Of a DNA stretch of 47,772 nucleotides, positions 1 through 47,772 are shown one piece after another. Position numbers and translations under genes: made by a program. Source of the stretch: a virus. Position 1 is the stretch's first letter. Every line of letters begins with the position of its first letter. The stretch is from positions 1 through 47,772 of the IMG/VR virus record IMGVR_UViG_3300032086_002091. The stretch is one strand, 5' to 3'. The notes under the pieces were generated by a model that was not told the DNA's origin, ran no database searches, and saw nothing but the letters and a program-made list of their open reading frames with translations.

Positions 1-20
1 AATGAAAGAAAAGGAACCTT

Positions 21-329
21 ATGAAGTTAGTTGAAGTAGGACAATTCTGTCGAGTTCAGGACAGTACATATGCTGAACATGGTGTTAAGAAAGGTGATGT
101 TGTTTACCTAGCTGGTGACACTTACGTGATGGTATCTGAGGATGACCCTTATGCCTATCGTAAGGTGTTTCTAGCAGCTTGGATGGACGGTGATCATATT
201 GACATCGAGAAAGGTTGCTTCACCATTGATGGTAAGCGCCTTAAGGGTGTGACCAAACCTAAGCAAGCTAAGTTGGACGCTATTAAGACTGAAGACTTCG
301 ATGCAGGTGATAATGACACTGAGAATTGA
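21..329 (+). CDS. Hypothetical early/replication-region protein, 102 aa
   Basis: I do not recognise a named family. The ATG follows a good ribosome-binding site (AAGGAACC, 7-8 bases upstream). The N-terminal half (VGQFCRV...KKGDVVYLAGDTYV) reads like a small beta-barrel with a 'KKGDxVYLAGD' turn. The C-terminal 30 residues are charged and probably disordered (ending GDNDTEN). It lies just after the DNA polymerase gene if the genome is circular or permuted, and just before the gp6-like exonuclease, so a role in DNA replication is plausible but unproven. The 3' end overlaps the next small ORF by 17 bases. Confidence 0.8.
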   Translation: MKLVEVGQFCRVQDSTYAEHGVKKGDVVYLAGDTYVMVSEDDPYAYRKVFLAAWMDGDHIDIEKGCFTIDGKRLKGVTKPKQAKLDAIKTEDFDAGDNDTEN

Positions 330-447
330 TATTGCCGCTAACTACGGTGTAACAAACCATACTATCCACAAAATCAAGTGTGGAAAGAATTGGGGTTGGT
401 TAACAGGACTTGGTGAGGAGGGTACTGTACATGCGACCAAGAATTGA
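313..447 (+). CDS. Small helix-turn-helix peptide, 44 aa
   Basis: This short ORF starts with ATG inside the end of the preceding gene and ends inside the start of the exonuclease gene. Residues about 6-27 (IAANYGVTNHTIHKIKCGK) have the form 'IA..YGVT..TIH.IK.GK', the resolvase-like helix-turn-helix seen as a C-terminal tail in many phage HNH nucleases and as small stand-alone phage proteins. It could be a tiny DNA-binding protein or the relic of a lost homing endonuclease tail. Overlap with genes on both sides fits phage gene packing. Confidence 0.5.
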   Translation: MTLRIDIAANYGVTNHTIHKIKCGKNWGWLTGLGEEGTVHATKN

Positions 448-1276
448 CTCGGATGTACTTTGACTAAAATATGAAATTGGGTTCTGTGGTGAGTATGTTG
501 AAGATGGTGAACTCATCTTAAGGGACTTCGACTTCGTAACAAAACTATTAGATGATAGAATCTTTGGTATTTGTGAGGCTGTAATGAATACACAGCCTCC
601 AATACTCTACCTAACCCTCGATAAGGAACTAACCCGCTTAATTAATAGGCGTAATAAGTTCCTTGGAGAGGAGCCTTTAGTGTATAAGCCTAACTTTAGG
701 GAGCAAATTGCTGTTACTAAGCCTTATAAAGGCACTAGGGCAGGCTCCAAACCTAAATATATGTATGATTTGTGTATGTACATGTATGATAATTACGAAG
801 TTAAGCTAGCTAATGGCATAGAAGCTGATGATTTAATGTCTATTGATCAGATGCTTGACTTAGACAATAGCGTCATATGTTCCCGCGATAAGGATTTACG
901 CATAACTAAAGGTTGGCACTACGGCTGGGAGTGTGGCAAGCAGCCACAATTTGATCTCCAGTGGGTTGATGACCTAGGTTGGCTTAAGTATGATGACTAT
1001 AAGAAGAAGCTATCAGGTGTTGGGTTGAAGTTCTTCTACTCTCAGATGATAACAGGAGACACTGTAGATAACATACCGGGACTTAGAGGTATGGGGCCAA
1101 AGGCTGCCTACGACCTCCTGGGAGAGGCTGAGAGCATTGATGAGTGTAAAGCAATAGTAATGGGTAAGTACAAGGAGAAACACCCTGAGAACGCCAAAGA
1201 ATACTTCACAGAGCAAGCAAACCTTCTGTGGATGCTAAGAGATTATGATGAAAAGAGAGGTTGGAACTTATGTTAG
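431..1276 (+). CDS. T7 gp6-like 5'-3' exonuclease (FEN/PIN fold), interrupted by in-frame TGA at 461-463
   Basis: Degrades RNA primers or DNA 5' ends during replication in T7-like phages. An uninterrupted ORF with ATG runs 584-1276 (230 aa) and shows EADDLMSIDQM, SRDKDL and GDTVDNIPGLRGMGPKAA, the acidic and H3TH elements of the fold. The N-terminal acidic motif is missing from that ORF but lies upstream in the same frame: ATG at 431, after GAGGAGG, reads MRPRIDSDVL, then TGA, then LKYEIGFCGEY. No ATG, GTG or TTG occurs between the TGA and 584, so the open part from 464 has no normal start of its own. Either the gene is read through or recoded at TGA-CTA, or it is mutated, or the 584 product works without its first metal-binding aspartates. 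The 584 ATG has only a modest GAGG site. Confidence 0.75.
461..463 (+). other. In-frame TGA inside the exonuclease gene
   Basis: TGA followed by CTA separates IDSDVL from the LKYEIGF segment, all in one frame. Removing the six bases TGACTA would give IDSDVLKYEIGF, which looks like the usual 'D-x-D-x-L-x-Y' start of phage FEN-like exonucleases. Whether this is readthrough, a recent insertion or a sequencing error cannot be told from the sequence. Confidence 0.6.
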
Positions 1277-1428
1277 TATATATAGTGTTAGATAATTCAA
1301 AGGATTGCTATGATGCTGGAGGAGTTTTTCACGCAGTTTTCTCCTCAAAGGAGGATGCTGAGGAAGAGGTTCTTAGATTTGGGAAGGGGTACGCACATAA
1401 CTTTGAGATAGAGGAGTTCGATGTATAA
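1270..1428 (+). CDS. Hypothetical protein, 52 aa
   Basis: The ATG overlaps the exonuclease stop. The protein begins MLVYIVLDNSKDCYDAGGV, contains a 'FSSKEDAEEEV' helix and ends EIEEFDV. This layout (short beta strand, small loop, 'S-KEDAE' helix, acidic final strand) is common in tiny phage proteins of the 'VYVV...F.sKEkAe..i' kind. No function can be assigned. The overlap with both neighbours supports it as a real gene in the operon. Confidence 0.55.
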   Translation: MLVYIVLDNSKDCYDAGGVFHAVFSSKEDAEEEVLRFGKGYAHNFEIEEFDV

Positions 1429-1567
1429 GAACTTGCCGACCATAGATGATGTTAAATACATGCATAGTATTACTGACTTAAAGAACTCTTTACGTTGGTG
1501 TATAAGACAAATAGAATATTTGGAGAAAGAACTTGGCAAGACCAAGCGGAGAGAAGATATATTGTAA
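1421..1567 (+). CDS. Hypothetical helical protein, 48 aa
   Basis: The ATG overlaps the end of the previous gene by 8 bases, and its own end overlaps the HNH gene. The sequence is mostly helical and charged, with the core LKNSLRWCIRQIEYLEKELGK, suggesting a short coiled coil. No family is recognised. Support comes from gene packing: three consecutive short ORFs share stop/start overlaps here. Confidence 0.45.
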   Translation: MYKNLPTIDDVKYMHSITDLKNSLRWCIRQIEYLEKELGKTKRREDIL

Positions 1568-1949
1568 CGGTCAGTGGACTGCTGCAAAGATGAGGAGCTT
1601 TGTTAAGAATGGTTTAAGGCAGCAGACACGTAAGTGGGCACCTATACAAACAGTATTATCTAAAGCTAGAACCCGTCGTGGTTTCTATGAATGTAACGCT
1701 TGTAAAGAAGAGGTACCTAAAACGGTACTTGACCCAGATACTCGAAAGAGAGTTAACAACGTACACGTAGACCATATAGACCCTGTTGTCCCTGTTACTG
1801 GGTGGGACAGTTGGGATGGAGTTATAGAGCGTATGTTCTGTGAAGAAGACGGACTCCAAGTGCTGTGCAAGGCTTGTCATAAAGAAGTGACACAAGAAGA
1901 AAATGCTGAGCGCAAATATTACAAAAACAAGGATATGAATGATGAATGA
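1533..1949 (+). CDS. HNH endonuclease (zinc-binding His-Me finger type), 138 aa
   Basis: A TTG start at 1533 follows GGAGAAAG. Residues about 50-120 carry a zinc-binding HNH layout: CNACKEE, then VHVDHIDPVVPV (the catalytic DHI-x-P), then LCKACHKEVT. Such proteins beside T7-like exonuclease genes are usually called HNH endonucleases and may act as Holliday-junction or homing nucleases. The PSGEKIYCNGQWTAAKMRSFVKNGLRQ stretch upstream looks like a DNA-binding region. I cannot say whether it is a selfish homing enzyme or a recruited replication/packaging nuclease; the operon overlap favours recruitment. Confidence 0.75.
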   Translation: MARPSGEKIYCNGQWTAAKMRSFVKNGLRQQTRKWAPIQTVLSKARTRRGFYECNACKEEVPKTVLDPDTRKRVNNVHVDHIDPVVPVTGWDSWDGVIERMFCEEDGLQVLCKACHKEVTQEENAERKYYKNKDMNDE

Positions 1950-2169
1950 TTTTCAAGGTTATAGCAACTTTAACGATGTACAAAACAAAAAACTACAAGC
2001 TTACAACCGCTTCGTAGTGTTCTTTAATGTGGTTGCTGATAAAGATATTCCTACTGCCAAGCGTTACCTGATGCAGTTTAGTGATGAAGATAAGCGTGCA
2101 ATTAAAGAGCTTGGTGATCGTATCAAGACTGAGGGTGTAGCAACTGTACGCCGTGAGGTGTTACAATAA
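1939..2169 (+). CDS. Hypothetical protein, 76 aa
   Basis: Starts ATG-ATG at 1939/1942, overlapping the HNH gene end, and its stop overlaps the next ATG. It is all-helical and charged, with KRYLMQFSDEDKRAIKELGDRIKTEG in the middle. No domain recognised. Position between the nuclease and nucleotide-metabolism genes places it in the same replication transcript. Confidence 0.65.
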   Translation: MMNDFQGYSNFNDVQNKKLQAYNRFVVFFNVVADKDIPTAKRYLMQFSDEDKRAIKELGDRIKTEGVATVRREVLQ

Positions 2170-2459
2170 TGGTTGATGGTGCAGTTAAATTTGATAGTGA
2201 TAAAGCTCGTATGGAGCTATTACCTTTAGCAGCCTTGGAGGAGGTTGCTAAGGTGATGACCTTTGGTGCTAATAAGTATGCAGACAATGGTTGGAAGAGC
2301 CTCCCAGAGGCCACCAATCGCTACACAGGGGCTTTACTGAGACATCTTACAGCAATACAAAGGGGAGAGCTTAACGACCCTGAGAGTGGCCTTCCACATA
2401 TTGCACACGTAGCTTGTAACGCTATGTTTCTTACACACTTTCATTTGGAAAATAAATAA
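2169..2459 (+). CDS. dATP/dGTP diphosphohydrolase-like protein (MazG-like, DUF5664 type), 96 aa
   Basis: The sequence KFDSDKARMELLPLAALEEVAKVMTFGANKY followed by NGWKSL, YTGALLRHLTAIQRGE, PESGLPHIAHVACNAMFL matches the all-alpha NTP pyrophosphohydrolase family annotated as dATP/dGTP diphosphohydrolase. Acidic and histidine residues in 'D-x-K-x-R-x-E-L-L-P' and 'GLPHIAHVACNA' would bind metal and nucleotide. The family helps shape dNTP pools in phages and, in some, removes dATP during base substitution; no purine-Z synthetase (PurZ) is visible here, so a 2-aminoadenine pathway is not supported. It is immediately followed by an overlapping exonuclease gene. Confidence 0.8.
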   Translation: MVDGAVKFDSDKARMELLPLAALEEVAKVMTFGANKYADNGWKSLPEATNRYTGALLRHLTAIQRGELNDPESGLPHIAHVACNAMFLTHFHLENK

Positions 2460-3229
2460 TGGCTAAGATTTTAACGATTGACATAGAGACTGCACCTAAC
2501 CTAGCGTATGTATGGGGTATGTGGAAACAGAACATTGGCTTAGCCCAGTTCAAAGAGCATAGCTACATCATGTCCTTTGCTGCTAAGTGGCTAGGTAGTG
2601 ATGAGGTGTTATACAAAGAGAATCGACATGGGGATGACAAAGCTTTAGTAGAAGACCTTATCTTACTGCTATCCTCAGCTGATATTGTCATTGCACATAA
2701 CGCTAAACGGTTTGACTTACCAATCATCCATGGTCGTGCATTAGTACATGGCATTGCTCCACCAGCTCCGTATAAGATTGTTGATACGCTTATCGAAGCT
2801 AAGAAAGAGTTTAGGTTCTTAAGTAATAAGCTTGAGCACTTAGCTAATGTACTAGGCTGTGCCCCTAAACTTAAGCACGCCCAATACCCCGGCTTTGAGT
2901 TGTGGCTACAATGCCTCAAGCAGAATGATGAAGCTTGGGCTGAGATGAAAGAGTATAACATTCAGGATGTTGTTACACTAGAAGAAGTGTACCTTAAGAT
3001 GCGCCCTTGGATGAAAGGTCACCCTAACATTGGCATCTTTGATGAGCAAGAAGTTCCTGTGTGCCCTAAGTGTGGTAGTAAGCATGTCCATAAGCGTGGC
3101 TATGTGACTACCAACGTATCTAAGTTTAGTAAGTTCCGTTGTGTAGACTGTGGTGGTTGGGGACGTGCTCGTATTAATGAGCTAGATAAAGATAAGCGTA
3201 AACAATTACTAATGAATGTGGCGGGTTAA
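2459..3229 (+). CDS. DEDD-type 3'-5' exonuclease with C-terminal zinc ribbon, 256 aa
   Basis: RNase H-like exonuclease domain: Exo I LTIDIETAPN (about 5-14), Exo II VIAHNAKRFDLPIIHGR (about 77-93), Exo III YNIQDVVTLEEVY (about 165-177), with the tyrosine four residues before the aspartate (DEDDy class). The C-terminus has CPKCGSKHVHKRG and FRCVDCGGWGRA (about 199-228), a four-cysteine zinc ribbon probably for DNA binding. The DNA polymerase at 45903 keeps its own N-terminal DIEADG and HNITRYD exonuclease motifs, so this is a second nuclease, perhaps for repair, recombination or host DNA breakdown. Confidence 0.8.
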   Translation: MAKILTIDIETAPNLAYVWGMWKQNIGLAQFKEHSYIMSFAAKWLGSDEVLYKENRHGDDKALVEDLILLLSSADIVIAHNAKRFDLPIIHGRALVHGIAPPAPYKIVDTLIEAKKEFRFLSNKLEHLANVLGCAPKLKHAQYPGFELWLQCLKQNDEAWAEMKEYNIQDVVTLEEVYLKMRPWMKGHPNIGIFDEQEVPVCPKCGSKHVHKRGYVTTNVSKFSKFRCVDCGGWGRARINELDKDKRKQLLMNVAG

Positions 3230-3870
3230 TGACAAGTAGGATTGATATAATAGGCCAGAATGGTAATGATGGCCTAGTTTACCACTTCAATGATGTACAC
3301 GGACATACCAAAGGAGGGAGATCTCCTACCCACAACTCTTGGTCTTCGATGCGGGATAGGTGCACAAATCCGAACAGTGCTAAATATTCCCGTTATGGTG
3401 GCAGGGGTATTAAGGTTTGTGATAGGTGGTCTAATAGAGTAATTGGCTTTATCAATTTCCTAGGAGATATGGGAGAACGTCCCGCAGGTACTACTATAGA
3501 TAGGATTGATGTTAATGGGGATTACACTCCTGATAACTGTAGGTGGGCCACTCCCGTGGAGCAAGCATCTAATACCACTGCTAACGTATATGTGGTATGT
3601 CCAGATGGTGTATCAAGGGTTTTAGCTGAAGCAACTAGGCTTTCTGAAGTACCTGATGGGACTTTCACTAAGCGTTACTACAGAGGACTTCGGGGTGAAG
3701 ACCTATTTGGCCCAACTTGCCACACTGGAGGTGGTAAGTTGTTAGAGGATGTGTTGGCTAAGATTGAGCAACATGGGTCTTTAAATTATTCTAAAATAGC
3801 TAGAGAGCTAAACATAGATAGGAGGAAAGTTGAAAGAATTTATAAAAAGCACGCAGTTACAAACACCTAA
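3229..3870 (+). CDS. Free-standing HNH homing-endonuclease-like protein with C-terminal HTH, 213 aa
   Basis: Residues about 28-125 show the phage pattern HNSWSSMRDRC, YSRYGGRGIKVCDRW, GERPAGTTIDRIDVNGDYTPDNCRWAT typical of HNH/AP2-like mobile endonucleases. Residues about 185-207 (LNYSKIARELNIDRRKVERIYKK) form a helix-turn-helix. It sits between the exonuclease and nrdB, a usual spot for free-standing homing genes that target RNR loci. Its last 40 bases contain the GGAGG and TTG start of nrdB, so removing it would affect nrdB translation. Confidence 0.75.
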   Translation: MTSRIDIIGQNGNDGLVYHFNDVHGHTKGGRSPTHNSWSSMRDRCTNPNSAKYSRYGGRGIKVCDRWSNRVIGFINFLGDMGERPAGTTIDRIDVNGDYTPDNCRWATPVEQASNTTANVYVVCPDGVSRVLAEATRLSEVPDGTFTKRYYRGLRGEDLFGPTCHTGGGKLLEDVLAKIEQHGSLNYSKIARELNIDRRKVERIYKKHAVTNT

Positions 3871-4825
3871 GAAGAGTTACACCTTCGATTATCCACAGGC
3901 GTTAGCTTATGCTGACGCTCAAATGTCCATCTACTGGACAGCTGATGAGATAAATGTAGAGAAGGACATTCAAGACATACGTGTCAATATGTCTGAGGCT
4001 GAGGCACATGGGGTTATTACAACCCTACGCCTCTTCACATTATATGAGCTGGTGGCTGGTAGGGACTACTGGCTCAACCGTGTAATGAAGAGGTTCCCTC
4101 GTCCAGACATTGAACGTATGGCAAGCACCTTCGGCTTCTTTGAGTTGAATGTACATGCCCCCTTCTACAATAAGATAAATGAAGCTCTTATGTTAAACAC
4201 TGACGAGTTCTACATGTCTTATGTTGATGACCCTATGCTTAAAGAGCGTATGGACTTTGTAGAGGGTGTAGTTACACAAGAGAATGACCTGTTAAGTCTT
4301 GGTGCGTTCTCTATGATTGAAGGGGCTGTATTGTACAGCAGTTTTGCCTTCCTTAAGCACTTCCAAGCTAAGGGTAAGAACAAGCTTATGAACGTAGTGA
4401 GGGGTATTAACTTCTCAGTGCGTGATGAGAACTTACACTGTGAGGGCGGAGCGTGGCTGTATAAGCAGCTAAGGCAAGAACGTATAGAGTCTGGTACATA
4501 CACTCAAGAGTATGACAAACTCCTCTCACAGGAGCTTACAGAGGCTGCTAGGGCTATTGCTGAGCATGAGTTCCGCATAGTTGATATGATCTTTGAGAAA
4601 GGTGAGATGGATGGTATTACACCAGAGCAAATGAAGGTGTTTGTTAAGAGTAGGGTTAACCTATGCTTAGAACGCCTAGGTATTGAGCCAATCTTTGAAG
4701 TGCATAATAACATTGTAGCTGATTGGTTCTATGATAATATTAACGCCCCACAGTTCCATGACTTTTTCACTGGTGTGGGTAGTAGTTACAATCGTAATTG
4801 GGATGAGTCGAGGTTTAAATGGTAG
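3830..4825 (+). CDS. nrdB: Ribonucleoside-diphosphate reductase beta subunit, 331 aa
   Basis: Radical-generating subunit of class I RNR. A TTG start at 3830 follows GGAGGAAAG that lies inside the preceding HNH gene. Candidate metal ligands by position: E73 (YELVAGR), E105 and H109 (FFELNVHAPFY), E164 (SMIEGAVLYSSF), E200 and H203 (VRDENLHCEGG); Y113 is the candidate radical tyrosine, four residues after H109 as in E. coli. The E105-H109 spacing is one residue longer than the usual E-x-x-H. The C-terminus (NWDESRFKW) is the tail expected to bind alpha. The ATG of the ligase gene overlaps its stop, and nrdA follows the ligase. Confidence 0.93.
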   Translation: MKEFIKSTQLQTPKKSYTFDYPQALAYADAQMSIYWTADEINVEKDIQDIRVNMSEAEAHGVITTLRLFTLYELVAGRDYWLNRVMKRFPRPDIERMASTFGFFELNVHAPFYNKINEALMLNTDEFYMSYVDDPMLKERMDFVEGVVTQENDLLSLGAFSMIEGAVLYSSFAFLKHFQAKGKNKLMNVVRGINFSVRDENLHCEGGAWLYKQLRQERIESGTYTQEYDKLLSQELTEAARAIAEHEFRIVDMIFEKGEMDGITPEQMKVFVKSRVNLCLERLGIEPIFEVHNNIVADWFYDNINAPQFHDFFTGVGSSYNRNWDESRFKW

Positions 4826-5460
4826 GATTTATTAAGCCCAAGCCGTATGACGGTAGATACCTTGAGGGTTATTGGTACATGTACCTAAAGGTTGACGGAG
4901 TTAACGCCACATATAAGAATGGGCAGTGGGTTAGCCGTAATGGTAACCCTTTGAAAGGCTTATTAGGTGTGGGTGGAAATGAGGGTGATGTGGTTGAAGT
5001 GTTTGCTGGGGATTGGGAATCCTCAGTAAGTGTTGCAAAGAAAGGGGGTTTTGACCCTAGCCATATGTACACGCTTTACCCTAACATAGATGATAGGCTT
5101 TTCATAACATCTGATATTGACTTTAGCTCAGAAGAGCTTAGTGAGTACCTATCAGAGGTGAATGCAGATGGGCATGAGGGTATTGTAATCACTAATGGTA
5201 AGAAGTCTTTTAAACTTAAACCTGTTGAGACTTATGATGTACCTGTAACTGGCATTCAAATGGGTACTGGCAAGTATGAAGGTATGATGGGTGCCCTGAT
5301 CACACCAATGGGTAAAGTGGGTACAGGTTTCACAGACTTACAGAGGGATGAGTTAGCCTCTATTAAACTTGGCACCACTATTGAGGTGGAGTGTATGTCG
5401 CTAACACCAGCTGGTAAGTTTAGGCACCCACGTTTTGTTAGGGTTAGATGGGATAAGTAG
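4819..5460 (+). CDS. Minimal ATP-dependent DNA ligase, 213 aa
   Basis: Seals nicks by ATP-dependent adenylation. Motif I is K24-V-D-G (LKVDGVNATY) followed by SRNG (39-42); an acidic motif III candidate is EVFAGDWE (60-67); motif IV is EGIVI (120-124); motif V is FKLKP (131-135). The C-terminal 75 residues (GTGKYEGMMGALITP...TTIEVECMSLTPAGKFRHPRFVRVRWD) look like the OB fold with the 'G.rhPrFvR.R.D' ending of ATP ligases. At 213 aa it is shorter than T7 ligase (359 aa) and among the shortest I know of. An RNA ligase or capping-type nucleotidyltransferase is less likely given this OB ending. Confidence 0.85.
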   Translation: MVGFIKPKPYDGRYLEGYWYMYLKVDGVNATYKNGQWVSRNGNPLKGLLGVGGNEGDVVEVFAGDWESSVSVAKKGGFDPSHMYTLYPNIDDRLFITSDIDFSSEELSEYLSEVNADGHEGIVITNGKKSFKLKPVETYDVPVTGIQMGTGKYEGMMGALITPMGKVGTGFTDLQRDELASIKLGTTIEVECMSLTPAGKFRHPRFVRVRWDK

Positions 5461-5468
5461 GAATATAA

Positions 5469-7157
5469 TTGAGTATTTATAGCAAGCTCTCAGATGAGCG
5501 TAAACAGTTACAACATGATGGCCTACTGCCCGATTGGTTTACCACGGGTGGTTGGCAACTATTTAAAGAGAAGTATCTACATGAAGCAGTTGGTATCAAG
5601 GACACGTATGAGCGCATTGCTAAAACGGCAGCTCGTCACACGGATAATCCTGATGCTTGGGCTAGTAGGTTTTATGATGTTATGTGGAACGGGTGGTTGG
5701 CTCTTTCAACTCCTGTCCTCAGTAACATGGGCACCAATAAAGGTTGTCCTGTAAGTTGTTCAGGTCAACACGTAGGGGATAGTATAGATGGCTTTTACAA
5801 AGCATACCACACGACCGCCATGCTTACGAAAAACGGCTTTGGTACCAGCGGATTCCTTGGGGACATACGCCCTAGAGGCAGTAAGATTAGCAGCGGAGGA
5901 AAGACTAGCGGAGTGCTGCCAATCATCAAGCACTTTGTGCAAGACATGCGTGATGTGGCACAAGGTACTTCGAGGCGCGGGGCATGGGCTGGCTATTTGC
6001 CCATCGACCATGGGGACTTCTACGAAGTAGTAAGCTATGTTGAGAACTACCCAGATGATTTAAACATTGGGTGGAACATCAGCAATGAGTTTATTGACAG
6101 ACTACAAGCGCATGATGAAGAAGCCTTAGCACGCTATCAAAAAGCAATGAAGGTTAAAGCTGTTACTGGTAAGGGCTACTTTGTATTCCCGGATAAGGTA
6201 AACAAGCTAAGCCCTCAGATGTATAAGGACAATGGTCTTGAGGTTAAAGCCTCAAACCTATGTACAGAGATAACGCTATATAGTGATGAAGATCACACCT
6301 TCACTTGCGTACTGAGTAGTATGAACCTAGCTAAGTATGATGAGTGGAAAGATACAGACGCTGTATTTGTATCCACAGTGTTCTTAGATTGTGTAGCTCA
6401 AGAGTTTATTGAGATGGGTAAAGATATACCGGGTCTTGAATCAGCTGTTAGGTCTACTGAAAAGGGAAGAGCATTAGGTCTAGGCACCTTAGGCTTCCAT
6501 ACATTGTTACAGAAGAGAGGTGTTGCCTTTGAATCTTTTGAAGCGCATATGCTCAACCGTTCAATCTTTAAGTCTATTCAAGACCAAGCAGTGGAAGCAT
6601 CTGAGTGGATGGCTGAGTCTTTTGGTGAGCCGGAGTGGTGTTACGGTTCTGGTCGTAGGAACACTCACCTTATGGCTGTTGCTCCAAACACTTCTAGCGC
6701 TCTTATTTGTGGTGGTGTTTCTCAAGGTATTGAACCTATTGTCGCTAATGTATACAACCAGCTTACATCAGCTGGGGAGATTAGCAGGGTTAATCCGGTG
6801 TTACTTGAGTTCGCTAAGTCGAAAGGGGTAGATACAGGAGATGAGTTTATTGACAGTATCATTGAGAATGATGGTAGTGTACAACACTTTGATTGGATGA
6901 CTGAAGAAGAGAAGATGGTATTCCGTACTGCTTATGAGATTGAGCAGAAGGCTATCATTAGACTAGCAGCTGCTAGACAAGAATACATTGACCAAGCTCA
7001 GAGTATTAACTTGTTCTTTGACGCAGATGAAGATGAAGGTTATATCAGTGAGGTGCATAAGGAAGCTTTCTTAAATCCTTACATTAAATCTTTATACTAC
7101 ATGAGGACTAAAGCAGGTGTAGAAGCTAGTAAGGAATGTGTAGCTTGTTCTGGTTAA
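5469..7157 (+). CDS. nrdA: Ribonucleoside-diphosphate reductase alpha subunit, 562 aa
   Basis: Catalytic subunit of class I RNR, making dNDPs for phage DNA. A TTG start follows TAGGA. Visible: STPVLSNMGTNKGCPVSCSG with the first redox cysteine, NLCTEI with the thiyl-site cysteine and Asn/Glu partners, CVLSSMNL with the second redox cysteine, PNTSSALICG, and the C-terminal pair ECVACSG for reduction by thioredoxin or glutaredoxin. There is no N-terminal ATP-cone (the protein starts close to the catalytic barrel), so dATP overall-activity control is probably absent, common in phage enzymes. It is the last gene before an intrinsic terminator. Confidence 0.95.
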   Translation: MSIYSKLSDERKQLQHDGLLPDWFTTGGWQLFKEKYLHEAVGIKDTYERIAKTAARHTDNPDAWASRFYDVMWNGWLALSTPVLSNMGTNKGCPVSCSGQHVGDSIDGFYKAYHTTAMLTKNGFGTSGFLGDIRPRGSKISSGGKTSGVLPIIKHFVQDMRDVAQGTSRRGAWAGYLPIDHGDFYEVVSYVENYPDDLNIGWNISNEFIDRLQAHDEEALARYQKAMKVKAVTGKGYFVFPDKVNKLSPQMYKDNGLEVKASNLCTEITLYSDEDHTFTCVLSSMNLAKYDEWKDTDAVFVSTVFLDCVAQEFIEMGKDIPGLESAVRSTEKGRALGLGTLGFHTLLQKRGVAFESFEAHMLNRSIFKSIQDQAVEASEWMAESFGEPEWCYGSGRRNTHLMAVAPNTSSALICGGVSQGIEPIVANVYNQLTSAGEISRVNPVLLEFAKSKGVDTGDEFIDSIIENDGSVQHFDWMTEEEKMVFRTAYEIEQKAIIRLAAARQEYIDQAQSINLFFDADEDEGYISEVHKEAFLNPYIKSLYYMRTKAGVEASKECVACSG

Positions 7158-7263
7158 TAAACATAATCCACATACTCTCATAATATACCTATTAAGTTTC
7201 TTGGCGGCACACCTAATATAGTGTGTGAGAAGCGTTTTCTTAGTAAATAATTTGATAAATGTT

Positions 7264-7296
7264 AAGGGGCTACCGTAATTGGTAAGCCCCTTTTTT
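7264..7296 (+). terminator. Intrinsic terminator after nrdA
   Basis: GGGGCTACC pairs with GGTAAGCCCC (one bulged A) around a GTAATT loop, followed by TTTTTT at 7291-7296. It closes the rightward replication operon. The region 7158-7263 before it holds no gene; it contains a small CACAC/GTGTG inverted repeat around 7207-7228. Confidence 0.85.
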
Positions 7297-7351
7297 CGGT
7301 TATGGCCCCTTGTGGCCGTGTGTGCATAGTAGCTTAGGGTCGGTTGTTGGG
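7297..7351. repeat. Imperfect 55-bp direct repeat, copy A
   Basis: Aligns without gaps to 27846-27900. Shared blocks are CCTTGTGGCCG, TGTGCA and GTAGCT, with scattered matches on both sides. Both copies lie downstream (leftward) of a tailspike module on the minus strand. Function unknown. Confidence 0.6.
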
Positions 7352-7370
7352 TTGAAGTTTGTTGTTTTGA

Positions 7371-9170
7371 TCATATTGCAACATCATTGTAGTTAATAGG
7401 GCCGCTATGCTGATATATCACCTTTCTACCTATATCAAAAGAGTCTTTAACTCCTACATCTAAGAATAGAGACGGCGTAAGCTGAGCCACGAAGTCGCCT
7501 TCTACAGTCATATCGTCAGAAAATAAAAACGGTACTCTTATGTTCTGCCAAGTGTCAGATAAATTTAAGGTATAAAAAGACGTTCTACCTTGTATAATTA
7601 TTTCAAGCTGTATTGCGTCTAGTGGCGTGGATGCAGACTTCTTAACTTCAAACTCAATCCAGCCGACTTTACCAGCTTCCCCTGTTGTCCCCACTGTGTT
7701 TTTAAGCACAACTACTTGATCAGCACCAAAGGTAAATGTAGCCGCAGTTGTCCCGCCTTGGCTATCGGAAATATCTGTTTTGGTTACATTTGCACCTTTT
7801 GCAGAATTTCTAATATTACTTGTAAATGTAGCGTTAATAAGGCCACCTAAATTCTGCATTGTCGTAGCTATCTGCTCGGGATAGCCAAGTAATGAAAAGT
7901 CTTCGCTCCTAACCATTCCAGCACCCTTTAAATTTGATACGGCTATAGGGTTATAACTATTACCAACAGACTGGTTGTTAAGTACAAATAAATTACCCAT
8001 ACCTGCGCGGCCATCGTCAATCTCTGCCTCAGTAATCCCACCTAAGAAATCTATCATAGTAGGTCTCCACTGTGTTATGCGATTGTCCTTCCAAACCAAT
8101 CCAGTGACATGGCTAGAATAAGAATTTATGTAACCTACATGATCAGAATCTAATGGATTGCCATTACCAGCTATTGAGTTATTAGATATTGTAAACTCAG
8201 TAAATTTATTAGTTGTCTTAGTGGTGCTGTGATTAAAAACATGACTGTCACTGGTTGCCCTGTCTGCTATCAAGAAGTTTGGCTTTGACGCATCTAAATT
8301 TTCATTACTAAAACGATTGTAAGATACCTTTACACCTTTACCTTGATTTTCATCGCCTGAGATGAACCATATATTAGCCTCTTTAACTCTCCCAGATGTA
8401 TTAAAGAAAGAGTTATTTGGCCCTATGTTTAGTTCTGATATGCCATCATCTGCTGTAATTATGTCGTACTTATTACCTGCAAATTCATTGCCATGTACAT
8501 CTGTTTCAGCCACCTCGTCCGGTAGCAGCAAGCCTACTGGTGTCCCAGTTGCAACACCTGAGCCCCCATCAAACCAATTGCGTTCAATATTCCACCTAGC
8601 ATCACTTGACTGGATAGAACCAAAAGCAACAGAAGTATAGCCAGTAAATACGCAATTTCTTACTGTCTTACCTTGTGCTACATTCCCTAGATTCGTTTTT
8701 GTATTAAAAAACGCGCCACGCCCACCATTAAATTTAACATCTGAGAGTTCAACGTATGCCATTACTTTAGATGTATCATCAGGTTTGCAAAAATGAACGT
8801 CAGATTTAATATTTATAATTGAACTTGACCCACTATCACCTTGGACAACCCACACTTTACTCACATTAGGTGTATATCCAGAGCCTGAGTAATTGTAAGA
8901 GCCAGCGGGAATATAAAGAACTGGCGCATCAGATATTAGGAAAATACTTCTACTGCCATTCAGGCTATCATTGTCCTTATTCCCAAGACTATCATAGTAA
9001 GCAATAGCGTTATTTATAGCCGCAGTATCATCGTTCAGTGGGTTTGTGGCAGCATCTCCTACAGCCCCGAAATCTTTAATATTAACTACATTGGCAAACC
9101 TATCAGCCAAACTTCTAGGCGTAGTTGTCCCTGCGGCAATAACCTCTGCCTTATTAATTCTAGTTGTCAT
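7371..9170 (-). CDS. Second tailspike / receptor-binding protein, pectate-lyase-like beta-helix, 599 aa
   Basis: Residues 14-60 (GTTTPRSLADRF, then DFGAVGDAATNPLNDDTAAINNAI) are the classic start of a right-handed beta-helix tailspike; the repetitive middle (NNSFFNTSG, YNRFSNENL, ISNNSIAGNG) fits helix rungs. The C-terminal third (TFTFGADQVVVLKN..., LSDTWQNIRVPF) looks like a carbohydrate-binding beta-sandwich. It lacks a virion-attachment domain but shares GTTTPRSL-x-DRF with residues 171-182 of the tailspike at 28094-29863, suggesting it docks to that protein or uses the same connector. Last gene of the late transcript. Confidence 0.85.
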   Translation of the reverse strand: MTTRINKAEVIAAGTTTPRSLADRFANVVNIKDFGAVGDAATNPLNDDTAAINNAIAYYDSLGNKDNDSLNGSRSIFLISDAPVLYIPAGSYNYSGSGYTPNVSKVWVVQGDSGSSSIINIKSDVHFCKPDDTSKVMAYVELSDVKFNGGRGAFFNTKTNLGNVAQGKTVRNCVFTGYTSVAFGSIQSSDARWNIERNWFDGGSGVATGTPVGLLLPDEVAETDVHGNEFAGNKYDIITADDGISELNIGPNNSFFNTSGRVKEANIWFISGDENQGKGVKVSYNRFSNENLDASKPNFLIADRATSDSHVFNHSTTKTTNKFTEFTISNNSIAGNGNPLDSDHVGYINSYSSHVTGLVWKDNRITQWRPTMIDFLGGITEAEIDDGRAGMGNLFVLNNQSVGNSYNPIAVSNLKGAGMVRSEDFSLLGYPEQIATTMQNLGGLINATFTSNIRNSAKGANVTKTDISDSQGGTTAATFTFGADQVVVLKNTVGTTGEAGKVGWIEFEVKKSASTPLDAIQLEIIIQGRTSFYTLNLSDTWQNIRVPFLFSDDMTVEGDFVAQLTPSLFLDVGVKDSFDIGRKVIYQHSGPINYNDVAI

Positions 9171-9301
9171 TATTTCACCTTATATTTAGACTTGCCTTTA
9201 GCCTTATCAATCTTCTTCTTACCCGTGGCCTTCTCTTCTTTAGGCTTAACCACTCCCTTACGTTTAGTTGCAGGGGTACCACTCTTCCTTTTAGCTGGCA
9301 T
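9170..9301 (-). CDS. Small lysine-rich basic protein, 43 aa
   Basis: On the minus strand, ATG at 9301-9299 overlaps the stop of the upstream gene (TAATG) and its TAA overlaps the tailspike ATG. About 40% of residues are Lys or Arg (PAKRKSGTPATKRKG, GKKKIDKAKGKSKYKVK), resembling histone H1 tails. It may bind DNA, RNA or acidic surfaces; no family recognised. Tight overlaps on both sides argue that it is translated. Confidence 0.65.
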   Translation of the reverse strand: MPAKRKSGTPATKRKGVVKPKEEKATGKKKIDKAKGKSKYKVK

Positions 9302-9630
9302 TACTTATTCACCTTTATTTCTGATAACTTATTACCTAGAATTTCTAACTTATCCCCTAGGCTGTCCATTGTTAAGATAAGCCTGTCATAGTTCTTATCA
9401 TTACTTTCCATTTGCGTCTCAAGTCTAATTATCCTCTCCTTGTTAGAGTCCATACCTTGTTGCAAAAGAATGTCATACTTGTCAAGTTCAATAACTCTAT
9501 TAGCCATTACTTCCACGCTCTGTTCAAGCTTGGATAGGGTGCTCTGCATTCCTACATACACACCCACACCAACAGACAGTAGGGTTAATATACCCATCAC
9601 TGTCCTTATGGTTTCTTGGCTTAGGTTCAT
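9301..9630 (-). CDS. Membrane-anchored coiled-coil protein (possible inner spanin or lysis accessory), 109 aa
   Basis: One N-terminal membrane segment (about residues 9-27, VMGILTLLSVGVGVYVGMQ) is followed by a long coiled coil rich in heptad Leu/Ile (LEQSVEVMANRVIELDKYDILL...LGDKLEILGNKLSEI). That shape fits an inner-membrane spanin (Rz-like), though no embedded Rz1 lipoprotein with a lipobox was seen. It follows the holin-like gene with an ATGA overlap and the endopeptidase gene, so a role in lysis is likely from context. Confidence 0.65.
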   Translation of the reverse strand: MNLSQETIRTVMGILTLLSVGVGVYVGMQSTLSKLEQSVEVMANRVIELDKYDILLQQGMDSNKERIIRLETQMESNDKNYDRLILTMDSLGDKLEILGNKLSEIKVNK

Positions 9631-9800
9631 TCCTTGTTTTCCTTCCTAATAGTTTGTACAGTACCTGCAATCATACCTGCACCTGCCACAATCACTTCAA
9701 TATGCTCTGGCGCTACAACTACACCAACTGAACCAAGCAAGATGCTAAGACCAATGTAAGTTGATTTCTCTTTAAGCCTATCCATTAACCATGATTTCAT
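9627..9800 (-). CDS. Holin-like protein, 57 aa
   Basis: Minus-strand ATG at 9800-9798. The product begins MKSWLMDRLKEKSTYIGLS and has two hydrophobic segments: YIGLSILLGSVGVVVAP (about 15-31) and IEVIVAGAGMIAGTV (about 34-48), with a charged tail IRKENKE. Two short membrane helices separated by a Pro-Glu turn are typical of small phage holins. It sits directly after the M15 endolysin gene and before the coiled-coil membrane protein, forming a lysis cassette. Confidence 0.75.
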   Translation of the reverse strand: MKSWLMDRLKEKSTYIGLSILLGSVGVVVAPEHIEVIVAGAGMIAGTVQTIRKENKE

Positions 9801-9801
9801 G

Positions 9802-10155
9802 TTACCACCTCGCCTTTTTCGATCTAGTATCTATATGTGTGAAGTCGTCATACCTGCCAATACCATATTGATCAGGATACTTCCAGTTTAAATATTGGCA
9901 GATTTCGTCAGGAGAAATGCCCTCGACAATAATGTCAGCAGCACGTCCCCTGATGTGGTAGGACTTACTACCACCACCCACTTTCTTATTATAAGCTACG
10001 CACCTATTACCGGAGGTAACTGTGATGGGTGCGTTATAAGCTTCTCTCAAACCTTGTAACACTACCACCAGTTCAGCATCAACTGTGTCGTAATCACACT
10101 CACCACAGTTGCACTTAAACTCCTTTCTGCTAAAGTTATCACTTAGCTTTGTCAT
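9802..10155 (-). CDS. Endolysin: zinc D-Ala-D-Ala/L-Ala-D-Glu peptidase, M15_3 family, 117 aa
   Basis: Cuts peptide crosslinks of peptidoglycan at lysis. It opens with NFSRKEFKCNCGECDYDTVDAELV, the usual phage M15 start; the zinc site is H in SYHIRGRAADI with the Asp of the same motif, and the final histidine in DDFTHIDTR. VTSGNRC is the conserved substrate-loop segment. There is no signal peptide, so export should depend on the adjacent holin. The start overlaps the 3' end of the internal virion protein gene. Confidence 0.88.
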   Translation of the reverse strand: MTKLSDNFSRKEFKCNCGECDYDTVDAELVVVLQGLREAYNAPITVTSGNRCVAYNKKVGGGSKSYHIRGRAADIIVEGISPDEICQYLNWKYPDQYGIGRYDDFTHIDTRSKKARW

Positions 10156-11833
10156 TCATCTTCTCTCCGAATAGACGTTCAAAGTTTTCCTTAAACACAT
10201 TACCATAATCCCTACGGCCATCAATATGCGAGAAAGCTTTGATCATAGGAACCAGAGTACCCCTTGAGAGTCTCTCTATGCGCTGTAGCTCCTTCCTATC
10301 AGCAAAGGATAGGCTAACCCCTTGCTTAGGCTCTAACGTCAGCTGTACGCCCTCTGAGGTGGTCTTAATAACAGGGGTTGCTACAGACAGTACAGGCTTA
10401 CCACCAATCTGTCTCCTATCGTAGTCCCTTGAAATATTGTCCATTGCCCAGTTGCCATAGTTACGTAACGCATCCTTGGCAGCCATCTTATAGTCATCAT
10501 CAATAAGAGGCATCAGATCGTTCTGTACGTTAGCAGCATCTTGGCTAGCTAACACTTGAACAAACTGTACATACTCTTTAGGGTCAGCGGATTGGTGCTT
10601 AGCCATACTGTTAAGCATACCATTCATCTGGTCAGCCATAGCTTGACGAGCTTGGAACACCTTCTCTGGGTCTGCCTTGATAGCCTTAACCTGTTCAATA
10701 CGCTTAGCATACTTCTCAATCAGAGGCTTAGCGTAGTCCTTCACAGGATGTTGTCCCTCTGGGATTGATGCTTCCTCTTCTGGAGATACTAAAATGTCTA
10801 CAGGCTTCGTACGGTAAGCCTGAGCGTTCTTAGAGACTAGGTTCAAAGCTACGTTAGCCTTAGTTGCGTCAATAACCATTGTTGGGAATAGTTGAGAAAT
10901 GGCAGCAAGCTGTCCAGTCCTAACATCCTGCCTAATCATTGTGGCTTTCTGGTACGCAATAGTATCATTAACGAAACGATTAAATGCCTCCGTACTATAC
11001 TTACCAGACAATGCTTCCTCTGCAAACTCTAACTGAGCCATCATAGGTTGTAAGTAATTATCCACCTCTGGGCCAATCTCTGAGTAACTAGACTTAAAGG
11101 TGTTAAGCTTAGCCTTGATACCATTGATTTGTTGAATGGCTTGAGCCTGTGCCTCTGCTGTACCCCCTAAGTTATTAAACTCAGTGATGATAGACTTCAC
11201 TTCATTACCAAGCATTGTAGTACGGTTTGAAGCAATTTTCTTGATTTCCCTACGGGACTCTTCCTTCCTAACCTTAATGTCAAGATCAATCTCACCTGAG
11301 GAGTAGGTCTGTTCACGCTGTAGTTGCTGTAGCTTAAGCTCAGACTGTTTAATAGCAGCGTATGAGTTACCAACCTCAAGTTGTTGTTTCCGTGTATAGT
11401 TACTACGGATTAGGTTAGCTGAGCTAGCTGCCTCAATAACATCATTCTCAAGCTTAGTCTTCTCGTCTACAAAGCCCTCTTCCTTGCCTACAGTACCAAC
11501 TGTAAACACAGACTTAACTGCTGTAGCGTCTGCACCAGCAGCAATAGCATTCTGACCTAATGCACGTTTCTTAACCTCGGCCTGTGATGGAGTCATCTTA
11601 CCACCAGCCACTGCTTGGTCAATACGGTTAAACTTGTTTACCATATCTCCAACTAGGCTTGAGCTGGCATCCTTAGCCTCCTGCTGCTTGAATGCGTCAT
11701 AACCTTGCTTAGCTAACTGTGCCGCTGGGCCAATAGCATCAATCAATGCAGTCTTATCTTGTGTGACACCTGAAGTTACAGGGGCATTGCTGCCCCCAGT
11801 AACTGCTAGATCACCAGTATCAAATACTGACAT
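10139..11833 (-). CDS. Internal virion protein (T7 gp15-like position), 564 aa
   Basis: Placed between the giant virion protein and the lysis genes, where T7-like phages carry DNA-ejection proteins. The sequence is soluble and helix-rich with many Gln/Ala/Lys residues (KQQEAKDASSSLVGDMVNKFNRIDQAVAGG, IKQSELKLQQLQREQTYSSGEIDL). It begins MSVFDTGDLAVTGGSNAPVT, like a disordered N-terminal tail. I recognise no enzyme motif. It probably forms part of the periplasmic ejection tube; that is inferred from position and composition. Confidence 0.7.
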   Translation of the reverse strand: MSVFDTGDLAVTGGSNAPVTSGVTQDKTALIDAIGPAAQLAKQGYDAFKQQEAKDASSSLVGDMVNKFNRIDQAVAGGKMTPSQAEVKKRALGQNAIAAGADATAVKSVFTVGTVGKEEGFVDEKTKLENDVIEAASSANLIRSNYTRKQQLEVGNSYAAIKQSELKLQQLQREQTYSSGEIDLDIKVRKEESRREIKKIASNRTTMLGNEVKSIITEFNNLGGTAEAQAQAIQQINGIKAKLNTFKSSYSEIGPEVDNYLQPMMAQLEFAEEALSGKYSTEAFNRFVNDTIAYQKATMIRQDVRTGQLAAISQLFPTMVIDATKANVALNLVSKNAQAYRTKPVDILVSPEEEASIPEGQHPVKDYAKPLIEKYAKRIEQVKAIKADPEKVFQARQAMADQMNGMLNSMAKHQSADPKEYVQFVQVLASQDAANVQNDLMPLIDDDYKMAAKDALRNYGNWAMDNISRDYDRRQIGGKPVLSVATPVIKTTSEGVQLTLEPKQGVSLSFADRKELQRIERLSRGTLVPMIKAFSHIDGRRDYGNVFKENFERLFGEKMNDKAK

Positions 11834-14800
11834 TACTCACCCTCTTTAATAATATTTTCAAAAGTTTTTATAACTTCTTGTTTGTCATAAGCATCTGACT
11901 CTGGTAGTAGTTTAGCCCAGTTCAACGCTTCCTCTGGTGTCATAAAGCCACTCATACGATGAATAGCATTCACTAAACCAACCTCACCTTGTTGTAAGTC
12001 CCACTTCATTAAGCTAGCTAACTCACGGTTAACCATGTCAATTGTACGTGGGTCATTGCCCCATACATGACCAACTTCATTCAGCGTATTAGCAACCCAT
12101 AGTCCTTCATCAGGTGTGATACCAGCTCTTGTAAGCTGCTTCTTCATCTGACTGTAGTACTCCTTCACATCTTCCTTAAACTCCTTGTTACCCTCAAAGT
12201 AGCGGGTCTTAGTGAGCCTTGAAAGGCTTGAGTCAGCTGTTGGGAAACCAAAGGCTGCCCTACGGAACATATCCTCATTAGTGATGTGTAAGTCACTACC
12301 ATTGACAGTACGTTGCTTCTCACCAGAATAGATGGCCTTAAACGTGTTAGAGAAACCACTAGACATCTTCAAGAACTCTTTAATAACCATTGTGTCTGTA
12401 GTAGGAACAGTCTGATTATCTTTAGTGAAGTTGAAGAACTTAGCAGCTGTACTGAACGCTTGTGAGATACGAGGGTCATTACCTACGAACAGCTTACCAG
12501 CAGGGGTAGCTGCTACAATCTCTTTAGCGTTAGTTGTCAACATACCATTCAAGTGTTCCCACAAACCGTATGTACCAGTAGGTGCTAAGCCTGAGAAGTC
12601 AGTGTTAGTACCCACCTGATCATTAAGCACCTTATTAAGGATTAATGACTCCATGCCAAATACAGCAGCATGTTGTAAGTCAGGATTGTCTGGGAACATA
12701 TTACCAGCCCACTCAACTGCCATCCAAGAAGGTAGGCCATACACTGCCAAGTTCCAACCTGCAAGCTTAGCTTTCTCAGCTGGGCTTAACATACGGTTGA
12801 ATGTCATTTGCGTAAACGCTTTATGTGGCACCTGAATAAACTGCATTAGTAATGATAGTGAGTCTTGGTTATAACGCATATCACCAGCAGCATTCATGTT
12901 GTATGTGTAGTTGATTGTATCTGATATAAGCTTATCTAAGTTAGTCTTATTGTTTAAGTCAACACCTTCCCTTAATGCTTTGTTATAATGAGCAATGTAG
13001 GCTGTTGCCATGTTCACTGTCTCACCCATATCAAAACCAGCCTGACGTACTAAGTTACTTACATCACTTGCCCCTTTAACAACAGGGTTCTTACTAAGGG
13101 CTTTAGCCTCTTGGTCAGCAATGTGAGTTAAGCTAGACTTAACCAAGTTCTGTTTATCAATCTGTGCAACCAAACCACTGTCATTGAAGTTCTCAACCAT
13201 GTGCCTAAACTGTTTACGGTCAAGACCCATAGACTTAATCATTGCGTCAGGGATGTCATCAATACGATGGAACCCAGACATAGTGGTTAGTAGTGGGTAT
13301 AGTTGAGTAGGTATCTTAGTTGCAACCTCTAATGGGAAGTTAGCAGTAAGCTGTATAGCCTGATGGCTCTGAATGAGCACCTGACGTACAGGGTTCCAAA
13401 CAATGTAAGCTTGGAAAGCTGCTTGCTTACCTAACGCATTAGGGCCACGCATATCACCTGCCCAACGGAAAGCCTTCTCAAGGCTAGCACTCTTACCACC
13501 AGCTAGGTTAGCTAATGAGTTAAACATTGCCTTAATACCAGCATCAACACCATTGATATAACCATTCTCTAAGTAGTTAATGTAGTTGAAGGTTGTACGT
13601 GCGTCAGCTACATCCTTGAATGAACTACCTTCCCTTGCCTTAATCTCTGACAATTGGTTAGGCCATACAGGTTTCTTAGTAATTGGGTGCTTAGGTAAGA
13701 ACCCTTCATACTGTTTCAAGAACCTAGCCTTACCTGTCTCAATAGTCTTACGCATACTAACACGGTTAGCAACAGACCTAGCTGAGGAAATCATAGACTC
13801 CACTGGGCCAAAGATGTTAGCTTGAGTAGGGTCAATACCTGCACCATCTGCTTCACTAACCAACCTCTCGCCACGAACCTTCTGAGCACTACGTCCCATA
13901 GAGTAGTTCAAGTCCCAGTTGTCTTGGTTATCCACATCCTTCTTCTTATCTGGCCTTACCTCACCATAAGGGTGTACAAACTCCTTAGTACCATCTTGCC
14001 TCTTAACCCACTCACCATCACGTTCCTTAAGCCTCTTGTAAAGCTTCTCAGCATCCTCCTTAGTCTCAGCTGATGCAACAGCCTTAGTGTAGGTTGAACC
14101 ATCCTTACGAGTGAACGTACGGTCAATGAACCAAGGGTCTTTATACTTAACAGCGTAATAACCTTCACGGTAGTTAAGGGCTTTGGTATTATCACTCAAC
14201 TCACGTAGGTAGTTATCTGGGTTATTCTTAACAACCACAAACTCTGCTAAGTCGTCACCAACAGGTTGAGGGTCTTTAAGTTTAGCCAGAGTACCATTAC
14301 CTTTATACAGGTTGTCTATCTCATCTGGAGTTAGGTTACGTGCGTTACCAGTCTCTAGGTCGAGCACAGTGGGCTTCTTGGCCATACCCTTAGGGATAGG
14401 CTTAGCAAACAGCTTACTGTCACTCACAGAGTCAATCAGTTCCTTGTAGCCCCTAGATCGTAGTGTACGTACAGCATCACTATTCTCTAAAGCGTAGATA
14501 GTGTCCCAAGTACGCTTCCAATCAGCCAGCACTTCCATCTGTTTACCATTAAGGCCATCAGCAGCAGCTTGTGTGTTGGTGTACTTAAGACCTTTGTAGT
14601 TAGCTTCTTTAATGACGCTCTCCACAACCATCTTCTCTTTCTTACCTAGCTTCTCGAAACCCTTAGCAAAGTCACCACCATACTCTAAGATTTCCTTCTC
14701 AATGGCAGCTGCCCTACTAACACTACGTGTAGCAGATTGTACAAACCTTGGGTCAATCATCGAGGCTGGGTCTAGTGCGTAGTTCTGAATACGACTAATA

Positions 14801-16614
14801 CTCTCAACCACAGGGGCTGAGTTACTAGCAGAGCCTAAGTATTCAATAGCATTGTTCTTAGTACTGTAGCCCACAAACGCATCAGCGTCTGCATCACTAA
14901 ACTTCATCTCACCTTTAACCTGTACTAAGTAGTCTTTAGAGTATAGGTTGATGTCAGCATTAACAATGCCTTGCTCATCTAAAAGGTCTTTGGTTGTCTC
15001 CCATGCCTTGGCATCAGATAACTTAACAGGCTCATACACATTACCTTTACGCTGTAATAATGTAATAGCATCTTCACCAATACCTAAATCACGTAATGCG
15101 AAAGCAGCCATGTTGATAGCAGACTCTGCACTAGAGAAGCCACCCTCAGCTGGGCCATAGGTCATGTTAGCCACAACACCATCACCATTATCACCAATCT
15201 GTGACATCTCCCTACGTGCAGTCATGCCATTAACATTCTCATACATGTTGGTGTACTTCTTGATAAGGAAGTTACGCTCATCATCAAAGTATTGAATACC
15301 ACCAGTATCAAGTTGGTCAATAGCTCGTTTAGATACAAGCAGGTCTAAGTCCCCTACCTTATACTCCACCAAGCCATCTACAGACTCTACCTGAGGTAGT
15401 AAGTCTTGAGCTAGGGCTTCGTCCTTATTAACACCATACAAGGCTTGAGCAGCTTCACCTGTCTCATCCTCTGCCACAACGCTATGTAGTTGTCGTGATA
15501 GTTGTGGGTTAGTATCTTGTGCAATACGTGCAGCTGATTGTGGGTCTGCATAGCCACGGGCTGCATTACGTGCAGCATCTCGCATCAACACTTCGGTTGA
15601 GCGTCCCATCTTACCTAAGCCACGTAAGCTACGTGCAATAACACCACCAAGGATGGTGTAGTCTAATAGCTCAATAGCATTATCTAATAGTTGATCACTG
15701 TCATCATAGCCACCAGAAGTGATAAGCTCTTCTAGCAGTTGCATCTTAGCAGGGTCATTCTGACCTGTAAGTGGTGTACCAGCGTGTTCTGATATAATGT
15801 TAGCGAGAGCCTCAGCAAACTGAGCCTTCTTGTCGTGAGGCATCTTACGCATAGCCTCAATCATTTCTACCTTTTGATTACCAGCTAGGTAAGCAAACTC
15901 ATCTACATTACCCTCATCTAGCGTACGCTTAAACTCAGCATACACCTCACCAACAATGAAAGGCTCCACAAAAGGCAAGAAGCTTGTAGCTAAGAAGTCT
16001 ACAGCAGCACTACCATAGTCAGGGTCTAACTTAGTGATAGCTGCATTGTGTATCTGGTGACGCTCATATCGTTGCTTATTAACAATATCTAAAGTGTCAG
16101 CCAAAGTGCTACGTTGTTCAGCAGCTTCCTCTGTATCAAAGTCTGAGTCAGCAGCTAAAGACTTCTGTGCCCATAATAAATTGGGGTCGTAAAGATCAGA
16201 ATTTAAGTCAGAAATTTTCTCGACAGCTCCAACCTTCTTATCATCAGGCATATCACTTAACATTACATCAGCGTATAATTCTTCATTCTTCTTCTGTGCT
16301 TCACCCTTAACAGTGCCCTGTAGGTTCTCAAGAGCCTCCGCACCTTCCCCATTCATATCTTTACCAATCACTTGGTTAAAGTATTGTACAGCCTCTTCTA
16401 AGCTGCCAGACAGTAGAGCACTTGTTGCAGCAGCTGTCTTAACAGACTTAGGTGAGGTTACAGTGTTAATAACAGGCTCAAAGGCAATGTCATCAAGAGG
16501 CACATACTCATCATTATCTAACGGTACATACTCATCACCAAAGCTGCTTTCACCTTGAGCCTGAGTGACATCGTATTCACCTTCAGGCATCATTACCTTT
16601 TCTTCCGTTTCCAT
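11833..16614 (-). CDS. Giant internal virion / DNA-ejection protein (T7 gp16-like position), 1593 aa
   Basis: The largest gene in the window. The first 65 residues are acidic and repetitive (DEYVPLDNDEYVPLDD), followed by long helical regions rich in Ala, Lys and Asp. T7 gp16 carries an N-terminal transglycosylase; I see no convincing E-S-x-x-x-P-x-A-x-S lysozyme motif here, so wall cutting may rest on another protein. The C-terminal 600 residues (LGKQAAFQAYIVWNPVRQVLIQSHQAIQLTANFPLE, MQFIQVPHKAFTQMTFNRML) have amphipathic and hydrophobic stretches consistent with membrane insertion during ejection. Its TAA/ATG junctions overlap both neighbours. Confidence 0.75.
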   Translation of the reverse strand: METEEKVMMPEGEYDVTQAQGESSFGDEYVPLDNDEYVPLDDIAFEPVINTVTSPKSVKTAAATSALLSGSLEEAVQYFNQVIGKDMNGEGAEALENLQGTVKGEAQKKNEELYADVMLSDMPDDKKVGAVEKISDLNSDLYDPNLLWAQKSLAADSDFDTEEAAEQRSTLADTLDIVNKQRYERHQIHNAAITKLDPDYGSAAVDFLATSFLPFVEPFIVGEVYAEFKRTLDEGNVDEFAYLAGNQKVEMIEAMRKMPHDKKAQFAEALANIISEHAGTPLTGQNDPAKMQLLEELITSGGYDDSDQLLDNAIELLDYTILGGVIARSLRGLGKMGRSTEVLMRDAARNAARGYADPQSAARIAQDTNPQLSRQLHSVVAEDETGEAAQALYGVNKDEALAQDLLPQVESVDGLVEYKVGDLDLLVSKRAIDQLDTGGIQYFDDERNFLIKKYTNMYENVNGMTARREMSQIGDNGDGVVANMTYGPAEGGFSSAESAINMAAFALRDLGIGEDAITLLQRKGNVYEPVKLSDAKAWETTKDLLDEQGIVNADINLYSKDYLVQVKGEMKFSDADADAFVGYSTKNNAIEYLGSASNSAPVVESISRIQNYALDPASMIDPRFVQSATRSVSRAAAIEKEILEYGGDFAKGFEKLGKKEKMVVESVIKEANYKGLKYTNTQAAADGLNGKQMEVLADWKRTWDTIYALENSDAVRTLRSRGYKELIDSVSDSKLFAKPIPKGMAKKPTVLDLETGNARNLTPDEIDNLYKGNGTLAKLKDPQPVGDDLAEFVVVKNNPDNYLRELSDNTKALNYREGYYAVKYKDPWFIDRTFTRKDGSTYTKAVASAETKEDAEKLYKRLKERDGEWVKRQDGTKEFVHPYGEVRPDKKKDVDNQDNWDLNYSMGRSAQKVRGERLVSEADGAGIDPTQANIFGPVESMISSARSVANRVSMRKTIETGKARFLKQYEGFLPKHPITKKPVWPNQLSEIKAREGSSFKDVADARTTFNYINYLENGYINGVDAGIKAMFNSLANLAGGKSASLEKAFRWAGDMRGPNALGKQAAFQAYIVWNPVRQVLIQSHQAIQLTANFPLEVATKIPTQLYPLLTTMSGFHRIDDIPDAMIKSMGLDRKQFRHMVENFNDSGLVAQIDKQNLVKSSLTHIADQEAKALSKNPVVKGASDVSNLVRQAGFDMGETVNMATAYIAHYNKALREGVDLNNKTNLDKLISDTINYTYNMNAAGDMRYNQDSLSLLMQFIQVPHKAFTQMTFNRMLSPAEKAKLAGWNLAVYGLPSWMAVEWAGNMFPDNPDLQHAAVFGMESLILNKVLNDQVGTNTDFSGLAPTGTYGLWEHLNGMLTTNAKEIVAATPAGKLFVGNDPRISQAFSTAAKFFNFTKDNQTVPTTDTMVIKEFLKMSSGFSNTFKAIYSGEKQRTVNGSDLHITNEDMFRRAAFGFPTADSSLSRLTKTRYFEGNKEFKEDVKEYYSQMKKQLTRAGITPDEGLWVANTLNEVGHVWGNDPRTIDMVNRELASLMKWDLQQGEVGLVNAIHRMSGFMTPEEALNWAKLLPESDAYDKQEVIKTFENIIKEGE

Positions 16615-17052
16615 TTATTGACCTTTTGGTTTAGGCATTATCATTGACGCAAATTGGAAGCTTAGGCTAGACAACGCTTGTGCCTTACCTGCTCTAGTCA
16701 TTGCATCAGCTGCATTTTGATTTAACGAGGATAGTGTACTATTGGTTAGTGCACTGCCAGCCATAGCACCACGGTTAGCTGCATATAACGTACCTAATGC
16801 ACCAACAGCACCTTGGTATCCACTACTGCCTTCCACACCAGTGTTGACAGCAGACTGCTCTAAGTTAGCCCTGCGTATACGCTCCTGCCTAGCATCCTGC
16901 CTACGTTGCCTAATATCTTTAACTTTACCTTCCGCAGCTGAAACCTTGTTAGCTTCCTTCTGAGCTTTAGCTGCATCTTCTTGAGCATCCATTGATTCTT
17001 TAGCTTGGTACAGGCCATACAATATCAAGCCTGTTGTTAAGACAGCTGCCAT
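16615..17052 (-). CDS. Internal virion protein (T7 gp14-like), 145 aa
   Basis: An N-terminal hydrophobic segment (AAVLTTGLILYGLY, about 2-15) is followed by an Ala/Gln/Arg-rich helix (KAQKEANKVSAAEGKVKDIRQRRQDARQERIRRANLEQ) and a small-residue-rich region (GSSGYQGAVGALGTLYAANRGAMAGSALTNS). This matches the build of gp14-type ejection proteins, which enter the outer membrane. Its position between the acetyltransferase-like gene and the giant virion gene mirrors the T7 order 13-14-15-16. Confidence 0.75.
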   Translation of the reverse strand: MAAVLTTGLILYGLYQAKESMDAQEDAAKAQKEANKVSAAEGKVKDIRQRRQDARQERIRRANLEQSAVNTGVEGSSGYQGAVGALGTLYAANRGAMAGSALTNSTLSSLNQNAADAMTRAGKAQALSSLSFQFASMIMPKPKGQ

Positions 17053-17468
17053 TATAGCCTCCTAATATAGCTATAGTCATTGACAGTGTAACCTTCAATG
17101 TCACACTGCCTTTTAAATTTAATTTCTAATACATCTGCACTACACACACCCTCAAGTATGTGTAGCATTTCCTTAAACCAACCACCACCTCTGTACTCAG
17201 GCTTAACATACATCCCAAGCTCAGAGGCAATGGTTGCGTCGCATAAGAAGCTAGGAGTAACAACTACAATAACGTAGCCAACTATCTCCTCACCATCATA
17301 CAACCCAACACAGTCGATAGCTCCACCATCAAAAGCTGCCAGTAGTACACCTTCCTTAGGCTTGTAAGGGAGTCCTGTGACTCCCCTCTCCACCTCATTG
17401 TAATGCTCACCAGCTAGCTTGATACACTTCAGGAAGTCATCCCTACTACTAACAACTTTACACAGCAT
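17052..17468 (-). CDS. GNAT-type acetyltransferase-like protein (T7 gp13 position), 138 aa
   Basis: Residues about 93-108 (ELGMYVKPEYRGGGWFKEML) form the GNAT motif A with the acetyl-CoA pyrophosphate loop 'RGGGWF', preceded by the usual beta strands (GYVIVVVTPSFL). In T7-like phages a GNAT-fold protein stands at the gp13 locus and helps assemble the internal core; whether it acetylates anything is unclear. The ATG overlaps the end of the tail tubular B gene. Confidence 0.75.
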   Translation of the reverse strand: MLCKVVSSRDDFLKCIKLAGEHYNEVERGVTGLPYKPKEGVLLAAFDGGAIDCVGLYDGEEIVGYVIVVVTPSFLCDATIASELGMYVKPEYRGGGWFKEMLHILEGVCSADVLEIKFKRQCDIEGYTVNDYSYIRRL

Positions 17469-19827
17469 CCGTTATCCCCATATTCATAGACCAGCCAAGA
17501 ATGTGTAGGTCTTTATTAGGCTCAGAGGACATCTTCAATGATAGTGCCCTACCTTTACCTCTTAGTTTATTTTTACTTACAAGTACAGAGTGACCATCCT
17601 CATATTGGTCAGCTAAGTCCTCAGGGAAGTAGTGACGCTTATGACGGTAGGCTTGGAACTGCCTGCCCCACCTGTTAGACCTACTTGAGTTTGTCCAATC
17701 CCATTGAGACTGAACTAGGCAAGAGGACTCACCAGTGACTTGGTAGTCACCAATATCATCTAACTCAAAACCATCCTCTGTCTTTTCAAACAGCATAGTC
17801 AAGTAGCTCACCTGCTTATACCTTTGCGTATCCCCGCCAATTAAAGCTGAGGTTACTAAGTAGGCACTAGCGTCTACAGGGTCTTCAGCTGTCCAGCCTG
17901 ATGTAGCTGTGAAGTCTTCCCAATCATTGAATGAAGAAGGGTTATCAACCGCAAAGCCAAGCCTAATCCCTTGTTGGATTAAGTACAGCCTGCTGTTAGA
18001 GGCCTGTGAAGACTCTAGCCTTTCTAACACAACTGGTTCACCACCCACTACAACTTGGTCAGCCCCCACCACTACATTATCTTCAATCTGAATACTCTGC
18101 TCACTAGGTAGTGCTATTTGTGACAACACCTTAACATCCCCTGTGTAGGAGTATGTATAGAACGCATTGATGTTGGTATTCAGTATTAGGTTTGTAGAGC
18201 CATTTTGAGTTGGTATAATCCAACTAACTTCACCAGCCTTCTTGTTATAAGAGCCACCAGCTTTAGCTAAGTCAGAGCTACTAAGCTCATTGTAAAGGCC
18301 TGATATAATATTCTCACTAATAATCTGAGAGGATAAGTCACCCACCTCATTACCAGCAAGAGCTACCACACCATCCCCAGATAGGTATAGTACAGAGTTG
18401 TCAACCTTAACTACTGAGTTAGGGCTAACGCAACCATACTCACTAACTTTAGACACCCTATAAGATGTAGCTGAGAAGTACCCATTATCTTCACCAGTGA
18501 TAGCCCATACACCATTAGAGGCCAACACTAACATACTGTTCTTAAACAATAGTAGCTTGTTTATATTCAGCGCATCACTAACCTCAATCAAGCCACCATC
18601 AGTTGCAACTAAGTCTGGACTATCTTTATCAGTGGGGTCAGCGGATTGGTAGCATTGTGTCACTGCACTATCGCTGGTAGTTAATTGAGAGAATGCAACA
18701 AATTGTTGTAACCTTGGTGTAGTACTACCATCACCAATTATACTTTTAACCTTAAACCCGCCATACCAAATCCTACCAAATCCACTAGACAGTGCTGTGG
18801 CACCTCCTGTAGAGCTGTCTGTGAACAGGGTGTTAACGGGAGCTGCACTACCTGTTAAGGCTAAGTCATCCCCCCAAGAGTCTAAGTAGTTAGTCCTACT
18901 ACCACCACGGTTGTATAGATCTATTATGACGCTACCCATAGGAGCACGGAAGTTGGTTGGTGATGATGTTTGATAGTCCTTATAGTGGAACCTATCCACT
19001 GTACGACTGCCACTAGAACTTGTATTAGGGTACACCCAATCAGCTAACACATCAGCATTACTTGCCCCACGGTGATCTTCAAAAGCTACCGCGTAAGTTG
19101 TTTTTGTGCCGTAAAGTGGGTCTGTTAAAACCTCTTGATCGAAGTTAGGGTAGGCTTTATTCCAACCTTGATTACGTAGGTTATATAGATGATTACCTGT
19201 ATATTGGTTAGTGCTTATAACACTTGGCCTATAACTAACCCCGTCACCTTTTGTTAAGTCTTTACCTGTAACTATGTCGAAATCTTCAACGCCCCAAAAG
19301 TCCCTAACTAATAATGGAGAGTCTGAGGATATGTAAACCCTATCACCTTTATACTTAATAGTGGATACTGAGTTAGTCTTATCAGAACTGTAAGCCAACC
19401 TATTACCGTAACTAGCTACATCAAAACCAACGACACCTTCATCATAGAAAGCTGGGGCCAGTGTGCCGTTAATTGTAGTTGAGCATGGTATATGGTCTAC
19501 TGTGCCAGAGGAGTTAACCTTATAGAAAGTTAAGTGGGCTGAGGAGTTCCTTAGATACTTAACGACAATTATATTTGTTAGGCCATCTTCACCAGCACCC
19601 TCCCAAGAGTAGACACCCTCAAAAGAGTCTGAAAACATTTGGTGAGAAGAGTAAGCTGAATAGTCAAGCCTCTTAAGCCCTACCCTACGCCTGACTGTAC
19701 CATCCCTGAGTAACTTCATGTTAGTCATGGAACTGGCGCTATCAGGTTGACTGTTCAGTGGGCTTGAGTCTGTTATCAATCCTTTAGAGAATGATGTAAA
19801 CTCAATTGGATTAATCGTTCTTGACAT
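17458..19827 (-). CDS. Tail tubular protein B (nozzle), 789 aa
   Basis: The start INPIEFTSFSKGLITDSSPLNSQPDSASSMTNMKLLRDGTVRRRVGLKRLD is the typical N-terminus of T7 gp12-like nozzle proteins ('F..Gl.t..spl...p.ss..m.Nm...dGt..rR.Gl'). The remainder is beta-rich with propeller-like repeats (LLLFKNSMLVLASNGVWAITGED). It forms the end of the tail tube. It overlaps the 65-aa gene upstream and the GNAT gene downstream. Confidence 0.88.
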   Translation of the reverse strand: MSRTINPIEFTSFSKGLITDSSPLNSQPDSASSMTNMKLLRDGTVRRRVGLKRLDYSAYSSHQMFSDSFEGVYSWEGAGEDGLTNIIVVKYLRNSSAHLTFYKVNSSGTVDHIPCSTTINGTLAPAFYDEGVVGFDVASYGNRLAYSSDKTNSVSTIKYKGDRVYISSDSPLLVRDFWGVEDFDIVTGKDLTKGDGVSYRPSVISTNQYTGNHLYNLRNQGWNKAYPNFDQEVLTDPLYGTKTTYAVAFEDHRGASNADVLADWVYPNTSSSGSRTVDRFHYKDYQTSSPTNFRAPMGSVIIDLYNRGGSRTNYLDSWGDDLALTGSAAPVNTLFTDSSTGGATALSSGFGRIWYGGFKVKSIIGDGSTTPRLQQFVAFSQLTTSDSAVTQCYQSADPTDKDSPDLVATDGGLIEVSDALNINKLLLFKNSMLVLASNGVWAITGEDNGYFSATSYRVSKVSEYGCVSPNSVVKVDNSVLYLSGDGVVALAGNEVGDLSSQIISENIISGLYNELSSSDLAKAGGSYNKKAGEVSWIIPTQNGSTNLILNTNINAFYTYSYTGDVKVLSQIALPSEQSIQIEDNVVVGADQVVVGGEPVVLERLESSQASNSRLYLIQQGIRLGFAVDNPSSFNDWEDFTATSGWTAEDPVDASAYLVTSALIGGDTQRYKQVSYLTMLFEKTEDGFELDDIGDYQVTGESSCLVQSQWDWTNSSRSNRWGRQFQAYRHKRHYFPEDLADQYEDGHSVLVSKNKLRGKGRALSLKMSSEPNKDLHILGWSMNMGITDAV

Positions 19828-20008
19828 CCTCAGTTTCCCCTTTCTTAGAAGGCTTCCTGTTTAAGAAAGAGTCGATGGCTTGCATTGCGAACTTACTGTT
19901 GGTGTACATACCACGTAACTCTTTATTAACACTGCCTTTGCCTGTTGGTTTAATGTATTTATATCCAAAGGTGCCATCACCTTTAATTGTATAGCCTTTA
20001 TATTCCAT
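19811..20008 (-). CDS. Hypothetical small protein between the tail tubular genes, 65 aa
   Basis: A compact start MEYKGYTIKGDGTFGYKYIKPTGKGSV followed by LRGMYTNSKFAMQAIDSFLNRK and a charged tail. The 'YKGYTIKGDGTFG...LRGMYTN...A..AID.Y' pattern is frequent in tiny phage proteins of unknown function. Its ATG overlaps the stop of tubular A, and its end overlaps tubular B, so it should be co-expressed with tail genes. Confidence 0.7.
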   Translation of the reverse strand: MEYKGYTIKGDGTFGYKYIKPTGKGSVNKELRGMYTNSKFAMQAIDSFLNRKPSKKGETEDVKND

Positions 20009-20796
20009 TATCGTCCTACTTTAAATGTTGGGTCACGGTGGTACTTGTTAGCACGTCTTCCGTAATTTGGGTATTGAACTCCACCTTTGACTTGCCATGA
20101 CTTCTGTGAAAGCCACCTACGTTGTCTGACGGACTCTTGCTCTGCCTTCTGGTCAGGGGCTTGCCTTAACTTAATAGCTGCCCTAGACTTAGACTCTTCC
20201 TGAAGCATTGTGAAAGCCTCAGCTGGTAGGTCAGGGATAAAGTCATCCTCTGCAATCCACTGTGGGATTACGTAAGCCTGTGCCTGTACCTTAGATGATT
20301 GTAGTGTGGAATCAACAGCACTATCATAACTGTCAAACACTATAGTCTCATCATTAAATGATGTGTAGTAATCTGGTGCTTTGTTGTTAGCAATAAGTAA
20401 CTCAATACCAGAGGGGTCTACAATAACATCTACAGTCTCACTAGAGCTATTACGCTGATTAACTACACGCAGGAAGTCATCAGGCTCAACCCATCGTAAG
20501 GGTTGGTAGTATTTAGAAGTGCTTCCAGCCTTAGCCTTATTGTAGTTAATAGACACCATCTCTTTGATGTCTTGATCTAAGGTCATGTGGGTTGGGTTAG
20601 CTAATGTGGTTGGTGCTTCTAATGTCACCAATTGTTTAGTATGTGGCCAGTTCCTACCACTAATCATTGCGTAATAGGTTGACTTAATAATCTGGGCTAT
20701 CTGCTCAGACTCTACAGTATCATTAATACTATTAAACTCATCTGAGTCTAAGTCATTAGCAATGTCCTGTGCAATCTCTAATAGGGTGAGTTTCAT
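20008..20796 (-). CDS. Tail tubular protein A (adaptor), 262 aa
   Basis: Begins MKLTLLEIAQDIANDLDSDEFNSINDTVESEQIAQIIKSTYYAMISGRNWPHTKQLVTLE, the well-known N-terminus of T7 gp11-like adaptors that bind below the portal. PDLPAEAFTMLQEESKSRAAIKLRQAPDQKAEQESVRQRRWLSQKSW is the C-terminal helical part. It lies in the standard place after the capsid-region genes and before tubular B. Confidence 0.88.
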   Translation of the reverse strand: MKLTLLEIAQDIANDLDSDEFNSINDTVESEQIAQIIKSTYYAMISGRNWPHTKQLVTLEAPTTLANPTHMTLDQDIKEMVSINYNKAKAGSTSKYYQPLRWVEPDDFLRVVNQRNSSSETVDVIVDPSGIELLIANNKAPDYYTSFNDETIVFDSYDSAVDSTLQSSKVQAQAYVIPQWIAEDDFIPDLPAEAFTMLQEESKSRAAIKLRQAPDQKAEQESVRQRRWLSQKSWQVKGGVQYPNYGRRANKYHRDPTFKVGR

Positions 20797-20797
20797 A

Positions 20798-21412
20798 TTA
20801 ACGCCCCTTAATTATCTTACAGTACCAACCATTAACCTTAACTGTTGCAGCTGAGTCCGATGTAATCTTAAATTTAGCACCATTGGTAAGTGTGTTAGAG
20901 TCGCCCATGTACACACTGTTGAACCTGTTCAGTGGGTGAGTGCCAGCTGCCTTGATAGATGTGTTAATGAAAGGTACTTCATAAGCTGAACCACCAATAC
21001 CCAACTCAAGAGCTATCTTGACATCCTGATTTGCTGAAGTAGTTACAACCTCAACATCAAGTCGCATATCTACCACATCACCTAAGCTCAGCTCATTGAA
21101 ATCGAACTGATTAAGTGCAGCATCCCATACGTCAGTAACCCCTTCTGGCAGGTAAGTCCTATTAGTAAAAGCACCTAAGGTATCGTTGGTCAAATACACT
21201 GGGGTATTTGCTGCCACATTGATTGGGGTAGTTTGTGTCGCATTATCAGAGTAGTCTACCACACCAATAAGAGGGGATAGTGCTGGTTGGGCCACCCAAG
21301 AGGTTGTACCGTCACCATTACTAACAAGCATATAACCAGCAGGAGCAGAAGCAGCACCCTTAGGCTCATGTATGTTTGGGTCTGTAATATTTACGTGTTC
21401 TACGTTTGCCAT
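20798..21412 (-). CDS. Virion-associated structural protein, 204 aa
   Basis: I place the start at ATG 21412-21410 (MANVEHVNITDP), which follows TCTGGAGAAAAC; a longer TTG start at 21427 would overlap that ribosome-binding site. Residues 17-42 (KGAASAPAGYMLVSNGDGTTSWV) resemble short tail/head fibre stalks, and the rest is a beta-rich domain (VDMRLDVEVVTTSANQDVKIALELG...VKVNGWYCKIIKG). It is likely a head fibre or minor structural protein. It lies just after the terminator behind the capsid genes, so it is expected at lower levels than capsid. Confidence 0.65.
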   Translation of the reverse strand: MANVEHVNITDPNIHEPKGAASAPAGYMLVSNGDGTTSWVAQPALSPLIGVVDYSDNATQTTPINVAANTPVYLTNDTLGAFTNRTYLPEGVTDVWDAALNQFDFNELSLGDVVDMRLDVEVVTTSANQDVKIALELGIGGSAYEVPFINTSIKAAGTHPLNRFNSVYMGDSNTLTNGAKFKITSDSAATVKVNGWYCKIIKGR

Positions 21413-21428
21413 GTTTTCTCCAGACAAT

Positions 21429-21460
21429 AAAAAAGGCCAGTCAGCGTTAACTGACTGACC
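21429..21460 (-). terminator. Intrinsic terminator after the capsid/decoration genes (leftward)
   Basis: Read on the minus strand, GGTCAGTCAG pairs with CTGACTGGCC (one U-G pair) around a TTAACG loop, followed by TTTTTT (21434 to 21429). This is the position of the T7 late terminator behind gene 10 and would raise capsid mRNA relative to downstream tail genes through partial termination. Confidence 0.9.
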
Positions 21461-21467
21461 CTCAGGG

Positions 21468-21830
21468 TTAAGCTACTGTGACACCAGCTGGTGCGACTTT
21501 GTACTTAATTACAATCTTACCAGCAGTACCACCCGTCTGAGCTAGGACACCAGTGTTAGCTGGCACAATACCTACAGGAGCAGCTTCAGTAGCAGCAATA
21601 ACATCTACACCACCAATGGTGAGAGCTGTTACGTTACCACCAGTAACGAAGGTTTCATCGACACCGATTACTTCTACGTTACGCTGGAAGAGTACTGGAA
21701 GGTTTGTGCCGATGTCCCATACGAACTCGGCTAAGTAACCCTCAGTTTTATAAATGCCCTGTGTACCACCAGAGTCTCGTTGGCCGTAGTGGTTGTTTAC
21801 ACCAATACCTGAAGCGTTTGAATAAGCCAT
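21468..21830 (-). CDS. Head decoration-like protein, 120 aa
   Basis: A small beta-rich, Gly/Thr/Val-rich protein (GGNVTALTIGGVDVIAATEAAPVGIVPANTGVLAQTGGTAGKIVIKYK) encoded directly after the major capsid protein and before a strong terminator, so it should be very abundant. Position and composition fit a capsid decoration or cement protein. The N-terminus is polar (AYSNASGIGVNNHYGQRDSGG). No diagnostic motif was seen. Confidence 0.65.
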   Translation of the reverse strand: MAYSNASGIGVNNHYGQRDSGGTQGIYKTEGYLAEFVWDIGTNLPVLFQRNVEVIGVDETFVTGGNVTALTIGGVDVIAATEAAPVGIVPANTGVLAQTGGTAGKIVIKYKVAPAGVTVA

Positions 21831-21842
21831 ATATTACCTACC

Positions 21843-22802
21843 TTAAATATTTGTAGCGTGTGTTGGAAGACAAGCCATGGTATCTACACGTTGGATACCG
21901 AAGCCATAACGACAACGTACTACAAACTCATCACGGGCACGGTCTTTATTACGCTCACCCTCTGCCTTAGGCATACGACGCCATGCAGCCATAATAGGCT
22001 TAGTCTGGTCATCCAGAATGCACATAGCAATGTTACCCATACCATCTGCAATGGTAGTTGTACCATCAGAGTAAGAACCCGGTAACAGACGGTTAGAAGT
22101 GATGATGTCAAAGCCAAACAACTTCATTACGAAGGATTGACCACGAGCCATACCAGCTTCTAAAATCTTCTGACCGAAAGGTGACACATCGTGAGTGATG
22201 GTGGTTAAGCCATTCAATGTAGCTTCAACTACAGGGTCACAGATGAATACACGACCTTCAGAAGGTACGTTAGCCTTGTCGAAAGCTAGACGGGCTTTAA
22301 TAAGCTGGGCTAGCTGGAAAGTGCCTTGAGCATCAGTAGATGGAATCAAGTGAGCAAAGTTGTTGATTAGGTTAGGAGAACCTGCACCAGAACCACCAGC
22401 ACCAGTCTCGTAGTAAGCACCAGCTGTCTTCAAGAAATCAGACTCGAAAGTCTCTTGGATAGCACGGGTAGACTCAGAGGCACGTTCTGCCATTAGTCGG
22501 TCAATGTCCGTACCGTCTTCACGTAAGTCGTCAGTTACGTGCCACGCATCACCTTTATACTCGGAGATGGTGAAAGTAATCTCACCCGTTTCAATTGGGT
22601 TGTAGATTAGTGGAGTATCTTCTGCCGCTTCCTGTAAAGTTACAGTACCGATAGATTTGATATGTAGGGTGTCGCCTGAGCCGAAGTCTTTCACGTCACG
22701 GTAGAAGGTGCCCGGAAGCATACCGTCGTGTAGGTTCATCAGAATAAAACCAGAGTAAACCTCTGACTCTACGAAGGCTCGAGTATTAGATGTTAATTGC
22801 AT
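21843..22802 (-). CDS. Major capsid protein, 319 aa
   Basis: Forms the icosahedral shell. Recognised from position after the scaffold and from HK97-fold-like features: an N-terminal arm (NTRAFVESEVYSGFILMNLHDGMLPGTFYRDVKDFG), a long spine-like helix (IDRLMAERASESTRAIQETFESDFLKTAG), and a C-terminal domain with VPSEGRVFICDPVVEATL, FDIITSNRLLPG and RCRYGFGIQRVDTMACL. The short gap to the decoration gene carries the latter's ribosome-binding site. Confidence 0.88.
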   Translation of the reverse strand: MQLTSNTRAFVESEVYSGFILMNLHDGMLPGTFYRDVKDFGSGDTLHIKSIGTVTLQEAAEDTPLIYNPIETGEITFTISEYKGDAWHVTDDLREDGTDIDRLMAERASESTRAIQETFESDFLKTAGAYYETGAGGSGAGSPNLINNFAHLIPSTDAQGTFQLAQLIKARLAFDKANVPSEGRVFICDPVVEATLNGLTTITHDVSPFGQKILEAGMARGQSFVMKLFGFDIITSNRLLPGSYSDGTTTIADGMGNIAMCILDDQTKPIMAAWRRMPKAEGERNKDRARDEFVVRCRYGFGIQRVDTMACLPTHATNI

Positions 22803-22806
22803 TTAC

Positions 22807-23562
22807 TTATCCTTGGATGCCTAAGCGAGCATATACATCAGCTTTAACCTTAGCCATATATTCCTTCTGATCAGCAGAAGAAGCGCCAGATAATACTGAC
22901 TTAGCAGGTTTCTCAAGAACAGGAGCTGGCGTATCTGTTACGCTAATGTTGTAGCTGCCTGTAGTTGGTTTAGCTGTTGTGTTCGCTTTAGTATTAAATA
23001 AAGCCATAACCATTGCTGGGTTTTGACTTGCCAGTTTTTGTAGCTCCTGTGGTGTAGTGCCTAGTTCAGCTGCCTTATCTTGGACAACCTTACTGGCATT
23101 CTCACCGTACTTAGCGCGGATAGAAGAGTTAACAGACTCTAAGTTCTGTGATTGTGTCTTCTGTGCTTCCACTTGACTAAGTTGAGATGCTACGAGCTTT
23201 TCCACATCCTCTTGGGTTAGCCCCTGTTGCATTGGTTGCTGGTTGGCAACTTGCTCCACTGGTTCCTGAGTTTGTGATAGGCGAGATACGACCTGTTCGA
23301 CTGCTTCACGTTTTTCAAGCTCTGCCCTCAAGCTAGCGATCTCCTGCTCTTTTTCTGAGAGAGTGCCTTTAAGCTCAGGGATATATTGCTGAGAGTGAGC
23401 TAAACCTTTAATAGCTTCTTCGATGGTTGCGTATTTCTGCTTACCTTCTTCAGTCTTAATACTCGCTAGCTGGTCAGCAAACGGATTAACGGAAGGTGTT
23501 TCTTGGGCTGGTTGGCCCTGATCTTTTACTTCTTGTTCTGCAAATACTGACTGGTCGGTCAT
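22807..23562 (-). CDS. Scaffolding protein, 251 aa
   Basis: Highly charged, Gln/Glu-rich, helical (LKGTLSEKEQEIASLRAELEKREAVEQVVSRLSQ), low in hydrophobics, and placed directly upstream of the capsid gene: the standard profile of a podovirus assembly scaffold. The N-terminus VNPFADQLASIKTEEGKQKYATIEEAIKGLAHSQQYI is common in these. The C-terminus (SGASSADQKEYMAKVKADVYARLGIQG) is the likely capsid-binding helix. Confidence 0.85.
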   Translation of the reverse strand: MTDQSVFAEQEVKDQGQPAQETPSVNPFADQLASIKTEEGKQKYATIEEAIKGLAHSQQYIPELKGTLSEKEQEIASLRAELEKREAVEQVVSRLSQTQEPVEQVANQQPMQQGLTQEDVEKLVASQLSQVEAQKTQSQNLESVNSSIRAKYGENASKVVQDKAAELGTTPQELQKLASQNPAMVMALFNTKANTTAKPTTGSYNISVTDTPAPVLEKPAKSVLSGASSADQKEYMAKVKADVYARLGIQG

Positions 23563-23701
23563 GTATTGTTCCTTTATCTATTATAATTCTTACGACATTC
23601 GTTAATTACGTCGACTTCGTCTTACTTATAACTATCGTTATTTACTTATTAACTCATTATGTAAGTAATATAGTATAAAAAACGCATATCATTAGTGTAA
23701 A
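23563..23701 (-). promoter_or_regulatory. AT-rich gap upstream of scaffold and capsid
   Basis: 139 bases without a gene inside an otherwise gapless late block. Read leftward it is very AT-rich, with GCGTTTTTTATACTATATTAC about 100 bases before the scaffold ATG and a ribosome-binding site AAGGAACAAT. An added late promoter for scaffold and capsid is plausible; I cannot define its elements. Confidence 0.35.
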
Positions 23702-23941
23702 TTATTGAATTAATTTAATTATTTCGTGCAACGCACGTTCATAACCTCTATGGTCAGCCTGAAGGTACGCCCAATTAGGATTTTCATAGGAGGATTTAGC
23801 CTTAGACTCGTCGTATGACGCCTTAAGTTTCTCTTGAATTAACACTTCAAGTCGTTGTCTTACAGGAAGAGAAGAAAGGTATGACCCTTTCAACTCCTCT
23901 TTAGCGTCTTTATCAAGTCCCTTAGTCCATGATAACTTCAT
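23702..23941 (-). CDS. Hypothetical small late protein, 79 aa
   Basis: A charged helical protein (LDKDAKEELKGSYLSSLPVRQRLEVLIQEKLKASYDESKA... YERALHEIIKLI) encoded between portal and scaffold with ATG next to the portal stop. Similar small helical proteins occur here in podoviruses without known roles. A virion assembly role is possible from context only. Confidence 0.65.
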   Translation of the reverse strand: MKLSWTKGLDKDAKEELKGSYLSSLPVRQRLEVLIQEKLKASYDESKAKSSYENPNWAYLQADHRGYERALHEIIKLIQ

Positions 23942-25681
23942 TTACATTAGTTCCTCTTGCATGATTGCGTCTTCTTGAGCTACATCAGCTACTGATTGCG
24001 TCTCTTGTTGTTCTTCTACAGCTACGTTATACTTAAAGATATTGTAACCACTTAGGCCAGTAACATCATTAACGAACTGCGTCAAAGCCTTACCACTGGT
24101 ATGAGGGGCAATCATTTGACCAACAGGGGAGTTCATAACACCAATGAAGTTCTGTAGATCTTGAGCTTGCTTAGCAAAGTGCCTAGCACCAATAGGACGT
24201 AACTTACCAGAAGCTGTTATATCGTCCTGTGTGACCGACATAAAGGCTTCTATACCTAGGTCATTATCCATTACTCGAATAAGCTCAGAGCCGTCTACGT
24301 TGCGTCTGCTAGTCTCTAAGGCAGCATTCAGTACAGGCTCAAGTAGATTAATCTCGAAGTTAGTAATCTTCTCTTGGAAGATACGGGTAGCTGCGTTCTG
24401 TAGCTCTTGAACTTCAAAGGCAGTCTTCTCACCGGGGGTACGCATACCCATAGCTTCACGAGGAGCACCAGCCATTACTTCCATCTTACTCTCAATGAGC
24501 TGAATGTCTTGGGCAGCAGCAATGATGCCTTGCATACTCTTAGACACTTCACCAACATCACCCTCACCTTGGATGGTAATAGCTGCTCCCGGCTCCCATA
24601 CGAACTCATCTACGTCACCAATGATCTTCAAGGGTGGATGTACCACTAAGTCCATTGCGTCCGACTTGAGGTTCTCTAGGTGGTCTATGCGGTATTGCAT
24701 ACCTACTAGATTGTCTAATGGCCCCATAGCCCATAAGTTATCAGGACGGAATCTCCAACCTACATGGTAGATAGGGGCATGGCCAAGCCAACTAGGAATC
24801 TCTTCATTACGTACAACCACTGCACGGTCTGCAATAGTCAGTACACGATTAGTGTGAAGCTCACCTGTATTCATATCATGGTAGTCACCATAGAACTCAA
24901 GCACTTCCACATAACCTGATTGAAGGTATTCGTGCATATTACCAAAGCCGTCCACAGAGTAGCCACAAGCCTTGTCAAAGTCCTCAATGGTGTAACCCCC
25001 TAGCACTTTGCTTAAACTGTCCCTACGCTCCACTACGGACTCCCAGAAGGAGTTCTCAGGACTATCCACGATCATCTTCTTGATCTCACCGATAGTCTTA
25101 ACAGATCGGACAATCTTGAAGGAGTCTTTGAACTCAGACGCTAATGGATTGAATACAATATCTAATGGACTAATGCGTCGTAGTTTAGGGCCAATGTAAT
25201 CAGGAACGATACTGCCATCCTCAAACTCCTTGTACTTAGATTCAAAGTCTACTGTACAGAAGCAATTACCATAATCAATATAGTCATAGAGTAGCTTAGA
25301 CACCTCAGTGCGGCCATTACCTTCCCTAATCTTATTGGTGATATAGCCTTGGATAGCCTCTGCCTTATCTTTAGTCTCATCCTCAGCTGAGTAACCAACC
25401 CACTTAAGCCACTGGTCATTAGGGAACAAAGCACTCAAATAGTTAGAGTGTAGATTATCCCTGATCTGACATAGTTTAGGCGTGGTCACTGTATTCTTCC
25501 ACGGTAAGCTTGCATTGGTAGTGGTGGTAGTATCTGTTGCAAAGATGTAATTGCGTAACTCCTTCCACTCCTCAATCTTACCATAACGCTGTTGGTTGTA
25601 CTTATCCCACAGGTGTACAACCCATTTACTCTCATCGTCCTGCTGCATAATACTGACGAGTTCTGCTACTTTATCTGACAT
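23942..25681 (-). CDS. Portal (head-tail connector) protein, 579 aa
   Basis: Dodecameric DNA entry/exit channel. Recognised by the T7 gp8-like pattern: N-terminal RNYIFATDTTTTTNASLPWKNTVTTPKLCQIRDNLHSNY, central WRFRPDNLWAMGPLDNLVGMQYRIDHLENLKSDAMDLVVHPPLK, and MRTPGEKTAFEVQELQNAATRIFQEKI in the crown-side helices. It is followed upstream by the large terminase without a gap. Length is in the range of gp8-type portals (about 530-600 aa). Confidence 0.92.
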   Translation of the reverse strand: MSDKVAELVSIMQQDDESKWVVHLWDKYNQQRYGKIEEWKELRNYIFATDTTTTTNASLPWKNTVTTPKLCQIRDNLHSNYLSALFPNDQWLKWVGYSAEDETKDKAEAIQGYITNKIREGNGRTEVSKLLYDYIDYGNCFCTVDFESKYKEFEDGSIVPDYIGPKLRRISPLDIVFNPLASEFKDSFKIVRSVKTIGEIKKMIVDSPENSFWESVVERRDSLSKVLGGYTIEDFDKACGYSVDGFGNMHEYLQSGYVEVLEFYGDYHDMNTGELHTNRVLTIADRAVVVRNEEIPSWLGHAPIYHVGWRFRPDNLWAMGPLDNLVGMQYRIDHLENLKSDAMDLVVHPPLKIIGDVDEFVWEPGAAITIQGEGDVGEVSKSMQGIIAAAQDIQLIESKMEVMAGAPREAMGMRTPGEKTAFEVQELQNAATRIFQEKITNFEINLLEPVLNAALETSRRNVDGSELIRVMDNDLGIEAFMSVTQDDITASGKLRPIGARHFAKQAQDLQNFIGVMNSPVGQMIAPHTSGKALTQFVNDVTGLSGYNIFKYNVAVEEQQETQSVADVAQEDAIMQEELM

Positions 25682-27289
25682 TTAAAACTTTCCTCCGAAC
25701 CTACTCTTAGGCTTTGAACCAAACATAAAATCACTAATACCACTTGCCATAGAGCGGGCTGGTGGAACTGCTATCTCTACTGCGGATGCCAACGCATCCT
25801 TAACATCATCGTGTGCTGGGCGGGCTAACACTAGCTCTTCCTCAAGGACATCTGTCCAACCACCCTCAAAGTGCCACATCTCTAAGTTGTCATACCTGTG
25901 CTCAAGAGAAGCTGCAATACGCTCTTCCTTTGTACCTTCTGTACGAGAGGGACGAAACTCGTCCACTGAGAGCCTCAGACCATCCTTACGGACGTAATCT
26001 TTAATACCATTAACGATTACCTTCTGGGCTACACTTACCTCCGCACGGAGCTTATTAAACACCCACTTGGAATGTAACTGTTTCAAGTGCTTGAAGTATT
26101 CAATTGTCTTATCAGACTTGAACCTATCAATGTCTAGGACGTAGATGTTATTGTCACAGTCAACACCAACAACTACAATTGCTGTGAAGTCAGCTGTCTT
26201 TGATAAGCTGAATGCAAAGTCAACTGCGGCATAGATGTTTAACTTACGACCATCATAGAACCACTTACTGCCCTCTTTCTTAAGCCTACGCACATCATAG
26301 TATTGGAACTTATCCCTGCTGATGCGTTCTGAGCTTGGGTCATTGGGGTCATTATAATACTGTGCGTAGAACTGAACCCTGTCCGAATACTCAGCCCGGA
26401 TACGTGAAAGTACCTGCAAGTCAAAGCCATAAGCCTTACCGTCTGGACGTACACGCCTAGGCCAGATGAAGATGTTATCTTCCTCCACCTTATACTCTTT
26501 AACGTCCCACACGTCCGCCTGATCAATCTTAATGCCATTGTCATCATAGATGTCGTACACTTGATTCTTCCAAGTGTCGTAAATATCAGTTGGGTGGTAT
26601 CGTGTACCACACGCCATAGTGAAACCACCAGCATTCCTGATCGAGGTGAACTGGGATGCTTTCTTACTTACTGCCTCACGACCATCTTCTGTGTACGCAT
26701 TCTCTGGAACCACCAAGTCATCCGCTACAACAATGTCAGCGTGCCAACCTGTGGTGTTAGTGGTTAAGCCTGCTGTTGATATTGTAGCATCTCGAACACC
26801 TTCCTCAGAACGCTTCTTATGGTCTACACTGATCTTCATAGAAGACCACTTCTCACGCTTACCTTCCTGAGGGTTTAAATACTCTGGGTAGTAACGCTGA
26901 TATACTGTAGAACCTAGTATGTTCTTAATTGCGTATAGCTGTGTGATGGCTAGTTCTGCGGTAGCAGAAACATACAGGATAGTTACCTCTGGGTGCCTAG
27001 TGATTATCCAAGCGCACCATGTAGCCACCATGTGACTCTTCAAGTGTGCCCGTGGTAGCATGATGAGTTTGTTACTTGTCAGCTGCTCACCTTGTCCGTA
27101 TAGACTGTACTCCTGCATCCACCTAAAGATTTCCTCATGCACCTTACCGTACATATAGCCCGGGTTAACTAAGCGAGCAAAGAGGAACAAGTCCCCTTTA
27201 GCTGCTTCCCTTAGTTCACGGGCAGACTGTGGCATTATCTTAAGCTTGTGTTCAGCTTCTTCTAGCCAATCATCTACCTCTGCTGTCAT
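25682..27289 (-). CDS. Terminase large subunit, 535 aa
   Basis: DNA packaging motor. The ATPase Walker A variant lies at about residues 75-86 (LIMLPRAHLKSH), Walker B is DIVVADDLVVPE, and the RNase H-like nuclease domain begins with AAVDFAFSLSKTADFTAIVVVG and ends near RPAHDDVKDALASAVEIAV. This is the gp19-type layout. It overlaps the small subunit by 4 bases. Confidence 0.92.
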   Translation of the reverse strand: MTAEVDDWLEEAEHKLKIMPQSARELREAAKGDLFLFARLVNPGYMYGKVHEEIFRWMQEYSLYGQGEQLTSNKLIMLPRAHLKSHMVATWCAWIITRHPEVTILYVSATAELAITQLYAIKNILGSTVYQRYYPEYLNPQEGKREKWSSMKISVDHKKRSEEGVRDATISTAGLTTNTTGWHADIVVADDLVVPENAYTEDGREAVSKKASQFTSIRNAGGFTMACGTRYHPTDIYDTWKNQVYDIYDDNGIKIDQADVWDVKEYKVEEDNIFIWPRRVRPDGKAYGFDLQVLSRIRAEYSDRVQFYAQYYNDPNDPSSERISRDKFQYYDVRRLKKEGSKWFYDGRKLNIYAAVDFAFSLSKTADFTAIVVVGVDCDNNIYVLDIDRFKSDKTIEYFKHLKQLHSKWVFNKLRAEVSVAQKVIVNGIKDYVRKDGLRLSVDEFRPSRTEGTKEERIAASLEHRYDNLEMWHFEGGWTDVLEEELVLARPAHDDVKDALASAVEIAVPPARSMASGISDFMFGSKPKSRFGGKF

Positions 27290-27768
27290 TGCATCAACCT
27301 ACTAATATCCCCATCGAACTCAGCTGTGATAGCTTCCTTAACACGCTGCTCCTTAAGTTGTTCCTTCTTAGAGGGCCTACCTGCTGGACGCTTATCCCAG
27401 CCCTTCTCGATTAGGAACTTGGACGCTTGTACGTTACCATCAGCAGATAGGTTAATCATATCCCTAGTACCTTGAGAGCGTAACTTAAGTTCAAGCTCCT
27501 CACGCCATTCAATAATGTGTTTCATTATCTCCTTATTACCTTGGAGCTTCTTCCAATGTTGCCAGCCTCCTAGGTATTTAGTAGCGAAGTCATACTCAGT
27601 TGGGTCTTCATACGCAAGGTAGAGACGCTTGAGGGACAAGTACTTATTACCCTTGTGCTCATGGTCTTCATCCTTCAGCGTGAATATGGCACTGTCACCA
27701 TACCCTATCTCTAGGAAGAGGGACTGAGTAGCCCACCTCCCCATGCTGTCTTTAAATTTATTTGACAT
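27286..27768 (-). CDS. Terminase small subunit, 160 aa
   Basis: Placed directly before the large subunit with an overlap. Contains a DNA-binding-like region (YLAYEDPTEYDFATKYLGGWQHWKKLQGNKEI), a helical oligomerisation part (IEWREELELKLRSQGTRDMINLSADGN), and a basic AGRPSKKEQLKEQRVKEA segment. No enzymatic motif, as expected for the DNA-recognition subunit. Assignment rests mainly on position. Confidence 0.75.
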   Translation of the reverse strand: MSNKFKDSMGRWATQSLFLEIGYGDSAIFTLKDEDHEHKGNKYLSLKRLYLAYEDPTEYDFATKYLGGWQHWKKLQGNKEIMKHIIEWREELELKLRSQGTRDMINLSADGNVQASKFLIEKGWDKRPAGRPSKKEQLKEQRVKEAITAEFDGDISRLMQ

Positions 27769-27845
27769 ACATATCTCTTACTTTCAACAAATTTCTGCAA
27801 TTGGTTTATTTAGCTTAGTCATGGTGTTTGATGTGTTACTTTGTA

Positions 27846-27900
27846 TAGTTATCTGTCCTTGTGGCCGCATGTGCAAGGTAGCTAATGGCCAATTATTGTA
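27846..27900. repeat. Imperfect 55-bp direct repeat, copy B
   Basis: Matches 7297-7351 in the same orientation, with identical CCTTGTGGCCG, TGTGCA and GTAGCT blocks. It lies between the 58-aa gene and the terminase genes, in the 139-base gap that also precedes terS. Confidence 0.6.
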
Positions 27901-27907
27901 TTGCCAC

Positions 27908-28084
27908 CTACTTTGTATTACTAGGATACAGACTTTCACTATTATTTGGGTTTTTGTTGTTTTTTATAATCTGTTCGTTCATATTCAAAATAAGCTGAGC
28001 CACTTCTCCATAGGGCCTATGAATAAGTGCATTACTGATTATCTGAAGCTCGTTCTCATTTAGTAAAATATTATGCTCTTCCAT
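27908..28084 (-). CDS. Hypothetical small late protein, 58 aa
   Basis: Minus-strand ATG at 28084-28082 with AAGGAAAGAGA upstream. The product reads MEEHNILLNENELQIISNALIHRPYGEVAQLILNMNEQIIKNN and ends SESLYPSNTK. The 'L...EL..I..AL..RPYGEVA.LI..M..Q' helical pattern recurs in small podovirus proteins near tail or terminase genes; function unknown. Its ribosome-binding site and place between the tailspike and terS make it likely real. Confidence 0.65.
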   Translation of the reverse strand: MEEHNILLNENELQIISNALIHRPYGEVAQLILNMNEQIIKNNKNPNNSESLYPSNTK

Positions 28085-28093
28085 TCTCTTTCC

Positions 28094-29863
28094 TTAACTA
28101 ACTACTGCTAATTTTCTAATTGCACCCGTGTCATCTTTAATAGTTATATAACCAGTAACAGTCTCTACACCTATAGAGCTATGAGCGCCAAATCGAACAC
28201 TACCTGTGCCTTTTGGTAGTAATCTTAAGTCTATGTTTGTATCAGAACCTGAAGCGCGTAAACTAGGAGGTATACCTACATCCGAGGCGTTTACCTGAAC
28301 CCTGTTTACAGAACTCGCTGATGCAGATACATTGAATACGGTAGCACCTGATTCATTAGTCAACGCTAACTGGTCATTCTCAAAACTAAGTTCTAATGTC
28401 TTACCGGCAGTATCAATGTTAGAAGTTATTAATGCAGCTGGAGTTCTGGTATCAGATTCATACCATTTCATATACTGACCTTGGCAAAACGCTATAGCTT
28501 CTGGCTTACTTCCTACTACACTTCCATCCCTAAATTGTATGCCAGTATACCAGCCGGGACTACCTGAAGAGTTTGACGCTGTTACTATGATACCAGCCGT
28601 GGCAGGGTCTGTAGATATTGGGCCAAAAGCATCGTCACCACCCGCTGTTATTTGCATTCCAAATGTCATATTTGGTACTGAGCCGTAAGGACTAATAATC
28701 TGACCACCGCCTGATGCGTTCTTAACCTGTATTTCTAGCCCCCAGCTAGTGTTAGTAGTAGTCTCATGCTGTACCTCAAAAATACCACATCTTGCAGAAG
28801 CTAAACCTTTATTTATCGCAACTCCACCAAATGCCGAACAACCTCTAGTCCCATCTGTATCAACCTTCGCAGCACCAACAACTGCATATGATGGGTCTCC
28901 CGGTCTTGTCATGCTTAAAAACTGAGCGTTTGCTAACACATAAGCTGGCCCTTCTGTCGCACTCTTTAACCAAGAAGTACCTTCATCTGGTAACGAAGTT
29001 CCAGCGAACTTATCTGATGCTTCTCCAACAAAAACCCTATCAGAGAATCTCCATATATTTGCACCAGCTACCCAATCTGTTAAGAACCCCCTGTGTAATC
29101 CTAGGTTACCAGCATCAAAAACATCCCTCCATGTAGTAGATGGGTCTATCAGCACAGAACTACTATTCAGCTGTGTAGGTGCGCTAAAGTTATAACTAAC
29201 ATCTGGTTTCGGGATAAAACCCAATTGATCTTTTGAGTTCAATAAATCAAAAGCTGCCTTATCATCAGCAACCCCATCCCCTATAGCGCCTTCATCATTA
29301 ACACTAATGATCTCCCCAAACCTATCAGACAAACTTCTAGGAGTAGTAGTGCCAGTAGCTATGACAGTCTCATTACCATCAATCTCTTTAAACGTAGGAG
29401 TGTAGAAGGTGATGTCTACTAAAGACCCCATACCCGGAGCTTCTACAAACTCTACATTACCACTACCATCAATGGTGTAGTCTGTAACAGGACGCTGCTT
29501 AATCCCATCTAAATATACGAAGAAGAAGCTAGGAGCTACTTGATTGGTTGTAGGAGAAGAGAAGGTGGTATTACTACCATCTCCCACTTGTCTTGGTTGT
29601 ACTAGGGGAGAGGTTAAAGCAGCTCCACTATCTCCTAGTAGTTGTACTAATAAACCATAAGGGACAGGTTCACTATCACCTATTGGGTCTGGTAGGTTTA
29701 ATATCCTATTACTGTTAATATCTAGGTTTTGCTTCATAATGTTATTACCACCTTCTAAGTGGAGAATACCATTATTAACTACTTCCTCTAATAAATCAAA
29801 GTTGGAGTTTATCCTACCTAAATTAAATCCAGCTCTTAGTGGATTGAGAACAATATCGCTCAT
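28094..29863 (-). CDS. Primary tailspike / tail fibre with virion anchor, 589 aa
   Basis: The N-terminus (residues 1-75, LNPLRAGFNLGRINSNFDLLEE, then MKQNLDINSNRILNLPDPIGDSEPV) is the virion-attachment and stalk type of podovirus fibres. A beta domain (PSFFFVYLDGIKQRPVTDYTI) follows, then residues 171-205 GTTTPRSLSDRF and ISVNDEGAIGDGVADDKAAF open a beta-helix/pectate-lyase-like region. The C-terminus (ASDVGIPPSLRASGSDTNIDLRLLPKGTGSVRFG) is a known tail-end module. It would anchor the second spike at 7371-9170 through the shared connector. First gene of the leftward late block. Confidence 0.85.
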   Translation of the reverse strand: MSDIVLNPLRAGFNLGRINSNFDLLEEVVNNGILHLEGGNNIMKQNLDINSNRILNLPDPIGDSEPVPYGLLVQLLGDSGAALTSPLVQPRQVGDGSNTTFSSPTTNQVAPSFFFVYLDGIKQRPVTDYTIDGSGNVEFVEAPGMGSLVDITFYTPTFKEIDGNETVIATGTTTPRSLSDRFGEIISVNDEGAIGDGVADDKAAFDLLNSKDQLGFIPKPDVSYNFSAPTQLNSSSVLIDPSTTWRDVFDAGNLGLHRGFLTDWVAGANIWRFSDRVFVGEASDKFAGTSLPDEGTSWLKSATEGPAYVLANAQFLSMTRPGDPSYAVVGAAKVDTDGTRGCSAFGGVAINKGLASARCGIFEVQHETTTNTSWGLEIQVKNASGGGQIISPYGSVPNMTFGMQITAGGDDAFGPISTDPATAGIIVTASNSSGSPGWYTGIQFRDGSVVGSKPEAIAFCQGQYMKWYESDTRTPAALITSNIDTAGKTLELSFENDQLALTNESGATVFNVSASASSVNRVQVNASDVGIPPSLRASGSDTNIDLRLLPKGTGSVRFGAHSSIGVETVTGYITIKDDTGAIRKLAVVS

Positions 29864-30240
29864 ATATTTCCTTTATTGCGTCATATGACTATTATGCCCG
29901 GAGGGCGAGTAATCCTAAGCACGTCTGCTTGGGAGTTTGTGTGGGGGTGAATGCTTGGAATTTTGGTGAGAAAATTTTGAGGGGTAATGCACAATAAGAA
30001 CAACCCCCTAACCCCCCTTGGTGGGGCCTTGAAAGGCCTTGGATATTCTGACGTGACAAGTCACGGCATTGTACTTTCCCATCCTTCACCACATTCATTC
30101 CCTCACTACGTTATGTATATGCTAGGCATTGTAACAGCCTACGCCTACGGCGTCAACACCTTATATTGGGCGGTTCCCGCCAATAATCTTGCTGCTTTAT
30201 ATGTCTACGCAAGCGAGTCTACCTAACACATATCACATAC
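29864..30240. other. Gene-free, hairpin-rich divergent control region
   Basis: No convincing gene in about 380 bases before the promoters. Perfect or near-perfect hairpins: GCCC-GGA-GGGC (29896-29906); CCTAAGCA-CGTC-TGCTTGGG with one G-U (29914-29933); GGCCT-TGAA-AGGCC (30025-30038); CGTGA-CAAG-TCACG (30052-30065); CGCC-TAC-GGCG (near 30145); and TTGGGCGG/CCCGCCAA with one bulge (about 30165-30183). As leader of the leftward tailspike mRNA, or as packaging or replication signals, these remain unassigned. Confidence 0.6.
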
Positions 30241-30248
30241 ACTGTCAA
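30220..30248 (-). promoter_or_regulatory. Possible leftward sigma70 promoter for the late block
   Basis: On the minus strand a perfect TTGACA (30248-30243) is followed after 17 bases by TAGGTA, a poor -10. It shares TTGACAGTGT with the rightward promoter at 30588. It diverges from the rightward promoter at 30293 by about 45 bp. The weak -10 makes it uncertain; it may need an activator or the phage sigma factor. Confidence 0.3.
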
Positions 30249-30292
30249 GTAATATAGTGTTTATATTGTTATATCTTAGTTCGCATTAGGTA

Positions 30293-30321
30293 TTGACAGT
30301 GGTTCATATATCACCTATAGT
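30293..30321 (+). promoter_or_regulatory. Early sigma70 promoter 1
   Basis: TTGACA, 17-base spacer, TATAGT: both hexamers near consensus. Expected start near 30328. The downstream RNA contains a GCATTAG/CTAATGC hairpin (about 30382-30404) and an AGGGA/TCCCT hairpin (about 30453-30467) before promoter 2. Confidence 0.85.
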
Positions 30322-30502
30322 TCGTCACATGGTTTGGCTTTCACGTCTTACCAGTTGTTTAGCAAATAGGTGTTTACAGTGCATTAGGTTTATGATCTAA
30401 TGCTCACAGTCAAGCATTGGTCTTCAAGGTGGCATTGCTACTTGACCAGCTTTAAGGGAATGGCTCCCTAAGAATGCGCATACAGCCCGCATCACAAAGC
30501 AC

Positions 30503-30531
30503 TTGACATCGTGAGCAATACAATGTACAGT
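30503..30531 (+). promoter_or_regulatory. Early sigma70 promoter 2
   Basis: TTGACA, 17-base spacer, TACAGT. The bases from the -10 onward (TACAGTTC...CCATGG) resemble those of promoter 1 (TATAGTTC...ACATGG), suggesting promoter duplication. Confidence 0.75.
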
Positions 30532-30587
30532 TCACACCATGGCAGATTGTCAGATGCCAGCTAGCCAGATAAAGGTTAGAAAATAAT

Positions 30588-30616
30588 TTGACAGTGTAAA
30601 CAAGGTGGTATATACT
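30588..30616 (+). promoter_or_regulatory. Early sigma70 promoter 3
   Basis: TTGACA, 17-base spacer, TATACT, preceded by an AT-rich TTAGAAAATAATT that could act as an UP element. The -10 is followed by GCCTAGCAAC, almost the same as after promoter 4. It drives the 69-aa gene at 30647. Confidence 0.88.
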
Positions 30617-30646
30617 GCCTAGCAACATGACTTAATAGGTGATAGT

Positions 30647-30856
30647 ATGAGTAGGAAAAACAATACAGCCAAAAGGTTGTTGAAAGTGGCGGCTAAGTCT
30701 GCTAACCTTTCTAAGCCTCACACTACTGTCTATAACAAGGGCCGTGTGAACACTGAGGGATTTTTATGCCCAGTGACTAGCAGGGGCAAAGTATCTAAAG
30801 GTACTATGCACTCGGCTAAGGGCAAGCAAACTAGGGTGATGTTTTCTGGTTTGTAA
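30647..30856 (+). CDS. Small basic early protein, 69 aa
   Basis: First gene after promoter 3; ATG preceded by AATAGGTGATAGT. The product is strongly basic (MSRKNNTAKRLLKVAAKSANLSKPHTT, later TSRGKVSKGTMHSAKGKQTR). Such small basic proteins at the first early position of T7-like phages often bind host targets (as T7 0.3-0.7 genes do), but I recognise no homology. It ends 3 bases before the -35 of promoter 4. Confidence 0.7.
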   Translation: MSRKNNTAKRLLKVAAKSANLSKPHTTVYNKGRVNTEGFLCPVTSRGKVSKGTMHSAKGKQTRVMFSGL

Positions 30857-30858
30857 GC

Positions 30859-30893
30859 TTGACAAGTGTGAAAGGCTAGGCTATCATGCCTAG
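30859..30893 (+). promoter_or_regulatory. Early sigma70 promoter 4 with a palindromic operator over the -10
   Basis: TTGACA (30859-30864), 17-base spacer, TATCAT (30882-30887). The -10 is exactly framed by a perfect inverted repeat, CTAGGC-TATCAT-GCCTAG (30876-30893), which could be a repressor site or a hairpin at the transcript 5' end. Expected start near 30894, at the base of a structured leader. Confidence 0.8.
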
Positions 30894-31270
30894 TAACTGA
30901 CCAAGGCAATGTCATTAAACTGGCCCGTTAGTTAGCGTGGAATGTGGTTGCTTAATAGTGCCATATGAAGCTTAACAATAACGGCTAAGCGAGCTACGCT
31001 TGGGGCGCTGAAAGCCTGCCCCATGAAAGAATAGGCTTGAACGGTAGGATACCGTCCACGGTTGTGCAGTGGGATATATCTGGCTAGTCTAAGTGTGCTA
31101 GTCCACGTCTAACGTATTAGGTGGACGTGGCATGGTACGGCCTACACATAAGCGTAATGATTCCATACCAGGGGGTATGGTGGCAGTAGGTCACTAGCCG
31201 GATATATTCTTATACCGTCTCGATTGAGAATGTATAGAGAATGTAACCAACAACAAACAAGGAGGCCATC
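30894..31270 (+). ncRNA. Long structured leader RNA / candidate non-coding RNA
   Basis: About 375 bases with no ORF between promoter 4 and the gene at 31271. Pairings checked by hand: TAACTGAC with GTTAGTTA (30894-30901/30928-30935, one G-U); AAGCG-AGCTA-CGCTT (30987-31001); GGGGCGCT-GAA-AGCCTGCCCC (31002-31022, two-base bulge); ACGGTA-GGA-TACCGT (31041-31055); then a three-way junction domain at 31071-31210. The RNA ends with the GGAGG ribosome-binding site (31261) of the next gene. It could be a 5' UTR controlling that gene, or a processed ncRNA. Confidence 0.65.
31071..31210 (+). ncRNA. Three-way-junction RNA domain with an 18-bp closing stem
   Basis: Closing stem 31071-31088 with 31193-31210: 15 Watson-Crick and 3 G-U pairs. 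Inside, a hairpin CCACGTC/GACGTGG (31103-31130), and a second arm GGCCTAC/GTAGGTC (31139-31145 with 31186-31192, one G-U) that abuts the closing stem, allowing coaxial stacking, and carries the hairpin CCATACC-AGGG-GGTATGG (31163-31180). G-U pairs at several positions point to selection on RNA rather than DNA palindromes. No known riboswitch class recognised. Confidence 0.65.
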
Positions 31271-31852
31271 ATGGCTATTAAATATTCCCTACCTAAAAAC
31301 CAAGGTGAATTAGACAAGCTAATCACCAGTGCTATCACATCAGCTAAAACTATGCGCGACAAGGTGCAAGTGGCTGCCGTTGCTATCCTACACCATGCTT
31401 ACACTTGTGGTGATTGGACACAAGCCAACGTGCTAGTTGAAGGGCTAGGCCACGGGGTTAAGCGTGACAGCTTGGTTGAATACTTTGCCAAGATGGGCGG
31501 TTTAACCATCGCTGAAGGTGCTAATGAATTCACTGGCTGGTCAGGTAAAGACCATATCAAAGCTAACTTTGACAAGGCCAAAGAAGTGCATTGGCATGAA
31601 TATAATAAGGCTAACCCATTCAAGGGCTTCAACTTTGAAGGCGAGATTAACAAGCTGTTAGCTCGTAAGGCCAAGGTTGAGAAGGGCCTTGACAAGTTAG
31701 ATGATGACCAACGTGAATTGGTTAGCCTTAACGTGAATGAAGGCGTACTACAGGCCCTAGCTGCTGCTTGTAACTTCGAGCTTATGCTAGGGGAACAACC
31801 AGCTAATGATATTGACGCTGAGCTAGTGGCCGAGCTTAAGAAGGTTGTTTAA
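31271..31852 (+). CDS. Hypothetical early protein, 193 aa
   Basis: First sizeable rightward early gene, with a strong GGAGG. The sequence KYSLPKNQGELDKLITSAITSAKTMRDKVQVAAVAILHHAYTCGDWTQANVLVEGLGHGVKRDSLVEYFAKMGGL resembles a widespread early podovirus protein of unknown function; I cannot name it. It is soluble and helical, and GWSGKDHIKANFDKAKEVHWHEYNKANPFKGF is a notable aromatic-rich middle. High expression is expected from its promoter array. Confidence 0.8.
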   Translation: MAIKYSLPKNQGELDKLITSAITSAKTMRDKVQVAAVAILHHAYTCGDWTQANVLVEGLGHGVKRDSLVEYFAKMGGLTIAEGANEFTGWSGKDHIKANFDKAKEVHWHEYNKANPFKGFNFEGEINKLLARKAKVEKGLDKLDDDQRELVSLNVNEGVLQALAAACNFELMLGEQPANDIDAELVAELKKVV

Positions 31853-31974
31853 TGCGTAGCATACTTGTAATGCTAACCCTGCTAGGTGGCATAGCTGCCT
31901 ATGGGGAAACCTTGGAACTAAAGCAAGTGGAACTTAAGCGACACTTGCATATTGAGCGTATGGTAGGTGAATGA
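31852..31974 (+). CDS. Small secreted or membrane protein, 40 aa
   Basis: The ATG overlaps the stop of the preceding gene (TAATG). The N-terminus MRSILVMLTLLGGIAAYGET looks like a signal peptide with possible cleavage after AYG, leaving a short charged segment (LELKQVELKRHLHIERMVGE). It might act at the envelope early in infection, for example in superinfection exclusion; this is inference. Confidence 0.5.
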   Translation: MRSILVMLTLLGGIAAYGETLELKQVELKRHLHIERMVGE

Positions 31975-32051
31975 TGTGGATATTAGGCTCGTATGCCTTG
32001 GCCTTCTATATGCTGGCCTTGGCTGCTAACAATCCTATCCTTGGTGGGTAG
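31971..32051 (+). CDS. Membrane micropeptide, 26 aa
   Basis: Starts ATG-ATG overlapping the previous stop. The product MMWILGSYALAFYMLALAAN plus a short NPILGG tail is a single membrane helix. A terminator follows at once. Translation is plausible from the overlap, but the gene is at the lower limit of what can be called. Confidence 0.4.
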   Translation: MMWILGSYALAFYMLALAANNPILGG

Positions 32052-32056
32052 GTGTG

Positions 32057-32095
32057 AGGGCAACGGTGTTGTGAGATGCTGGTTGCCCTGTTTTC
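32057..32095 (+). terminator. Intrinsic terminator after the first early genes
   Basis: AGGGCAAC (32057-32064) pairs with GTTGCCCT (32082-32089), followed by GTTTTCT. It separates the first early unit from the next. The next 80 bases contain ATTGGTATAGG (32109-32119), also present at 36176-36186. Confidence 0.7.
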
Positions 32096-32108
32096 TGTCA
32101 GATAATAT

Positions 32109-32131
32109 ATTGGTATAGGGTTGATACTAAA
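32109..32131 (+). promoter_or_regulatory. Repeated ATTGGTATAGG element, copy 1
   Basis: ATTGGTATAGGGTTGATACTAAA lies after a terminator and about 50 bases before the 154-aa gene. A second copy (ATTGGTATAGGTTAATGATAAA) lies after the tRNA terminator and before the class II amidotransferase. Same place relative to terminator and gene start suggests a shared promoter or activator site. Confidence 0.45.
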
Positions 32132-32176
32132 AACCACTCACAGAGCCACACAGGAGCTTGCAGAGGGGTTTTCACT

Positions 32177-32641
32177 ATGAACTTTAAGGGTGTTATTATG
32201 AAACCAACACAAGAACAACTTAATGACCCGAAGTGGTGGGGCAATTATAACGATAAGGCAACCTGCTGTTATTGGCATAAGCCAACTAATTCCATTTGGT
32301 TCAGCCGCTTGCCAAAGAAAGATCTGACAAACCTAGAGTTTCTAGCTGAACGCCCAGTATTTGTGCCAGAGGTGGGTGTTGAGTGTGAAATGACTTGGGG
32401 CTCTAAGGGGAGTTGGTTTAATTGTGTAACACTAACTAATAATAAGGTTGCCATACTTGGAGATTATAACAAAATCCGTAACCTTTCTGAGTTGTATGGT
32501 GTTGAATTCCGCCCCATAAAATCCGAGCGTGATCTAACTATTGATGCCGCATTAGAGGTTTATAATTGTGGTAAGCAGTCAGCTGATATGGCAGGTGCTC
32601 TATATGACGCTGGTATGTTACAAATGGGGAATGATAAATGA
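32177..32641 (+). CDS. Hypothetical protein, 154 aa (or 147 aa from 32198)
   Basis: ATG at 32177 follows CAGAGGGG; a second ATG at 32198 gives MKPTQEQLNDPKWWGNYNDKATCCYWHK, a start seen in many phage proteins of the 'DP.WW......AT.Y.....' kind. A central beta-rich part (VECEMTWGSKGSWFNCVTLTNNKVAILGD) resembles SH3-like barrels; the C-terminus AALEVYNCGKQSADMAGALYDAGML is helical. Function unknown. It distantly recalls the N-terminal 'GNPP..ATHY' domains of the tail-tagged proteins further right. Confidence 0.7.
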   Translation: MNFKGVIMKPTQEQLNDPKWWGNYNDKATCCYWHKPTNSIWFSRLPKKDLTNLEFLAERPVFVPEVGVECEMTWGSKGSWFNCVTLTNNKVAILGDYNKIRNLSELYGVEFRPIKSERDLTIDAALEVYNCGKQSADMAGALYDAGMLQMGNDK

Positions 32642-32865
32642 AGACAAGAAAGGAAATAGGGGAGGCTTTTAATAAGTTTCTTAAGATTCATAACGCATAT
32701 GAAGCTTATTATGGGTATTTGAATGTAAGTGTACACTCCCTAGAACCTAAAGGTATGATATATAATGCCTTTGATTGGGAAGGGACTGACCAACACCCTT
32801 ATCGTTATTGGGAATACTTACATATTCAATGGTTAAGATTCTTAAACTCTATTAATTCTAAGTAA
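32638..32865 (+). CDS. Hypothetical protein, 75 aa
   Basis: The ATG overlaps the previous stop (ATGA). Rich in aromatic residues (NAYEAYYGYLNVSVHSLEPKGMIYNAFDWEGTDQHPYRYWEYLHIQWLRFL). No family recognised. The 124 bases after it are very AT-rich (32885-32940), with GTTCACTA/TAGTGAAC inverted copies on each side; a promoter there is possible. Confidence 0.65.
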   Translation: MKTRKEIGEAFNKFLKIHNAYEAYYGYLNVSVHSLEPKGMIYNAFDWEGTDQHPYRYWEYLHIQWLRFLNSINSK

Positions 32866-32989
32866 TTGAAAAGGTTCACTACGTTCACTCTTTTCTTATT
32901 ATATATATTAAATATGATAATATATACGAATTTTAGGGAAATCTTAGTGAACTATTTGCGTTAAAAGACATTTATTTAGGAGAACAAGT

Positions 32990-33133
32990 ATGTTAGAAGT
33001 TAAACGTAGTGCTGCTAAGGTAGCTTGGCACTTATTATGTAATGGAATTATCGTAGCAACTAAGCCTACTAAGGCTGAGTGTAACGAATTAAAGGCAACT
33101 TTCCAGCGTAAGTATGGTTTAGCGTCCGCTTAA
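32990..33133 (+). CDS. Hypothetical protein, 47 aa
   Basis: ATG after TTTAGGAGAACAAGT, a good ribosome-binding site. Product: MLEVKRSAAKVAWHLLCNGI, then IVATKPTKAECNELKATFQR and KYGLASA. The form 'W.ll..g..va...tK.e...l...f...yg' is a compact beta-alpha fold common in small phage proteins. No function assigned. Confidence 0.6.
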   Translation: MLEVKRSAAKVAWHLLCNGIIVATKPTKAECNELKATFQRKYGLASA

Positions 33134-33181
33134 AGGGATGCCAAAGCCCAACATTAACCTTAGAAAATAATTAGGGTATTT

Positions 33182-33364
33182 ATGGTTAAACAACCACATG
33201 AAAATGAGTTGAAACACCAATTCCTAACCCAGTATGTGTTGAACAGGGCTTCTATTGGCCGTGGTGAGTTTAGTGGTGTCCTGGCTGCTGAATATGCCAT
33301 AGAATCTTGGGAAGTGATAAAAGATTCACTAGAGTTTGATGAAGAAGGTTATTTAAAAGAGTAA
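33182..33364 (+). CDS. Hypothetical protein, 60 aa
   Basis: Acidic helical protein (HENELKHQFLTQYVLNRASIGRGEFSGVLAAEYAIESWEVIKDSLEFDEEGYLKE). ATG after TTAGGGTATTT. The upstream gap contains TTAGAAAATAATT (33160-33172), one of several copies. No family recognised. Confidence 0.65.
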   Translation: MVKQPHENELKHQFLTQYVLNRASIGRGEFSGVLAAEYAIESWEVIKDSLEFDEEGYLKE

Positions 33365-33416
33365 TCTTATATTTAATTAGAAAATAATCTACCAAATTGA
33401 AAGAGAGAAAAATGAA

Positions 33417-34070
33417 ATGGAAAACATTAACATTGCTGATTTTATCAGCTATTTTGGTTCTTACTACCCTGTTATCATCCCTGTACTTATCACACTACTT
33501 ATCATTAGTAGCTATGTGCTTGATCTCATTCGTGCTTGGTGCATTAAGTATGTGGATGAAGGTGAAAGTGGCCCTTATAAGGAGTATGTTCTACCCGCGT
33601 TAAACAAATTGTTAGGGCTTCGGACTAAGTCTGATGTGCCCGATTGGATGCAATTAGTTCATAGTTCTTTTACATCAGGCTCTATAAGCCCTCGTATGGT
33701 TTATAGTATAAAACTAGGCTCTAAATATGCTTGCAGTAATTACTCTGAGGATATTAAGCGTATCCAAAAGTATAAAGACAAGTGTGATGGGGTTGAAGAA
33801 GAGGCCTTGTTATTCAAATGTTTGTATACTAGCGAGCATAAAACCCACACAGTTTTTGACACTGCCCTTGAACTAGGTTTAAGGCTGGCTGTAATACTGA
33901 TGGCACTAACAGCCTATAAATTCCTACCTGAGCTGACTATTGGTGCCTTGATTGGGTATGCTGTACTACGTGTGGCACGTTCTGTTGTACGCCTAACTAA
34001 ACGCTTTAATAAACACATTAGTGATGGGCATGGTGCTCAAACAACTGAGGACGTTAGTGATGTTAAATAA
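33417..34070 (+). CDS. Membrane protein, 217 aa
   Basis: One N-terminal membrane helix (about 17-36, PVIIPVLITLLIISSYVLDLI) and a C-terminal pair (LRLAVILMALTAYKFLP and LTIGALIGYAVLRVARSVV), with a charged Lys/Cys-containing domain between (YACSNYSEDIKRIQKYKDKCDGVEEEALLFKCLYTSEHKTH). ATG 33417 follows AGAGAG. An overlapping frame from 33412 could encode a 63-aa hydrophobic peptide (see rejected list). Envelope location is likely; function unknown. Confidence 0.7.
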   Translation: MENINIADFISYFGSYYPVIIPVLITLLIISSYVLDLIRAWCIKYVDEGESGPYKEYVLPALNKLLGLRTKSDVPDWMQLVHSSFTSGSISPRMVYSIKLGSKYACSNYSEDIKRIQKYKDKCDGVEEEALLFKCLYTSEHKTHTVFDTALELGLRLAVILMALTAYKFLPELTIGALIGYAVLRVARSVVRLTKRFNKHISDGHGAQTTEDVSDVK

Positions 34071-34932
34071 AGTTCAGCAAAAAGCTTGGCAAAATTATTG
34101 TAAGAGCATGTCATTTGGTGTCAATGCTGTATGGGTGACGTTCACTGGGGACGCTATGCACAAGCAATCCTCTACAGCTTGCTTTGCTTCCATTTACAAG
34201 AAAGAGCACAATGGTTGTGACATAGTTGTTAGTCGCATCCAAGCATTTAAAAATCCCATCAAAGATGATAGTCGTTATGATGACATCAAATACTTTTATG
34301 AGTGGCTACTAGGTGAAAGTCCTTTTGCTAAGGTGTTCTTAACTAAGAGTGTTGATGATGTGTTAGAGTCTCGTACGCTAGTGGTTGATGCTAACATGCC
34401 CTCTAACTTAGCCATTGGTGCCCTAAGCTGTGCTCGTACAATTGGGGAGCACGTAAACATCCTTAATACTTTCGTAGACCTATCCAAAGGTGGGTGTAAT
34501 AAGAACCTAGCATATGTCCTAGCAACTGGGGCTGAGAATGCTCAACGTGATAGTGTTGACATATCTTGGAAGTATCAATGGAATGGCCACAAGCCCTTCA
34601 GCCCTGATGATTTTGATGGTAAGTCTCTATCCAATTGGCTTAAGGGTAAGGCTGTTAAGCTAAATGAAAGCCTTAAGAAAGACCCTAACTACCAGTCTAA
34701 TCACTACATCTCTACTTTGTGGGGTGGGGTTAATGGTAGCACTCTTCACAGCCTACTAAGCAAATACAAAGCATCTGATTGGGTGGTTGTATCTGGCAAG
34801 GTTAAGGCTGTAGACCTAAACCCTTTCCGTAAGGATAAGGTTGTGCCAAAGAAAGATGGTATGTCATACGCTGATGGTATTACAGCTATGGTTAATTTCA
34901 GTAAGCAGATTGAGGAGAAGTTCTGTGCCTAG
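34060..34932 (+). CDS. Hypothetical protein upstream of the amidotransferase, 290 aa
   Basis: I prefer ATG 34060 (MLNKVQQKAWQNYCKSMSFG), which overlaps the previous stop and follows GAGG, over the in-frame ATG 34021. No named domain found. An N-terminal beta-rich half (VWVTFTGDAMHKQSSTACFASIYKKEHNGCDIVVSRI) and a Lys-rich C-terminus (GKVKAVDLNPFRKDKVVPKKDGMSYADG). It ends inside the start of the class I amidotransferase, so the two are translationally linked and may work together. Confidence 0.7.
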   Translation: MLNKVQQKAWQNYCKSMSFGVNAVWVTFTGDAMHKQSSTACFASIYKKEHNGCDIVVSRIQAFKNPIKDDSRYDDIKYFYEWLLGESPFAKVFLTKSVDDVLESRTLVVDANMPSNLAIGALSCARTIGEHVNILNTFVDLSKGGCNKNLAYVLATGAENAQRDSVDISWKYQWNGHKPFSPDDFDGKSLSNWLKGKAVKLNESLKKDPNYQSNHYISTLWGGVNGSTLHSLLSKYKASDWVVVSGKVKAVDLNPFRKDKVVPKKDGMSYADGITAMVNFSKQIEEKFCA

Positions 34933-35551
34933 TGTATTGATTGTTGGTGGTAACTACCAGTATGTCCGTATGTTTGAAGACAATGGTTGGGAAGTGGTTG
35001 ATGCTATCAAGGACGCTGACCTAGTTCAGTTCACTGGTGGTGCTGATGTAGACCCAAGCCTATATGGTCACAAGAAACATCCAACCACCATGACTGATTC
35101 AGCATGTGATGCCCGTGATGCCACATACTATGAACAAGCTAAGCGTCTTAACAAGAAGATGGCTGGCATATGTCGTGGTGCCCAGTTCCTCAACGTATGT
35201 AACGGTGGGGTTATGGTTCAAGACTGTAATGGCCATGCTGTAGGCTTAGGCCATAAGCTTGTTGACCGTGAGACAGGGTTTGAGGTGCATGTGTCTAGTA
35301 CGCACCACCAGATGATGGTTCCAGCTGATGATGCTATTGTGGTAGCTCACGCTAATGAGGCCACCATTAAAGAGTGTAATGAAGCTGGCACTATTGTTAA
35401 CATACAAGGTGAGATGGAAGATGACATGGAGGTGTTGTACTATGACTACACTAAGTGTCTGTGTTTCCAACCTCACCCTGAGTTTACACAGTTTCCATCA
35501 TGTACTAAGTATTACTTCCAATGTTTGGAGCGTTGGCTACAACTTAAGTGA
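34925..35551 (+). CDS. Class I glutamine amidotransferase / peptidase C26-like (gamma-glutamyl hydrolase type), 208 aa
   Basis: GTG start at 34925 after TTGAGGAGAAG. The nucleophile is C83 in AGICRGAQFLNV; the histidine is in FQPHPEF near residue 185, two residues before the family's glutamate position (E187). TGGADVDPSLYG (about 37-48) is typical of the PuuD/C26 branch, which hydrolyses gamma-glutamyl amides, rather than of synthase-linked glutaminases. With the downstream amidoligase and ATP-grasp genes it may remove or trim a gamma-glutamyl or related conjugate. Followed 7 bases later by the first tail-tagged small gene. Confidence 0.88.
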   Translation: MPSVLIVGGNYQYVRMFEDNGWEVVDAIKDADLVQFTGGADVDPSLYGHKKHPTTMTDSACDARDATYYEQAKRLNKKMAGICRGAQFLNVCNGGVMVQDCNGHAVGLGHKLVDRETGFEVHVSSTHHQMMVPADDAIVVAHANEATIKECNEAGTIVNIQGEMEDDMEVLYYDYTKCLCFQPHPEFTQFPSCTKYYFQCLERWLQLK

Positions 35552-35557
35552 GGGATT

Positions 35558-35782
35558 ATGTTTGAAGTAGGGGATAGGGTTAGGATTAGGGAAGATTCTT
35601 CTTACTATGGTAGGGATGTTAAGACCAACCCAGCTGATGTTGATGGTGTTGTGATTAGGGTTGATGGCTTTGCGTTATACGTTAAGTGGGACACTGGCTA
35701 TAGGAACACTTACTACAGACATTCCCTAGAGTATGCCAAGACACTAGAAGAACTTATGGAGGAATACTTATGTCAGAGCTAG
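35558..35782 (+). CDS. Tail-tagged small protein 1 (SH3/KOW-like), 74 aa
   Basis: N-terminal FEVGDRVRIREDSSYYGR... and VDGVVIRVDGFALYVKWD form a likely SH3-like barrel. The C-terminus is KTLEELMEEYL followed by CQS. The codons for MEEYL (ATGGAGGAATACTTATG) contain the GGAGG and the ATG of the next gene, which starts 12 bases before this gene's end. Closely related to the protein at 42591 (shared VGDxVRIREDS-x-YYG and VDGVV). Three of its first codons for Arg are AGG. Confidence 0.8.
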   Translation: MFEVGDRVRIREDSSYYGRDVKTNPADVDGVVIRVDGFALYVKWDTGYRNTYYRHSLEYAKTLEELMEEYLCQS

Positions 35783-36003
35783 ACAAACAAGGAAATCCAC
35801 CACAACCTAAGTGTAACTTAGTAGTTATGTGGACAGGGGAGAAGTATTTTGGGTATGTTAATGAAGGTAATATGCTTTGTGTGCAGATACATAAAGATGA
35901 CTTCGTTAAATATAACTACGAAGATGCCAAGAGGTGGGACTATGTAGAAATATTCCCACTTAAAACATTAGAAGAACTAATGGAAGATTATCTGAAAGAG
36001 TAG
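35770..36003 (+). CDS. Tail-tagged small protein 2 (GNPP type), 77 aa
   Basis: Starts in the tail codons of protein 1. N-terminal SELDKQGNPPQPKCNLVVMWTGEKYFGYVNEGNML is a divergent member of the 'G-N-P-P...A-T-H-Y' group; the C-terminus is KTLEELMEDYLKE. Its stop begins a 40-base segment that is repeated after protein 7 (36001-36040 and 42329-42368), so gene and flank were copied together. Confidence 0.78.
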   Translation: MSELDKQGNPPQPKCNLVVMWTGEKYFGYVNEGNMLCVQIHKDDFVKYNYEDAKRWDYVEIFPLKTLEELMEDYLKE

Positions 36004-36040
36004 TGAGATGCTGCTTACAGTAATTTCCGTTAGAAAATTA
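36001..36040 (+). repeat. 40-base flank repeat, copy 1
   Basis: TAGTGAGATGC, then scattered matches, TAATTT and AGAAAAT; 29 of 40 positions match 42329-42368. Both copies begin at the stop codon of a tail-tagged gene of the same subtype. The AT-rich end contains TTAGAAAAT. Confidence 0.6.
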
Positions 36041-36041
36041 T

Positions 36042-36116
36042 ACGCTGTTAGTTAAATGGAGATAATAATCCCCTCCTAAGGGATAGTTACAGGTTCGAGT
36101 CCTGTACGGCGTACCA
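36042..36116 (+). tRNA. tRNA-Arg (anticodon CCU)
   Basis: Acceptor ACGCTGT (36042-36048) pairs with ACGGCGT (one G-U); D arm GTTA/TAAT; anticodon stem ATCCC/GGGAT with loop CTCCTAA (anticodon CCT); T arm ACAGG-TTCGAGT-CCTGT; discriminator A and encoded CCA. It reads AGG, a codon used often in this genome (three in the first eight codons of the gene at 35558) but usually rare in gammaproteobacterial hosts. A terminator follows directly. Confidence 0.92.
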
Positions 36117-36122
36117 ATAGCA

Positions 36123-36159
36123 CCCTCAGAGGCTCTGTATGGCTATCTGAGGGCTTTTT
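36123..36159 (+). terminator. Intrinsic terminator after the tRNA
   Basis: CCCTCAGA (36123-36130) pairs perfectly with TCTGAGGG (36146-36153), followed by CTTTTT. It ends the transcript from the early region and may define the tRNA 3' precursor. Confidence 0.9.
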
Positions 36160-36165
36160 AGTACC

Positions 36166-36197
36166 AACCCTATACATTGGTATAGGTTAATGATAAA
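36166..36197 (+). promoter_or_regulatory. Inverted repeat with ATTGGTATAGG element, copy 2
   Basis: CCTATAC-ATTG-GTATAGG (36169-36186) is a perfect palindrome, extendable to AACC/GGTT with one extra C, placed about 35 bases before the amidotransferase ATG. The right half is shared with 32109-32119. Likely operator or promoter element for the conjugation cluster. Confidence 0.5.
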
Positions 36198-36219
36198 CAA
36201 GGCTTAGAGGAGCTTACAA

Positions 36220-37326
36220 ATGTGTGGAATTGTTGGGGCAGCAGGGGCTGTCAGCTTTAACGAGGTGAAGATGGTCAAGATGATGACCATGCTAGACACT
36301 ATCCGTGGGCCACACTCAACAGGTTTCTATGGCTTTGACCCTCAAGGTAACGGGGATATTTTTAAGGCTTTAGGCACACCTTGGGATGCTATGCAGCATA
36401 AGGGCTGGGATAATTTCTTTGCTGGGACATTTAATGTGCTTATTGGGCACAATCGTTGGGCCACTGAAGGGGGTATTAACACTGTCAATGCTCACCCATT
36501 CCGTCATGGCAGCATTGCTGGTGTGCATAATGGTACAATTAAAAACTGGCGTAACAAGCTTAAGGACGCTAAATATTTCAATGTTGATAGTGATTGTCTA
36601 TACCACAACATCAACAACGATGGTGTTGATAAGGCGCTAGATAAGCTTACCTACCAAGATGCTTATGCGTTAGTCTACTTCAATGAAGCTGATAATACGC
36701 TTAACATGGTACGTAATGATGAACGTCCACTATACTATGCTTACAGTAAAGACCGTAAGACGTTGTTCTGGGCTTCAGAAGCTTGGATGATTACGGTGTC
36801 AGCTGGTAAGAGTGGTGTTAAGATTGGGGATGTAACACTACTACCAATTGAAAAGCTTATGACTGTACATATTCCACCAAAGGGCAACTACCAGCGTGAT
36901 ACCATACAAGATGTTACATTACGTGACATTGAATTCACACCTATTGTGACTAAGGTTAAGGAGAAAGTTGTTGCCATTACGCACAACTCTGGTAAGAAGA
37001 AAGTTGTTGACAATGCTGATGACATTGCCAAGGTACGTTCTCACCTAAAGCAATACGTGGAGTTCAGAGTGAACGGTCAGCGCCAAGACGAGACATTGGC
37101 ACTGGATTTCTACGACTGCTACTTGGATTCTGACCCTGATGTCAAGATTCGCTACTACCCACAAGACCAATCATTCAAATCTAAGTTTGCTGAGCGTTGC
37201 CTTAGTGAAGACATACTGCTTAAAGCCATTGTAATAAGCTGTCAGACACGTTTGGGTGAAACCTATGGGGTGGTCAACCCCCTTACAATGACGGAGGTTC
37301 AGGAGCCTCAGCTTGTAAAAAAGTAA
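36220..37326 (+). CDS. Class II (Ntn) glutamine amidotransferase, 368 aa; possible frameshift fusion to a zinc ribbon
   Basis: Cys2 after Met1 (MCGIVGAAG) is the N-terminal nucleophile; HNRWATEG (77-84), NAHPF (90-94) and VHNGTI (102-107) complete the glutaminase site. ALVYFNEADNTLNMVRNDERPLYYA is the typical second half of the Ntn domain. The last 150 residues are not the sugar-isomerase domain of GlmS, so the ammonia acceptor is unknown; the amidoligases downstream are candidates. The final codons GTA-AAA-AAG-TAA form an A_AAA_AAG slippery site with AGGAG 11 bases upstream; a -1 shift would extend the protein to about 432 aa. RBS GAGGAG. Confidence 0.9.
   Translation: MCGIVGAAGAVSFNEVKMVKMMTMLDTIRGPHSTGFYGFDPQGNGDIFKALGTPWDAMQHKGWDNFFAGTFNVLIGHNRWATEGGINTVNAHPFRHGSIAGVHNGTIKNWRNKLKDAKYFNVDSDCLYHNINNDGVDKALDKLTYQDAYALVYFNEADNTLNMVRNDERPLYYAYSKDRKTLFWASEAWMITVSAGKSGVKIGDVTLLPIEKLMTVHIPPKGNYQRDTIQDVTLRDIEFTPIVTKVKEKVVAITHNSGKKKVVDNADDIAKVRSHLKQYVEFRVNGQRQDETLALDFYDCYLDSDPDVKIRYYPQDQSFKSKFAERCLSEDILLKAIVISCQTRLGETYGVVNPLTMTEVQEPQLVKK
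37317..37323 (+). promoter_or_regulatory. Candidate -1 ribosomal frameshift heptamer A_AAA_AAG
   Basis: The zero frame reads GT-A.AAA.AAG.TAA. This is the slippery heptamer of E. coli dnaX. CAGGAG ends at 37305, 11 bases before the heptamer, close to the dnaX internal Shine-Dalgarno spacing. After slipping, translation enters an open -1 frame of 64 codons. I see no strong stem-loop at the usual 5-9 base distance; a weak one (GGA..GAC-TTTT-GTCTCC) lies further on. Confidence 0.6.
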
Positions 37327-37340
37327 CCAACCTAGTAGAA

Positions 37341-37517
37341 GTGTATGGAAAGACTTTTGTCTCCCATTCTGAGTTCAATAAGCTTACAAGTTGTGGTTGT
37401 TCTGTGTGTGGTGAGCTGCCTGTCGTGGATGACGCAGACACACTATTCTGGTGGGATGATCGTAGCTTCTTGTGCAACTTCTGCTATCAAGATTTACAAC
37501 AACAAACAACACATTAA
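37341..37517 (+). CDS. Zinc-ribbon module in the -1 frame of the amidotransferase gene (58 aa from GTG)
   Basis: Reads SEFNKLTSCGCSVCGELPVV, then DDADTLFWWDDRSFLCNFCYQDLQQ: two CxxC knuckles (CSVC and CNFC) 21 residues apart, a clear zinc ribbon. There is no ATG in frame; the only start is GTG 37341, without a good ribosome-binding site. The frame is open back through the slippery heptamer of the upstream gene. It is therefore best read as a C-terminal domain added to the amidotransferase by frameshifting, or as the remains of a once-fused domain. Confidence 0.6.
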   Translation: MYGKTFVSHSEFNKLTSCGCSVCGELPVVDDADTLFWWDDRSFLCNFCYQDLQQQTTH

Positions 37518-37533
37518 ACATTGAGAGGGCTTT

Positions 37534-38325
37534 ATGAAAGACCTAGACTTGAAATTTGGAGCTGACCCAGAAGTATTTGTTAAACTTAAACGACAAAATA
37601 ACTTCGTATCAGCACACGGACTGGTGAGTGGCACAAAAGATCAACCATTTAAAGTTGATAAAGGTGCTGTGCAAGTTGATGGTATGGCCCTAGAGTTTAA
37701 CATCGACCCAGCTGAAAACCAAAAAGAGTTCAGCGAAAATATTAAAACTGTTATGAAGATTCTTGGTGAGATGGTTCCAGACCATGAGCTAGTACCTTCA
37801 CCAACAGCTGACTTTGACCCAACATACCTAGCCTCTCAGCCCTATGAGGCTCTTGAGCTAGGTTGTGACCCAGACTTTAATGCTTATGATGGTGGTAAGC
37901 CTAACCCACGCCCAGATGGTAATGTAAACTTCCGTACTGGTGCTGGTCACATCCACATTGGCTGGTGTGAAGGTGTAGATATTACTAACCCAGATCACCT
38001 TGAAGCTTGCATGACTGTAGTTAAGCAGCTTGATTGGAGCTTAGGCCTACTTGCCACCAAGTATGACACTGATGAGCGTCGTCGTAGTTTGTATGGCAAC
38101 TGGGGGGCCTTCCGTCCTAAGCCTTACGGTGTGGAGTACCGTGTGCTATCTAACGCATGGTTGAAGTCTCCTAAGCTTGTTAAGTGGGTGTATGACACAG
38201 CTTACAAAGCTATTCAAGATTTATACAAAGGTGAGCATCGTTATCTTGACCGTGCCCCTGAAGTTAAATACATCCCTTACCTGACAGATGTTTGGGGTTA
38301 TAAGTTACCACCGGAGGTTAAATGA
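37534..38325 (+). CDS. Phage COOH-NH2 ligase type 2 (amidoligase), 263 aa
   Basis: ATP-dependent ligase of the glutamine-synthetase-like superfamily, joining a carboxylate to an amine. Recognised by the start KFGADPEVFVK (7-17), GAVQVDGMALEFNIDPA (44-60), and GAGHIHIGWCEG (136-147, metal/ATP-binding His and acidic residues), then the Arg-containing VEYRVLSNAWLKSP. Known phage families of this type occur with ATP-grasp and amidotransferase genes, as here. Substrate unknown; cell-wall peptide or protein-tail modification are the usual ideas. Confidence 0.85.
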   Translation: MKDLDLKFGADPEVFVKLKRQNNFVSAHGLVSGTKDQPFKVDKGAVQVDGMALEFNIDPAENQKEFSENIKTVMKILGEMVPDHELVPSPTADFDPTYLASQPYEALELGCDPDFNAYDGGKPNPRPDGNVNFRTGAGHIHIGWCEGVDITNPDHLEACMTVVKQLDWSLGLLATKYDTDERRRSLYGNWGAFRPKPYGVEYRVLSNAWLKSPKLVKWVYDTAYKAIQDLYKGEHRYLDRAPEVKYIPYLTDVWGYKLPPEVK

Positions 38326-38888
38326 TGTACGGGAAAGACTACGCATATGCAGCAAGCCGTTTAGTTGAGACTATTGTGCGCTACAAAGGTAAGCCTGTAC
38401 TTGTGTGTGCCTTGTCAGCTGCGGATGGTATGGCAACTGTTAAGACATTTGATGACCTCACTTACATTGAGGCTCACCTTGATACATTAGATGTATCAAC
38501 ACCACCTCTTGGTATGGTTAAGCTTGGTGATCAATGTGTCTACCTATCCCGTGTCCCTATGCGTCGTGACTGGCGACAAGGACTACGCCGTAATAATTGT
38601 ATGGCCATCTGGGGTAGTGGTGGCTTCACAGGGCATGTTGATAATCGTCACATTGCCCGTGCCATTGTAGTAAATCACTTGTCACTACAAGAAGTTATGG
38701 TACGCTGTAAGGAGACTGGTGGAACTCGGCCTTTTCACAGGCACTGGGCCATCTCGTATGATGGGGGTGACTTCAATTTGTATTACAAGTGGTTCGGCTG
38801 TGTAGGTGCCATCACAGAAGGTGGTGTGGTTAAGTTTGACGAGCGTTACGAACTATTAGCAGAGAGTTTGGAAGAGGTGTTAGCATGA
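38322..38888 (+). CDS. Hypothetical amidoligase-cluster protein, 188 aa
   Basis: ATG overlaps the previous stop, and its stop overlaps the next ATG, so it is locked into the ligase operon. Sequence: beta-rich start (YKGKPVLVCALSAADGMATVKTFDDLTYIEAHLDTLDVSTPPLGMVKLGDQCVYLSRVPMRRDWRQGL) and a His/Arg-rich centre (GSGGFTGHVDNRHIARAIV). It is likely a partner of the two ligases, perhaps for substrate presentation. No domain recognised. Confidence 0.7.
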   Translation: MMYGKDYAYAASRLVETIVRYKGKPVLVCALSAADGMATVKTFDDLTYIEAHLDTLDVSTPPLGMVKLGDQCVYLSRVPMRRDWRQGLRRNNCMAIWGSGGFTGHVDNRHIARAIVVNHLSLQEVMVRCKETGGTRPFHRHWAISYDGGDFNLYYKWFGCVGAITEGGVVKFDERYELLAESLEEVLA

Positions 38889-39799
38889 AAACAGTTGCTC
38901 AGATGTTCAATGTCAAGCAAGTTGAAGGGGACTTCGGCCTTGAGGTTGAGTTAGAGGGTAGTCTAGGTAATCGTAACGCCGTGGACAGGTTCCGCTATGA
39001 GCATGATGGTTCCCTTGAGAATGGTATTGAGTTAGTGTTACGTGAGCCAACACCAATTGAGGAGCTTAAGTTGGTGATGTCTGACTTAGATAAGGTTATT
39101 AAATCTTGTACCATCAGACCTTCAATCCGTTGTGGTGTACACATCCACATTAACGCAACCCATATGAATGCACTTCAGTTGGTAAACTTCTTAACCATCT
39201 ATTACACATTGGAAAACATTCTGTTAGATCATTGTGGGAAAGGCCGTCAATCTAACCTGTTCTGCTTACGTGGAGCTGATGCTGAGTACCAAATTAAGTG
39301 TGCAGGCCGTGCTCTATCTGGTGAGGTTAACGCATTAGATGACACAATCCGTTACACTGCCCTTAACTTATTGGCGTTACGTAACTACGGCAGCTTAGAG
39401 TTCCGTGCATTACGTACCCCAACCAAATCTAAGATGAAAGAAATTTCTAAATGGGTTGAGGTGTTGTTACACATTCGTGAGTGTGCTATGGCTGAGGAAA
39501 GTCCAGCCAAGATACTGTCAACATTCTCTGGCTTTGAAGCTAAAGAGTTTGTGCTTAAGTACCTACCACAGCTAGCTCAGGATGTATTCAACACTGATGG
39601 TTGGGTTGATAAGCTTAAGTCTGGTATGCGTATTGCTCAAGACCTAGTTATCTCAGGTGATTGGGATGAGTTAGGTAAGGAGGATGAGATTGTTCGTAAC
39701 CTTCCTGACCAGCTTAAGCAGCTAATTGCAGATCATCCACATATTGACCCACGTGAAGTGGAAATCTTATGGAGGGCGCGTAATGGGCACCACATCTAA
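38885..39799 (+). CDS. Amidoligase (amidoligase_2-like), 304 aa
   Basis: Second glutamine-synthetase-fold ligase. The start has GDFGLEVELEG (15-25) with the paired metal-binding glutamates, then YEHDGSLENGIELVLREP (38-56), CGVHIHINATHM (about 80-91) and NYGSLEFRALRTPT (about 172-184) with the catalytic Arg. It differs from the gene at 37534, so the cluster probably makes two successive amide bonds. A GGAGGG inside its last codons serves the tail-tagged gene 3. Confidence 0.85.
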   Translation: MKTVAQMFNVKQVEGDFGLEVELEGSLGNRNAVDRFRYEHDGSLENGIELVLREPTPIEELKLVMSDLDKVIKSCTIRPSIRCGVHIHINATHMNALQLVNFLTIYYTLENILLDHCGKGRQSNLFCLRGADAEYQIKCAGRALSGEVNALDDTIRYTALNLLALRNYGSLEFRALRTPTKSKMKEISKWVEVLLHIRECAMAEESPAKILSTFSGFEAKEFVLKYLPQLAQDVFNTDGWVDKLKSGMRIAQDLVISGDWDELGKEDEIVRNLPDQLKQLIADHPHIDPREVEILWRARNGHHI

Positions 39800-40055
39800 A
39801 ACTATAGTTGATGACTATGGTAATCCACCCCCTAGTAATGCTACTCACTACATTAACCACACTAGGCAAAAGGATTTGTATAGGCCGGGGGATAGTGTAG
39901 GGTTTGTTAAAGTACTTAATGATAGGGTATGCCTATTACAATCTAATGGTATAATTAGGAAGGACTGCAGCTTAACAATTTTAGAGGAAATTGGGTACAT
40001 TGTACACACACTTAAAACATTAGAAGAACTAATGGAAGAGTACTTGGAGAAATAG
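39783..40055 (+). CDS. Tail-tagged small protein 3 (GNPP..ATHY type), 90 aa
   Basis: Start chosen at ATG 39783 (MGTTSKTIVDDYGNPPPSNA) because GGAGGG stands 6 bases before it; the in-frame codons upstream belong to the amidoligase overlap. N-terminal GNPPPSNATHYINH and GFVKVLNDRVCLLQSNG resemble protein 4; the C-terminus is KTLEELMEEYLEK. It lies directly between an amidoligase and the ATP-grasp gene. Confidence 0.8.
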   Translation: MGTTSKTIVDDYGNPPPSNATHYINHTRQKDLYRPGDSVGFVKVLNDRVCLLQSNGIIRKDCSLTILEEIGYIVHTLKTLEELMEEYLEK

Positions 40056-40056
40056 T

Positions 40057-40833
40057 ATGTTATTACGTAGTTATAAGTTTGGTAGTAAGAGTGGTAAGGC
40101 ATTAGCTGAAGCCTTAGGTGCTAAGCGTATTAAGCACAAAGGGAGTAAGTTTATTGGACGACCACATAAGACAGTTATTAATTGGGGTTGTAGTGTATTG
40201 CCAGAAGAGGTGTTGAAGTGTAAGGTTGTGAATGACCCTGACTTCGTTGGCTTAGCTGCCAACAAGAAAGACTTCTTCTTACGCCTTGATGATTACAACA
40301 TGACAGCTGAAGAGGGTCGTAAGATTTACCATCCAGACTTCACCAGTGATAAGGCTGTAGCTGAACAGTGGTTAGCTGATGGAGCTACGGTTGTTGAGCG
40401 TCATAAGCTTACTGGTAACAGTGGTGAGGGTATTGTAATTTGTGAGCCTGATGGTGAGCTAGGTAATGCTAAGCTGTACACCAAGTATGTCCCTAAGAAG
40501 AATGAATATCGTGTACATGTTGTTAATGGCCAGCCTATTGACATTCAGCGTAAGGCTCGTGTTAAAGACTTACCAGATGATCAGATCAACTGGAAGGTAC
40601 GCAACATGGATGGTGGATTCATCTTTGCTCGTAACGAAGATCACCAAGTTCCACCTGTAGTTGCACACCAAGGTGTGTTAGCTGTTGAGGCATTACGCCT
40701 AGACTTTGGTGCTGTAGATGTCATCTACAATGATAAGAAAGGTGTGGCGTATGTGTTAGAAGTTAATACAGCACCGGGACTAATGGGTACAACTCTTGAG
40801 AAATATGTGGAGGCTTTCAATGAGCTTGGTTGA
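40057..40833 (+). CDS. ATP-grasp ligase (RimK-like), 258 aa
   Basis: Carboxylate-amine ligase acting via acyl phosphate. Central and C-terminal ATP-grasp elements: VVERHKLTGNSGEGIVIC (about 112-129), KLYTKYVPKKNEYRVHVVNGQPIDIQRK (about 140-167) and VDVIYNDKKGVAYVLEVNTAPGLMGTT (about 222-248) with the Mg-binding Glu-x-Asn. RimK relatives add amino acids to proteins or peptides, so a tail-modification role is possible. Its end overlaps the start of tail-tagged gene 4. Confidence 0.9.
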   Translation: MLLRSYKFGSKSGKALAEALGAKRIKHKGSKFIGRPHKTVINWGCSVLPEEVLKCKVVNDPDFVGLAANKKDFFLRLDDYNMTAEEGRKIYHPDFTSDKAVAEQWLADGATVVERHKLTGNSGEGIVICEPDGELGNAKLYTKYVPKKNEYRVHVVNGQPIDIQRKARVKDLPDDQINWKVRNMDGGFIFARNEDHQVPPVVAHQGVLAVEALRLDFGAVDVIYNDKKGVAYVLEVNTAPGLMGTTLEKYVEAFNELG

Positions 40834-41062
40834 TACTCACGGTAACCCCCCTCATAGTAGTGCCACTCACTATATAAGGAATGATGGGGACACTTTGTGG
40901 TTTGTTAAGATTGATGGGGAGGGTAGGTATACATTGCTTAACAGTGATGGTGTCCGTATGGGTAGGTATACTGAGGACTATCTGACAAAACTTGGATACG
41001 TCATATACACACTTAAATCCTTAGAGGAACTAATGGAGGAATACTTAAGTGAAAAAACATAA
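40820..41062 (+). CDS. Tail-tagged small protein 4 (GNPP..ATHY type), 80 aa
   Basis: Start ATG 40820 after GTGGAGG, within the end of the ATP-grasp gene. SLVDTHGNPPHSSATHYIRN then LWFVKIDGEGRYTLLNSDG is close to protein 3. The C-terminus is KSLEELMEEYLSEKT. GGAGGAATACTTAA in its tail codons gives the ribosome-binding site for the GTG start of the transglycosylase. Confidence 0.8.
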   Translation: MSLVDTHGNPPHSSATHYIRNDGDTLWFVKIDGEGRYTLLNSDGVRMGRYTEDYLTKLGYVIYTLKSLEELMEEYLSEKT

Positions 41063-41666
41063 AGATAATTTACCACTACCACTACTAATAATGGTGGGGG
41101 TGGCACTACTAGCAGCAGCCTTTACATCAGACGCTAGTGAATGTTATGATGACATGACTCCCTCCCAGAAAGATGTGCTTTACAAAGCGTATAAGAAAGG
41201 AGCTGACCATGACTTAGGCTACACCATGATGGCAATAGCTTGGAAGGAGTCCACAGCTGGTAAGTATAGGGTGAACCTAAACTCTATGGACTTTGGTGTT
41301 ATGCAGAATAGTCTTAAGACTGCCTCAACTAGGACAGGTACTAAGGGTTATTACAAGAAGATGGAGCTTGTAGAAGCCCTCATTAAGGATGATAAGCTTA
41401 GTATGGACTTAGCCTTAGAGGAGCTACTATACTGGCGTAAGCAGGTTGATGGTTGGCGTAACATGGTTATGGCTTACAATGTTGGATGGGCTTATGGGGG
41501 CAATAAGTCCTACCTGAAAGACATTGTTACTAATGTTAAACGCTTCCAGAAGTGTGGCATTGGTGACTTAGTTAAGGCTCACTACTGGTCAAAGATGCCA
41601 GTGTATGATAGTCATTTTGAATTAATCCCTATGAGGTTGGACTATGGTAAAGTTAAAAGATGGTGA
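41049..41666 (+). CDS. Membrane-anchored or secreted lytic transglycosylase-like protein, 205 aa
   Basis: GTG start. An N-terminal signal or anchor (LPLPLLIMVGVALLAAAFTSDASE, about 8-31) precedes an SLT-like domain: MAIAWKESTAGKYRVN with the catalytic Glu (about 62-77), DFGVMQNS (about 81-88) and AYNVGWAYGG (about 144-153). It would cut glycan strands in the periplasm. Encoded among ligase and tail-tagged genes rather than in the lysis cassette, so it may remodel the wall during infection rather than at lysis. Confidence 0.8.
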   Translation: MKKHKDNLPLPLLIMVGVALLAAAFTSDASECYDDMTPSQKDVLYKAYKKGADHDLGYTMMAIAWKESTAGKYRVNLNSMDFGVMQNSLKTASTRTGTKGYYKKMELVEALIKDDKLSMDLALEELLYWRKQVDGWRNMVMAYNVGWAYGGNKSYLKDIVTNVKRFQKCGIGDLVKAHYWSKMPVYDSHFELIPMRLDYGKVKRW

Positions 41667-41901
41667 TCAGGTTAATATAAAACCTGATGCAGGCACTTAT
41701 AGATATTTTTCAATACTACGCATACCAAAAGAGGTGATAGATCAACCTTGGTTTGTAAAGAGGAAGGGGGGATGTCCCAACGAAGGTGTGTCACTTGTCA
41801 CCAATTACAATGGTGTTGAGTATGATGTATTCTTCTACAACCATGAGATAGTGCCCAAAACATTAGAAGAGCTTATGGAGGAATATTTATGTTCAAAGTA
41901 G
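41644..41901 (+). CDS. Tail-tagged small protein 5 (SH3-like), 85 aa
   Basis: ATG 41644 overlaps the transglycosylase end. N-terminal VKLKDGDQVNIKPDAGTYRYF and a DVFFYNHEIVP strand suggest a small barrel. C-terminus KTLEELMEEYL then CSK; the last codons TTATGTTCAAAGTAG also encode MFKV of protein 6. Confidence 0.8.
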   Translation: MVKLKDGDQVNIKPDAGTYRYFSILRIPKEVIDQPWFVKRKGGCPNEGVSLVTNYNGVEYDVFFYNHEIVPKTLEELMEEYLCSK

Positions 41902-42113
41902 GTGATAAGGTTAAGCTTATTGACCCAACCTCAATCTGGTTCCTTAAAGAGGCTGAAGACTTAGTTGTTATCCAAGTTGACGAAGATGATGATTTGTTCC
42001 CATACCTTATCTATAGTAAATCCTTAGGTAGCCGTGATTGGGCTAGGGAAGACGATATAGCCCCTGAGAAGTCCCTTGAGCAATTGATGGAGGAATACTT
42101 ATGTCAGAGTTAG
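41889..42113 (+). CDS. Tail-tagged small protein 6 (SH3-like), 74 aa
   Basis: Begins MFKVGDKVKLIDPTSIWFL, like protein 9. C-terminus KSLEQLMEEYL then CQS, whose codons overlap the MSELD start of protein 7. GGAGG stands 7 bases before the next ATG. Confidence 0.8.
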   Translation: MFKVGDKVKLIDPTSIWFLKEAEDLVVIQVDEDDDLFPYLIYSKSLGSRDWAREDDIAPEKSLEQLMEEYLCQS

Positions 42114-42331
42114 ATAGGTATGGACACAAAGCATTGGAAGGGGCTACCCATAAAGTTCGTAGAAATGATGACTTCTATTTTGCCAGAGTGGTAGATGATC
42201 ACTATATTGAAATCCAAGGAGGGGGTGGTAATTGGATTAGGTATGGCAAGAAAATGCTTACTGGGGTAGGTTATAAAGTGGAGCCTATCAAAACTCTTGA
42301 ACAGTTAATGGAAGAGTATTTGAGGGAATAG
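42101..42331 (+). CDS. Tail-tagged small protein 7 (ATH type), 76 aa
   Basis: Starts MSELDRYGHKALEGATHKV, the same MSELD start as protein 2; then FYFARVVDDHYIEIQGGGGNW. C-terminus KTLEQLMEEYLRE. Its stop begins copy 2 of the 40-base flank repeat. Confidence 0.8.
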   Translation: MSELDRYGHKALEGATHKVRRNDDFYFARVVDDHYIEIQGGGGNWIRYGKKMLTGVGYKVEPIKTLEQLMEEYLRE

Positions 42332-42368
42332 TGAGATGCCTATTGCAATAATTTTTGGGAGAAAATAT
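42329..42368 (+). repeat. 40-base flank repeat, copy 2
   Basis: Matches 36001-36040 at 29 of 40 positions. Contains the GGGAG ribosome-binding site for the next TTG start. Confidence 0.6.
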
Positions 42369-42369
42369 T

Positions 42370-42603
42370 TTGACTAAACTAAGGTTTAAAGAAGGTGATG
42401 AGGTTGAACTAACTGTAGAAATAGACCGTCTTAAGGGGTTTACAGACTTATACGTACATTTTGCTGATGACACCCCCGGTGAAGATCTAGTCTACCTACT
42501 TAAGAGCAGGTCGTCAGGTATTGATTACTGGGTTAAAGAGAGTTCAATAAAGCTTAAGAAGACACTAGAAGAACTAATGGAGGAGTATCTATGTTCAAAG
42601 TAG
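42370..42603 (+). CDS. Tail-tagged small protein 8 (SH3-like), 77 aa
   Basis: TTG 42370 after GGGAG (8-base gap) is preferred to TTG 42355, which would place the start before the ribosome-binding site. N-terminal TKLRFKEGDEVELTVEIDRL, C-terminus KKTLEELMEEYL then CSK, overlapping MFKV of protein 9. Confidence 0.75.
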   Translation: MTKLRFKEGDEVELTVEIDRLKGFTDLYVHFADDTPGEDLVYLLKSRSSGIDYWVKESSIKLKKTLEELMEEYLCSK

Positions 42604-42821
42604 GTGACAAAGTTAGGATTAGGGAAGACTCTGAATACTATGGTATAAATGTTAACTGGAACCCAGCTGGTGTTGATGGTGTTGTGTATAGGTTAGGCGA
42701 ACACTCCACTTATGTCAGGTGGGATACTAGGTGTTCTAATGTCTACCATGAGCGTGACCTAGAGTATGTCAAGACACTAGAAGAACTTATGGAGGATTAC
42801 CTTGGGGATATGTATAGCTAA
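42591..42821 (+). CDS. Tail-tagged small protein 9 (SH3/KOW-like), 76 aa
   Basis: MFKVGDKVRIREDSEYYGIN with VDGVVYRLGEHSTYVRWDTR is a clear paralogue of protein 1 (35558). C-terminus KTLEELMEDYL then GDMYS. The tail codons supply GGAGG for the TTG start of the primase-helicase at 42802, coupling this array to replication genes. Confidence 0.8.
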   Translation: MFKVGDKVRIREDSEYYGINVNWNPAGVDGVVYRLGEHSTYVRWDTRCSNVYHERDLEYVKTLEELMEDYLGDMYS

Positions 42822-43785
42822 AACCTCACACTCTTGTGGCACAAGGCAAGGCTTACAGGTGTTTGAGGCAGAGGATGGCACTGTTAACGGCTATTGTTTT
42901 AGTTGTGATACAGTGGTTAAACATCCATACGGAGAGCCTAAGAGGGCTGAGGACATACCTAAGAAGCAACGCTTAGGTAAGACACGGGAAGAAATGGAAG
43001 AGGAGATTGAAGAAGTACATGGGTTAGCAGCTGTTGACCTAGTTGATAGGCGTTTACGTAAAGAAGTGTTAGACTACTACGGTATTAAGATTGGGCTAAG
43101 TCAAGTTGATGGTAAAACACCAACCATGGCCTACTTCCCATACTATGATGGTGGTGAGTTTAGTGCTTACAAGTGTAAGCTGCTTAAGGATAAGAAGTTT
43201 TGGTCTATTGGTGATCAAGGTGAGGTTGACCTGTTTGGTTGGCAACAGGCTGTAGAGTCTGGGGCTAAGCGTATTATTATTGTTGAGGGGGAGTTTGATG
43301 CACCAGCTCTTAAACGCATACTCGATCTTTACACAGAGGATAAGTATAAAGAACTTATTCCTGCTGTATGTAGCCTTCCCCATGGCGCTGCTAGTGCTGC
43401 AAAAGACCTATCAAGGCTAGCTAAGAAGATACGTAAACACTTCCGTGAGATTAGCTTCTGCTATGATGATGATGAAGCAGGCCAGAACGCCCTAGAAGCC
43501 TCTATGAAGGTGTTTCCAGAGGCTACTACTATCAACCTACCACTTAAGGACGCTAATGACTGCCTGAAGGCTGGTGTGAAGGTACAGAAGGCTGCCTATA
43601 AAGCTGCTTACTGGAACCACACTAAGACTAAGAACACTAAGTTAGTGTGGGCTGATGACATATGGGATGAGTCTAAAGAAGCTGCCCAGTATGGTGTGTC
43701 TTGGCCTTGGAAGGAGACAACTAAACTAACCCGTGGCATACGTAAAGGTGAAACCATTTACATTGGTGCTGCACAAAAGATGGGT
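42802..43785 (+). CDS. Primase-helicase, exon 1 (328 codons; spliced protein 553 aa)
   Basis: T7 gp4-like bifunctional enzyme. TTG start in the tail of protein 9. A zinc-binding N-terminus (SHSCGTRQGLQVFEAEDG, then YCFSCD) shows one CxxC knuckle, while the first knuckle is H-S-C rather than C-x-x-C. Toprim primase elements are IIIVEGEFDAPAL and EISFCYDDDEAGQNAL. The exon ends with GETIYIGAAQKMG, in the middle of the helicase Walker A; the next codon is TGA until the intron is removed. Joining to 44368 gives GAAQKMGKSEVV, a complete P-loop. Confidence 0.92.
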
Positions 43786-44367
43786 TGACATATTAGCCCA
43801 TGTTAAAGACATTGAATTCAGGGGAACCCTAGAACAGGTAATCCTGAGCCAAGCTTGCCTCCAAACTTAAGGAGGTTATATGAAAATTAAAGGTTATGAA
43901 AATTACCGAGTAACTGCTGGTGGCACTGTGTTTGGTGCCAGAGGTAGGGTGCTTAAGCAAGATGTTAATAGTACAGGGTATAAGAGAATTACCTTGTGTA
44001 AAAATGGGATTACTAAGAGGGTCTTTGTCCACAGGCTTGTGGCTGAGCACTTCGTAGACAATCCAAACAACTATGAATATGTTAATCATATTAATGGCGT
44101 TAAGACAGACAACCGAAGCATTAACCTAGAATGGTGCACTGCTTCTTATAACGTCAAAGATGGTTGGGCTAGGGGGAGGGATTCCTCACATCTGCATTTA
44201 AATTTCAAGAGGCAAGAAGGTGCAACGACTATCCCGAAAGGGAGTACACTCAAGTGAGTGGAAGCGGTGTCCACCGAAAGGTGATGATATAGTCTACTCT
44301 GCATGGGGACATGCAGCAGTTCATAAGAGAACGGGCAGGGAGGTAACGTACCCTGTCGAATATAAGG
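43786..44367 (+). mobile_element. Group I intron (582 bases) with an HNH homing endonuclease
   Basis: The 5' exon ends ATGGGT; GCCCAT at 43796-43801 pairs with it and gives the classic U-G pair at the splice site (P1). AATCCTGAGCCAAGC (about 43841-43855) and GATATAGTC (about 44286-44294) are conserved core strands of phage group I introns. CAGGG/CCCTG near 44335-44355 is a P9-like hairpin. The intron ends with G44367 before the exon codon AAA. The insertion lies between the Gly and Lys codons of the helicase P-loop, a highly conserved site as favoured by homing elements. Confidence 0.88.
43880..44257 (+). CDS. Intron-encoded HNH homing endonuclease (NUMOD4 + HNH), 125 aa
   Basis: ATG after AAGGAGG inside the intron. 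N-terminal IKGYENYRVTAGGTVFGARGRVLKQDVNSTGYKRITLCKNG is a NUMOD4-like module; VFVHRLVAEHFVDNP, VNHINGVKTDNRSINLEWCTASYNV is the HNH core (H-x..N-H-x..N). It would cleave intronless helicase alleles and spread the intron. The C-terminal tail runs into conserved intron core sequence. Confidence 0.88.
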   Translation: MKIKGYENYRVTAGGTVFGARGRVLKQDVNSTGYKRITLCKNGITKRVFVHRLVAEHFVDNPNNYEYVNHINGVKTDNRSINLEWCTASYNVKDGWARGRDSSHLHLNFKRQEGATTIPKGSTLK

Positions 44368-45045
44368 AAATCAGAGGTTGTTAACGCCTTAGCTGCCCAC
44401 TTAGTTGTTGAGCATGATTGGAAAATATTGTTAGCCAAGCCTGAGGAAGCTAACAAGAAGACAGTTAAGTTATTAGCTGGTAAAATAGCTAAGACTAAGT
44501 TCCATGACCCCTCTGTTGAGTTTGATGAGGAGGCTTATGAGGAGGCAGGTAAGAAAATCTTGGGCCGTAAGGTCGCAATGCTCGACCTATACCAACACGC
44601 AGACTATGAAACATTCAAAGCCGATTGCGTGGAGGCAGCAGCACAAGGAGTTGACGCAATCTTCCTCGACCCAATCACCAACCTAACCAATGGTATGAAT
44701 GCAGCTGATGCTAACACTAAGTTACAAGAGATTGCACAGGACTTAGCATCTATGGCTAAGGATTTGAATGTAGTAATATTCATCTTCTGCCACTTGCGTA
44801 ATCCAGATGGTGGTGCTAGCCATGACCGTGGTGGTAAGGTGCTTACTTCACAGTTTGCTGGCTCTAGGGCTATGGGACGCTCATGTAACTATATGTTTGG
44901 TTTAGAGGGTAATAAAGACCCTGACCTATCACCTGAAGAGCGTAATACAAGGAAGCTTGTACTGCTTGATGATAGGGAGTTTGGGGAAGTGGGGGAGACT
45001 AGACTGTTCTGGAATCCTGAGACAACAGCTTTTATGGAGATGTGA
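44368..45045 (+). CDS. Primase-helicase, exon 2 (225 codons)
   Basis: Continues the helicase from KSEVVNALAAHLVVEHDWKILLAKPEE. RecA-like elements: Walker B VDAIFLDPITNLT, the FIFCHLRNPDGG loop and GSRAMGRSCNYMFGLEGNKDPD, ending FGEVGETRLFWNPETTAFMEM, the usual gp4-like C-terminus. Read alone from 44428 it would lack the P-loop, so its expression depends on splicing. Confidence 0.92.
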   Translation, partial: KSEVVNALAAHLVVEHDWKILLAKPEEANKKTVKLLAGKIAKTKFHDPSVEFDEEAYEEAGKKILGRKVAMLDLYQHADYETFKADCVEAAAQGVDAIFLDPITNLTNGMNAADANTKLQEIAQDLASMAKDLNVVIFIFCHLRNPDGGASHDRGGKVLTSQFAGSRAMGRSCNYMFGLEGNKDPDLSPEERNTRKLVLLDDREFGEVGETRLFWNPETTAFMEM

Positions 45046-45046
45046 T

Positions 45047-45400
45047 ATGGAAAAACTAAGAGTAGTAAGTTTAGGTGCTTACTCAATAATGTTTGATAAT
45101 GGTTATGAGCTTTCATCAGAGCATGAACAAGATTGTTGTGAGCACCATTATCTTAGCTTTGATGACCTAACTATGGAGGATTTTGAGGGGCTTGAGTTTG
45201 ACCTATCCTCAGACAATTTCTTTGAGTCTGTAGAAGGTTATGGAATCAGGTTAGTCCCTATTAAAGGGCACCCAGTTAGTGTACCCGGCTATGGTAGTAA
45301 TAATGGCTATTACTCATCTAATCTTGATTTGGTTGTAAGGCTTAATGGTAAGATGGTTAAGGGTTATGATGTATCTGAGTGCCAAGACATTACTGCGTGA
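45047..45400 (+). CDS. DUF7448-like small protein, 117 aa
   Basis: ATG 45047, 2 bases after the helicase stop. SLGAYSIMFDNGYELSSEHEQDCCEHHYLSFDDL has the 'EH.QDCCE.v...D' signature of a widespread phage domain of unknown function, followed by the usual IRLVPIKGHPVSVPGYGSNNGYYSSNLDLVV segment. The paired cysteines may bind metal. Located in the replication operon. Confidence 0.75.
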   Translation: MEKLRVVSLGAYSIMFDNGYELSSEHEQDCCEHHYLSFDDLTMEDFEGLEFDLSSDNFFESVEGYGIRLVPIKGHPVSVPGYGSNNGYYSSNLDLVVRLNGKMVKGYDVSECQDITA

Positions 45401-45411
45401 GGGGAATTAGT

Positions 45412-45906
45412 TTGGAAGAAAGAAATAAAGTGATAGGTGATGCCTATTTAGAACATTCGGATATGATATTCAAGACAGCTTATGCTCGTTTACGTAATGA
45501 GTTTGACGCTGAAGATGCTATGCAAGATACTTTCGAGCTAGCATTAAAGTACTATCATACATACAACCCAGAACGGTCATCAATCAAAACTTGGCTTAAC
45601 AATATAGCACACAATCGTTGCTCTGCAATTCAAACATTAGAGCGTAACAAGGGTGTTAAAGTTGAGGTGGAGGATGATGTGATGGGTGAGCTTGAGTTCA
45701 CCTTAGACCGTGAGATAGCTTTGGAGAAAGCAATTGGATACATTGATAGCATTAAGTCCCCTGTACAACGAGGTGTACTGCAATTACATTTTGTTGACAA
45801 GGCTAAGCCCAGAGACATTGAAGCAGTTACTGGTGTCAAACCTGCGTACGCTAGTGTGATCATCTGTGAGTTTCTAAACCATATCAAGAAGGAGTTTAAG
45901 CATTGA
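45412..45906 (+). CDS. Phage-encoded sigma70-family (ECF-like) sigma factor, 164 aa
   Basis: TTG 45412 follows GAGGGG by 7 bases; an upstream in-frame start at 45379 would overlap the DUF7448 gene. Region 2: HSDMIFKTAYARLRNEFDAEDAMQDTFELALKYYHTYNPERSSIKTWLNNIAHNRCSAI, with the acidic 'D-A-E-D-A-x-Q-D-T-F' helix that binds RNA polymerase and the 'F.tWL..IA.N' -10 helix. Region 4: IDSIKSPVQRGVLQLHFVDKAKPRDIEAVTGVKPAYASVIICEFLNHIKK, a helix-turn-helix for -35 contacts. There is no region 1 or 3, as in ECF factors. Likely directs host polymerase to phage middle or late promoters, since no phage RNA polymerase is seen. Confidence 0.85.
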   Translation: MEERNKVIGDAYLEHSDMIFKTAYARLRNEFDAEDAMQDTFELALKYYHTYNPERSSIKTWLNNIAHNRCSAIQTLERNKGVKVEVEDDVMGELEFTLDREIALEKAIGYIDSIKSPVQRGVLQLHFVDKAKPRDIEAVTGVKPAYASVIICEFLNHIKKEFKH

Positions 45907-47759
45907 CAATAGCCGTCTTCGACATTGAAGCAGACGGACTCAACCCAACTAAGATACACTGCCTCTCTGTGAAGCAAGGCAAATCTCCAATAAAGTCAAC
46001 ACATGTGTATAGTCATATGCGCAAGTTCTTTACTAAAGCTGATGTGTTAGTAGGCCATAACATCACTAGGTATGACATACCTGTAGTGGAAAAGCTACTA
46101 GACATTGAAGTGAAAGCTAAGATAGTTGACACACTCGCAATAAGTTGGTACCTATACCCAAACAGAATCATGCACGGTCTAGCAGACTGGGGTGAGGAGT
46201 TTGGCATACCTAAGCCCAAGATAGATGATTGGGAAGGGCTAACTACAGAAGAGTATATTCACCGTTGTAGTGAAGATGTTAAGATTAATAAGCGTCTGTG
46301 GGATAAGATGTGGCGTGACCTTAACAAGCTTTATGACAGTGAAGAAGAAGTATGGAGACTGATTGACTACCTACAGTTTAAAATGGACTGTGCTAGAGAG
46401 CAGGAAAGGCTTAGGTGGAAGTTAGATGTACCTCTGTGTACAAAAAATATGGAGGAGTTGAAAGGCTTTGAGCAAGATAAGATTAAAGAACTTGCTGAGG
46501 CTATGCCCAAAGTAATTAAGATGAAGCAGAAGTCTAGGCCAGCTAAGCCCTTTAAGCGTGACGGTACACCGTCTGTTGTAGGGCAAGCTTGGTTTGACTT
46601 ACTATTAAGCAAAGGTCTTCCAGAAGATTACGATGGCACTGTAGATGTTGTCGCTAGTCAGGATGAGCCTAACCCAAACTCAACCAAACAAGTTAAGGAT
46701 TGGCTATACTCATTAGGGTGGAAGCCACAAACCTTCAAGTACAAACGTGATAAGGTGACTAATGAATTAACTAAGATACCACAGATTAACTTGGAGCATG
46801 GTAAGGGCATATGTCCTAGCATTAAACTGTTGTACGCTAAAGAGACTAAGCTTGAGGCGTTAGATGGTTTGTCTGTACTCACCCACAGAATATCTATACT
46901 GAAAGGTTTCCTAGATAATGTGGATGAGGATGGCTATGTACAAGCTAGGGTGCAAGGCTTTACTAATACATTGCGATTCAAGCACAGGGTTGTAGTAAAC
47001 CTACCGGGTGTTGATAAGCCTTACGGCACATACATAAGGGGCTGCTTAACTTGCCCTGAGGGTTATGTGTTAGTTGGTAGTGACATGTCTTCTTTAGAGG
47101 ACAGGACTAAACAACACTACATGCACAAGTATGACCCAGAGTATGTTAAAGAGATGAACACAGAGGGTTTTGACCCTCACCTTGACATTGCTGAGGAAGC
47201 TGGTATGATGACCAGCAAACAAGTGGCAGAGTTTAAGGCAGGTGATAAGTCTCTTAACCATGTGAGGCATAACGCTAAGCAGGTTAACTACTCATGTACT
47301 TATGGTGTTACACCAGCTGGCCTAGTGCGTAACACTGGCATGAAGTTGTATGAGGCTGAGGTTTTACATAAGACATACTGGAAACGTAACTGGTCACTTA
47401 ACGCAATAGCAGACGCTTGTGTTGTTAAGAATTGTATGGGCACTAAGTGGCTTTACAATCCTGTTAGTGGTTTCTGGTACAGCCTACGTCACGACAAGGA
47501 TAGGTTCTCAACACTTAACCAAGGCACTGGCGTATATTGTTTTGACCGTTGGGTTGAGGGTATACGTGAGAAGAAGCTTCCAATAGTGGGACAAATGCAC
47601 GATGAAATAATTGGACTTATCCGAGACATTGATAGTGTTAAAAATAGGGCACTAAAGCTGCTGAAAGATTCCGTAGCTAAGGTGAACAAAGAACTTAAAC
47701 TTAACCGTGACTTAGACTGTGATGTTCAGTTTGGTTACAACTACGGAGATATACACTAA
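45903..47759 (+). CDS. DNA polymerase, PolA family, T7 gp5-like, 618 aa
   Basis: TTG start after AAGGAG, overlapping the sigma gene by 4 bases. The 3'-5' exonuclease has VFDIEADGLNP (4-14), LVGHNITRYDIPVVEKL (about 49-65) and YIHRCSEDVKINKRLWD. Polymerase motif A is LVGSDMSSLEDRTKQHY, motif B is RHNAKQVNYSCTYGV, motif C is GQMHDEIIGL. It ends VQFGYNYGDIH. Slightly shorter than T7 gp5 (704 aa), so the thioredoxin-binding insert is probably absent or reduced. Confidence 0.95.
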   Translation: MTIAVFDIEADGLNPTKIHCLSVKQGKSPIKSTHVYSHMRKFFTKADVLVGHNITRYDIPVVEKLLDIEVKAKIVDTLAISWYLYPNRIMHGLADWGEEFGIPKPKIDDWEGLTTEEYIHRCSEDVKINKRLWDKMWRDLNKLYDSEEEVWRLIDYLQFKMDCAREQERLRWKLDVPLCTKNMEELKGFEQDKIKELAEAMPKVIKMKQKSRPAKPFKRDGTPSVVGQAWFDLLLSKGLPEDYDGTVDVVASQDEPNPNSTKQVKDWLYSLGWKPQTFKYKRDKVTNELTKIPQINLEHGKGICPSIKLLYAKETKLEALDGLSVLTHRISILKGFLDNVDEDGYVQARVQGFTNTLRFKHRVVVNLPGVDKPYGTYIRGCLTCPEGYVLVGSDMSSLEDRTKQHYMHKYDPEYVKEMNTEGFDPHLDIAEEAGMMTSKQVAEFKAGDKSLNHVRHNAKQVNYSCTYGVTPAGLVRNTGMKLYEAEVLHKTYWKRNWSLNAIADACVVKNCMGTKWLYNPVSGFWYSLRHDKDRFSTLNQGTGVYCFDRWVEGIREKKLPIVGQMHDEIIGLIRDIDSVKNRALKLLKDSVAKVNKELKLNRDLDCDVQFGYNYGDIH

Positions 47760-47772
47760 TGTTTGATTTAAA
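47759..47772 (+). CDS. Start of a truncated ORF at the window edge
   Basis: ATG overlaps the polymerase stop (TAATG) and reads MFDL before the window ends. If the window joins end to start, the frame would continue MFDLKMKEKEPYEVS and stop at 32-34, overlapping the gene at 21. That would be a very short leader ORF, which proves nothing about circularity. Confidence 0.3.

Follow-up and report, generated by a model that had tools for sequence, protein, structure and literature searches.

Programmed -1 ribosomal frameshifting at the heptamer A_AAA_AAG is well known. In Escherichia coli dnaX, this heptamer is combined with an SD-like stimulator ~10 nt upstream and a downstream hairpin, and the shift yields the truncated member of a pair of enzyme subunit forms (tau and gamma). 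A second arrangement is found in IS3-family elements and in phage tail chaperones of the lambda G/GT type, where a 0-frame stop is bypassed through an X_XXY_YYZ heptamer to give a longer fusion; IS911 combines an SD motif with a hairpin. Most demonstrated phage frameshifts serve virion proteins. Equally well known is the family of class II glutamine amidotransferases represented by PHROG 18128 and 4736 (Pseudomonas phages PA11, GP100, PaP3 and tf), whose members carry a four-Cys C-terminal domain fused in frame and are encoded in an operon with a COOH-NH2 ligase, an amidoligase and an ATP-grasp ligase. Frameshifting goes unmentioned in the records and literature examined for these phages, and no report of a frameshift in this gene was found in the literature searched, mainly papers open without subscription.

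The locus described here lies in the window, by which is meant the whole 47,772-base stretch of viral DNA that was analysed (IMG/VR record IMGVR_UViG_3300032086_002091, a single metagenome record). Among annotated phages, those closest to it are of Zobellviridae type, for example PA11, GP100 and phages associated with oysters. The window encodes the same enzyme in the same operon as the PHROG 18128 and 4736 phages, but here the four-Cys C-terminal domain would join the amidotransferase polypeptide only via the -1 frame. The features of the gene are as follows:

36220..37326, + strand: class II glutamine amidotransferase, 0-frame short form of 368 aa (ORF, Pfam, PHROG)
37301..37305, + strand: SD-like AGGAG, 11 nt upstream of the heptamer (sequence)
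37317..37323, + strand: slippery heptamer A_AAA_AAG in X_XXY_YYZ phase (sequence)
37324..37326, + strand: 0-frame stop TAA, immediately 3′ of the heptamer (sequence)
37323..37517, + strand: -1 frame extension of 64 codons plus stop TAA at 37515-37517 (match to the C-terminus of phrog_18128)
37398..37484, + strand: predicted four-Cys zinc-binding domain, CSVC-21-CNFC (conservation, structure model)

The 0-frame protein begins MCG, with the expected Cys2 nucleophile, and matches both Pfam GATase_6 (E 1e-15, 58 bits against a cut-off of 27) and positions 1-265 of the phrog_18128 profile (E 3e-75). Its gene ends in the codons CAG GAG CCT CAG CTT GTA AAA AAG TAA, and the heptamer that these contain is the single in-phase copy of A_AAA_AAG among the 12,816 codons of the window's 40 ORFs with lengths of 120 aa or more, a rarity that exceeds what chance would explain. 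A second SD-like sequence, GGAGG, is present at 37293-37297. The last upstream -1 stop, at 37257-37259, leaves an overlap of 67 nt between the two frames. An earlier note on this DNA, made from its letters alone, had pointed to the in-register heptamer before TAA, to AGGAG 11 bases upstream, to an open -1 frame of 64 codons with two CxxC motifs 21 residues apart and to the lack of a good start for that frame, and each of these was located as described: the sole ATG, GTG or TTG ahead of the first Cys is a GTG at 37341, with no SD before it.

The -1 translation matches positions 373-425 of the 437 in phrog_18128 (E 5e-6). Because PHROG 18128 thus matches both the 0-frame protein and the -1 translation, the -1 frame encodes the genuine C-terminus of the amidotransferase family. 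The four Cys and the Gly preceding the first of them are invariant in an alignment of 19 homologues, and the window's -1 peptide is modeled confidently on its own (pLDDT 92). The model of a fused homologue comprises a glutaminase (of GlmS/PurF type in L012), a second domain and the four-Cys domain, with short linkers of low confidence between them. Where the earlier note spoke of a zinc ribbon, the two CxxC knuckles are borne out by this conservation. The best match to the domain model in the PDB, a LIM/RING-like structure, is not significant (E 0.5), and the term is acceptable as a descriptive name rather than as an assignment of fold class.

Very probably, programmed -1 ribosomal frameshifting lets the window's amidotransferase gene encode two proteins. 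The majority of ribosomes would terminate at the TAA at 37324 to release the 368-aa amidotransferase, consisting of the catalytic and second domains. Some would pause as AGGAG pairs with 16S rRNA, with AAA in the P site and AAG in the A site; the two Lys-tRNAs would then shift back one base onto AAA-AAA, and 64 further codons would be translated to give a 432-aa form bearing the C-terminal zinc-binding domain. The two forms are of the sizes proposed in the earlier note (368 and about 432 aa), whose reading of the site is supported by the homologues described below. Three things can be read directly from the sequences: the shift signal, a -1 product homologous to the fused family, and a layout that recurs, with efficient heptamers, in seven genes. 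Slippage in the host, the frequency at which it occurs and a function for each of the two forms are inferred. In its heptamer, its SD-like stimulator and its two enzyme forms the gene is similar to dnaX, but the dnaX shift truncates, whereas that of the window would extend the protein by a domain. No strong hairpin, as counterpart to that of dnaX, was seen at the usual 5-8 nt 3′ of the window heptamer (z -0.3). In passing a 0-frame stop, the gene is more reminiscent of the IS3 and lambda G/GT arrangements, but those serve transposases and tail proteins, whereas the product here is a metabolic enzyme and the added part is a predicted zinc-binding domain.

Homologues were gathered from IMG/VR and from annotated phages, and the frame of the four-Cys domain in each was classified with profile models. 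Among 187 distinct homologues, an in-frame fusion was seen in 148 (including the isolates PA11 and GP100); the domain lies in the -1 frame in seven and in the +1 frame in three, and was undetected in 29. Because in-frame fusion is found in 148 of the 187, the split layout of the window is the exception. No relative with a separately started zinc domain gene, the arrangement that the earlier note had named as counting against frameshifting if found in homologues lacking the heptamer, turned up among the collected homologues. Single-protein and two-sequence scans found no full-length relative of the window closer than 43% identity, the nearest being L010; the exact DNA pattern of the window junction was unmatched in IMG/VR, and a scan of genome contigs returned just two distant GATases.

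The seven genes with the -1 layout are those of the window, L010, L034, L062, L080, L098 and L408, the last being from the isolated Pseudoalteromonas phage Slicky01 (OQ508958). All seven possess an efficient heptamer, in phase, within the overlap, the 10-82 nt that separate the final -1 stop from the stop of the 0 frame; six have A_AAA_AAG and one (L034) has C_CCT_TTC. Efficient heptamers are here those measured as most efficient in E. coli (PMC4066793, also the source for the stimulators), and slip efficiencies may differ in the host of the window phage. The 0-frame stop lies directly 3′ of the heptamer in the window and L098 (AAA AAG TAA) and in L408 (AAA AAG TAG). Because the overlaps in L098 and L408 are only 13 and 10 nt, respectively, a shift site elsewhere is hardly possible in these two genes. 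In L010, at 43% identity, the -1 frame is retained and an A_AAA_AAG stands at the position aligned with that of the window, the conservation that the earlier note had proposed to check. In a tree made prior to the acceptance of L408 as a -1 case, the window and L010 form a sister pair (SH-aLRT 98), L080 and L098 lie near L062, and L034 is in a separate clade; these placements give at least three origins of the -1 layout.

Downstream structure is a further feature of this group. Stem-loops 3′ of the heptamer are predicted in L080 (z -4.9), L062 (z -4.5), L098 (z -2.7) and L010 (z -2.3), which thus have a counterpart to the dnaX hairpin, and the combined signal for six genes has p 1.6e-5; L408 also has one (z -2.4). 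The hairpins of L080, L062, L098 and L010 start ~5-9 nt past the heptamer. A significant downstream hairpin is absent from the window and L034 and present in the other five of the seven.

In Slicky01, the -1 zinc domain (3207-3347), with the predicted junction KK-VDTVTCYVC, is without annotation in the public record. Two relatives of Slicky01 (59-68% identity), L386 (~4017-4181) and L389 (~3960-4112), use the +1 (or -2) frame for this domain. In both it follows a conserved CAA AAG AAG and lacks a start codon ahead of the first Cys, and both also have an in-phase A_AAA_AAA near residue 263.

It could be that the split gene arose from the loss of one A from an in-frame A7, whether through a mistake in assembly or sequencing or through a genuine mutation that removed the tail, with plain fusion as the true or ancestral state and the heptamer as a by-product. 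An A7 at the window run would restore the frame exactly, plain fusion is the rule in most relatives, A7G occurs in the linker of seven of the 148 fused genes, and homopolymer indel noise exists in the collection, as exemplified by L144 and L149 (3001-4400), near-identical metagenome contigs with one-base homopolymer indels in the amidotransferase. This explanation is nevertheless unlikely. The same -1 sense together with an efficient heptamer is seen in seven genes of at least three lineages, one of them an isolate; L034 has no long homopolymer; the window and its sister L010 have the site in common; the heptamers are accompanied by stem-loops and SD motifs; and the clear case of noise, L144, is a +1 rather than a -1 change. 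In simulations on fused relatives, a random one-base deletion in the linker gave an overlap with an efficient heptamer in 10.6% of cases, and a deletion placed in a homopolymer did so in 14-19%. With the seven genes assumed to be independent, the probability that all seven would have one is 1.5e-7 for any deletion and 1e-6 to 9e-6 for homopolymer deletions; with only three or four independent events this probability becomes weaker, and the conservation of sites inside pairs adds separate support. One-base error as the main reading is rejected by these simulations.

Coupled genes are common among phages, and an in-frame GTG lies 14 nt past the amidotransferase stop of the window, such that the zinc domain might be made as a separate small protein by re-initiation at 37341. 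This is quite improbable, given that the GTG lacks a preceding SD, that in L010, L080 and L408 the first Cys is preceded by no ATG, GTG or TTG at all, and that 148 relatives carry the domain as part of the enzyme, with no free-standing version found among the homologues. As to transcriptional rather than ribosomal slippage creating the second frame, an A-rich run of the general kind that some genes use in this way (PMC3711429) is present, but the window run has just six A, against the n > 7 given for such runs (PMC3711429), L034 has C_CCT_TTC, and ribosomes are what both the SD-like motifs, spaced at 10-11 nt, and the hairpins 3′ of the heptamers act on, all of which makes this reading barely credible.

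Programmed -1 ribosomal frameshifting, as preferred here for the window, may also extend to the fused relatives, the linkers of which are enriched in shift sites; neither this nor the exceptional nature of the window layout was foreseen in the earlier note. In the linker that follows the catalytic domain of fused genes, in-phase A_AAA_AAG occurs at 3.0 per 1000 codons; the corresponding values are 0.12 for the catalytic domain and 0.05 for the remaining genes of these loci. Lys-Lys pairs take the slippery form in 25% of cases in the linker versus 1.2% in other genes (p 8e-30), and within the linker an A precedes AAA-AAG in 45 of 59 instances, compared with 24 of 121 when the Lys-Lys pair is coded otherwise (p 5e-13). 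Pro-Phe pairs behave similarly, with C_CCT_TTY in 50/105 versus 30/467 (p 3e-22). Across residues 215-305 of 122 representatives, the 15 efficient heptamers of the literature set, which was picked after the first enrichment had been noticed and so serves as a check rather than a blind test, occur 115 times in phase versus 30 and 18 times in the other phases, whereas 49 weak heptamers are found 51, 58 and 19 times across the three phases; this phase control is independent of the choice of heptamer set. At least one efficient in-phase heptamer is present in 89 of the 122, versus 7.3 expected. A Lys-rich linker as the source of this clustering is ruled out by the Lys-Lys and Pro-Phe codon-pair controls and the phase control. 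In homologues, SD-like 4-mers peak 10-11 nt ahead of A_AAA_AAG (17-19% versus 2-3%).

A shift at the linker heptamers of fused genes would lead to a stop after a median of 20 codons. Isolates with such sites include GP100 (A_AAA_AAG near residue 276), IME271 and Phriendly, whose truncated forms would be about 270-300 aa long. Hairpins at these heptamers are not enriched, and the -1 tails are mostly not conserved, with identity in the 0 frame usually equal or higher. Because of these two results, what can be concluded for the fused genes is limited to selection for slippage, which is a well-supported inference from the codon and phase patterns, and does not extend to a functional tail. The mid-gene -1 tails of L075, L360 and L367 share the residues AWERM, and EYLIR ends two of the three; a minority of truncated forms may thus have a meaningful tail.

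Viewed across the family, -1 frameshifting looks to support two-form expression that is truncating in most phages and extending in the window. We consider it likely that the whole family makes two forms in this manner and that the direction has switched in evolution, with most members truncating after the catalytic domain, in the layout of dnaX, and at least three lineages, including that of the window, and probably a further one, that of Slicky01, extending. The enzyme would be required with and without its C-terminal part at a set ratio, and frameshifting would supply both: most phages would encode the long form and shift to make the short, and those of the window type would encode the short form and shift to make the long. 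The short forms would differ, in that the window's retains the second domain and the truncated products of fused genes would lose it. If so, the family can be studied as a natural series of genes whose recoding site has moved and reversed direction.

The genes surrounding the amidotransferase include the following:

34841..35551, + strand: class I glutamine amidotransferase / peptidase C26 (Pfam PF07722, E 6e-16)
37534..38325, + strand: phiEco32-like COOH-NH2 ligase type 2, the next gene (Pfam PF14395, E 2e-10)
38885..39799, + strand: amidoligase (Pfam Amidoligase_2, E 5e-7; phrog_7469)
40057..40833, + strand: R2K-like ATP-grasp ligase (phrog_2599, E 1e-82; Pfam R2K_3 below cut-off)

Conceivably, and as a guess from this operon context, the zinc domain could dock the ammonia-producing domain onto the neighboring ligases, or handle substrate; in the docking case, the frameshift would determine how much of the enzyme is docked and how much is free. 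The amidotransferase, an operonic enzyme in a peptide-ligase pathway that is uncharacterised but present in many phages, appears to require two forms at a set ratio, and this requirement provides a handle on the function of the pathway. Slicky01, in which annotation missed the zinc domain, is already at hand for experimental work.

Shortly upstream of the amidotransferase, at 36042-36116, is a tRNA-Arg (CCT) gene that resembles phage tRNA-Arg genes, including that of Slicky01 (86% identity). In addition, at least seven small predicted proteins of the window (at 35738, 35962, 40014, 41015, 41857, 42559 and 42771, + strand) share a near-identical C-terminal [KY][TS]LEELMEEYL, which has the appearance of a tag-like repeat.
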